35,148 nt of DNA from Paracoccaceae bacterium (GTDB taxonomy: Bacteria > Pseudomonadota > Alphaproteobacteria > Rhodobacterales > Rhodobacteraceae), in NCBI GenBank assembly GCA_902606585.1, contig CACLGX010000018.1:1-35148 (forward strand). The letters run 5' to 3'. A program made the translations under genes and the position numbers. Below are positions 1 to 35,148 of this stretch, piece after piece; within the stretch, counting starts at the first letter, position 1; the number at the start of each line of letters is the position of its first letter. The notes beneath the pieces are model-generated. The model had not been told where the DNA came from. It made no database searches and was given only the letters and a program-made list of their open reading frames with translations.

Positions 1-1555
1 AAAGACCAGTAATACCATCAATCAGGCCAACTACTTCGTTTACGTTTTTATTCGTAAAATTAAGATTTTGTGAATTTCCTATGCCGTTGTCAGAAAAGGT
101 ATATGTACCGCCATTTTTAGTCCATGACCCAAAATCGATTGTCAAATTTGCGGAAAAAGTATCCGTTAGGTTTGCAAACCCTTCTAAGTCAACGATCATT
201 GTCCTGTTATTGGCAAAGTTCTCAAGATCAAAAATCATTCTCCTTTCTCTATCAAAATTAAAAGTCCCAGTATCAAGATCGAGGTAGCCGGCGCCAGTAG
301 TAACGTCAAATGAGGCACTGTTTCCCGGCGCTAATATATAATTATCATTATTTGGTAGGGTGTAGGTTTGAGGATTATTTATACCACTTTGATCATAATC
401 AACCAAAGTTGAAGATGCTATAACTGTGTCACTCGGTGTCGGAATTTCAAGTCCATTGACTGTAAACGTCGATCCAAAATCAACCGCGCCTTCATAGGCG
501 TTCCAACTCGTCCCACCACCTGAAAAATCACCATTTAAGATATTGGATGTACCGGGAATAGTTGCGTCTGGGTACAAGTTAACTCTCAAGGCACTTCCAT
601 TTTGTCCATCTCGAGTCGCATCAATTTCTCCGATCTCAATGGCTCCACTTATGGGGTCTATGTAGCTCACTACGCCTGCATTCACCGATATTGTGCCCGA
701 CGAACCATCACCTGAAACCACATTAAAATCGTCAGACGCCTCGGCATTGTCAGTTATTTCTATATCCAAATAGCCACCACCAAAACTGTCTTCCTGTGAA
801 ACAACAGAATTTGTGTCAAAAGGGACGGATCCATCGCCGTCAGTATACCAAAGGTCATTGACACGAAATCCGTCTCCAGCTTCAGTTGGCGTCACTTCAA
901 GAACTGTAAATTGCGCACCGACGATTAAATCATCTGCAGTCAATCCTTCTGTTCTGGCCAGTATGGTTTCTTTTTGATCATCAGAAAGTGGCTGGATTAT
1001 TTCATAGGTCATACCGGATTCAATATAATTTTCGGGGCTATTGATGTGGTCATAAAAGTCATCGTATTCAATCATCCCTACACCGATTTTTATAGCACCG
1101 TTTTCTAAACCGGTTCCAATTGATAGCTCGTGATCACTCTCTTGAAAGACTGCTTTCCCTTTGTAATTAGCCGTCGTCATATGAAGGTGAAATTCGTCTC
1201 CTAAGATCTCGGCCCCAACATCAAGTGCTGTAAGTTCTTCAGCAGTTGCGTCCCCATTAGAGGCTTCAACGGCAAGATCATGAATTTTTTTCAGTAAATA
1301 GTTTCCAGCATCTAATGCGTGTGCTGTGGCCAAAAGGTAGCCCTGTGCTACACTCATTGACCTAATGGCACCATTTTTGGTGGCAATATCCAAACGCAGT
1401 CTATCTTCCATATTGGCGAAAGAGACACGCTCACCAGCAGAACTCCTTGATTTATTCGACGCTATCCTTTCAGTAGCTTTTACAGCCTCAGTTGCATACT
1501 TCTTCACTGACAAGTCAGCATAATAACTAGCTTTCGCAACACCTATGTTTGCCAT
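1..1555 (-). CDS. Flagellin-like protein, 3' end beyond the window (partial)
   Basis: The minus-strand frame is open from an ATG at 1555 to the left edge (518 codons, no stop), so the C-terminus is missing. Residues 1 to about 125 align by eye with the flagellin N-terminal D0/D1 helices: ERIASNKSRSSAGERVSFAN corresponds to the usual RLSSGKRINSAADDAAGLAI stretch, followed by a counterpart of the LAVQAANG segment (HDLAVEASNGD). After residue 130 comes a long Asp/Gly/Thr/Asn-rich, beta-like region, as expected of a variable surface-exposed D2/D3 domain. The N-terminus is atypical: it starts MANIGVAKASYY and lacks the usual NTN motif. GGAA lies about 8 nt before the ATG. The gene is divergent from the oxygenase gene across about 210 AT-rich bases. 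It could instead be a flagellin-related hook or filament protein; the C-terminal D0 helix would decide this. Confidence 0.75.
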   Translation of the reverse strand, partial: MANIGVAKASYYADLSVKKYATEAVKATERIASNKSRSSAGERVSFANMEDRLRLDIATKNGAIRSMSVAQGYLLATAHALDAGNYLLKKIHDLAVEASNGDATAEELTALDVGAEILGDEFHLHMTTANYKGKAVFQESDHELSIGTGLENGAIKIGVGMIEYDDFYDHINSPENYIESGMTYEIIQPLSDDQKETILARTEGLTADDLIVGAQFTVLEVTPTEAGDGFRVNDLWYTDGDGSVPFDTNSVVSQEDSFGGGYLDIEITDNAEASDDFNVVSGDGSSGTISVNAGVVSYIDPISGAIEIGEIDATRDGQNGSALRVNLYPDATIPGTSNILNGDFSGGGTSWNAYEGAVDFGSTFTVNGLEIPTPSDTVIASSTLVDYDQSGINNPQTYTLPNNDNYILAPGNSASFDVTTGAGYLDLDTGTFNFDRERRMIFDLENFANNRTMIVDLEGFANLTDTFSANLTIDFGSWTKNGGTYTFSDNGIGNSQNLNFTNKNVNEVVGLIDGITGL

Positions 1556-1769
1556 TTCCAAAATTCCAATTTTTCTTCGCAAAGCTAACTAACGACCCAA
1601 AATCAAAATTGTTTAGTAAAAAAATAAAAAAATTTGAAAATTTTTTATAAAATATTGTTTGCAATAGGTTTTTTCCTTAAAAAAAAGGAAATTATTTAGA
1701 GTATTTTGATGTTTTTAGTTTTTAAATCTGAATTTTTTCTGTCAGAGTAAGAAAAAAATGGAGTGTCGT
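1556..1769. promoter_or_regulatory. AT-rich divergent intergenic region
   Basis: This 214-base spacer separates the divergent flagellin-like and oxygenase genes and must hold promoters for both. It is extremely AT-rich with several A and T tracts. The only ordered element I see is a short hairpin, TTTCCTT (1672-1678) pairing with AAGGAAA (1685-1691) across an all-A loop. I could not assign a convincing -35/-10 pair, a sigma-28 box or a sigma-54 box. Confidence 0.3.
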
Positions 1770-2951
1770 ATGAAAGATTTTAAACTGGCCGGCGCCGGAT
1801 ATTATAAACCAGAGGCGTGTCATCTATCTGAATTTCAAAAGATTATTGATCAATCATTAACGCTGTCTAGCGTTCCAAATGCCGTAGCTGTTGAGAATAA
1901 TATACCCATTTATGATGTAATGAATTTTAGGGATGCCCTCACTAATGCATCCGCCAAAAGTGAATTGATGGCTGAGTGGGCTTGGGTATTGAAGGAAAGT
2001 TCAGGCGCTATCGTTTTACGCAACGCTTATCAAGATACGACCGTTATAGATCAAGCGACAAAACTATACGAAAACATTATTAAACAGGAGAAACTTAAAG
2101 AAGGTGGTGGAGCCGATCATTTTGCAGCAGCTGGTGCCAATGATCGAATTTGGAATTCACTTCAAAAATTGTGTGAAAGTTCTCCGAGTGTTTTCTTTAA
2201 GTATTTTGCAAATGAAGCCATCCAAACCGCCTGTGAAGCCTGGCTGGGGCCGAATTATCAGATGACGGCGCAAGTGAACCTTGTCCACCCGGGTGGAAGT
2301 GCTCAGCAGGCACATAGAGATTATCATTTGGGCTTCCAAACGGCTGACATCAGTTCCTCCTACCCAAAGCATGTACACGAATTATCGCCTGTTTTGACGC
2401 TACAAGGCGCGGTTGCGCATTGCGATATGCCCATTGAAAGTGGGCCAACGAAACTGTTACCCTTTTCCCAAAGCTATCTGCCTGGTTATGCGGCTTGGCG
2501 CAGAGATGATTTTCGTGAAGTATTTGAAAGTCATTATGTTCAATTGCCCTTGAATAAAGGTGATGCTCTGTTTTTTAGCCCAGCAATATTTCACGCAGCA
2601 GGAGCTAATGTAAGTGCAGACGTTCATAGAATGGCAAACCTACTTCAAGTATCTTCGGCGTTTGGAAGGGCTATGGAAACTATTGATCGAAAAAAAATGT
2701 GTGTTTTAACCTATCCCGTTGCTTTAGAGCACTACGCGGCTCAAACTTTGGACCTTAGAGAAATCAAAGCAGCAGTTGCAGCTACTGCTGAGGGATACTC
2801 ATTTCCGACCAACCTTGATAATGATCCACCAAAAGGGGGCCTAGCACCAGAGACGCAGCAAGCCTTTTTCATGAGAGCTCTTGAAAATTCTATGAAGCAA
2901 GACGAATTTGAAAGAATACTAAGTGAAATGGAAGCAGTGAGGCTTTCATAA
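1770..2951 (+). CDS. Phytanoyl-CoA dioxygenase (PhyH) family 2-oxoglutarate/Fe(II) oxygenase
   Basis: A 393-residue protein of the PhyH family, which hydroxylates small molecules or CoA thioesters using Fe(II), 2-oxoglutarate and O2. The iron-binding facial triad is visible: HRD at about residues 182-184 (H-x-D) and a distal His in IFHAAG at about 275. An Arg that would bind 2-oxoglutarate follows in VHRMANLLQ at about 287. I chose the ATG at 1770 because GGAG (1760-1763) lies six bases before it. An ATG at 1758 would add only MECR and overlaps that Shine-Dalgarno. The next gene starts 26 bases downstream, so the two are probably co-transcribed. The substrate cannot be read from the sequence; PhyH members include many non-phytanoyl enzymes. 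Confidence 0.85.
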   Translation: MKDFKLAGAGYYKPEACHLSEFQKIIDQSLTLSSVPNAVAVENNIPIYDVMNFRDALTNASAKSELMAEWAWVLKESSGAIVLRNAYQDTTVIDQATKLYENIIKQEKLKEGGGADHFAAAGANDRIWNSLQKLCESSPSVFFKYFANEAIQTACEAWLGPNYQMTAQVNLVHPGGSAQQAHRDYHLGFQTADISSSYPKHVHELSPVLTLQGAVAHCDMPIESGPTKLLPFSQSYLPGYAAWRRDDFREVFESHYVQLPLNKGDALFFSPAIFHAAGANVSADVHRMANLLQVSSAFGRAMETIDRKKMCVLTYPVALEHYAAQTLDLREIKAAVAATAEGYSFPTNLDNDPPKGGLAPETQQAFFMRALENSMKQDEFERILSEMEAVRLS

Positions 2952-2977
2952 TTTTTTATTCTTGGGATACTAAGTAA

Positions 2978-3907
2978 TTGGTAAGTATTTCGAACGAACA
3001 GAAGATAGGAGTGGTTGGCGCTGGATTAATCGGAGCCAGTTGGGCGGGTCTTTTTTCTGCATTTGGTTACGAAACTATTCTTTATGACCCAAAAAAAGAA
3101 GCAATAGATCGGGCAGTCAGTCAAATAAAAGGGATTTGGTCCTCATTAGAAAACTTACACGGTAAACTTGAGAATAAAAAAGAAACAAAAACTGTTGATA
3201 GACTTGAAGAGTTAAAAGAATGCTCGTTCCTTCAGGAAAATTGTCCGGAGAATTTAGATCTAAAACAGACATTAATCTCTGATTTAGAAAGAATAGTATC
3301 CAACGAAACAATTATAGCCTCCAGTACATCTTCTTTTTTGCCGTCTGAGCTTCGAGAGGTGTGTAATAATCCAGACCGGGTTCTTGTCGGTCATCCAATG
3401 AACCCACCACACCTGATACCACTTGTCGAGATCGTAATGGGAGAGATGGAAAATTCAAAAATACAGAATAGGGTTCATAATTTTTATTTGTCGCTAAATA
3501 GAAAACCCGTACATGTGAAAAAAGAAATGAGGGGACATTTGGCAAATAGGCTTATGGCAGCATTATATCGAGAAGCAGTTTATTTGGTTTCAGAGGGTAT
3601 CGCGGATGTGGCAGATGTAGACGTCGTAATTTCTAATGGTCCGGGTTTGCGCTTAGCCCTACTAGGTCCACATATAAACTATCATTTAGGTGGTGGAACG
3701 GGTGGTTATAGAAATTATCTGGAACATTTGGGCGCTACACAGGAAACCCGATGGAATAGCTTAGGTGAACCTGCTTTAACTAATGAACTTAGAGAACTCT
3801 TAATTAAGGGTATCGAAGATCAAAATATTAAGATGGATGATTTAATTTCTAAGCGGGACAAAGGCTTGATTGAAATTTTAAAAATAAAAAAAGAAAGCAA
3901 ACTTTAA
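2978..3907 (+). CDS. 3-hydroxyacyl-CoA dehydrogenase-type NAD-dependent oxidoreductase (lambda-crystallin/L-gulonate dehydrogenase-like)
   Basis: A 309-residue NAD(P)-dependent dehydrogenase. The N-terminal Rossmann fold starts at once (VVGAGLIGASWAG, residues 12-24). The catalytic set of the family is present: SSTSS at 115-119, His139 in GHPMNPPHLIPLVE, and Asn190 in GHLANRL. The C-terminal helical domain carries GPGLRLALLGP and HLGGGTGG, typical of the lambda-crystallin, L-gulonate 3-dehydrogenase and carnitine dehydrogenase branch. The start is TTG at 2978, with GGGA (2964-2967) ten bases upstream; no ATG precedes the Rossmann motif, so TTG must be used. Position between a PhyH oxygenase and a TPR gene suggests a small oxidative catabolic module. 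The substrate is unknown. Confidence 0.85.
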   Translation: MVSISNEQKIGVVGAGLIGASWAGLFSAFGYETILYDPKKEAIDRAVSQIKGIWSSLENLHGKLENKKETKTVDRLEELKECSFLQENCPENLDLKQTLISDLERIVSNETIIASSTSSFLPSELREVCNNPDRVLVGHPMNPPHLIPLVEIVMGEMENSKIQNRVHNFYLSLNRKPVHVKKEMRGHLANRLMAALYREAVYLVSEGIADVADVDVVISNGPGLRLALLGPHINYHLGGGTGGYRNYLEHLGATQETRWNSLGEPALTNELRELLIKGIEDQNIKMDDLISKRDKGLIEILKIKKESKL

Positions 3908-3928
3908 AAATTAGTTTATCAAGAATAT

Positions 3929-5212
3929 ATGCTGAGTGATTTTTATGGAAACAATCTGACAACGACAACTGGCCTTGCAAGAGATAATTATGATGTTGGG
4001 TTAAAAGCCTTTTTGAGTGCAAATTATGGAGCTGAACAGGCCTTTTCACTAGCCGTGGAGGCCGATCCAAACTTTTCTTTAGCCTATGCGGGCTTGGTGA
4101 GGGCGCATATGGCCGCCGGTAATTTAAAGGCTGCAGCTAGCGCTCTAATAACGGCAAAAAAAATGGTAAATGGAGCAACTGAGCGAGAAAAATCACATAT
4201 CTATTGTATTGAACTACTCACTTCAGGAAAAAGCAAAGAAGCGAGAGAGGCAGTTTACAAACATCTATTAGAATGGCCAAGAGATGCATTAGTAGCGCAG
4301 ATAAATACGAGTGTCTTTGGGCTTATTGGCTTTTCCGGCCAAATAGGCCGAGAAAACGACTTACTGGATTTTACAGAAATGCTTCTTCCTCATTACGCAG
4401 AAGATTGGTGGATGATGTCTATGCATGCCATCTCTCTATGTGAAACAGGCCAGACAATAGCTTCGATGGAATTGATGGAGAAATCACTAGATTTAAACCC
4501 ACGAAATGCAAATGCTGCACATTTTTTCGCTCACATATTATATGAAGAAAACGAGGTTGAAGCCGGGCGTGACTACTTGCATGCCTGGATGCCGTCATAT
4601 GACAGAAGATCAATATTACACGGTCACTTGAGTTGGCACGAAGCTTTATGGGCACTTCAAGATGGAGATGAAACTAAAATGTGGGCAACTATTGATTCAT
4701 CAGTTTCGCCTGAAAAAGGAACAAGTTTACCTTTAAACGCGCTAACCGACACCGCTGCTATTTACTATCGAGCCGAACTTGCTGGATATAAAGTTGATAC
4801 AAAGAGATGGTCGAGGCTGAGTGAGTATGCAGTTCAGAACTTTCCCAATATGGGTCAAAGCTTCGCAGATGTGCATGCATCTTTATCTCATGCAATGGCT
4901 GGGAATGATGAGTATTTGCAAAAATATATAGAAGGCAAAAATGGTTTTGCTGGAGATGTTATTCCTTTTATTGCCAAGGCCTGGAAAGCGATTGCAAAGG
5001 GTGAATGGCTGATTGCGGCACAGGAACTAGCTCCTAATATTGATGATTTTGAGCGTTTTGGTGGCAGCAGAGCCCAAAGAGATTTATTAGAGTTTACTTA
5101 TGTCAATGTTCTGCTTCGAGCCGGTGATACCAAGAAGGCAAAAAATGTATTGCTGAGACGAAGGCCTAAATTTTCCCAAACAGCGCCCATTAAATTACTA
5201 GGTAAGATATAG
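3929..5212 (+). CDS. TTC38-like tetratricopeptide repeat protein
   Basis: A 427-residue, wholly helical, soluble-looking protein without signal peptide or membrane segment. Tandem TPR-like helix pairs run through it, for example AFSLAVEADPNFSLAYAGLV near the N-terminus and MELMEKSLDLNPRNANAAHF near residue 180. The tract HFFAHILYEENEVEAGRDYL and the following HGHLSWHEALWALQDGD match the TTC38 (StaR-like) family known from animals and many proteobacteria, whose molecular role is poorly defined. It begins 21 bases after the dehydrogenase gene with only a weak AAGA ribosome site, consistent with co-transcription. A scaffold or substrate-handling role beside the two upstream enzymes is inference only. 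Confidence 0.75.
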   Translation: MLSDFYGNNLTTTTGLARDNYDVGLKAFLSANYGAEQAFSLAVEADPNFSLAYAGLVRAHMAAGNLKAAASALITAKKMVNGATEREKSHIYCIELLTSGKSKEAREAVYKHLLEWPRDALVAQINTSVFGLIGFSGQIGRENDLLDFTEMLLPHYAEDWWMMSMHAISLCETGQTIASMELMEKSLDLNPRNANAAHFFAHILYEENEVEAGRDYLHAWMPSYDRRSILHGHLSWHEALWALQDGDETKMWATIDSSVSPEKGTSLPLNALTDTAAIYYRAELAGYKVDTKRWSRLSEYAVQNFPNMGQSFADVHASLSHAMAGNDEYLQKYIEGKNGFAGDVIPFIAKAWKAIAKGEWLIAAQELAPNIDDFERFGGSRAQRDLLEFTYVNVLLRAGDTKKAKNVLLRRRPKFSQTAPIKLLGKI

Positions 5213-5297
5213 AATTTATTATTCAATTAATCATTTTTATTGATTCATTTTAAATTTAGCCCTTCAATGGACTTGGGGAGACATCGGAGAAAGATAT

Positions 5298-6902
5298 ATG
5301 GAGTTTGTGTGGGGTAGGTATTCGGGGCTTTTTTATTCAGCCGCTGGTTGCATGATTTTTTATTCTTTAAGTATTTGGCACAATAGCTATTGGTTATTAC
5401 CATCATTTGCTGCGGTCTTTTTATTTGCCCTAGGAGTTTTTGACTATTCGCAAAAAAAACGAGCTGTTTTGGGAAATTTTCCTTTAGTTGGAAGATTCAG
5501 GTTTATCTTTGAGTCAATTAGACCGGAGCTTCGACAGTACTTCTGGGAAGGGGATAACGACGAATTGCCCTATTCCCGTAATCAGAGAGCAATGGTTTAT
5601 CAAAGGTCTAAGAAAATTTTAGCCGCAAGACCATTTGGTTCCGATGAAGACCAATATGTCGAGGACTTTAATTGGCTAAACCACTCAATAAATCCAACAA
5701 AAATTGAAGACGATGACTTTAGAATAGAGGTTGGCGAGGGTGAAAATAAATATAGCATGTCTGTATTAAATATCTCTGGGACAAGTTTTGGTTCCATATC
5801 ACCCAGAGCGATTCAGTCGTTTTCAGCAGGTGCCAAGAAAGGTGGCTTTGCTCATAATACTGGCGAAGGTTCACTTTCCAAGTATCATCAAGCAGGCGGT
5901 GGGGATACGATATGGCAAATCTCGACGGGATACTTTGGTTGCAGAACCCAAGATGGCAAATTTGATGAAAATCTATTTTCTGCAAAAGCCCAACTACCTC
6001 AAGTTAAAATGGTAGAAATAAAGTTAAGCCAAGGAGCTAAGCCCGGCCATGGTGGAATGTTGTTGGGGGCAAAAGTTTCTCCTGAAATTGCAGAAACTAG
6101 AAATGTTGAGCCATTTAAAGATGTCATTTCTCCTCACAAACACTCAGAGTTTTCGACGCCCGAAGAATTACTTTATTTTGCCAAAAAACTTAGGGAACTA
6201 TCTGGAGGAAAACCTGTAGGTATAAAACTTTGCATCGGTCACCCCTGGGAATTTACGGCTATCGTTAAAGCGATGGTACAATCTCAAATAAGCTTGGATT
6301 TCATAACGGTTGATGGATCTGAAGGAGGAACAGGAGCAGCGCCTGTTGAATTTACAGATCACTTGGGAAGCCCATTGCGTGATGCGATTGTTTTTGTCGA
6401 TAACGCTCTAATAGGCGCTGGTTTGCGGGATAGAGTTAAAATTGGTGCGTCTGGTAAAATAGTGAGTGCATATGACATCGTGCGCGTATGCGCTATTGGT
6501 GCGGACTGGTGTAATATGGCACGTCCATTTATGTTTTCTATTGGTTGCATTCAAGCGAGGGATTGTGCTTCAGGCCATTGCCCTACTGGCATCGCAACAA
6601 TGGATAAAAAAAGATATAGAGTAATCGACATTGAGGATCGTGCTGCAAGGGCTTTTAATTTTCAAAAGAATACTAGATTTGCTCTAAAAGAGCTTTTAGA
6701 GGCGGCTGGCCTAAATCATCCTAGTGAATTAAATAGACGTCATATTGTTCGTCGTTTGTCAGCTAGCCAGATAAAATTGGCTGACCAAATTTATCCAAAA
6801 GTAACAGATGGAGCTTTACTTAGAGGTGAACATGTGGAGGATGAACGCTTGAATGTCTATTGGAAGCGAGTTGATAAATCCTCATTCCATCCGGTTAATT
6901 AA
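5298..6902 (+). CDS. Membrane-anchored FMN-binding glutamate synthase-domain protein
   Basis: A 534-residue protein. Two N-terminal hydrophobic segments (about 9-27 and 32-50) anchor it in the inner membrane. The rest is the FMN-binding TIM barrel of the glutamate synthase large subunit: GTSFGSIS (161-168), GEGS (189-192), AKPGHGGML (247-255), VDGSEGGTGAAP (338-349) and GASGKI (383-388). Cys417, Cys423 and Cys428 have the spacing of the 3Fe-4S ligands in GltB. The amidotransferase and GXGXG domains of true GltB are absent, so this is one of the stand-alone 'FMN-binding glutamate synthase family' proteins of unknown substrate. GGAG eight bases before ATG supports the start. It lies 85 bases after the TPR gene, so it may have its own promoter, and it ends convergently with the ABC gene 44 bases away. 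Confidence 0.88.
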   Translation: MEFVWGRYSGLFYSAAGCMIFYSLSIWHNSYWLLPSFAAVFLFALGVFDYSQKKRAVLGNFPLVGRFRFIFESIRPELRQYFWEGDNDELPYSRNQRAMVYQRSKKILAARPFGSDEDQYVEDFNWLNHSINPTKIEDDDFRIEVGEGENKYSMSVLNISGTSFGSISPRAIQSFSAGAKKGGFAHNTGEGSLSKYHQAGGGDTIWQISTGYFGCRTQDGKFDENLFSAKAQLPQVKMVEIKLSQGAKPGHGGMLLGAKVSPEIAETRNVEPFKDVISPHKHSEFSTPEELLYFAKKLRELSGGKPVGIKLCIGHPWEFTAIVKAMVQSQISLDFITVDGSEGGTGAAPVEFTDHLGSPLRDAIVFVDNALIGAGLRDRVKIGASGKIVSAYDIVRVCAIGADWCNMARPFMFSIGCIQARDCASGHCPTGIATMDKKRYRVIDIEDRAARAFNFQKNTRFALKELLEAAGLNHPSELNRRHIVRRLSASQIKLADQIYPKVTDGALLRGEHVEDERLNVYWKRVDKSSFHPVN

Positions 6903-6946
6903 ACAAATATTTTTTTATTAAGCCCAAAATTTAAAATTAAAGTGCG

Positions 6947-8704
6947 CTACTTATTTTTTGGCTGTTGTGCCTGTAAAAGCGATGCGTAGTATTTCCCGTT
7001 TTTGCTTAGCTCATTATGATTTCCACTTTCTACAACGCTGCCGTCTTCGAGGACAAAAATCATATCAGCGTCCTTAATAAGGTCCAGTTTATGAGCAACT
7101 ATTATACTTGTTCTATTTTTGCTAAGCTTCATTAAAGCTCTTGCGATACCGGCTTCAGTTATTGAATCCAAAGCTGAGGTGGCTTCATCTAATAGCAGTA
7201 TTGGAGCCGGCTTCAGAAACGTTCTAGCCAGAGCAACTCTTTGTTTTTGACCTCCAGAAAGCTGACTTCCCTTGGGGCCTACTGGAGCCCCACTTTTTTC
7301 TTTTATCAAACCTCCAATTTTTGCTTCTTTTGCTGCTTTGAAAACTTCTGCGTCAGTAGCTTCGGGTTTTGCGTATCTTATATTATCTTCTAAGGATTGA
7401 TCAAAAATTACAATATCTTGTGACACAATTGAAATTTGGTCTCTAAGTGAAGTCAGACTTAATTTACTTACGTCTTGATCATTCAATGTGATTTTACCCT
7501 CATCAATTTCATAAAGCTTTCCAATGAGACTTAGGATGGTGGTTTTTCCAGAGCCAGTTGAGCCAACTATAGCGTTCTTTGTGCCAGCTTTAAATTCCAA
7601 TGAAATATTATTAAGTATTTCATGGTTCTCTTTATAACCAAAAGATACACCCTCAAACTTTATAGAAAAAGGTATTGATGTGTTTTCTATTGTTTTTCCG
7701 GATTGTAAGTCTTCTCCTGCAACATCGAAAATAGATCTGACGCTCTCTAGTAAGATCAGCGAAGATTGTAATTGAGTTAAAAACTGTGCGACGTGTCGTG
7801 CTGGATCAAATATGAGAACTAACCCTATAAGAAAAGTTATTATGGATGCTCCATCCATTGCATATTTGTCGGAGAGGGCCATATATCCGCCACCTCCAAT
7901 CACGAGCATATAGACAAATGCTGATGAAAGATCGATCACCGGAGGAGTAAATGCTTGGGTTCTCATCAGGCGAAATGTTTGCCGTTTGATTTCTAGTGCA
8001 GAGCTTTGAATCCGATGAGCTTCTGTTTCCTCTTGCCCGGACATTTTAATTGTGCGCATGCCAGACTTCATTTCATCTATATTTGTTATATAAGCACTAA
8101 GTGCTTTTTCGGTTTGTTTTTGGATTCTTTTAACAATTTTGAAAACTTGGAGCATGAGGAACGCTATTAAAGGAATAACAACAAGAGCAATGCTGAATAG
8201 ATAGATATTTTTATAAATCAGATAGCTTGATACAATAATCACAGTGGCGAAGTCACGTAGAGCTTTGACAGATGCTTGCCCAACAAAGGCGCTCAGCCGT
8301 TGTACCTGACTGACCATCCGTAGAATAAGATCACCGGCACTTTTGGCATCAAAATAGCTTTGAGGTAGGCGGAGTACGTGTCTAGCTAAATCTCTTCTTA
8401 ATTCAAACAGTGCTGCAGTGGTAAGTTTTGCAGAGATTGTAGGTATGAGGAAACTCATTACAGCTCGTACAGAAAAAATTATAAAAACGGCGAGGCAAAT
8501 CCAAATTAAGTCTTTATAAGAACCATTATCAAAAATGACGCGCAAGCCAGTTTCTGTAAGGACTAAAAACTGCTGATAAACTAAACCCTGAATAAGAATT
8601 AGTATTGATACGATAATCAACCAAACCATACGTGATCGCATGTAATTATTCCAAAACCATTTAAGGTTTTTAGTGTCTTGCTCAGAGAATAATTTAAGGT
8701 TCAA
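6947..8704 (-). CDS. ABC exporter, fused membrane and ATPase domains (MsbA-like)
   Basis: A 585-residue half-transporter. Transmembrane segments lie in residues 25-320 (first at about 26-45). The nucleotide-binding domain carries Walker A GSTGSGKTT (381-389), signature LSGGQKQ (482-488), Walker B ILLLDEATSALD (502-513) and the switch His in VAHKLD (538). The architecture is that of type IV exporters moving lipids, lipid-linked glycans or peptides, normally as a homodimer. The start is TTG at 8704 with GGA seven bases upstream; no ATG occurs before residue 21. It is the last gene of the export block, 141 bases after the OPX gene, so a role in exporting the polysaccharide or its lipid anchor is plausible but unproven. 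The gap 8705-8845 shows no hairpin or other feature. Confidence 0.88.
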   Translation of the reverse strand: MNLKLFSEQDTKNLKWFWNNYMRSRMVWLIIVSILILIQGLVYQQFLVLTETGLRVIFDNGSYKDLIWICLAVFIIFSVRAVMSFLIPTISAKLTTAALFELRRDLARHVLRLPQSYFDAKSAGDLILRMVSQVQRLSAFVGQASVKALRDFATVIIVSSYLIYKNIYLFSIALVVIPLIAFLMLQVFKIVKRIQKQTEKALSAYITNIDEMKSGMRTIKMSGQEETEAHRIQSSALEIKRQTFRLMRTQAFTPPVIDLSSAFVYMLVIGGGGYMALSDKYAMDGASIITFLIGLVLIFDPARHVAQFLTQLQSSLILLESVRSIFDVAGEDLQSGKTIENTSIPFSIKFEGVSFGYKENHEILNNISLEFKAGTKNAIVGSTGSGKTTILSLIGKLYEIDEGKITLNDQDVSKLSLTSLRDQISIVSQDIVIFDQSLEDNIRYAKPEATDAEVFKAAKEAKIGGLIKEKSGAPVGPKGSQLSGGQKQRVALARTFLKPAPILLLDEATSALDSITEAGIARALMKLSKNRTSIIVAHKLDLIKDADMIFVLEDGSVVESGNHNELSKNGKYYASLLQAQQPKNK

Positions 8705-8845
8705 TTTTGGTCCAAACTAACAATTTATTTGTCATTCTATTAACATTTTTTTGGTTTTAAGCAATTTAAGTTGGAGAATATAAATTAAACTAGATTGCAA
8801 TGAGGACTATTTATTTACTTGAATGAATTTTTCAACACTCGTTAT

Positions 8846-11185
8846 TTAATCGGAGGTGGCATTGCTTATCAAACTTCGCAGGGGAAAAATTCTCTCTAAA
8901 GCGCGATTAAATGAAGAGATCGGTTGCTCAGATACAAACAAAATATCATTGGGTCTGAGTTCCATTGCTTCAGCAACAATAAGCCTAGATGTATTCAAAG
9001 CATTGAGATGATAAGCGACAACTGGATCATCGCCTCTCAATAAATATACTTCAGACCTGTTTGCATCGACCGAGCTCAGAGCACCATTTTCTGTAAAGAG
9101 TGCGTCTGCCAGCGTTTGTCTATTTGATGGGCTGATGCCAAACTTTGTAGGACTAATCCCTGCTCCCAGAATAAAGACTTTGTCTTGCTTGTATGGGAGA
9201 TATTCAACAATAACACGATCGTTATTTTCAAGATAAATTTCTTTTGAAGGATCAAGTAAAAGGATACTAAATAGAAATGACTTTACGGCTCCATTTCTTA
9301 AAAGATTAATTTTAGTCAACACACCGGCATCAATGGTAACGCCCCTTTCAGTAAGAACCTCATCAAGCCTGATTGGCTTGTTTGAGATGGGGATTAAAGC
9401 ACTTTTAGCTTCAGTATCATCTGGGCTTTTTGGGATGCTTAAAATGGCTTGTTGAGATCCAAACCCTGTAACTTCTAACTGAAACTCGTTCCAGAAATTA
9501 TCTCGACGCAGTGAAAGTTTTTGAACTTCTTTTTTAAGGTATTCAACTGATTTTCCAGCGACTTGTAATTTGCCAATGTTGGGTAAAATTATTTCGCCAT
9601 CTAGCCCTACTTTGACTTCAGAACTAAATACATTCGAAACGCTTTCATTTACAAAGATATGATCTTTATCTTTAATAATCGTGTCTTCTGCACTTGCTGC
9701 GTAAATTTCGTTGAGATCGATCGAGTAGTTTGTTCCATTACGCTGAAGCCGAATCTTAGTCTTAATGCCGGGCTTAGATGAAATACCCGATGCTGCAAGG
9801 GTTTCTCTAAGAGTTAATGGCTGGTCTGTTATTTTAAGTATACTACCGACGCTAGATGTTTGTTTGTCATTGGCAACCGAATTGGTATCGTTATTATTGA
9901 TCGTGAGGTACGCTTTCTGTGAATTAAAACCATCAATTTCAATTTTAAATTCGGTCCAAAACTTATTTTTCTGACGTGATAGCTTTGCGACTTCTTCCTT
10001 AATTTCACCAATTGATTTGCCGGCTATTTTGATCTCTCCAAGATTAGGTAAGATGATGCCGCCATCCTCCCCAACCTTAACTTCCGTTTTAAATAATTCT
10101 GAAATATCCTGGTTTATGAAAATATGATCTCCATCAGTTATGATGATATCTGACGATCCAACTTTGAAAACTTCATTCAAATTAAAAGAATAATTGATGT
10201 TATCTCTTTGAAGGCGAATTCTAGAAATACCGCCAGGCTTCTCTGAAATGCCCGTATTGGTTAAAACCTCACGAAGCGTCAACGGCTGATCGGTAAGCTT
10301 CAAAATACCACCAGATCTATTGGTTGGGTTTTGATCAGTTGTTTGATTTGTTGTCGCGTTGCTAATTGTGAGAAATGCTTTTTGAGAATTAAAACCTGTA
10401 ATTTCCAGTTGAAATTTTGGGCTTAAGCCATTTCGAATGAGAATATTACGAACTTCCAACCGCAGATCATTTATTGTTTTACCGCTTGCCTCCAGTCTGC
10501 CAACTTCAAGAAGCAACACACTGCCGTCAGACCCTATTCTTCCTATGGTTTGAATAACACTATCGTCATTTTTTGTTAGGGCTCTCAAAGCTGAAGCATT
10601 GGCATCACCATTCGTAATATCGCTGATGATCGAACCTTTTTCATTCATTTGAACCAGAGTGAGTTGGTCTCCAATACCTAATATATAGGAATTGTTTTCT
10701 ATTTCTTTTGGCCATCTTTGTTTGTTATTATTGCTCAAATTTTCGATGAGCTTTGCAAAGACAAGAACGTCGCCGGAGCCCACAATGTAAGGTTCTGTTA
10801 CCCCTTCTTTTGGCCAACTTTGTTCGCCACTATTCGATGGGTTTGATTGTTCGATTAGTTTGGAAAAGGTAAGCGTATCTCCTGTCCCAATCTTATATTT
10901 TTCTGGTACTTGGAACTCTGGAAATTCTGAGTTAATTGCTTCATCTTCAGAAACAAGACGAGCTTTATTGCCTGGACCTTTTTGAACAACACTTCGAACG
11001 TAGGGGTCAGACTGTCTTGATTTTGCCTCTGAGAGGGTTAGGGTTTTTTCAACGACAGTAAAATCTTCTTGTGCAAGTCTGTCTTTTTCGTCAAAACTCA
11101 AATCCACGTTTTGTAGAATTTGGCTACATCCAATTAAAGCGATGAAACCCACTGCAAGACAAAATATTTTAAAAAAATTAATCAT
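8846..11185 (-). CDS. Enlarged OPX (Wza/GfcE-type) polysaccharide export lipoprotein with internal duplications
   Basis: A 779-residue outer-membrane polysaccharide export protein, about twice the usual Wza length (near 380). A lipoprotein signal ends at Cys20 (FIALIGC). At 95-183 the Poly_export opening motif occurs three times (YKIGTGDTLTF, YIVGSGDVLVF, YILGIGDQLTL). Then come three SLBB-like modules of about 155 residues, beginning near 218, 372 and 527, each marked by G-x-DG-x-(I/V)-(I/L)-L and later by E(I/V)-x-GF-x-SQ-(K/Q)-A. The C-terminal part (600-779) has a single SLBB-like copy ending in VAEAMELRPNDILFVSEQP, as in Wza and GfcE. The gene overlaps the co-polymerase gene by eight bases, so the two are translationally coupled. 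The added modules would lengthen the periplasmic part of the channel; that is inference. Confidence 0.88.
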   Translation of the reverse strand: MINFFKIFCLAVGFIALIGCSQILQNVDLSFDEKDRLAQEDFTVVEKTLTLSEAKSRQSDPYVRSVVQKGPGNKARLVSEDEAINSEFPEFQVPEKYKIGTGDTLTFSKLIEQSNPSNSGEQSWPKEGVTEPYIVGSGDVLVFAKLIENLSNNNKQRWPKEIENNSYILGIGDQLTLVQMNEKGSIISDITNGDANASALRALTKNDDSVIQTIGRIGSDGSVLLLEVGRLEASGKTINDLRLEVRNILIRNGLSPKFQLEITGFNSQKAFLTISNATTNQTTDQNPTNRSGGILKLTDQPLTLREVLTNTGISEKPGGISRIRLQRDNINYSFNLNEVFKVGSSDIIITDGDHIFINQDISELFKTEVKVGEDGGIILPNLGEIKIAGKSIGEIKEEVAKLSRQKNKFWTEFKIEIDGFNSQKAYLTINNNDTNSVANDKQTSSVGSILKITDQPLTLRETLAASGISSKPGIKTKIRLQRNGTNYSIDLNEIYAASAEDTIIKDKDHIFVNESVSNVFSSEVKVGLDGEIILPNIGKLQVAGKSVEYLKKEVQKLSLRRDNFWNEFQLEVTGFGSQQAILSIPKSPDDTEAKSALIPISNKPIRLDEVLTERGVTIDAGVLTKINLLRNGAVKSFLFSILLLDPSKEIYLENNDRVIVEYLPYKQDKVFILGAGISPTKFGISPSNRQTLADALFTENGALSSVDANRSEVYLLRGDDPVVAYHLNALNTSRLIVAEAMELRPNDILFVSEQPISSFNRALERIFPLRSLISNATSD
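9152..10534 (-). repeat. Three tandem ~155-residue SLBB-like modules in the OPX gene
   Basis: Module boundaries are at about residues 218-371, 372-526 and 527-678. The second and third are closest: GEDGGIILPNLGEIKIAGKS against GLDGEIILPNIGKLQVAGKS, then KNKFW against RDNFW. Modules one and two share LKLTDQPLTLRE or LKITDQPLTLRE and the ISxKPG tract. The boundaries are by eye, and the DNA copies have diverged, so this is an old duplication and not an assembly artefact. Confidence 0.8.
10637..10903 (-). repeat. Triplicated Poly_export opening motif in the OPX gene
   Basis: Three consecutive copies of a 30-35 residue unit lie at residues 95-128, 131-162 and 165-183 of the OPX protein. Each starts with Y-x-(I/V/L)-G-x-GD-x-L. 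The first two continue with the almost identical KLIE segment and end in a WPKE tract. Wza-type proteins normally have one such motif. The third copy runs straight into the first SLBB-like module. Confidence 0.8.
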
Positions 11186-13106
11186 GAAAAAGAATACTAA
11201 TCGGATGTGCTGACACGATTTTTCTTATACTGGCTTTGGTGGTTTTACGCAAACGCGACAGGAGCACTAAACTTGGGTCAAAAGGTTTTAAAGCGATAAG
11301 GCCAGCCATAGACTTTTGACTGTCAGAGCTGATGTAAACTTGATCGTACGAAGACATCAGGCTTTCGATTGTACTCTTGAAATTTTTTGATGTGAAAAAA
11401 GATGCTCCGCCAAATTCTGTTAAAATATCAAACCCACCATCAGCTTTCGAAACAGTAATATCGCTGATAACGATTGTGGGGTGTCCTTCGACTTCTTTAG
11501 TAGACTGGCGGCTCACGTCGTACAGAACGATATTTTTTCCTGACTTCGAGCTTTGTGTTGCCAGCAAGCGCGCTGTTTGCGCAGCAGTGGGTTTTCCTTC
11601 CAGATCCACAAAATAAACAAGATTTTTGTCTGATAGAGAAACTTCTGCTTCATCCAACTCGTTTATTTCTCTATTGCTGAGCGCTGATGGGAGACTAGAG
11701 CTTTTTAGCCTCGCAATTCTTTTAAACCTATTTGAATTGAGAGCTATCAATGATTTTGCATCAGCAATAACTGCTCGTCTTGTGTAATAAACACCCCTTC
11801 GTAATGCGTTAATGAGGCTAAGAGCAGACCCAACAAAAACGCCAAAAACAGCGCCTAAGGCCAAAATTAGGTTTCTTTTTGGAGATGACGGAGCAAGTGG
11901 TGGGCTGGCATAGGAAAACACTTTAAAAGTATCTGGCTTAAAGCCTGCGACGAGTGTTTGTGATTTTACTTGTTCTGTGAGAACCGTGAAAGTCGCCTCA
12001 GCGATTTTAGCGTCTCGTGTCAATTTAGCAAGCTCTTCTGCACTAGATGCATATAATTTGGCATTTTCTTCATTATCAGCAATTTCGACATCGAGCCTTT
12101 TAGAGCGGTCTTTTAGTGTGGCACTCACCTGCTGGATTGTCTCCAAGCTTGGCCATCTCCACGCACTAATAGTTTCACTCATTCCTAAAATTCGTCTGAA
12201 ATTAACATCGTCCACAATTGGTGATGAAGCTCTAAGAGCTTCATAAGCTTCTCTATCTAGGTTCCCAAGCTTAACTAATTCTTCCAGCCGTTGCAGAACC
12301 GTCATAAATTCTTCTGCTTCCCTCTTCTCTACCCTCAGTGTATCCAGCCTTACACTGCCTGATACAAAGTTTTCCCGTGCTGCTGCACTGTTTTGAAGGG
12401 TATACTCCTTCAGCTTACTCTGAGCTGCTTCCATGTCTTGCAATGCGTCGGCGAGTGTTTCTGCTAAATATGAAAGGCGATAAGCCTTGGAAGTATTATT
12501 CTGATCTTCGATCATCTCTCGAACCAATTCCATAAGGCTGTTTGCGTACTGTGAAGCAAGTTCTGGTTCCGTATGTGTTACAGAAATTTGGATGGCGCCA
12601 GCACCACTTGAAGAGGCTGACACAGACCCGAGATATGCTCTAATGACAGATTCTTGAATCATTAATTGTTTTTTGCGATTTGGCGTATGCCACCCAATTA
12701 ATTTTTTTATAAGTGCTTTCCAAGCTGGGTCGCTTGCGTCAGGGTTATAAGAGTTAAAGAATTTGTCTTCAGATAGCGCCAGTTTCTGATCAGCTTCTAA
12801 AATGAACTCACGACTTGTGATACGCTCTAATAAAAGATCAGTACCAGACCCAACAGATGACCCAAATCCTGCGATTGACGCCAATGCTCCTAGCTCTCCG
12901 CTTAAACTCGAACCTCCAGACCTGTTCTGCTCGATGTCAAATACTGCTATTGCAGTATATTTCCTTTCTTTACTTAGCGCATAAAAACCGGAAATAAATA
13001 TCGATATGCCTGTAATGAGAACGATGAGTATTTTATGTGACCAAAGAGATACAAAAAGCTCAGATAAATCTATTTCATCATTATTTTGAAAATTTTGGTC
13101 AGACAT
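11178..13106 (-). CDS. Wzz/Wzc-family polysaccharide co-polymerase with degenerate kinase-like C-terminus
   Basis: A 642-residue inner-membrane protein controlling chain length and export. It has an N-terminal Wzz domain, a first transmembrane helix at about 27-45 (ILIVLITGISIFISGFYAL), a long periplasmic coiled coil (about 200-370), and a second transmembrane helix after the Pro-rich PPLAPSSPKRN motif. About 215 cytoplasmic residues follow, in the position of a BY-kinase, including KNLVYFVDLEGKPTAAQTAR. That segment has no Walker A GKT and no Tyr-rich tail, so kinase activity is unlikely. I chose the ATG at 13106 (MSDQNFQNNDEIDLSELF, the family's usual opening). A TTG at 13121 would add five residues; neither has a good ribosome site. 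Its stop overlaps the OPX start by eight bases. Confidence 0.85.
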   Translation of the reverse strand: MSDQNFQNNDEIDLSELFVSLWSHKILIVLITGISIFISGFYALSKERKYTAIAVFDIEQNRSGGSSLSGELGALASIAGFGSSVGSGTDLLLERITSREFILEADQKLALSEDKFFNSYNPDASDPAWKALIKKLIGWHTPNRKKQLMIQESVIRAYLGSVSASSSGAGAIQISVTHTEPELASQYANSLMELVREMIEDQNNTSKAYRLSYLAETLADALQDMEAAQSKLKEYTLQNSAAARENFVSGSVRLDTLRVEKREAEEFMTVLQRLEELVKLGNLDREAYEALRASSPIVDDVNFRRILGMSETISAWRWPSLETIQQVSATLKDRSKRLDVEIADNEENAKLYASSAEELAKLTRDAKIAEATFTVLTEQVKSQTLVAGFKPDTFKVFSYASPPLAPSSPKRNLILALGAVFGVFVGSALSLINALRRGVYYTRRAVIADAKSLIALNSNRFKRIARLKSSSLPSALSNREINELDEAEVSLSDKNLVYFVDLEGKPTAAQTARLLATQSSKSGKNIVLYDVSRQSTKEVEGHPTIVISDITVSKADGGFDILTEFGGASFFTSKNFKSTIESLMSSYDQVYISSDSQKSMAGLIALKPFDPSLVLLSRLRKTTKASIRKIVSAHPISILFHD

Positions 13107-13167
13107 TACTTTTTCATTCAATTTAATAATTTTCGTACGAAATCTGGAGAATTAAAGCAAGGTAATA

Positions 13168-13193
13168 AAAAAACGCCCCCCATTGGGGGACGT
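13168..13193 (-). terminator. Rho-independent terminator after the Gly/Ala-rich gene
   Basis: On the minus strand ACGT-CCCCC-AAT-GGGGG-CGT forms a GC-rich stem of eight pairs (one bulged T, three-base loop), followed by seven T residues. It lies 33 bases past the stop of the Gly/Ala-rich gene and before the co-polymerase start, so the co-polymerase and OPX genes probably need their own promoter or antitermination. Confidence 0.85.
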
Positions 13194-13225
13194 CTATACT
13201 TAACCAGCTAATTTTTTCAAATTAA

Positions 13226-13591
13226 TTAGTCTGTTGTGGTTGTAGTTGTGGTTGTAGTGTCATCATCTTGAGTTGCGGCAACAACAACGGCTGCCACGAC
13301 TGCAGCTGCGACTGCAACTGTAGCTGCTGCTACACCTATTGCTCCTGCAGCAACACCAGCTGCAGCACCTGCTGCTGCTGCCCCGGCACCTGCTGCTGCG
13401 CCGGCACTAGCTGCACCAGCACCTGCTGCACCACCTGCTGCACCACCTGCTGCACCACCGGCTGCACCGCTAGTTGCGCCGCCAGCTGCGCCGCCTCCAG
13501 CACCACCACCACCAGCTGCTCCCGCTTGCTGCGCTGCAACCGGAAATGCTGTTAGCGCTATGATCGCCACACTAGCTAGTAATTTTTTCAT
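13226..13591 (-). CDS. Secreted Gly/Ala-rich protein with poly-Thr tail (YjbE/GfcA-like)
   Basis: A 121-residue low-complexity protein. A Sec signal peptide (1-20, ending PVAA before QQ) precedes a Gly/Ala-only region (22-82). A strongly hydrophobic Ala/Val segment (about 83-107) follows, and then an extreme tail of three Asp, nine Thr and a final Asp. This architecture (signal, small-residue region, hydrophobic stretch, poly-Thr end) is that of E. coli YjbE and the Thr-rich GfcA, small envelope proteins encoded beside yjbFGH and gfcBCDE. Here too it follows YjbF- and YjbH-like genes. Homology cannot be proved by eye because of the low complexity. AGGA (13600-13603) lies nine bases before ATG, and a strong terminator follows. 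Function in E. coli is itself obscure. Confidence 0.75.
   Translation of the reverse strand: MKKLLASVAIIALTAFPVAAQQAGAAGGGGAGGGAAGGATSGAAGGAAGGAAGGAAGAGAASAGAAAGAGAAAAGAAAGVAAGAIGVAAATVAVAAAVVAAVVVAATQDDDTTTTTTTTTD
13421..13468 (-). repeat. 12-bp tandem repeat (4 copies) in the Gly/Ala-rich gene
   Basis: ACCTGCTGCACC occurs three times without change at 13421-13456, followed by a fourth copy with one mismatch (13457-13468). On the coding strand each copy encodes four Gly/Ala residues. The unit is a multiple of three, so slippage would change protein length without shifting the frame. Confidence 0.9.
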
Positions 13592-13685
13592 GTATTAAGT
13601 CCTTTTGCAAAAGTACAAATTTGGTATTTCATAAAAGAGCACGCAAAGCAACCCAGGATGCTGAAAAATTATATGTAAAAATTAC

Positions 13686-13703
13686 TGTTGTAAATTTTCA
13701 ACA
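13686..13703 (-). terminator. Possible weak terminator after yjbF-like gene
   Basis: Minus-strand TGTTG and CAACA (five pairs, eight-base loop) are followed by GTAATTTTT, just past the stop of the YjbF-like gene. The stem is AT-rich and short, so read-through into the Gly/Ala-rich gene is likely. Confidence 0.3.
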
Positions 13704-13719
13704 CTTTTTATTGGAAAGT

Positions 13720-14388
13720 TCACCTGTCTAGCCGCTCTACTAACAGATACCCCAAAGCTGGCCCATGGTATTGTTTAGATCTTCTAACAACGTTCTTGTC
13801 ATCAACAAAATATTTATTTTCGAGTATTTCGGTATTGCTAATGCAGGTTTCTCTATATTCTTGAACATCAAAGCGTACGTCAAAAATTACAATGGTTAAT
13901 GGTTTCTTTTTCTTTTTCATACTGCATGAGAATGTCTTAAAGTACGATTGATTGTCGCCTCCAAGATAGGAAATTTGACGAGCATAATTTGACGTGTCTT
14001 TGATATCTAACCACGATGGCATTGATGACGCGCTTCCCATTACGTCACTTTTCATGCCCCTCGTCGCTTTGATTATGCCGTTATCTAGGGTGATGGTTGC
14101 TTCGTCAGCACCCAACCATGTATCCCCTATACCCTCGCCAGGATAAAGTGTTAACGTTCCGTTTTGGCCGTTTTCTAATTCTACAAATATTACGGGTATC
14201 TTTGCATCATCTATTTTTTTTCGGGTAATAACTTTTCTCGTATCCAGCAACATCGTCGATGTGTTGCGAGCAATCAATGTCTCTCTGAGCATCTTGATGG
14301 CTTTAATCTCTCCAGTCTCAAACTCATTGGAGTTGCTGCAGGAAATGAGTGTTGCAAGTGCCACAATAATTACGAAAAGGCATTTCAT
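13720..14388 (-). CDS. yjbF: YjbF/GfcB-family outer-membrane lipoprotein
   Basis: A 222-residue lipoprotein. The signal sequence MKCLFVIIVALATLISC puts the lipidated Cys at 17. The central motif TWLGADEATITLDNGIIKAT followed by RGMKSDVMG matches the GfcB/YjbF family (typically a TWLS-x-DG-x-x-(I/L)-x-x-x-x-G pattern followed by a Thr/Gly segment). The family functions with YjbH and an OPX channel in exopolysaccharide or group 4 capsule secretion. The start is ATG 14388, which overlaps the YjbH stop as ATGA; GGGAG lies nine bases upstream, inside the YjbH coding sequence. A GTG at 14394 is too close to that site. A run of five Lys near residue 160 is unusual. The assignment rests on these motifs plus the adjacent YjbH gene. 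Confidence 0.75.
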   Translation of the reverse strand: MKCLFVIIVALATLISCSNSNEFETGEIKAIKMLRETLIARNTSTMLLDTRKVITRKKIDDAKIPVIFVELENGQNGTLTLYPGEGIGDTWLGADEATITLDNGIIKATRGMKSDVMGSASSMPSWLDIKDTSNYARQISYLGGDNQSYFKTFSCSMKKKKKPLTIVIFDVRFDVQEYRETCISNTEILENKYFVDDKNVVRRSKQYHGPALGYLLVERLDR

Positions 14389-16508
14389 CGCCACAATCTC
14401 CCAAATTCTCTTTGGAATTGTGCATTTTGTGTGTCCTCGATGAATCGATATAGTTTTCTGGCACTAAATAAGTTTGCTCCACCGTCACGTGTAATAGGAC
14501 GCAGTGCCAGTCGTCGTTTTGATCGAGTGGGCGATGAAATAATCCAGTCTATCGGAACACTAACGTAAATGGCTTTGTCAAAAGAGCCCTCACCAAAGGT
14601 GTCAAAGGGAACATCCGTGAATGTGGCGTAGCCACCTACTTCCCACCCGCTACCAAACTTGCGGGAAATTGTTGTTGTCGCGCCCCAATCGCCTGCCAGG
14701 TAGCGGCCGGCGTTGATTTCGACATCAAACATGCCGCCGGCATCGTAATAGAGGCTGAGGTGGCCAACTGTTGTTTCATAGTCGAGTAAATCGAACCGCA
14801 TGTCATAAGCTCTTTTGCGCACTCGGTGGATATCAAGTCCAACTCCAATGGGCCATTCTGCTGGTTTGTAGAGAAGCTCTCCCCCAATCCCTGCGAAGAA
14901 GGGCTCTAAAATGCCTGCCTGAGCTCTACCATAAAGACCTGGTGCTAAGTTTTTAACATAGGAAATCGTGAGGTCTTTTATGTAACCACTTTGCCCTTCA
15001 ATGTCATAAAGCGGCCAATCTGAGTGTACACGTGGTAAAGTAGAATTAGATCGTCGCTTATTATCAATGAGATTGGTTAATACTGATTTGCGTATTGCGC
15101 CTGAAATTTTCAGGCTTGGTGTGATTTGATATCCTGCCTCCGCTTCAACGCCAGTTTCTAAACTGAGCGGTAAATCAGGGTTGAATAGGCGGTGTGTGAT
15201 GTATGGGCCTAGCCCCCACGTTAAACGTTGGTTGTTTTCACCCGCAGGCAGGGCCTCAATGTCAATCGCGAGGATAGAACGAGTCTCTTGGGCTTTTATA
15301 ACGGGATTGAACTGTTCTTCTGTAATTTTCTCTAAGTCAACGCGGTAAGATCCAGTTATTAAATTGTGCGACATAAATGAAATGTTTGCAAATTTGATGT
15401 CGTTTGATGTGAAGCGTTGAATTGTGCTCGAGACGCGACCAACGGCCTGAGACGTTGACCGAAATTTTGTATTAGTGATGATGATATTAGCGCTTATATT
15501 ATCAATTTTTAGCTCCTGGATCTCAAACCTATCTGTCGCCAACACTTTCCTTATCGCATCAATATTATTTTGTTGAAGGGGCATTGTGCTTTCTGCTCGC
15601 CGCCTCATGGGTACGGGCGCAAGCTCCTTGCCACCCAAGATTGGAGGCCGGCTGGGGTTGATGGAGACATGAGCAGTGACAGACACTTGACTTCCGTGGA
15701 GGTATTGTGAGGAAAATTTTACATATTCATTCAATTGATAAGAAGCCCCGAAATTCCAAGGACTATTCACTTCTAAGTATGAGCTCTCTAGCGACATGAG
15801 GTCTGGTGTGTATTCCGACGAGATCGTGATTTTATCAGAAACGTGGTACTGAATTCCATAAAATGCAGAGGCCTTACCCTGAAACCAATTGATTGTGCCA
15901 AGCGTTCCACCTCTTCCTACTGCATTACCATCACGCTGGTCGAACCTAGATGAAAAAACACTCAAAGGATTTGAAAAGGCATCTCTCCCTGCTAAACGAC
16001 CAAAACCCAGACCTCCGGTTAATTCAAAATTTCTGAACGATTTAGTGCCAACAATATATTCAGATGAATACCACCCGGTTCCAATAAAGTCTCTAAGCCC
16101 GAGGGAGATGGCGGGGATGTATGCTCCTTCATCTAAAATGGAAATATGTGCGTCAAAACTTCTGTCGTGGTTAACGCGACCGTAGGCTTCACCCCCACCG
16201 ATGCCGTGACCTGTATAGCGAAACGATACACCAACGCGCGGTAACGCCTGAAACGAAATACCTGATCGCGCCAGAGATTTGTGAAGTTGTTGCGTTACGA
16301 TCAGTTCGCCGTCGGGAAAACTTTTGGCTGTTGGTAGGTCGATAACACCAGGCAGCCCAAAGTTACTAGCGGTGACCAGTTTTGTCTCACCCGCTGAGGC
16401 AAAATAGGGTATCAGTGCAGCTATGAAAGCTGAGGTTAAAGTAGCAAAGATTGTTCTAGTCCAGGATATCTGTTGGAAAATCAATAGGCTCACTTTTTTA
16501 TGCCCCAT
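14385..16508 (-). CDS. yjbH: YjbH/GfcD-family outer-membrane beta-barrel protein
   Basis: A 707-residue protein. A signal peptide (about residues 15-42, TIFATLTSAFIAALIPYFAS) is followed by the family hallmark NFGLPGVIDLPTAKSFPDGE. The rest alternates short aromatic-ended strands and turns, ending in a barrel-like region with AGRYLAGDWGATTTISRKFG and SVPIDW. YjbH and GfcD are predicted outer-membrane barrels needed for exopolysaccharide or group 4 capsule secretion. The ATG at 16508 has no clear ribosome site; a GTG five codons inside, preceded by GGGG, is a possible alternative. It starts the yjbH-yjbF-(yjbE-like) unit and is divergent from a small secreted-protein gene, with the promoter expected in 16509-16681. 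I see no YjbG/GfcC gene between the partners, unlike in E. coli. Confidence 0.9.
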   Translation of the reverse strand: MGHKKVSLLIFQQISWTRTIFATLTSAFIAALIPYFASAGETKLVTASNFGLPGVIDLPTAKSFPDGELIVTQQLHKSLARSGISFQALPRVGVSFRYTGHGIGGGEAYGRVNHDRSFDAHISILDEGAYIPAISLGLRDFIGTGWYSSEYIVGTKSFRNFELTGGLGFGRLAGRDAFSNPLSVFSSRFDQRDGNAVGRGGTLGTINWFQGKASAFYGIQYHVSDKITISSEYTPDLMSLESSYLEVNSPWNFGASYQLNEYVKFSSQYLHGSQVSVTAHVSINPSRPPILGGKELAPVPMRRRAESTMPLQQNNIDAIRKVLATDRFEIQELKIDNISANIIITNTKFRSTSQAVGRVSSTIQRFTSNDIKFANISFMSHNLITGSYRVDLEKITEEQFNPVIKAQETRSILAIDIEALPAGENNQRLTWGLGPYITHRLFNPDLPLSLETGVEAEAGYQITPSLKISGAIRKSVLTNLIDNKRRSNSTLPRVHSDWPLYDIEGQSGYIKDLTISYVKNLAPGLYGRAQAGILEPFFAGIGGELLYKPAEWPIGVGLDIHRVRKRAYDMRFDLLDYETTVGHLSLYYDAGGMFDVEINAGRYLAGDWGATTTISRKFGSGWEVGGYATFTDVPFDTFGEGSFDKAIYVSVPIDWIISSPTRSKRRLALRPITRDGGANLFSARKLYRFIEDTQNAQFQREFGRLWR

Positions 16509-16681
16509 GAAAAAATTGTGGTTGAGAGTAATTTGCCCAAAACTTAAAATGTTTAATTGCTTTTATTTCCGACATGCTGGGGTATTATACAACTAATAAT
16601 TACAAGTAAAATGCAAATAGAGAATAGACGATAGCGAGTGATCGACTGTCAGAGATGATTGCGTTGCAAAGGAACGAGAAT

Positions 16682-16972
16682 ATGAAAGAATTACAAAAAA
16701 AATCATTTAAGAAGTCTGTTGTTGGGATTGTTACGCTCTTAATCGCCCCTCTCGTTTCGGCAGAGGAAACAATTATCCAAAAAGAAAAACTATCCTTTGA
16801 AAGATGTCTAAAGGTAATCGCGACAAGCCAAGACAAACTGTCGATCGCCCCAGAAGTTGAAGATGTATCAGATCAAAGGCGTGTCGCTGTCTTTACTCTC
16901 GTTGACGGCACGCTCACAATTACGTGCGATGGAATGGAAGGCAACGTGACGGTTTCGACGAATACTAATTAA
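16682..16972 (+). CDS. Small secreted protein, unknown function
   Basis: A 96-residue protein with a Sec signal peptide (basic MKELQKKSFKKS, then VVGIVTLLIAPLVSA, predicted cleavage before EE). The mature part of about 69 residues has two Cys (in ERCLKVI and TITCDGMEG) that could form a disulfide in the periplasm. I recognise no family. AAAGGA (16668-16673) eight bases before ATG 16682 decides the start; an ATG at 16655 would put nine residues before the signal. It is divergent from yjbH, and its stop overlaps the stop of the RfaH-like gene within a shared TTAA. The location suggests an envelope role linked to the polysaccharide locus, but this is inference. Confidence 0.6.
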   Translation: MKELQKKSFKKSVVGIVTLLIAPLVSAEETIIQKEKLSFERCLKVIATSQDKLSIAPEVEDVSDQRRVAVFTLVDGTLTITCDGMEGNVTVSTNTN

Positions 16973-17463
16973 GTGATTTTTGAAACGTCATCCAAAGAAA
17001 CTTCCGCTCTTTTCTGCTGCTGATGGATGTCGATCAGGACCCACGCACGCTGATCATCTTTAATTTGGTCTACGGTACAAACGAACTCCGCAAACGGGCC
17101 TCGTTCAATTTTGATACGATCGGCGGTAACAATGTCATCTAACATTTGAATTACGCCATCGTCGTCGCATCTGCTTTGTAGCCCATTGATGATATGAATA
17201 CTTACGGGTCGGTAAACGCCGTCGAGTGTCACTGCCCTGGTCACACCTTTCGTCCCGTTGACGCTCTTCCACGGTATGGGATTAGCTGCAGAACCCATAA
17301 ACAGATACCCCGGAAATAGTGGAACGTTGGCATATAAAAATTTTCTATGCTTTCTTGTGGTTTTAATAATCAGCGGTAGGAAAACGTTAAAGCCTTGCCG
17401 CTTTAAGTGTTCACGCGCTATGCTATGAGCATTTGGTTTCGTTTGAAGAAGATACCAATTCAT
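16969..17463 (-). CDS. NusG/RfaH-family transcription antiterminator
   Basis: A 164-residue specialised NusG paralogue. The N-terminal NGN domain opens with NWYLLQTKPNAHSIAREHLKRQ in the usual 'WY-x-x-x-(T/H)' style and contains PLFPGYLF (about 50-57), the conserved NGN core. A C-terminal KOW domain follows (DRIKIERGPFAEFVCTVDQI). RfaH-type proteins travel with RNA polymerase after loading at an ops element and stop early termination in long polysaccharide operons. Housekeeping NusG is usually 175-180 residues and lies near rplK; this gene is shorter and lies in a polysaccharide locus, which favours the RfaH branch. I prefer ATG 17463; a TTG at 17469 would add two residues. The upstream spacer leads divergently to an operon with an ops-like sequence. 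Confidence 0.85.
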   Translation of the reverse strand: MNWYLLQTKPNAHSIAREHLKRQGFNVFLPLIIKTTRKHRKFLYANVPLFPGYLFMGSAANPIPWKSVNGTKGVTRAVTLDGVYRPVSIHIINGLQSRCDDDGVIQMLDDIVTADRIKIERGPFAEFVCTVDQIKDDQRAWVLIDIHQQQKRAEVSLDDVSKIT

Positions 17464-17694
17464 TGTCAAATAATTCCGCCATTAAGTCCTATGTTCAACT
17501 TTGAGCGTACGACAACAAATGTGCAAAAATAAACATAATATTAGTATTATAAAATAAGATTTGCTTTTGATCAATTACTGAATTAATAGCGCTCAGGATT
17601 GAGCATGATTTTGTGCATTAAAAATTTTTGGACCGGAAACGACGTGGTGAGCAATCCACCTACGGTGCGGTAGCTATTATCTCAACAAATTTAT
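17464..17694 (+). promoter_or_regulatory. Divergent leader region upstream of the EPS operon
   Basis: This spacer lies between the RfaH-like gene and the MarR-type regulator. Seen in it are a perfect five-pair inverted repeat GCTCA-GGAT-TGAGC (17591-17604), a GGTG/CACC stem candidate (17646-17660), and the ops-like core listed separately. The left half (17500-17590) is AT-rich, as expected of promoters, but I cannot fix a -35/-10 pair with confidence. The plus-strand transcript would have an untranslated leader carrying the hairpins before the first ATG. Confidence 0.5.
17667..17674 (+). promoter_or_regulatory. ops-like element (RfaH loading site candidate)
   Basis: GCGGTAGC matches the core of the E. 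coli ops/JUMPstart element (GGCGGTAGCGTG) at eight consecutive positions. It is in the leader of a polysaccharide operon, 20 bases before the first ATG and about 200 bases from a divergent RfaH-like gene. The first gene has no clear Shine-Dalgarno, as is common for RfaH-dependent operons, where RfaH recruits the ribosome. An eight-base match can arise by chance; position and neighbours carry most of the weight. Confidence 0.5.
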
Positions 17695-18072
17695 ATGGCT
17701 AGTCAGAGAGAACAGCAGCAACGGGAGAACCGCTTTAGGGTAATGCGCCTCCTTAATGAGGACCCTTCCATTTCAACGAGACAAATTGCGCAGAAGATTG
17801 GTATTTCTAATGGTGCCGCCTACTACTTTGTCACTGCTCTCGTTGAAAAAGGTTTTGTGAAGCTGAAAAATTTTACGCAGTCCAAAACTAAGTCCAACTA
17901 CATCTACGAACTCACGCCGCGCGGTCTTCGGGTCAAGGCTGCGCTGACTGTTTCCTTTCTTGAACGTAAGAGACATGAGTACGAAGCCTTGAAGGCAGAA
18001 ATTGAATGTCTAGAGAGTGAATTGGTTGTCGCGGATAAGAGCAAGCCTGGCAATAGCAGAGACGCCGTATGA
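17695..18072 (+). CDS. MarR-family EPS-associated transcriptional regulator
   Basis: A 125-residue winged-helix protein. The helix-turn-helix spans about residues 25-50 (SISTRQIAQKIGISNGAAYY), followed by a wing with KLKNFTQSKTKSNYIYELTP and a C-terminal coiled segment (FLERKRHEYEALKAEIECLE) that would dimerise. Sequence and length fit the EPS-associated MarR group found as the first gene of exopolysaccharide operons in many proteobacteria. It probably senses or controls expression of its own operon. The start has no clear Shine-Dalgarno. Its stop overlaps the cpsG start (ATGA at 18069-18072), so the two genes are translationally coupled. Confidence 0.85.
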   Translation: MASQREQQQRENRFRVMRLLNEDPSISTRQIAQKIGISNGAAYYFVTALVEKGFVKLKNFTQSKTKSNYIYELTPRGLRVKAALTVSFLERKRHEYEALKAEIECLESELVVADKSKPGNSRDAV

Positions 18073-19448
18073 ACTCTGTTAAAAAGTTAACGTGCTTCAA
18101 GGCCTATGACGTTCGTGGAAAATTGGGCGAAGAGCTTGATGAGGAAATAGCCTACAGAGTGGGGCGCGCCACCGCACAATCACAAAAGGCAAAAACAGTT
18201 GCTGTTGGGTTTGACGCCCGTGCTACGTCGTTCGGTTTGGCTGATGCTGTGGCGAAAGGCATTTGCGACGCCGGCGCTGACGTCTTGGATATAGGCCTCG
18301 CCGGGACGGAAGAAATTTATGCAGCCGTGACAGAGTTTGATGCCTGCGCAGGTGTTGAGGTTACAGCGTCCCATAACCCTATTGATTACAACGGAATGAA
18401 AATTGTTGGGCGTGGCTCGCAACCTTTAAGTGAAGAAGAATTTGGGCTTACTAAACATCTGGCTGAGGAAAATAATTTTTCTCAACCTCAACAGACGGGC
18501 GTCGTTTTAGATAAAAAAGAGGTTGCCCGTGCCGTATATGTCGAAAAAGTTTTGGGGTTTGTGGATTGCTCAAACCTCAAGCCCTTGAAAATTGTGATCA
18601 ATTCTGGCAATGGCGCGGCGGGCCCCACATTGGATGCTCTCACCGAAAAGCTTGTAGAAATGGGTATTAAAACAAATTTTGTTTTTGTACACCACGCCCC
18701 AGATCCTACGTTTCCCAATGGTATTCCCAACCCGCTACTTCAGGAAAACAGATCATCCACATCGAATGCTGTTATTGGAGAGAAGGCTGACTTTGGAGTC
18801 GCCTTTGACGGTGACTTTGACCGATGTTTTTTCTTTGATCACTTTGGGAATTTTATTCCCGGTGAATATGTGGTGGGTCTCCTAACTGAAGTATTTTTAA
18901 ATAAAGAAAAAGGTGCAACGATCATTCACGATCCCCGCGTTATTTGGAATACAATCGACGTCGTCACTAACTTCGGTGGTCACGCTGTGGTATCCAAAAC
19001 GGGACACGCCTTTGTAAAAGCCGCCATGAGAAAAAATGATGCGATTTACGGCGGAGAGATGTCGGCGCATCACTACTTCAGGGATTTCGCCTATTGTGAT
19101 AGTGGGATCATTCCGTGGCTCCTAGTCTGGGAATATGTCTCAACGACAAATCTCTCATTATCAGACTTGGTTTCAGAGCAAAAAAATCGCTTTCCCTCGA
19201 GCGGCGAGTTAAATTTTACTGTGTCTAACGCTGAAAGTTGTATTGATAGGATCCAGAATCACTTTTGCACAAGTGCCGGATCGACAGACGAGGTCGATGG
19301 TTTGTCAATGTCCTTTGATAACTGGAGGTTTAATCTCCGCAAATCCAATACGGAGCCGCTTGTCCGTCTTAATGTTGAGACCAAAGGCGATATTGCCTTA
19401 CTTCAAGAAAAGACAAGTGAACTGAAGCTTTTGATTAAGCAGCCATAA
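18069..19448 (+). CDS. cpsG: Phosphomannomutase (CpsG/ManB)
   Basis: A 459-residue phosphohexomutase interconverting mannose-6-phosphate and mannose-1-phosphate for GDP-mannose synthesis in the cytoplasm. It matches E. coli CpsG along its whole length. The opening KKLTCFKAYDVRGKLGEEL is diagnostic, the phosphoserine loop is TASHNP at about 99-104, the metal-binding loop is DGDFDRC at about 248-254, and GGEMSAHHYFRDFAYCDSG and the phosphate-binding SNTEPLVRLNVE are intact. Length is normal (E. coli 456). It is translationally coupled to the MarR gene. No manC partner (mannose-1-phosphate guanylyltransferase) is present in the window, although a GDP-mannose-using epimerase is encoded at 33.9-34.9 kb. 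Confidence 0.93.
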   Translation: MNSVKKLTCFKAYDVRGKLGEELDEEIAYRVGRATAQSQKAKTVAVGFDARATSFGLADAVAKGICDAGADVLDIGLAGTEEIYAAVTEFDACAGVEVTASHNPIDYNGMKIVGRGSQPLSEEEFGLTKHLAEENNFSQPQQTGVVLDKKEVARAVYVEKVLGFVDCSNLKPLKIVINSGNGAAGPTLDALTEKLVEMGIKTNFVFVHHAPDPTFPNGIPNPLLQENRSSTSNAVIGEKADFGVAFDGDFDRCFFFDHFGNFIPGEYVVGLLTEVFLNKEKGATIIHDPRVIWNTIDVVTNFGGHAVVSKTGHAFVKAAMRKNDAIYGGEMSAHHYFRDFAYCDSGIIPWLLVWEYVSTTNLSLSDLVSEQKNRFPSSGELNFTVSNAESCIDRIQNHFCTSAGSTDEVDGLSMSFDNWRFNLRKSNTEPLVRLNVETKGDIALLQEKTSELKLLIKQP

Positions 19449-19514
19449 CTAAAAGTGCTGGTTTCTACTAATTATTATAAATCAAATTCCTAAATCTAGA
19501 AATTTAAACCACTC

Positions 19515-20651
19515 ATGAAGCAATATTTTGATCAAATAACTGAACCGCTCTTGATGCAGAGCTATGCAACGTTGTTTTTTGTGAGTTTTATTCTCTGCAT
19601 CATCATTATTGTTTCTAGTGGCTATGGCTTTTCCCGCCGGGGCCAAGTTGATGAGACGGCTGTCCAAAGCGCCCACAGTGGCTTTGTTCCAAGGGTTGGT
19701 GGCCTCGCAATATACATAAGCATTCTTGTTTTGATACCCCTCCTTTCTTTTGGCTTTATTCCTCTTTCTGTGGTTTTTGACCTTGATGCGGAGCAACTCA
19801 CGCTTTTAATTTTATCGGCCGCTCCTGTGATTTCCGTCGGACTAGCTGAAGATCTGGGATATGATATGTCGCCTAAGGCTAGATTAATCGCATCCACAAC
19901 CTCTAGCGTGGTTGCGATTCTATTATTTAAAGTCTGGCTTTCCAAACTGGGCATCCCTGGTATCGACACGCTGCTTATGTTTGCGCCTGTCGGTATTCTA
20001 TTTACAATCTTCGCAACGGTCGGCGTGGTCAACGCCTTTAATCTCATTGACGGCCTCAACGGCCTCTCAAGCTACGTCACAGTTTCCGTCGCGGTTTCAC
20101 TATCAATCATCGCTTTCCAAGCTGGAAACGCTCAAATTTCCACTTTTTTGGTTTTAGTGGTTGCCGCTGTATTAGGGTTTATGGTGTTAAATTTTCCCAT
20201 GGGACAAATATTTCTGGGAGACGGCGGTGCCTACGCACTAGGTCACTTGCTCGTGTGGTCGGCTATTATTCTCATCAAAGGAGCAACTGAAGTCAGCGCC
20301 TTTGCCATACTCCTTGTCTTTTTCTGGCCGGTGGCTGATACCGGCTTGGCAATATGGCGACGATGGAAATTAGGAAACCCAACCGACCGACCAGATCGCC
20401 TGCATTTTCATCAGCTTGCGATGCGTTACCTAGAAATTCGGTTTTTTGGTCGTGACAGGAGGGAAATTGCGAACCCCGTGGCCACTCTGACACTTATCCC
20501 CTTGATTTCTGCCCCACAAGTTTTGGGCGTCTTGTTTTGGGATGATTTTAAGGCTTCCTTAGTGAGCGCTGCTGGCATGGGACTACTTTTTATAATGACC
20601 TATTTTGTTGGCATAGCAGTCGCTAAAAGAGGGCGTATTACAAGTGCTTAA
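19515..20651 (+). CDS. WecA/MraY-type undecaprenyl-phosphate sugar-1-phosphate transferase
   Basis: A 378-residue polytopic inner-membrane enzyme that starts glycan assembly by moving a sugar-1-phosphate from a UDP-sugar to undecaprenyl phosphate. Family motifs are all present: VPRVGG (58-63), the Asp-rich EDLGYDMSP (112-120), NAFNLIDGLNG (173-183), FLGDGGAYALG (233-243) and the cytoplasmic H-motif DRLHFHQ (294-300). About ten hydrophobic segments are visible. The sugar (GlcNAc, GalNAc, QuiNAc or FucNAc) cannot be told from the sequence. Being the only initiating transferase in the window, it most likely starts the repeat unit of this locus. The 66-base gap before it and the 101-base gap after it show no clear promoter or terminator. 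Confidence 0.88.
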   Translation: MKQYFDQITEPLLMQSYATLFFVSFILCIIIIVSSGYGFSRRGQVDETAVQSAHSGFVPRVGGLAIYISILVLIPLLSFGFIPLSVVFDLDAEQLTLLILSAAPVISVGLAEDLGYDMSPKARLIASTTSSVVAILLFKVWLSKLGIPGIDTLLMFAPVGILFTIFATVGVVNAFNLIDGLNGLSSYVTVSVAVSLSIIAFQAGNAQISTFLVLVVAAVLGFMVLNFPMGQIFLGDGGAYALGHLLVWSAIILIKGATEVSAFAILLVFFWPVADTGLAIWRRWKLGNPTDRPDRLHFHQLAMRYLEIRFFGRDRREIANPVATLTLIPLISAPQVLGVLFWDDFKASLVSAAGMGLLFIMTYFVGIAVAKRGRITSA

Positions 20652-20752
20652 GATTACCCATAATTGTAGAGTATGGTCTATCTGATAATCGGGTGTTAGG
20701 GGTAGTCCGAATGCGTTTCTTAGGAAGTTAAAAAAAAAGATTTGAAAAGTTA

Positions 20753-21563
20753 ATGGTTAACAAAGTCAGAAAGGCAGTGTTTCCTGTTGCTGGATTTGGT
20801 GCTTGGTTCCTCCCTGCGACCAAAGCGATGCTAAAAGAGCTATTGCCAACTGTTGATAAGCCTCTGATCCAATACGCTGCGGACGAGGCGATTGCTGCTG
20901 GTATAGATACGCTTATGTTTGTGATCGGCCGAAATATGCATGCGATTGAAGATCACTTTGATGCAAATAACGAGCTAGAATTCATGTTGCGCGCCAAGGG
21001 TAAGGACGCCCAGGCCGATATGGTGCGCAACATTATTCCCGAGGGTGTGGACTGCATCTTTGTGCGTCAGGCCGAACAACTGGGTTTAGGCCATGCCGTG
21101 CTATGTGCCGAAAGTGAGGTTGGCAGTGATCCCTTTGCCGTGTTGCTGGCCGATGATTTAATAAATGACCACGGATCTGGTGTAATTGCAGATCTTGTAA
21201 CTGCTTTGGAAAAACAGGTAAGTTGCAGCTATTAGTAATGGAAGTCGATGGGCCAGATATTTCAAAATACGGAGTTATCGTACAAAATGGTTCAGGTATT
21301 GCGAGTCTTGTTGAAAAACTTGATGCAAATGGTGCACCCTCAAACCTTGCCTCCATTGGACGATATGTACTAAAACCAGATATATTTGACACTTTGCGGG
21401 GCCTGAGCCCAAGATCAGGTGGGGAAATTCAATTGGCTGATGCAATCAACATACATGTGCAGTGGGGCTCGGTCGAAACTGTTCACTTTACGGGCGGCAT
21501 TTTGATTGTGGGTCAGTGTATGGGTTTATGGCGGCTTCTAGTCATCAATATAGGAAGAAATAA
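20753..21563 (+). pseudogene. galU: Decayed galU (UTP-glucose-1-phosphate uridylyltransferase)
   Basis: GalU sequence continues through three reading frames. Frame one (20753-21235) ends in an early stop. One missing A in the five-A run 21210-21214 restores [13 protein letters not shown] in the next frame. A second shift near 21492-21498 is needed to read RHFDCGSVYGFMAASSHQYR and reach the TAA at 21561-21563. The nucleotide-binding signature GxGTR is changed to GFGAW (ACT CGG to GCT TGG would be two transitions), and the following KAxPKEM reads KAMLKEL. The C-terminus is about 20 residues short. Still readable are [19 protein letters not shown] and GEIQLADAINI. Substitutions in the active-site signature argue for real decay and not only sequencing error. 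UDP-glucose for the ugd gene downstream must come from another galU. Confidence 0.85.
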
Positions 21564-21628
21564 TCGAGCTAAAATGTATGTAACGGTTTTAAGGAAACCG
21601 GCCTCCTGGAGCTATCTGGTAAAGTAAC

Positions 21629-22795
21629 ATGAAAATCACTGTCGTAGGTTTAGGATATGTTGGGCTGTCAAACGCGGTACTACTAGCACAGCACAATGAA
21701 GTGATAGGTGTGGACACAAATCAAGATCGGGTGGATGAAGTAAACGCCAAAAGATCTCCGGTTGTAGACGCTGAAATGTCTAAGTATATGGCTGAAAAGG
21801 ATTTAAACCTGTCAGCGAGTACGGATTTGAAATCTTCGGTTGCCAATGCTGACTTTGTAGTGGTCGCGACGCCTACAAATTATGATGAAAAAGCAACTTA
21901 TTTTGATACGTCCTCCGTTGAGGCAATAATCGCACAAGTTATTGTGATTGAGCCAAACGCGTGTGTTGTCGTGAAATCCACAATACCAGTTGGATTTGTG
22001 GATGATATTAAAAGGCGTCTTAAAACTGATAGCGTAATATTTTCTCCAGAATTTTTACGAGAAGGCAAAGCGCTGCATGATAATCTATATCCAAGCCGAA
22101 TCATTATTGGAGAAAAGTCAAATCGCGCAGAAATATTTGCGGGATTACTCGCACAGGGTGCAATGAAACCAGATATTAAATTTTTATTTACTGGGGCCCG
22201 CGAAGCTGAAGCAATAAAATTATTTTCGAATACTTATCTTGCTATGCGTGTTGCTTTTTTTAATGAGTTGGACAGTTATGCTCTCTCTGTCGATATAAAT
22301 AGCCGTGAAATTATTGAAGGTGTTTCGCTCGATCCACGCATAGGTGATTACTACAATAACCCGTCTTTTGGGTACGGTGGTTATTGCTTACCGAAAGACA
22401 CGAAGCAACTCCTCGCAAATTATGCTGTTGTCCCTCAGAATATCATAAGGGCAACCGTCGACGCCAACGCGACCCGTAAGAATTTCTTGGCGGATGCAAT
22501 TATCAAAAAACAGCCCAAGATCGTTGGAGTTTATCGTTTGGTAATGAAGGCAGGGAGTGATAATTTTCGCGAAAGTGCGATACAGGACATAATTAAAATG
22601 ATTAACCAAAAGGGAATAGAAATAATTATATATGAGCCTTCTTTTTCAGGAAAAATTTTCTATTCGTATAGAGTTGAAAAAGATTTAAATAAATTCAGAG
22701 AGAAATCGGATATTATTATTACAAATCGATTTGATCCTGATTTAAAGGACGTTAATCAAAAAGTTTTTACACGTGATGTATTTGGATCAAATTAA
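21629..22795 (+). CDS. ugd: UDP-glucose 6-dehydrogenase
   Basis: A 388-residue cytoplasmic enzyme oxidising UDP-glucose to UDP-glucuronate with two NAD+. The N-terminal Rossmann motif is VVGLGYVGLSNA (5-16). The substrate loop is SPEFLREGKA (139-148), the catalytic Lys is Lys197 in EAIKLFSNTYLAMR, and the catalytic Cys is Cys253 in FGYGGYCLPKDT. Length equals E. coli Ugd (388). The 65-base gap after the decayed galU holds a perfect six-pair hairpin, CGGTTT (21584-21589) with AAACCG (21595-21600). The stop abuts the ATG of the next gene, so its product feeds directly into the 4-epimerase. The gene is visibly more AT-rich than cpsG. Confidence 0.93.
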   Translation: MKITVVGLGYVGLSNAVLLAQHNEVIGVDTNQDRVDEVNAKRSPVVDAEMSKYMAEKDLNLSASTDLKSSVANADFVVVATPTNYDEKATYFDTSSVEAIIAQVIVIEPNACVVVKSTIPVGFVDDIKRRLKTDSVIFSPEFLREGKALHDNLYPSRIIIGEKSNRAEIFAGLLAQGAMKPDIKFLFTGAREAEAIKLFSNTYLAMRVAFFNELDSYALSVDINSREIIEGVSLDPRIGDYYNNPSFGYGGYCLPKDTKQLLANYAVVPQNIIRATVDANATRKNFLADAIIKKQPKIVGVYRLVMKAGSDNFRESAIQDIIKMINQKGIEIIIYEPSFSGKIFYSYRVEKDLNKFREKSDIIITNRFDPDLKDVNQKVFTRDVFGSN

Positions 22796-23827
22796 ATGAT
22801 AAGTTTTTATAAAAAGAAAGTTGCATTGGTAACTGGATCTGCCGGCTTTATTGGGTACCACTTATGCAGATTATTGCTAGAAGAAAAATGGCACGTTATC
22901 GGACTGGATTGTTTATCAAATTATTATGATGTCAATCTGAAAAAGCGTCGTGAAAGTATGCTGCTAGAATATGAAAATTATCGTTCAATCCATAAAGAAA
23001 TTCAAACTCCCAATATTTTACATGATATTTTTGAAGCTGAAAAACCTAATCTGGTGGTTCACCTAGCCGCTCAGGCAGGAGTTCGTTATTCTATAGAAAA
23101 CCCAAGATCATATCTTGAAAGCAATATCGTCGGCACGTTTGAGTTGCTTGAGGCATCGAAACGTTTTCCTCCACAACACTTGCTTATAGCTTCGTCTTCT
23201 TCAGTTTATGGAGCAAATACTTCGATTCCTTATAAAGAGATTGATAAAACTGACAATCAAATATCGTTCTACGCAAGCACTAAAAAGACAACCGAAAATA
23301 TTGCACACTATTACTCTCACCTTTTTGAGTTGCCAATTACTATATTTAGGTTTTTCACAGTTTATGGTCCATGGGGGCGGCCGGATATGGCAATGTTTGG
23401 TTTCACTAAGGCTATTTTATCTGGTGAAAAAATAGATGTATTTAATCATGGAAATATGAAGAGAGATTTTACTTATATAGATGATCTTGTACAGGGAATA
23501 AGGCTTATAGCTGATAAAATTCCATTGTTAGAAAACGAGGCTTGCTATCGTGAGGACAGTAAATCTTCGGTTGCGCCGTTTCGCGTAGTCAACATAGGTA
23601 ATTCTAAGCCAGAAAAACTAGAAAATCTTATAATTGCTTTGGAAGACGCATTGAAAGTAAAAGCTATAAAGAATTTTGTGCCAATGCAGCCTGGTGACGT
23701 ATATGCTACCTGGGCTGATATTAGCCTAATGGAGTCTCTAACTGGTTTTAAACCAAGGACAAACTTAAATGAGGGAGTAAAAAAGTTTGTTGCATGGTAT
23801 CTGAGAGAATATGGCGGAAACAATTAA
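22796..23827 (+). CDS. UDP-glucuronate 4-epimerase (NAD-dependent, extended SDR)
   Basis: A 343-residue extended short-chain dehydrogenase converting UDP-GlcA to UDP-GalA. The NAD motif is TGSAGFIG (13-20). The catalytic Ser/Thr tract is SSSSVYG (133-139), and the Tyr-x-x-x-Lys pair is Tyr159/Lys163 (SFYASTKKTTE). The motifs GLDCLSNYYDVNLKKRR, RFFTVYGPWGRPDMA and GNMKRDFTYIDD are those of the UDP-GlcA 4-epimerase group (CapI/WbnF/LspL type), not GalE. Its ATG follows the ugd stop without a gap, supporting a UDP-Glc to UDP-GlcA to UDP-GalA route. It is the last gene of the plus-strand operon. A second, more diverged member is at 31.0-32.0 kb. Confidence 0.87.
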   Translation: MISFYKKKVALVTGSAGFIGYHLCRLLLEEKWHVIGLDCLSNYYDVNLKKRRESMLLEYENYRSIHKEIQTPNILHDIFEAEKPNLVVHLAAQAGVRYSIENPRSYLESNIVGTFELLEASKRFPPQHLLIASSSSVYGANTSIPYKEIDKTDNQISFYASTKKTTENIAHYYSHLFELPITIFRFFTVYGPWGRPDMAMFGFTKAILSGEKIDVFNHGNMKRDFTYIDDLVQGIRLIADKIPLLENEACYREDSKSSVAPFRVVNIGNSKPEKLENLIIALEDALKVKAIKNFVPMQPGDVYATWADISLMESLTGFKPRTNLNEGVKKFVAWYLREYGGNN

Positions 23828-23832
23828 AAATC

Positions 23833-23856
23833 TGTGTCCAAAACACATAAATTTTT
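23833..23856 (+). terminator. Possible weak terminator at the end of the plus-strand operon
   Basis: TGTGT-CCAAA-ACACA forms a five-pair stem with five-base loop six bases after the epimerase stop, followed by TAAATTTTT. It is short and AT-rich, but in the right place between converging operons. Confidence 0.35.
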
Positions 23857-24103
23857 AACTTCCACAGTTTAAAAAAGGAGCTGTGAGAATAGTATCATTT
23901 GATACGCGAAAATCTCGATAGTTTGATAAATCTGGTCCACCATTTCTCAAGGCGCCTCTTAAAAAAAGTGACAACGCTGTGAGAAACAAAAATGAATTTA
24001 ACAATCTGGCACTTGCAAACTTCGTATATGCAATCATCAGCAATACCAAAGTGTTAGCTACTAAAACATATAGATAGGAATAGATAACTGAGACTGAGAT
24101 CAT
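23855..24103 (-). pseudogene. Truncated EpsG/Wzy-like polysaccharide polymerase (N-terminal stump)
   Basis: An 82-codon frame with two hydrophobic segments (about 7-28 and 33-50), then LRGALRNGGPDLSNYRDF. The R-x-x-x-x-D-x-x-N-Y pattern after the early membrane helices is the start of EpsG-family O-antigen/EPS polymerases (compare the FRYNVGSDYVNYY type). Those proteins run to 350-450 residues with ten or more helices; here the frame ends 32 residues after the Gly-Gly-Pro and only 27 bases remain before the convergent epimerase gene. It is therefore most likely the remnant of the locus polymerase. AGAAG five bases before ATG could still allow translation. The remaining bases of the gap, 24104-24231, are AT-rich and hold nothing I recognise. 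It may instead be a small membrane protein in its own right. Confidence 0.5.
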
Positions 24104-24231
24104 TGAAACTTCTTATCAAATGTACTGTTTACTATCTAATTTTAGAGCAGATAGCTATTTAATTTTTACTCATGAAACTTTTAACAATTACTGGGAAAAT
24201 TTTATACTAGTGTAACAAGCAGCTATAAAAG

Positions 24232-25341
24232 TTATTCAATAAATTCGTCTTTGAATTGTTTAACTATTCCACACAGCGTCAGGCCAGCATTTTCTACTGA
24301 AAATTTTTGGGCTCTTTCGGTCAGTTTTGTTTTATCAGTTACTTGGCTCTCAAACATAAAGTCTAAAGATTTTGCTAAATCCATCTCCGGGGATTTTTTG
24401 AAAGGTACAAGAATGCAATCAGATAACCCCTGTATTATTTCCCTAGGACCACTAGGGCAATCAAATGTAACTACTCTAGTACCTTGTGCAAGCGCTTCTA
24501 CCACAACGTTTCCAAAACCTTCCCATCTTGAGCTGAGAACAAAAAATTCAGCATGGTAATACAATGGACTAACATTTTCTAAATACCCAGGAAATTGAAC
24601 GTATTTTTCAACATTTAATTCTTTTGATAATGTAATGAGTTGGTGTCTTAGCGGCCCTTCTCCCACTATGAGTAAATTGATCTTGTTCGCGGGTAATTTT
24701 GTATTTGCGAAAGCCTTAATAAGAATATCGAATCCTTTTTGTGGTACTAATCTACCCACTGCAATGATATACTTTTTTTTATTATAATCTATCATGCTGA
24801 TTTTGCTTAGTGCGTCATCCTTAATAAGACCTTTCGTTGAAATAGGATTATAGGCTACTTTAACTTTTTCTGCTTTCACATATGTTTTTTCGGTCAGAAA
24901 CTTTTTTACACCATTTGATACGGCTATCACTCTGTTACATAATTTATTTGCCGCAACTATAAGAAAAAGCTCAATAAGTGATTTATACTCTCCTTGATTT
25001 AATCTATAAGTAAGGTCGTTCTGTACAGTTATAATCGAATAAGTTTTTTTAAAAAAAATACTTACCAGGGAGCAAATAAAATTTGCAACTGACAAATGTG
25101 AAATGATGATTTCAGGTTTCTCTCTAAAAAGATAAATTGGAAGAGCGAAAATGGCAAATCTCATTCTTTTACATAAAGTTGAGATTTTGACATCATCATT
25201 AACTGGCGTCATAGGTGCTTCTGGGTCCAAAACCAACAGGGTAACTTTATATCCTGCGTTAGACAATGCATTTGCTTGGCATATAGCTGCCTTTTCGGCT
25301 CCTCCTCCATTCAACTTTGGTATAAATATGCAAATTTTCAT
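24232..25341 (-). CDS. Glycosyltransferase, GT4 family
   Basis: A 369-residue GT-B retaining glycosyltransferase. The acceptor side opens with KICIFIPKLNGGGAEKAA, a typical GT4 glycine loop. The donor domain starts with VGRLVPQKGFDILIKAF (about 195-211), and the E-x7-E motif is EGFGNVVVE with Glu274 and Glu282. It is soluble or peripheral at the cytoplasmic face of the inner membrane, adding one sugar to the lipid-linked repeat. Donor and linkage are not readable. It follows the GT11 gene by six bases, so it is co-transcribed, and is the last intact gene of the minus-strand operon. Confidence 0.88.
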   Translation of the reverse strand: MKICIFIPKLNGGGAEKAAICQANALSNAGYKVTLLVLDPEAPMTPVNDDVKISTLCKRMRFAIFALPIYLFREKPEIIISHLSVANFICSLVSIFFKKTYSIITVQNDLTYRLNQGEYKSLIELFLIVAANKLCNRVIAVSNGVKKFLTEKTYVKAEKVKVAYNPISTKGLIKDDALSKISMIDYNKKKYIIAVGRLVPQKGFDILIKAFANTKLPANKINLLIVGEGPLRHQLITLSKELNVEKYVQFPGYLENVSPLYYHAEFFVLSSRWEGFGNVVVEALAQGTRVVTFDCPSGPREIIQGLSDCILVPFKKSPEMDLAKSLDFMFESQVTDKTKLTERAQKFSVENAGLTLCGIVKQFKDEFIE

Positions 25342-25347
25342 TTTAAT

Positions 25348-26178
25348 TTAGTTCTTTATTGGAGACCAGCTAAGGTCTACGCGAGAATTTCTTTCGTTTA
25401 GTTCAGGTTTTGCTGGAAACCAAGAAGAAGGGTAATAGACATTTTGTTTGTCTTTTATGTAGCAGGCCCATAATGAAAATGTACTATTGCAGACAGCCAC
25501 AATTTGAGCATTAGCAATAAATTCTAAGTCTTTTAGGTCACTTTCAGATCTCTTAATTTGGTAAGAAATTTTTGCATCTTTTAATATTTGATCAATTTGT
25601 TCTTTTTCTCCGTCACTTACAATCCAAATAGGATAGCCATGCGAATTTAAAGTTTTAAGACACTCTTGATAAAATTGGTTTGTCACTAAACCGATGTTGT
25701 TTCTACTTTCTTCTGATAAATAATCACCTAACCTGATATGAAGAACGTTATATTTATCTGAAGTAAGCTTGAATTTCATTTTTGAGCGTAAAAAACGAGT
25801 GGAAGTTTTGTTGGGTTTCCTTTGATATAGTCCCTCGACAAAATTTATTCCGCTGATAAGCTTTTTTTCTGAATTTCTTCCTTCGATTAATAAGTTAGTC
25901 AGATTTAACCTTCCCAAAATTTTTAACAGGCGAATTAACCATTTTGCTAGACCTTGATTAACACACAAAGACTGCACTCCTAGGTCAGATAATCTGGGAA
26001 ATTCATGGCTCTTCTTGATCTGTGGATTCCCCGTGTATAGGAAAATTAAAATGAATTTTTTTCGTTTCACAGGTCTAATTAATTCAATTACGTTGTTAAG
26101 TTGGAATAATTGATTACCTAATCCGCCGGAAATATGTACGAACAGAATAGTCCGTTTGATTTTTTTAAATTTAAACAT
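25348..26178 (-). CDS. Alpha-1,2-fucosyltransferase-like (GT11) protein
   Basis: A 276-residue member of GT11. It has the N-terminal GGLGNQLFQ (18-26), the nucleotide-sugar motif HIRLGDYL (147-154) in place of the classic H-x-R-R-x-D-Y, and CNSTFSLWAC (230-239), the family's third motif. GT11 enzymes use GDP-L-fucose to make alpha-1,2 links. The second residue of the pair in HxRR is Leu here (HIRL), a common variation but at a GDP-contacting position. No gmd or fcl gene for GDP-fucose is in the window, whereas a GDP-mannose 3,5-epimerase is, so the donor could be GDP-L-galactose (inference). It lies between the kinase-like and GT4 genes in the same operon. Confidence 0.85.
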   Translation of the reverse strand: MFKFKKIKRTILFVHISGGLGNQLFQLNNVIELIRPVKRKKFILIFLYTGNPQIKKSHEFPRLSDLGVQSLCVNQGLAKWLIRLLKILGRLNLTNLLIEGRNSEKKLISGINFVEGLYQRKPNKTSTRFLRSKMKFKLTSDKYNVLHIRLGDYLSEESRNNIGLVTNQFYQECLKTLNSHGYPIWIVSDGEKEQIDQILKDAKISYQIKRSESDLKDLEFIANAQIVAVCNSTFSLWACYIKDKQNVYYPSSWFPAKPELNERNSRVDLSWSPIKN

Positions 26179-26215
26179 GAACCTAGTCTATTAACGCTTA
26201 TAATTGATAATCTTT

Positions 26216-26950
26216 TTATTTTATTTCTTTTAATGTTTTATAAAATAAGTTGAGGAACTGCTTTTCTGTAGTTTTGTTATTTAATTCAATTAATTTTAAG
26301 TCTCTATTTTCCAAACTTAAAGCTATTGCTTGCAAGTTATTACTCATAGACTCGAGTTCAGCAATCCTTTTAGCTTCATTGGTTATATTAAACAATTTGC
26401 AAAAATAGTCTGACATATAGTTTCTTCGGTTTTGTACGTCATTAACAGTATGCTTTAAAAACACAACAATATCGCTTGTTGGACATTTATCGATGTAAGA
26501 TTTTATTACTTCGTGCTCCAGTTTTTTTGAATATCCATATGAGATTAGACGATGAAGAAAGCCTTCGTCAGAGATATAAAAACCAGTTTTTTTGCTCCCG
26601 AGGTAAAACCCCCAAGACGCGCCCTCTCGAATAAAAAAGCGAAGTAATGTTAATTTTATGCTTAGAGTTGAAGGCTTAAGGCAGAGAATTTTTTTTAAAA
26701 CATCTAAAAAGTATTTAGGATATTTAAAAAAAAACCAAATAAAATAGTACCATACAGTAAATTTTGGATTTTTTTTTCTAATTTTATTTGAGTAATCGCT
26801 ATTTAGGTCTCTATATAAATTACGGAACGAGTAGGCCGATATTCCTTTTTGATCCAAATCTTTTAATAGTGTGTTATAAAACCGTGTCTTTCCTGAACTG
26901 GGAAGGCCAATAAATTCAATACAAATTAACTTTCCGTCACAAATACTCAT
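26216..26950 (-). CDS. P-loop kinase-like protein of the polysaccharide operon
   Basis: A 244-residue protein with a Walker A motif near the N-terminus, CIEFIGLPSSGKTRFYNTLL (P-loop GLPSSGKT at 15-22). A possible Walker B/acid is in YISDEGFLHRL (about 128). The rest is basic, rich in Lys, Phe and Tyr, with an Arg/Tyr-rich lid-like stretch NRRNYMSDYFCKL. The fold suggests a small-molecule kinase or similar P-loop NTPase. Such genes occur in some polysaccharide loci, but I recognise no specific family or substrate. It starts seven bases after the stop of the capsule-type transferase gene. Very AT-rich coding (many AAA and TTT codons). Confidence 0.65.
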   Translation of the reverse strand: MSICDGKLICIEFIGLPSSGKTRFYNTLLKDLDQKGISAYSFRNLYRDLNSDYSNKIRKKNPKFTVWYYFIWFFFKYPKYFLDVLKKILCLKPSTLSIKLTLLRFFIREGASWGFYLGSKKTGFYISDEGFLHRLISYGYSKKLEHEVIKSYIDKCPTSDIVVFLKHTVNDVQNRRNYMSDYFCKLFNITNEAKRIAELESMSNNLQAIALSLENRDLKLIELNNKTTEKQFLNLFYKTLKEIK

Positions 26951-26957
26951 TATCCAA

Positions 26958-28502
26958 TCAGACTTTCTCAGAATATTTGACTAATTTTTTGTAAAACGGG
27001 TCAGTAGTGAATTTAGAATTTTTAAGATTGCGGTTTATGGCTTCAAAAATTTCCTCAAATTCAGTTTCAATTGTCTTTATGCTTGAATTAGGGTTCAAGT
27101 TTTTTTGAGGCACAATATAAGAATTATTAGATTTATCGAAAATCAGATTTTTAAAAATAATTCTTTTTGCCAGTTCTATTTGATTTAAACTTGGTTTTTC
27201 AAGACGGTCTGCTTTAGCCATTAATTTTTGATAATCATCTTTATTGTGAGCTCTATGGTTAATGCCAAACTCTCCAAAGCTTGGTCTTCCGGTAGTAATG
27301 CATGGAATTCCCAACGCTGTTGCTTCTAAACTTACAGTTCCACGACATGTAATAACGGCTGATGTTATATCAAGAATAGATTTGGTATTAATTCTATCTT
27401 GGATAAGATAGACATCATCATAGATACCAAGATCTTTCATTAGTTGTTTATAAATTTGAATATTTTCCTTGTAGAACCCTGCAGAAGGGTGGGGCTTTAA
27501 TGCCCAAGAACAATTTTTGTTCATCTTTACTAGTTTTAGTGTTTCTACAAGCCAATCGTAATAGCTATTGTATAGCATATTTCCATTGAATTTATTGGCG
27601 TCAGAAAAAGCATGTGCAAAAATAACTACAATCGGTAAATCACTTTTTGCGCTCAATTTTCTTAACGGGTTTTTTTCTTCCACTATTTCTTTTGTTCCAA
27701 ATGCGGTTTGGACATCATGGTGGTTAATTTTACCTTGAAATCGTTTTTTCAGGTAGAAATCCACTTGCTCCAACCAATTATTAGGAAAATTTTCGTAGAA
27801 ATCTTCTATCTGATATTGATAGTCGCCCTTAAATGAATCTTTATAATTGTAAAGTTTGTACATAACATTGGGTGAAACCACCCATGTTGGTATATTTTTT
27901 TTAAGTGCTATTCGTGACATTACACCTCCGATAGATGCATATGTACGATGGCTCACAATTACAAATTTTGGTTTATTCTCTTTAAATACTTTTATCTGCA
28001 TTCGAAATAAGTATTGCGCTCTAATTAACTCAAGAAATAATGAGAATAACTTTCTCTCAGGTTTTATAAATCTATTCTTTGATCTAATAAATTTGTCAAA
28101 AATCAAGTCTCCCATGTGGATATTTTTTATAGTATAGTTTTCAATAAAGTTTTCAAAGGAGCGGCCTCTCAAAATAAACTTTGTAAGATCCAGAAGAGAC
28201 ATAGCTATCGAACTTATAAGCGCAATAGGATTTAGGTAAGATTTTCTGATAGAAACATTTAAGTGCTTTTTAATTCCAAAAAATTCAAAAAGATTAATTG
28301 AGCTTTCAAGTGGGGAGGCTCTTATTGCAATTGGCTGTAAATTTTTGTTTTCTTGCTGAATTTTAGCTATTAGACCTAGCTGTAAGGTCTGTTTTGGTAA
28401 TGTGCGGTGCTCAATTAAAAAACAGCCATCATACATGGCTTTATTTTTGAAAACTGCTAAATCCATATTGTTCTTAATGAATGCGTCAACTTGATTTGCC
28501 AA
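26958..28502 (-). CDS. Capsule polysaccharide biosynthesis-type glycosyltransferase (GT-B, KpsC/KpsS-like)
   Basis: A 514-residue protein. The C-terminal half contains ALKPHPSAGFYKENIQ and then ITCRGTVSLEATALGIPCIT, matching the Capsule_synth type GT-B domain, in which S/T-x-x-x-x-E-A-x-x-x-G-x-P contacts the nucleotide sugar. The N-terminal half is not recognisable and has no signal or membrane helix. The start is TTG at 28502: GGGGAG (28508-28513), inside the upstream gene's coding sequence, sits five bases before it, while the next ATG is 12 codons in with no such site. It overlaps the upstream gene by 17 bases. Substrate unknown; the related CDP-glycerol transferase-like protein upstream suggests a shared GT-B lineage. 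Confidence 0.65.
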   Translation of the reverse strand: MANQVDAFIKNNMDLAVFKNKAMYDGCFLIEHRTLPKQTLQLGLIAKIQQENKNLQPIAIRASPLESSINLFEFFGIKKHLNVSIRKSYLNPIALISSIAMSLLDLTKFILRGRSFENFIENYTIKNIHMGDLIFDKFIRSKNRFIKPERKLFSLFLELIRAQYLFRMQIKVFKENKPKFVIVSHRTYASIGGVMSRIALKKNIPTWVVSPNVMYKLYNYKDSFKGDYQYQIEDFYENFPNNWLEQVDFYLKKRFQGKINHHDVQTAFGTKEIVEEKNPLRKLSAKSDLPIVVIFAHAFSDANKFNGNMLYNSYYDWLVETLKLVKMNKNCSWALKPHPSAGFYKENIQIYKQLMKDLGIYDDVYLIQDRINTKSILDITSAVITCRGTVSLEATALGIPCITTGRPSFGEFGINHRAHNKDDYQKLMAKADRLEKPSLNQIELAKRIIFKNLIFDKSNNSYIVPQKNLNPNSSIKTIETEFEEIFEAINRNLKNSKFTTDPFYKKLVKYSEKV

Positions 28503-29685
28503 AATAGCTCCCCATAAATTTCTTATGGATTAAGAAATTTCTAATCTGTATTTTCAATGTTTCAGTTAGTATACTACTAACAGTTTTTGCAATAAAACGT
28601 ATTGGAATTAGCCACTTTTTAACCTTTTTGTTACTTACAACAATATTTTGAAATTCATCACCAATTAGAGCTGCATCCACTATATCTATAATTTTTTCAG
28701 ATGAGGATCCAAGATGTGAAAAAACATCATCCCTCTTTGTATTCATTCCAGATACACCAGCTTTTTTATTATATTTTGTCATAAATTCTTTTAATTCTTC
28801 CCTGTCAACTTTGTTTACAATGTCGCTAGGTGGGTCTACTGGGCGTGGCTCATCTACATTGTTTGTGCGCATCATCCAATTTTTAAGTGTAAAAACTTCT
28901 CTATTCAGAAGTAAGGCCTCATAGGCAACGCTTGATTCATCTGTCACGAGCACATCACAAAGCCCCAAACAAGTCATTATACTCATTTCTGGCGATAAGA
29001 TTCGAATATGGGTTTGGTGATCAGATATATCTTTACATGCATTCTGAATGTTGGTCCAAACATCAGGAAAGCTCTTTTTATCGTCATCACTAATAAGCCA
29101 GTGTTTGATTAAAATGTTTGTTTTTGTGCTTTGCAGCAAATCGATAATATCTTTCTGCTTATTGTCTGTTTCGAAGCTTGGAGCGTAAAGAACAGTCTTA
29201 TCAAATGGTAAATTCAGCTCTCGCGCTATTTCATCAACTTTTTCTTGAAATAAATATTTATTCGCAAAAATTTCATCTGCTTTTGGAGATCCAACTTCAC
29301 ACACAGCAATCTTAGGATGGGCATAAGGGTCAAACGCTGAATTCTTCCAACGCTCTGACCAAGTTTTCCCTGGCAGTAGGCCAATATCAAACTTATTCCA
29401 AGGCCAATCGCGCCATATATTAGGCCATCTAGTCCTTCCTTGATCCATACCGTGTAGCATTACAAAAGACAATTTTGAGTTTTCTGGTTTATTATTGTCT
29501 GAGCAATAAAACCCAATTTCTGCTTTTTGATCCATGTTTTTTGAAAAGCATGTCGAATAGCCCCGTTGGATCGCCTCTAATTTTACATGGCCCCAATGAA
29601 CCTTCTCGACAGCCTCATCATAAAAGAAAGTAATCTCCCTCTTTATATTTTTTAAATTAGAAGCCTCCTTATTTTGGTAGTTCAT
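28486..29685 (-). CDS. CDP-glycerol glycerophosphotransferase-like protein
   Basis: A 399-residue protein resembling the TagB/TagF GT-B family, which transfers glycerol- or ribitol-phosphate, and related glycan transferases. The N-terminal domain has FVMLHGMDQGR (compare the TagB-type HG motif). The donor domain begins with KTVLYAPSFETDN and ends with CDVLVTDESSVAYEALLLNR, parallel to the D-x-L-I-T-D-Y-S-S motif of TagF, with Glu in place of the usual Tyr. The basic C-terminus (KKVKKWLIPIRFIAKTV) may bind the membrane. It is flanked by a GT4 gene three bases upstream and by the overlapping capsule-type transferase. A glycerol-phosphate substrate is only a possibility; family members also transfer other groups. 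Confidence 0.65.
   Translation of the reverse strand: MNYQNKEASNLKNIKREITFFYDEAVEKVHWGHVKLEAIQRGYSTCFSKNMDQKAEIGFYCSDNNKPENSKLSFVMLHGMDQGRTRWPNIWRDWPWNKFDIGLLPGKTWSERWKNSAFDPYAHPKIAVCEVGSPKADEIFANKYLFQEKVDEIARELNLPFDKTVLYAPSFETDNKQKDIIDLLQSTKTNILIKHWLISDDDKKSFPDVWTNIQNACKDISDHQTHIRILSPEMSIMTCLGLCDVLVTDESSVAYEALLLNREVFTLKNWMMRTNNVDEPRPVDPPSDIVNKVDREELKEFMTKYNKKAGVSGMNTKRDDVFSHLGSSSEKIIDIVDAALIGDEFQNIVVSNKKVKKWLIPIRFIAKTVSSILTETLKIQIRNFLIHKKFMGSYFGKSS
28508..28513 (-). promoter_or_regulatory. Strong Shine-Dalgarno for a TTG start inside the upstream gene
   Basis: On the minus strand GGGGAG is followed by CTATT and then TTG. It lies within the last codons of the CDP-glycerol-transferase-like gene and fixes the start of the capsule-type transferase gene, giving a 17-base overlap and probable translational coupling. 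Confidence 0.7.
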
Positions 29686-29688
29686 GGT

Positions 29689-30921
29689 CTAACCTAAGCG
29701 ATTATTAAGAATTTTCGAGTACAACTCTTTGTATGACTGGGCTATATTTTTTTCATTATTATATTTTAAAATATATTTCCTTGGATTTAACTGGTCTTTT
29801 TTATCCAAGAGTGATCTTAAAGCATTTGCGTACTCACAAATATCAAAAGGCTCTACCAAAATTCCTGAATCTTTTCCATAAATTGAATCCTGCTGTCCTG
29901 AGATTTTGTAAACCACAGCAGGTGTATTACAAGACTGGGCTTCCATAGCAGTCATGCCAAACGCGTCCATTTTAGAGGGTAGAGCAAAAACATCGGCCGA
30001 AGAATAGGCTATGCGAAGTGAAACTTCATCGCTAAGATGGCCTAAATAAAAGCATTTTGTAATATTATCTAATTCTGGAATATTTCTTGTTTGACCGAAG
30101 ATAATAATTCCAAAATCATTTAATTGATTTTTTAACTTTTTTATTGATTCTATGAATAAATCAAAACCTTTTCTGTGATTTTTATCTCCTCCTTCATTTC
30201 CCACAGCAATTAAGGGCATGTTTGGTGGCAAATCAAAAATTTTTCTACAGTGCTTTTTATCAATGGGTTTCCAAAAAGTTGTGTCGAGGGGATATTTAAT
30301 TGTTGAAACGTTCCAGTCTCTAAATAGTAGACTTTCCCGAGTAATTTTGGATATCCAAGCTGATGTAGCTACAACGGCTCCATTCATTTTCCAGTGTTTA
30401 TTTTTTTTCTTCCATACGTATCTGTTTAGATCAAAACGCCCCTCGCCCTTTGGTCTATTTGTTTTTAAATACCCGTCTTTCCAACGTTTGTCTGAAGTAT
30501 AATGCTCTGCTCCACATATCGGCCACATATCAGCAAATGTCCAAACAATTGGTTTATTGATTTTACCAATATCTTTAATTGAAAGCATTTCATTACATAC
30601 CCAATGCAAATGTACAATATCTGCCGATGATTTGTTTATTCTGTCGGGCCAGCGAGAATTAAACAATTGTGGTGAGTGAATGATTTTGTTTTCTGTCTTG
30701 AGCGCACGCGAGGTGATGCCTCCAGCAATTATGCGCTTGATATCCTGCATGCAAATTCTGGCTGGTCCATCAAAAGAAATCACCTGATGAAAATCAGTAG
30801 TTTTTTTGTTTACCCACAAATAACTATCAATGTTATGTTTTAACAATGACTGATGGATCCGCCTTGCACCAATTGCAGCTCCACCCAGATTATCTACATG
30901 ACTGAGATGAATAATTTTCAA
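29689..30921 (-). CDS. Glycosyltransferase, GT4 family (WcaC-like)
   Basis: A 410-residue GT-B enzyme. It opens with KIIHLSHVDNLGGAAIGARR, the loop of WcaC-type GT4 enzymes. ADIVHLHWVCNEMLSIKDI and TFADMWPICGAEHY are also characteristic of this group. The donor site has RKGFDLFIESI and DAFGMTAMEAQ, in which Asp319 takes the place of the first Glu of E-x7-E and Glu327 is kept. It would add one sugar to the lipid-linked repeat at the inner membrane. Its sugar is unknown. The 126-base gap before it (30922-31047, toward the epimerase gene) is AT-rich without a visible terminator. Confidence 0.85.
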   Translation of the reverse strand: MKIIHLSHVDNLGGAAIGARRIHQSLLKHNIDSYLWVNKKTTDFHQVISFDGPARICMQDIKRIIAGGITSRALKTENKIIHSPQLFNSRWPDRINKSSADIVHLHWVCNEMLSIKDIGKINKPIVWTFADMWPICGAEHYTSDKRWKDGYLKTNRPKGEGRFDLNRYVWKKKNKHWKMNGAVVATSAWISKITRESLLFRDWNVSTIKYPLDTTFWKPIDKKHCRKIFDLPPNMPLIAVGNEGGDKNHRKGFDLFIESIKKLKNQLNDFGIIIFGQTRNIPELDNITKCFYLGHLSDEVSLRIAYSSADVFALPSKMDAFGMTAMEAQSCNTPAVVYKISGQQDSIYGKDSGILVEPFDICEYANALRSLLDKKDQLNPRKYILKYNNEKNIAQSYKELYSKILNNRLG

Positions 30922-31047
30922 GTTTAACTCAATGCTAATTTAATTTTAAGCACTTAGTAGAGCTTACAAAATTGAACGTCAATAAAACTTGATTTATTTT
31001 ACAACTTTATTGCATTGATCCTTTTAGATACAATATTTTTGTGAAAC

Positions 31048-32001
31048 TTAATTTTTGTTGTAGTACTGTTTATACCAATTTATAAATTCCCGAACACCGT
31101 CTGATACAGATGTTTTCGGTTGATACCCAAGATTTTTTATTTTTGTAATATTTGCCCATGTTTCAGGTGTATCTGCTGGGTGGGCGTCGACAAAATTCTT
31201 TATAGTTGAGCGTCCAAACTGTTTTTCGATCTCGTCTACATATTCAAGTAATTCTACTTGTTTGCCATAACCTATGTTATATATTTCATTATACTCTAAG
31301 TTTTCTTTGAGACTCATGATGTGCTTTACAGTGCATTCTATTCCATGTGCGATGTCTTCTACATAGGTGAAATCTCTTTTCATTTGACCTTTATTATAGA
31401 TTGTCATTTCAGTACCATTTGAAATCGCATCAGCAAATAAAAAAATAGCAGTATCTGGTCGCCCATATGGTCCATATGCTGAGAAGAAACGCAATCCAAT
31501 TGTTCTAAAAATTTGCGAGTTTATAAATTGACACTCATTTACTCTTTTAGACCAGCCGTATGCATTATTTTGATGCGATGGAGAGTCTTTTTCACTCCAA
31601 GGAAGCGGTTGCCCATGCATCACACATGAAGTTGACGCATAAATAACAGGAAGTTGTAATTTCTCCATTAGTTCGACAACTCTTTGTGTCCCTGTAATGT
31701 TTGTATCAATATATTTCTGTGGTTCTTCAAACGAATGACGAGGATTTGTGTACGCAGCGAGATGTATTACTAGATCACATTCACTTATTTCGTTTTGTTG
31801 CTGACTAATATTGTGAATATCTGCGTTGATTACATCAATCCCAAAATCTGACTTTAATATTTTTGCGCGAGCACGTTTTAGGTCAACATCATAATAGTTA
31901 TTAAAATTATCTAAGCCACAAATCTGCCAACCTAATTTTGAGAAGTGCTTAGCCGAGTGAAATCCAATCATTCCAGCAAGTCCAGTGATAAAGATTTTCA
32001 T
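31048..32001 (-). CDS. NAD-dependent sugar-nucleotide epimerase/dehydratase (UDP-GlcA 4-epimerase-like)
   Basis: A 317-residue extended SDR enzyme. The NAD motif is TGLAGMIG (6-13). The catalytic Thr/Ser tract is STSCVMHG (123-130), and the Tyr-x-x-x-Lys pair is Tyr148/Lys152 (YGWSKR). GLDNFNNYYDVDLKRAR, RFFSAYGPYGRPDTA and GQMKRDFTYVED match the UDP-glucuronate 4-epimerase group and the plus-strand epimerase of this window. Differences are SCVMHG for SSVYG and a protein about 26 residues shorter. It may act on the same or a related UDP-uronic acid; the changed active-site loop leaves room for another substrate. The 59-base gap before it shows no regulatory signal. Confidence 0.82.
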   Translation of the reverse strand: MKIFITGLAGMIGFHSAKHFSKLGWQICGLDNFNNYYDVDLKRARAKILKSDFGIDVINADIHNISQQQNEISECDLVIHLAAYTNPRHSFEEPQKYIDTNITGTQRVVELMEKLQLPVIYASTSCVMHGQPLPWSEKDSPSHQNNAYGWSKRVNECQFINSQIFRTIGLRFFSAYGPYGRPDTAIFLFADAISNGTEMTIYNKGQMKRDFTYVEDIAHGIECTVKHIMSLKENLEYNEIYNIGYGKQVELLEYVDEIEKQFGRSTIKNFVDAHPADTPETWANITKIKNLGYQPKTSVSDGVREFINWYKQYYNKN

Positions 32002-32060
32002 GCGATTTCCTGTATTATATGCTTTAATCTTTGGTTAATATAATTTTAGATAAATTAAGT

Positions 32061-33872
32061 CTAGGCTTGTTTGTCAGACTGTAAATACTTTCCTTTAATC
32101 ATAGATCTGAAAATGGTTTGTTTGCTAGCGAGTTCGTCATACTCGCCTTGTTCTACAATTTTCCCATTTTCAAAAACTAAAATCATATCACAATTCTTTA
32201 AAGAACTTAATCTATGCGCAATCATAATTGTGGTCATTGATTTATCGTAACTTGAAATTGCATCGATTACATTTGCTTCTGTAGCGTTGTCAAGCGCACT
32301 AGTGGCTTCGTCCAAAACTAATAATTTTGGTTGCCGATAAATAGCCCTTGCTATTCCCAGTCTCTGGCATTCGCCGCCTGATAGACGCGAACCTCTTTCA
32401 CCTATTGAGTCGGAGTAACTATTCTCAAAGTTTTGCATAATAGTGTCGTGAATACATGCTGCCTTGGCGGCTTTCTTTAAAAGCTTAAAATCGATTTTTT
32501 CTTCTTGAACTCCAATGGCTATGTTTTGGGCAACAGACATATCATTCAAGTAAACATTTTGGGGAACGTATCCTATCTTTTGTTGAAATGACTTGTAACT
32601 ATTTTGGTCCAACGGTTTTCCATCAACTGTAACCCTTCCAATTGTTGGCTCGATCAATCCAAGAAGAATGTCTATCATAGTCGTTTTTCCACTGCCGGTG
32701 TGACCAACTACACCTATTTTCAACCCTTTTGAAATTGTGAAACTTATTTTGTCTAAAGCAGACTTATTAGCATTGGGGTATTTAAAGCTTACGTCAGAAA
32801 AAGAAATTGCTTGATTAAATTCGATGCTTTTCATTTCAGCTACTTGATTTTCTTCCATTTTTAATTGGGAAAGGTGCTTTATAACCTCGTTTATAGGATC
32901 ACCTGCAAATCTAATTAAAGTGGCACTGTTATAGATTTGTTGGAGTGCAGGCATGAGCCTGTAACCAGCGAAGGCATATAAAGTAATCAATGGTAGTACA
33001 GTCGATAAATTTGCATCTTGTCCAATTAAAAAAAGAATTAATATTATCAAGCCACCAAACGCGATTAATTCTAAAGCAAATCTTGGGATCTGCGCTGCGA
33101 TAGCGGCATAAGCTTGGAGCTGTGCATATCTAGCGGCGAGTTCAGAAAATTTTTCTGAGTAATTTTTTTCAAGTTGAAAGAACTTAACCTCTTTGGCTGC
33201 ATTGAAAGCTTCGTTTGATATCCGAAATCTTAGTTCATTTATTTCAAATCTTTCTGAACCTACTTTGCTTATAAAGCCACTGAGAAAAATATATATAAAT
33301 AAATAGACAAACCCAAATGTCGAAAAGATGGTAACAGCTAGCACTGGATTAACATAAAATAAGAATATTATTAGCGCCGAAGCAACGGCGGTTTGCGCCA
33401 TTAAAAAGCCAGCTGGCATTACACCATTTGCTATTACGCTCCCCACCTCAGATAAAATATTTTTTCCTAATTGCGCACTGTGGCGTTGGGCTAACCACAA
33501 GTATTTTTGATGTAAATACAGAGAAATTAATCTAGCTCCTAAATAGCTTTCTAAATATAGAACAAACCTCAACTGATAATAGGTTGTAAATGCTTTAAAA
33601 ATCATAGAAATACTAAGTGTGAAAAAAGTCATCAGCCCTAATAAAAATAAAAAATTTATTTCAGATTTGGAGCCAGAGTATGCATAAACAGTGGATAAGA
33701 CAGAACTTCGACTAATTATTGATGGGTCAGACAAAACAGCTACAAAAGGTAAGACAGATGCAACCCCTAAAACATCCAAAATAGCCATTATCAAAACCAA
33801 AAATAAAAGAAGCATTACTCTTCTTTTCTCTGCGCCACCTAAAAGCTTATAAAGTTCATAAAGTTTTAGCAT
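32061..33872 (-). CDS. ABC-type lipid-linked glycan flippase candidate (PglK-like)
   Basis: A 603-residue half-transporter. About six membrane helices lie in residues 18-325 (first, VMLLLFLVLIMAILDVLGVAS, at about 19-39). The ATPase domain has Walker A GHTGSGKTT (390-398), signature LSGGECQR (497-504), Walker B LLVLDEATSALD (517-528) and the switch His in IAHRL (553). The opening LYKLLGGAEKRRVMLLLFL and the GVASVLPFVAVLSDP loop are typical of PglK/WlaB-like exporters that flip undecaprenyl-linked oligosaccharides in glycan clusters. No MATE-type Wzx flippase is in the window, and this gene is embedded among glycosyltransferases, so a flippase role is the best inference. It is less likely to be the lipid A exporter MsbA. 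Confidence 0.85.
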   Translation of the reverse strand: MLKLYELYKLLGGAEKRRVMLLLFLVLIMAILDVLGVASVLPFVAVLSDPSIISRSSVLSTVYAYSGSKSEINFLFLLGLMTFFTLSISMIFKAFTTYYQLRFVLYLESYLGARLISLYLHQKYLWLAQRHSAQLGKNILSEVGSVIANGVMPAGFLMAQTAVASALIIFLFYVNPVLAVTIFSTFGFVYLFIYIFLSGFISKVGSERFEINELRFRISNEAFNAAKEVKFFQLEKNYSEKFSELAARYAQLQAYAAIAAQIPRFALELIAFGGLIILILFLIGQDANLSTVLPLITLYAFAGYRLMPALQQIYNSATLIRFAGDPINEVIKHLSQLKMEENQVAEMKSIEFNQAISFSDVSFKYPNANKSALDKISFTISKGLKIGVVGHTGSGKTTMIDILLGLIEPTIGRVTVDGKPLDQNSYKSFQQKIGYVPQNVYLNDMSVAQNIAIGVQEEKIDFKLLKKAAKAACIHDTIMQNFENSYSDSIGERGSRLSGGECQRLGIARAIYRQPKLLVLDEATSALDNATEANVIDAISSYDKSMTTIMIAHRLSSLKNCDMILVFENGKIVEQGEYDELASKQTIFRSMIKGKYLQSDKQA

Positions 33873-33931
33873 GCATTAATGGTCATAAAAAAATTTTAAT
33901 TGAAAGATTAGTAGAAAACTCATTTATTCAT

Positions 33932-34900
33932 CTATGAACAATTGCTCAGAACCTGTTGTTCAATCCATGGATAAGTTCTTGAGATTCCATTTATAAGAGG
34001 CTCAGATACTCTCCAATTCAATTTTTGTTCAAATAACCGGTTATCGGAATTCCTACCCCGCACACCTGTAGGTCCATCAATATTTCTGATTTTAATTTTT
34101 TTACCTGCTACTTTTGCAACCATATTAACTAAATCATTAATTTTCACCATTTCATCAGATCCAATATTGACCGGCCCCGACCAATTCGATCGCATCAGTC
34201 TAATTGATGCTTCAAGGCATTCGTCTACATGCAGAAAAGAACGGGTTTGGTTTCCGTCCCCCCAGACTTCTATTTCATCAATTTTTGATGCCATTGCAAC
34301 TTTTCTGCAAATAGCTGCAGGAGCCTTCTCCCGACCATCATTCCAAGAACCTTCCTCACCAAAAATATTGTGAAATCTCCCAACTCTAACATCCATAGAT
34401 TTGTTACGCGCGGCAGCAAGATATAATCTTTCGCTGAAAAGTTTCTCCCATCCATATTCGCTATCAGGTGCCGCAGGGTATGCTGAGTCTTCAGATAGGT
34501 TCAAATTATCCGGATCATTCTGGTTATATTCAGGATACATACATGCCGACGATGAATAAAAAATTCTTCTAGAGTTTCTTTTTCTACATGCCTCGATAAT
34601 ATTGATGTTTATCAAAGCTGAGTTGTGCATTATGTCGTAGTCGTTAGTTCCGACAAAAACATACCCTGCACCACCCATGTCTGCGGCTAACTGATAAACT
34701 TCATCAAATTTTCTATCAACAACCATTTTGCACAGCAATGGATCTCTTAAGTCGCCAACAACAAAGTCATCTGCTTCAGTTTCAGAATATGATGGAAGTT
34801 TTAGGTCAACACCTCTAACCCAAAAACCTTCTCTTTTTAGTCTTTTTACCAGATGAGATCCGATGAAGCCGCCAGCCCCACATACTAGTGCAAATTTCAT
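33932..34900 (-). CDS. GDP-mannose 3,5-epimerase-like enzyme
   Basis: A 322-residue extended SDR protein with clear similarity to plant GDP-mannose 3,5-epimerase, which makes GDP-L-galactose (and GDP-L-gulose) from GDP-mannose. The NAD motif is GAGGFIGSH (8-16). Signature segments are VYQLAADMGGAGYVF, SSSACMYPE with the acid/base Cys120, Tyr149/Lys153 (YGWEK), RVGRFHNIFG, GREKAPAAICRK with Lys192, WGDGNQTRSFLHVDE, and PVNIGSDEMV. All catalytic residues known in the plant enzyme are conserved. I start at ATG 34900, with GGGA eight bases upstream; an ATG at 34963 would add 21 unrelated residues. It links the cpsG product (through GDP-mannose) to an L-galactose-type residue. Confidence 0.85.
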   Translation of the reverse strand: MKFALVCGAGGFIGSHLVKRLKREGFWVRGVDLKLPSYSETEADDFVVGDLRDPLLCKMVVDRKFDEVYQLAADMGGAGYVFVGTNDYDIMHNSALININIIEACRKRNSRRIFYSSSACMYPEYNQNDPDNLNLSEDSAYPAAPDSEYGWEKLFSERLYLAAARNKSMDVRVGRFHNIFGEEGSWNDGREKAPAAICRKVAMASKIDEIEVWGDGNQTRSFLHVDECLEASIRLMRSNWSGPVNIGSDEMVKINDLVNMVAKVAGKKIKIRNIDGPTGVRGRNSDNRLFEQKLNWRVSEPLINGISRTYPWIEQQVLSNCS

Positions 34901-35018
34901 TGTTATGTTCCCATTATATTTTAGTTTGGGGGTACTGGGTATATGAGTGAAGTTCAAGTGCAAGCAAAACTATTTTTTTGGATTTAGATGCATAGGCTTA
35001 TCATTTTTTCAGATAAGA

Positions 35019-35148
35019 TTATGTTTCTCCAACTTTAATTAAAACAACCTTTCCTCGTATGATTTCACTAGATATACCCTCAGTTCTGGGAAATAAAATA
35101 AGCCGATCTTTTGCAATAGGGTTTTTATTGTCGCTCCCATGAACTAGA
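35019..35148 (-). CDS. 3' end of a nucleotidyltransferase-like gene (partial)
   Basis: The minus-strand frame enters from the right edge and gives 42 residues before TAA at 35019-35021. The end reads VHGSDNKNPIAKDRLILFPR, then TEGISSEII and a basic tail. The combination of (V/H)-G-S/D-D-x-K followed about 20 residues later by P-x-TEGISS is the C-terminal signature of small cytidylyl/adenylyltransferases (glycerol-3-phosphate cytidylyltransferase TagD, RfaE C-domain). The assignment rests on this short match. It would be the gene preceding the GDP-mannose epimerase in the minus-strand operon, 118 bases upstream of its start. The gap between them shows nothing else I recognise. Confidence 0.5.
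   Translation of the reverse strand, partial: LVHGSDNKNPIAKDRLILFPRTEGISSEIIRGKVVLIKVGET

Follow-up and report, generated by a model that had tools for sequence, protein, structure and literature searches.

Does a bacterium far from the Enterobacteria encode, side by side, an RfaH-like protein, the ops element through which it would be recruited and the polysaccharide operon that it would control? The question is raised by the window, by which we mean the whole stretch of 35,148 nucleotides analysed here (Paracoccaceae bacterium, contig CACLGX010000018.1), which belongs to an assembly of 1.8 Mb that is 73% complete. The initial annotation had placed an RfaH/NusG-family gene divergent from a polysaccharide operon with a MarR-type EPS regulator as its first gene. 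Both parts of this description hold: the RfaH-like gene matches Pfam and NCBIfam models and lies on the strand opposite to the operon, and the regulator at the head of the operon, MarR_EPS, scores 127.8 bits against TIGR04176, above the curated cut-off of 88. The features of the locus are as follows.

16969-17463, minus strand: RfaH-like NusG paralogue, 164 aa from the ATG (alternative TTG at 17469); Pfam NusG, TIGR01955, best PDB sequence relative and AF2 model
17493-17506, no strand: palindrome GTTCAACTTTGAGC on the rfaH side, probable MarR_EPS operator (putative binding site)
17591-17604, no strand: palindrome GCTCAGGATTGAGC, 76 nt before ops, probable MarR_EPS operator (putative binding site)
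17643-17664, plus strand: RNA hairpin directly before ops; folding and arm swaps
17667-17674, plus strand: ops core GCGGTAGC; motif count and cross-locus conservation
17695-18072, plus strand: MarR_EPS regulator, first gene of the operon; TIGR04176
18069-19448, plus strand: CpsG-like phosphomannomutase, second gene; profile matches
19515-20651, plus strand: WecA-type glycosyltransferase family 4; profile matches
20753-23827, plus strand: galU-like (two frames), UDP-glucose dehydrogenase-like and epimerase-like genes; open frames, names from translations

The last group of genes is the probable remainder of the MarR_EPS operon. The galU-like gene, named from its translation, appears to be split over two overlapping frames (20753-21235 and 21223-21627) by an assembly error or a frameshift. 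On the other side of rfaH, the minus strand carries YjbH and YjbF genes of the group 4 capsule type (13720-16508), followed by Wzz- and Wza-like genes, and no GCGGTAGC was found before these YjbH/YjbF-side genes on that strand of the window. Between the YjbF-like and Wzz-like genes lies a small Gly/Ala-rich low-complexity frame (13226-13591, minus strand) whose start is signal-like and whose tail is rich in Thr.

The RfaH-like protein matches Pfam NusG with 62.3 bits and the NCBIfam RfaH model TIGR01955 with 106.4 bits, the best score among five models, albeit below the equivalog cut-off of 144.5; the LoaP model gives 57 bits, against 106 for RfaH. Its best sequence relative in the PDB is E. 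coli RfaH. Foldseek ranked recruited RfaH (8phk) second, behind a NusG model, and aligned the N-terminal domain with 5ond, a structure of RfaH with ops, at 2.3 A across 93 columns. In the window's own incomplete assembly the RfaH-like gene is the single NusG seen; the idea that it is the organism's only NusG was rejected, since two genomes of the same genus (G002 and G014) carry both an RfaH-like gene and a housekeeping NusG.

The residues of E. coli RfaH that touch ops are listed in PMC5995543, and most are kept among 58 RfaH-like proteins: K10 in 56, R23 in 50, Q24 in 58, N70 in 54 and T72 in 58. Three are altered in most of them, R16 being mostly Ile, H20 being Asn in 57 of 58 and R73 being variable; the window protein has His at H20 and Lys at R73. 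E48, one of three residues that autoinhibition of E. coli RfaH requires (PMC7593976), is replaced, by Arg or Lys in 40 of 58 proteins and by Val in the window, and I93 is Val or Ile in 54 of 58. The AF2 model, based on an alignment of 58 of the 81 available proteins and run without a positive control, has a mean pLDDT of 82.4 and builds the C-terminal domain from beta strands (pLDDT about 69-76). With E48 lost and a beta C-terminal domain predicted, the RfaH-like protein may not be autoinhibited.

The ops core and its position

A copy of GCGGTAGC had been reported 20 bases before a start codon, and it is indeed found at 17667-17674, as the single copy in the window, with 20 nt separating it from the ATG of MarR_EPS. 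By chance, 0.37 copies are expected in the window, and at least one copy appeared in 27 of 100 shuffles; the bare octamer count has no significance here, and it is the fixed position that counts. The 11-mer GGTGCGGTAGC, starting at 17664, occurs once in the window's assembly (G000), at this locus. The core CGGTAG (17668-17673) corresponds to C3-G8 with the C3:G8 pair, the bases needed for RfaH recruitment in E. coli, and the non-template strand of GCGGTAGC is capable of forming the DNA hairpin GC-GGTA-GC. At ops positions 11-12 the window has A and T instead of the pause-inducing T11-G12 of E. coli; a T stands at position 11 in 20 of 44 leaders.

Outside the window, the first relatives supplied seven divergent pairs, three from the same genus and four from two further families, and every one has GTGCGGTAGC just 5' of its MarR gene. 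Named genomes were also scanned with an alignment of RfaH-like proteins, and the best 80 loci, mostly from Rhodobacteraceae, were taken. MarR_EPS is present in 40 of these 80 RfaH-similar loci according to our own MarR HMM (matches of 100 bits or less discarded); TGCGGTAGC lies no more than 200 nt upstream of it in 36 of the 40, and the other four have TGCGGcAGC, with T6 changed to C, in the same place. Among the 40 loci without MarR_EPS, GTGCGGTAGC was seen near rfaH in two. One copy (L108) stands at a contig end, followed by sequence that resembles the start of a MarR gene; the other (L106, Maritimibacter sp. HL-12, 4743-4774; model R1, E 6e-6) lies upstream of and opposite rfaH, at a locus where no MarR_EPS frame was found. 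Further GCGGTAGC copies occur among the 80 loci, for example in L137, L144, L157 and L164.

In seven loci with the exact T (L153, L158, L165, L166, L174, L175 and L180), rfaH lies about 4 kb from MarR_EPS and the element stays with MarR_EPS; the element therefore marks the operon, not rfaH. This arrangement bears on the suggestion that the RfaH-like protein acts on its neighbouring operon without ops, either because it is loaded as it is being synthesised or because it binds weakly and irrespective of sequence, the element being a secondary pause. The predicted beta C-terminal domain and the loss of E48 would suit such a protein, and activity of this kind has been reported for monomorphic homologues (PMC13015549). 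Yet rfaH is divergent from its target or kilobases away from it, so that loading during its own transcription would misplace the protein, and the element keeps to the target and not to rfaH. We regard ops-independent action as very unlikely and favour recruitment at ops.

Could the octamer be a product of chance? Over the 80 loci, shuffled octamers matched 25.5 loci on average and 59 at most, which makes the 50 loci matched by the real octamer unremarkable; because shuffled octamers match as many loci, position-specific tests were used. GTGCGGTAGC was found in 35 of the 80 loci, against 3 for its reversed control. This difference, the conserved position and the adjoining covarying hairpin described below together rule out a chance octamer, to which we assign a negligible probability despite the copy number expected in the window.

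A family sample was assembled by MarR_EPS score, irrespective of rfaH, from 30 genera of the window's family; it comprises 30 of 90 matching genomes, the other 60, outside the ops count, having lower-ranked or fused genes, and some of its genomes are also among the loci gathered by RfaH similarity. The element lies directly 5' of MarR_EPS in 26 of the 30 (20 with T and 6 with C), one of the remainder (L279) has CGCGGTAGC and three have none. The initial annotation had made its case depend on conservation of the core in related genomes, and the core proves to be conserved, with 36 exact copies and four differing by one change at 40 loci in the first sample and 26 of 30 genera in the second. In other families of the same class, the element is present in L264 and absent from L260 and L047, and a phylum-wide search of MarR_EPS genes in other classes found it upstream of none of 15 (one of which had no upstream sequence).

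The adjoining hairpin and its co-occurrence with rfaH

Folding was compared in 45 leaders, all chosen for TGCGG(T/C)AGC, namely those of the window, L032, L045, L046, L049 and 40 named loci; the set omits L042-L044, two of which are contigs of L163 and L181, and L047, which has no element. The 30 nt before GCGG(T/C)AGC have a mean folding energy of -10.9 kcal/mol, against -3.0, -3.4 and -3.2 for neighbouring segments, and z falls below -2 in 22 of 45 leaders, against 9, 2 and 1 of 45 for those segments. In 44 of the 45, a gap of 0-3 nt separates the 3' end of the stem from the motif. RNAalifold, run on a MAFFT alignment of the 45 leaders, recovered only the GC-GGTA-GC pairs; it missed the RNA hairpin, whose length varies among leaders, since the MAFFT alignment had few gaps, and an arm-swap test therefore took its place. 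Swapping the 5' arm between leaders halved the stability, to a mean of -5.4 kcal/mol over 1232 chimeras, and 33 of the 45 leaders were more stable in native form than at least 95% of their swaps; hence the two arms covary. Leaders that did not stand out include L045, L102, L103, L115, L116, L152 and L171, and in the nearest relatives, which have a weak hairpin, 19 of 33 (L102) and 6 of 40 (L103) swaps were as stable. The window hairpin (17643-17664) is moderate, with -7.6 kcal/mol, a z of -1.45 and 1 of 33 swaps as stable. A covariance model built from 14 leaders was too sequence-bound, giving 24 matches at E < 0.01 in 96 sources, of which 14 were its training rows, and it found none of the E. 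coli JUMPstarts. An intrinsic terminator is disfavoured, as no T-run follows the stem.

With the polymerase placed at the U11 pause, about 10-13 nt of RNA (12 nt in the window) separate the end of the stem from the 3' end, and hairpin-stabilised pauses have a similar spacing of about 10-13 nt between stem and 3' end. The ops pause of E. coli is located at U11 (PMC5995543, PMC11001881). Stems close to the motif are also seen further afield: 29 more remote loci, in most of which a regulator-NusG pair stands in tandem, hold ten GCGGTAGC sites, and at eight of these sites (L039, L041, L054, L060, L063, L067, L069 and L070) a stem ends 0-3 nt before the site. Judged by eye, the frames downstream in L054, L060, L067, L069 and L070 resemble an epimerase, ABC transporters, a NeuB-like synthase or a glycosyltransferase.

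Of 35 genomes that carry an RfaH-like gene, 32 have the element, as do 2 of 17 that lack such a gene (Fisher p 2e-8, phylogeny being ignored). This table excludes the incomplete G660 and G572 as well as the window and the genomes of its genus, and it scores G1008, whose rfaH is fragmentary, as element-positive although its GCGGTAGC follows a C instead of a T. Restricted to the family, the association is weak, with 25 of 26 genomes with rfaH versus 2 of 4 without it (p 0.04), and one of these four, G838, shows no NusG at all, which makes the absence of rfaH uncertain. G844 has rfaH and no element. Two genomes of a different class, G485 and G514, possess rfaH but lack the element ahead of MarR; G485 does, however, have a stem of -18.3 kcal/mol with GGCGGTAGCGTG after it on the downstream side of rfaH. 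Conversely, G024 (L313, core GCGGcAGC) and G951 (L314) have the hairpin-ops leader before MarR_EPS and only a housekeeping NusG, no RfaH-like gene having been found; their leaders are possibly relics left after loss of rfaH.

These two genomes also speak for a different function, in which the hairpin and GCGGTAGC would be a structured RNA or pause signal for another factor, such as NusA, housekeeping NusG, Rho, the ribosome or an RNA-binding protein, and the RfaH-like gene would be a frequent neighbour. The hairpin alone could act in this way, and in 6 of the 26 family-sample leaders a C takes the place of the T that, in E. coli, flips into the pocket of RfaH. However, 15 of the 17 MarR_EPS genomes that have no RfaH-like gene also lack the element, the bases that are invariant here are the ones that E. 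coli RfaH reads, and the RfaH-like protein retains most of the ops-contacting residues. A signal for another factor appears unlikely to us, if clearly the strongest competitor of recruitment of the RfaH-like protein at ops.

Probable operators, translation signal and ops sites per genome

The leaders share a further sequence, the palindrome G(C/T)TC(A/G)-N4-6-(T/C)GA(A/G)C, of which 51 copies (3.78 per kb), spread over 38 of the 45 loci, lie in the 300 nt that precede ops, compared with 34 copies in 407,842 bp (0.08 per kb) elsewhere in those loci. Twenty-eight of the 51 sit 74-85 nt before ops, and the window carries two. That the palindrome belongs to ops or rfaH is disfavoured by ten frames (L269-L278) that are about 610 aa long and begin with a MarR_EPS-type domain, all ten of which have the palindrome upstream and none of which has ops. 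The palindrome most likely belongs to MarR_EPS, which would bind it. In one of these winged-helix fusions, L269, the only one of the ten scanned, the remainder of the protein matches ATP-sulfurylase and APS kinase (Pfam), hinting that MarR_EPS regulation extends to sulfate activation.

The poor ribosome site described by the initial annotation stands in part. No Shine-Dalgarno 4-mer was found before the ATG of MarR_EPS in the window, and across the 45 leaders the median distance from the first ops base to the first in-frame start is 26 nt. A special poverty of such signals is, by comparison, faintly suggested by the counts, a Shine-Dalgarno 4-mer being present in 5 of 45 leaders versus 90 of 298 mechanically chosen control frames of uncertain start.

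In six genomes, TGCGGTAGC occurs at 66 sites, and six of these are the MarR leaders with the hairpin. Fifty-six of the other 60 lie inside open frames of at least 150 aa, and certain of the coding-sequence sites fold upstream too, to -10.4; the four outside long frames (L219, L220, L227 and L237) have stems of -0.5 to -6.4. One of them, L227 (G237:C1, 1626909-1626917, minus strand), has a weak stem of -6.4 that ends at the motif and a downstream frame that is not polysaccharide-like, and is possibly a second ops site in its genome. Overall, the counts suggest one ops site per genome, four of the six genomes being incomplete.

Proposed mechanism and known systems

The analysis establishes the element and its constant position, a hairpin whose arms covary, the presence of the palindromes and the gene association. 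The RNA hairpin, the probable operators, the likeness to JUMPstart and the sign of a missing autoinhibition go beyond the initial annotation. We think it probable that the locus functions as a self-contained, mostly cis-acting RfaH-ops control module, and the conservation and gene association support the proposal of an RfaH-ops pair encoded beside its own target outside the Enterobacteria. RNA polymerase would start 5' of MarR_EPS, where MarR_EPS would repress at the palindromes, and would transcribe the short hairpin and then GCGGTAGC. Judging from the geometry, the hairpin and the ops bases may jointly hold the polymerase just past GCGGTAGC. The non-template strand could then form GC-GGTA-GC, at which the RfaH-like protein encoded nearby would dock, as the conservation of bases and residues suggests. 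By analogy with E. coli RfaH, the protein would ride with the polymerase, exclude NusG and Rho and recruit the ribosome to a leader that shows no clear Shine-Dalgarno sequence, so that the polysaccharide genes would be read through.

The locus resembles the RfaH-ops system of E. coli in its NusG paralogue, its polysaccharide operon and a GCGGTAGC leader with GC-GGTA-GC potential and no clear Shine-Dalgarno sequence. It differs in that the target is near rfaH, whereas it is unlinked in E. coli, that there is apparently one site per genome, that T11-G12 is not conserved, that E48 is replaced and a beta C-terminal domain predicted, and that MarR_EPS and its probable operators are present. The JUMPstart element (RF01707) is listed for gammaproteobacteria, with a conserved stem-loop, in PMC2864571, the source paper of Rfam. 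The K-12 rfb, wza and waaQ leaders, which score 60, 57 and 55 bits against this model, have stems of -7.9, -2.7 and -6.4 ending 0-2 nt before GCGGTAGC. A short stem, a gap of 0-3 nt and then GCGGTAGC in polysaccharide leaders are thus common to both; the stem sequence here is unrelated and variable, so that the architecture is shared but the sequence outside ops is not. RF01707 found nothing in the window leader, even with E up to 10, or in eight related loci at gathering, and Rfam gave no match over the whole window at gathering.

Monomorphic operon-adjacent RfaH homologues that lack some ops-binding residues are described in PMC13015549 with ops-independent activity, and PMC7593976 reports an HTH neighbour for RfaH cluster CL4 and counts RfaH-like genes in Alphaproteobacteria, its section 11 giving no recruitment site for CL4 or Alphaproteobacteria. 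An adjacent polysaccharide operon, a nearby HTH regulator and a predicted beta C-terminal domain are points of likeness with these groups, and a conserved predicted recruitment site sets the present locus apart from the homologues described in PMC13015549. LoaP is likewise a NusG paralogue with a hairpin in its target leader, but it binds a UNCG-type hairpin (PMC12691694), whereas here the hairpin sequence varies and GCGG(T/C)AGC is constant. Among the literature matches listed (open-access titles and abstract openings), no description of ops or JUMPstart in Alphaproteobacteria was found, and the locus appears to be a variant of the RfaH-ops/JUMPstart system that is, as far as the matched literature shows, new for Alphaproteobacteria and would function in a similar way.

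Because a hairpin of different sequence stands at an equal distance from ops in another class, the comparison suggests that the JUMPstart stem-loop may be part of the loading signal. More tentatively, and with the balance slightly against it, the site at which RfaH naturally loads could, in both alpha- and gammaproteobacteria, be a composite of a nascent-RNA hairpin with pause-like spacing and the ops DNA hairpin, which in Alphaproteobacteria would recruit a constitutively folded, non-autoinhibited RfaH near its only target. If this is true, site-specific recruitment would occur without a fold switch, contrary to a joint origin of ops reading and autoinhibition; the two would be separated, and the order of both steps matters for models of RfaH evolution. 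The recruitment of paralogues encoded inside their own target operons is called unknown in the introduction of PMC7593976. Here, a recruitment site is predicted near the gene of such a paralogue in many genera, and MarR_EPS genomes with and without rfaH offer a built-in comparison. The predicted layout would amount to a two-level switch for polysaccharide operons, with a repressor acting at initiation and RfaH at elongation, and RfaH-ops control, studied mainly in gut bacteria, appears to exist in a self-contained form in marine relatives of Rhodobacter.
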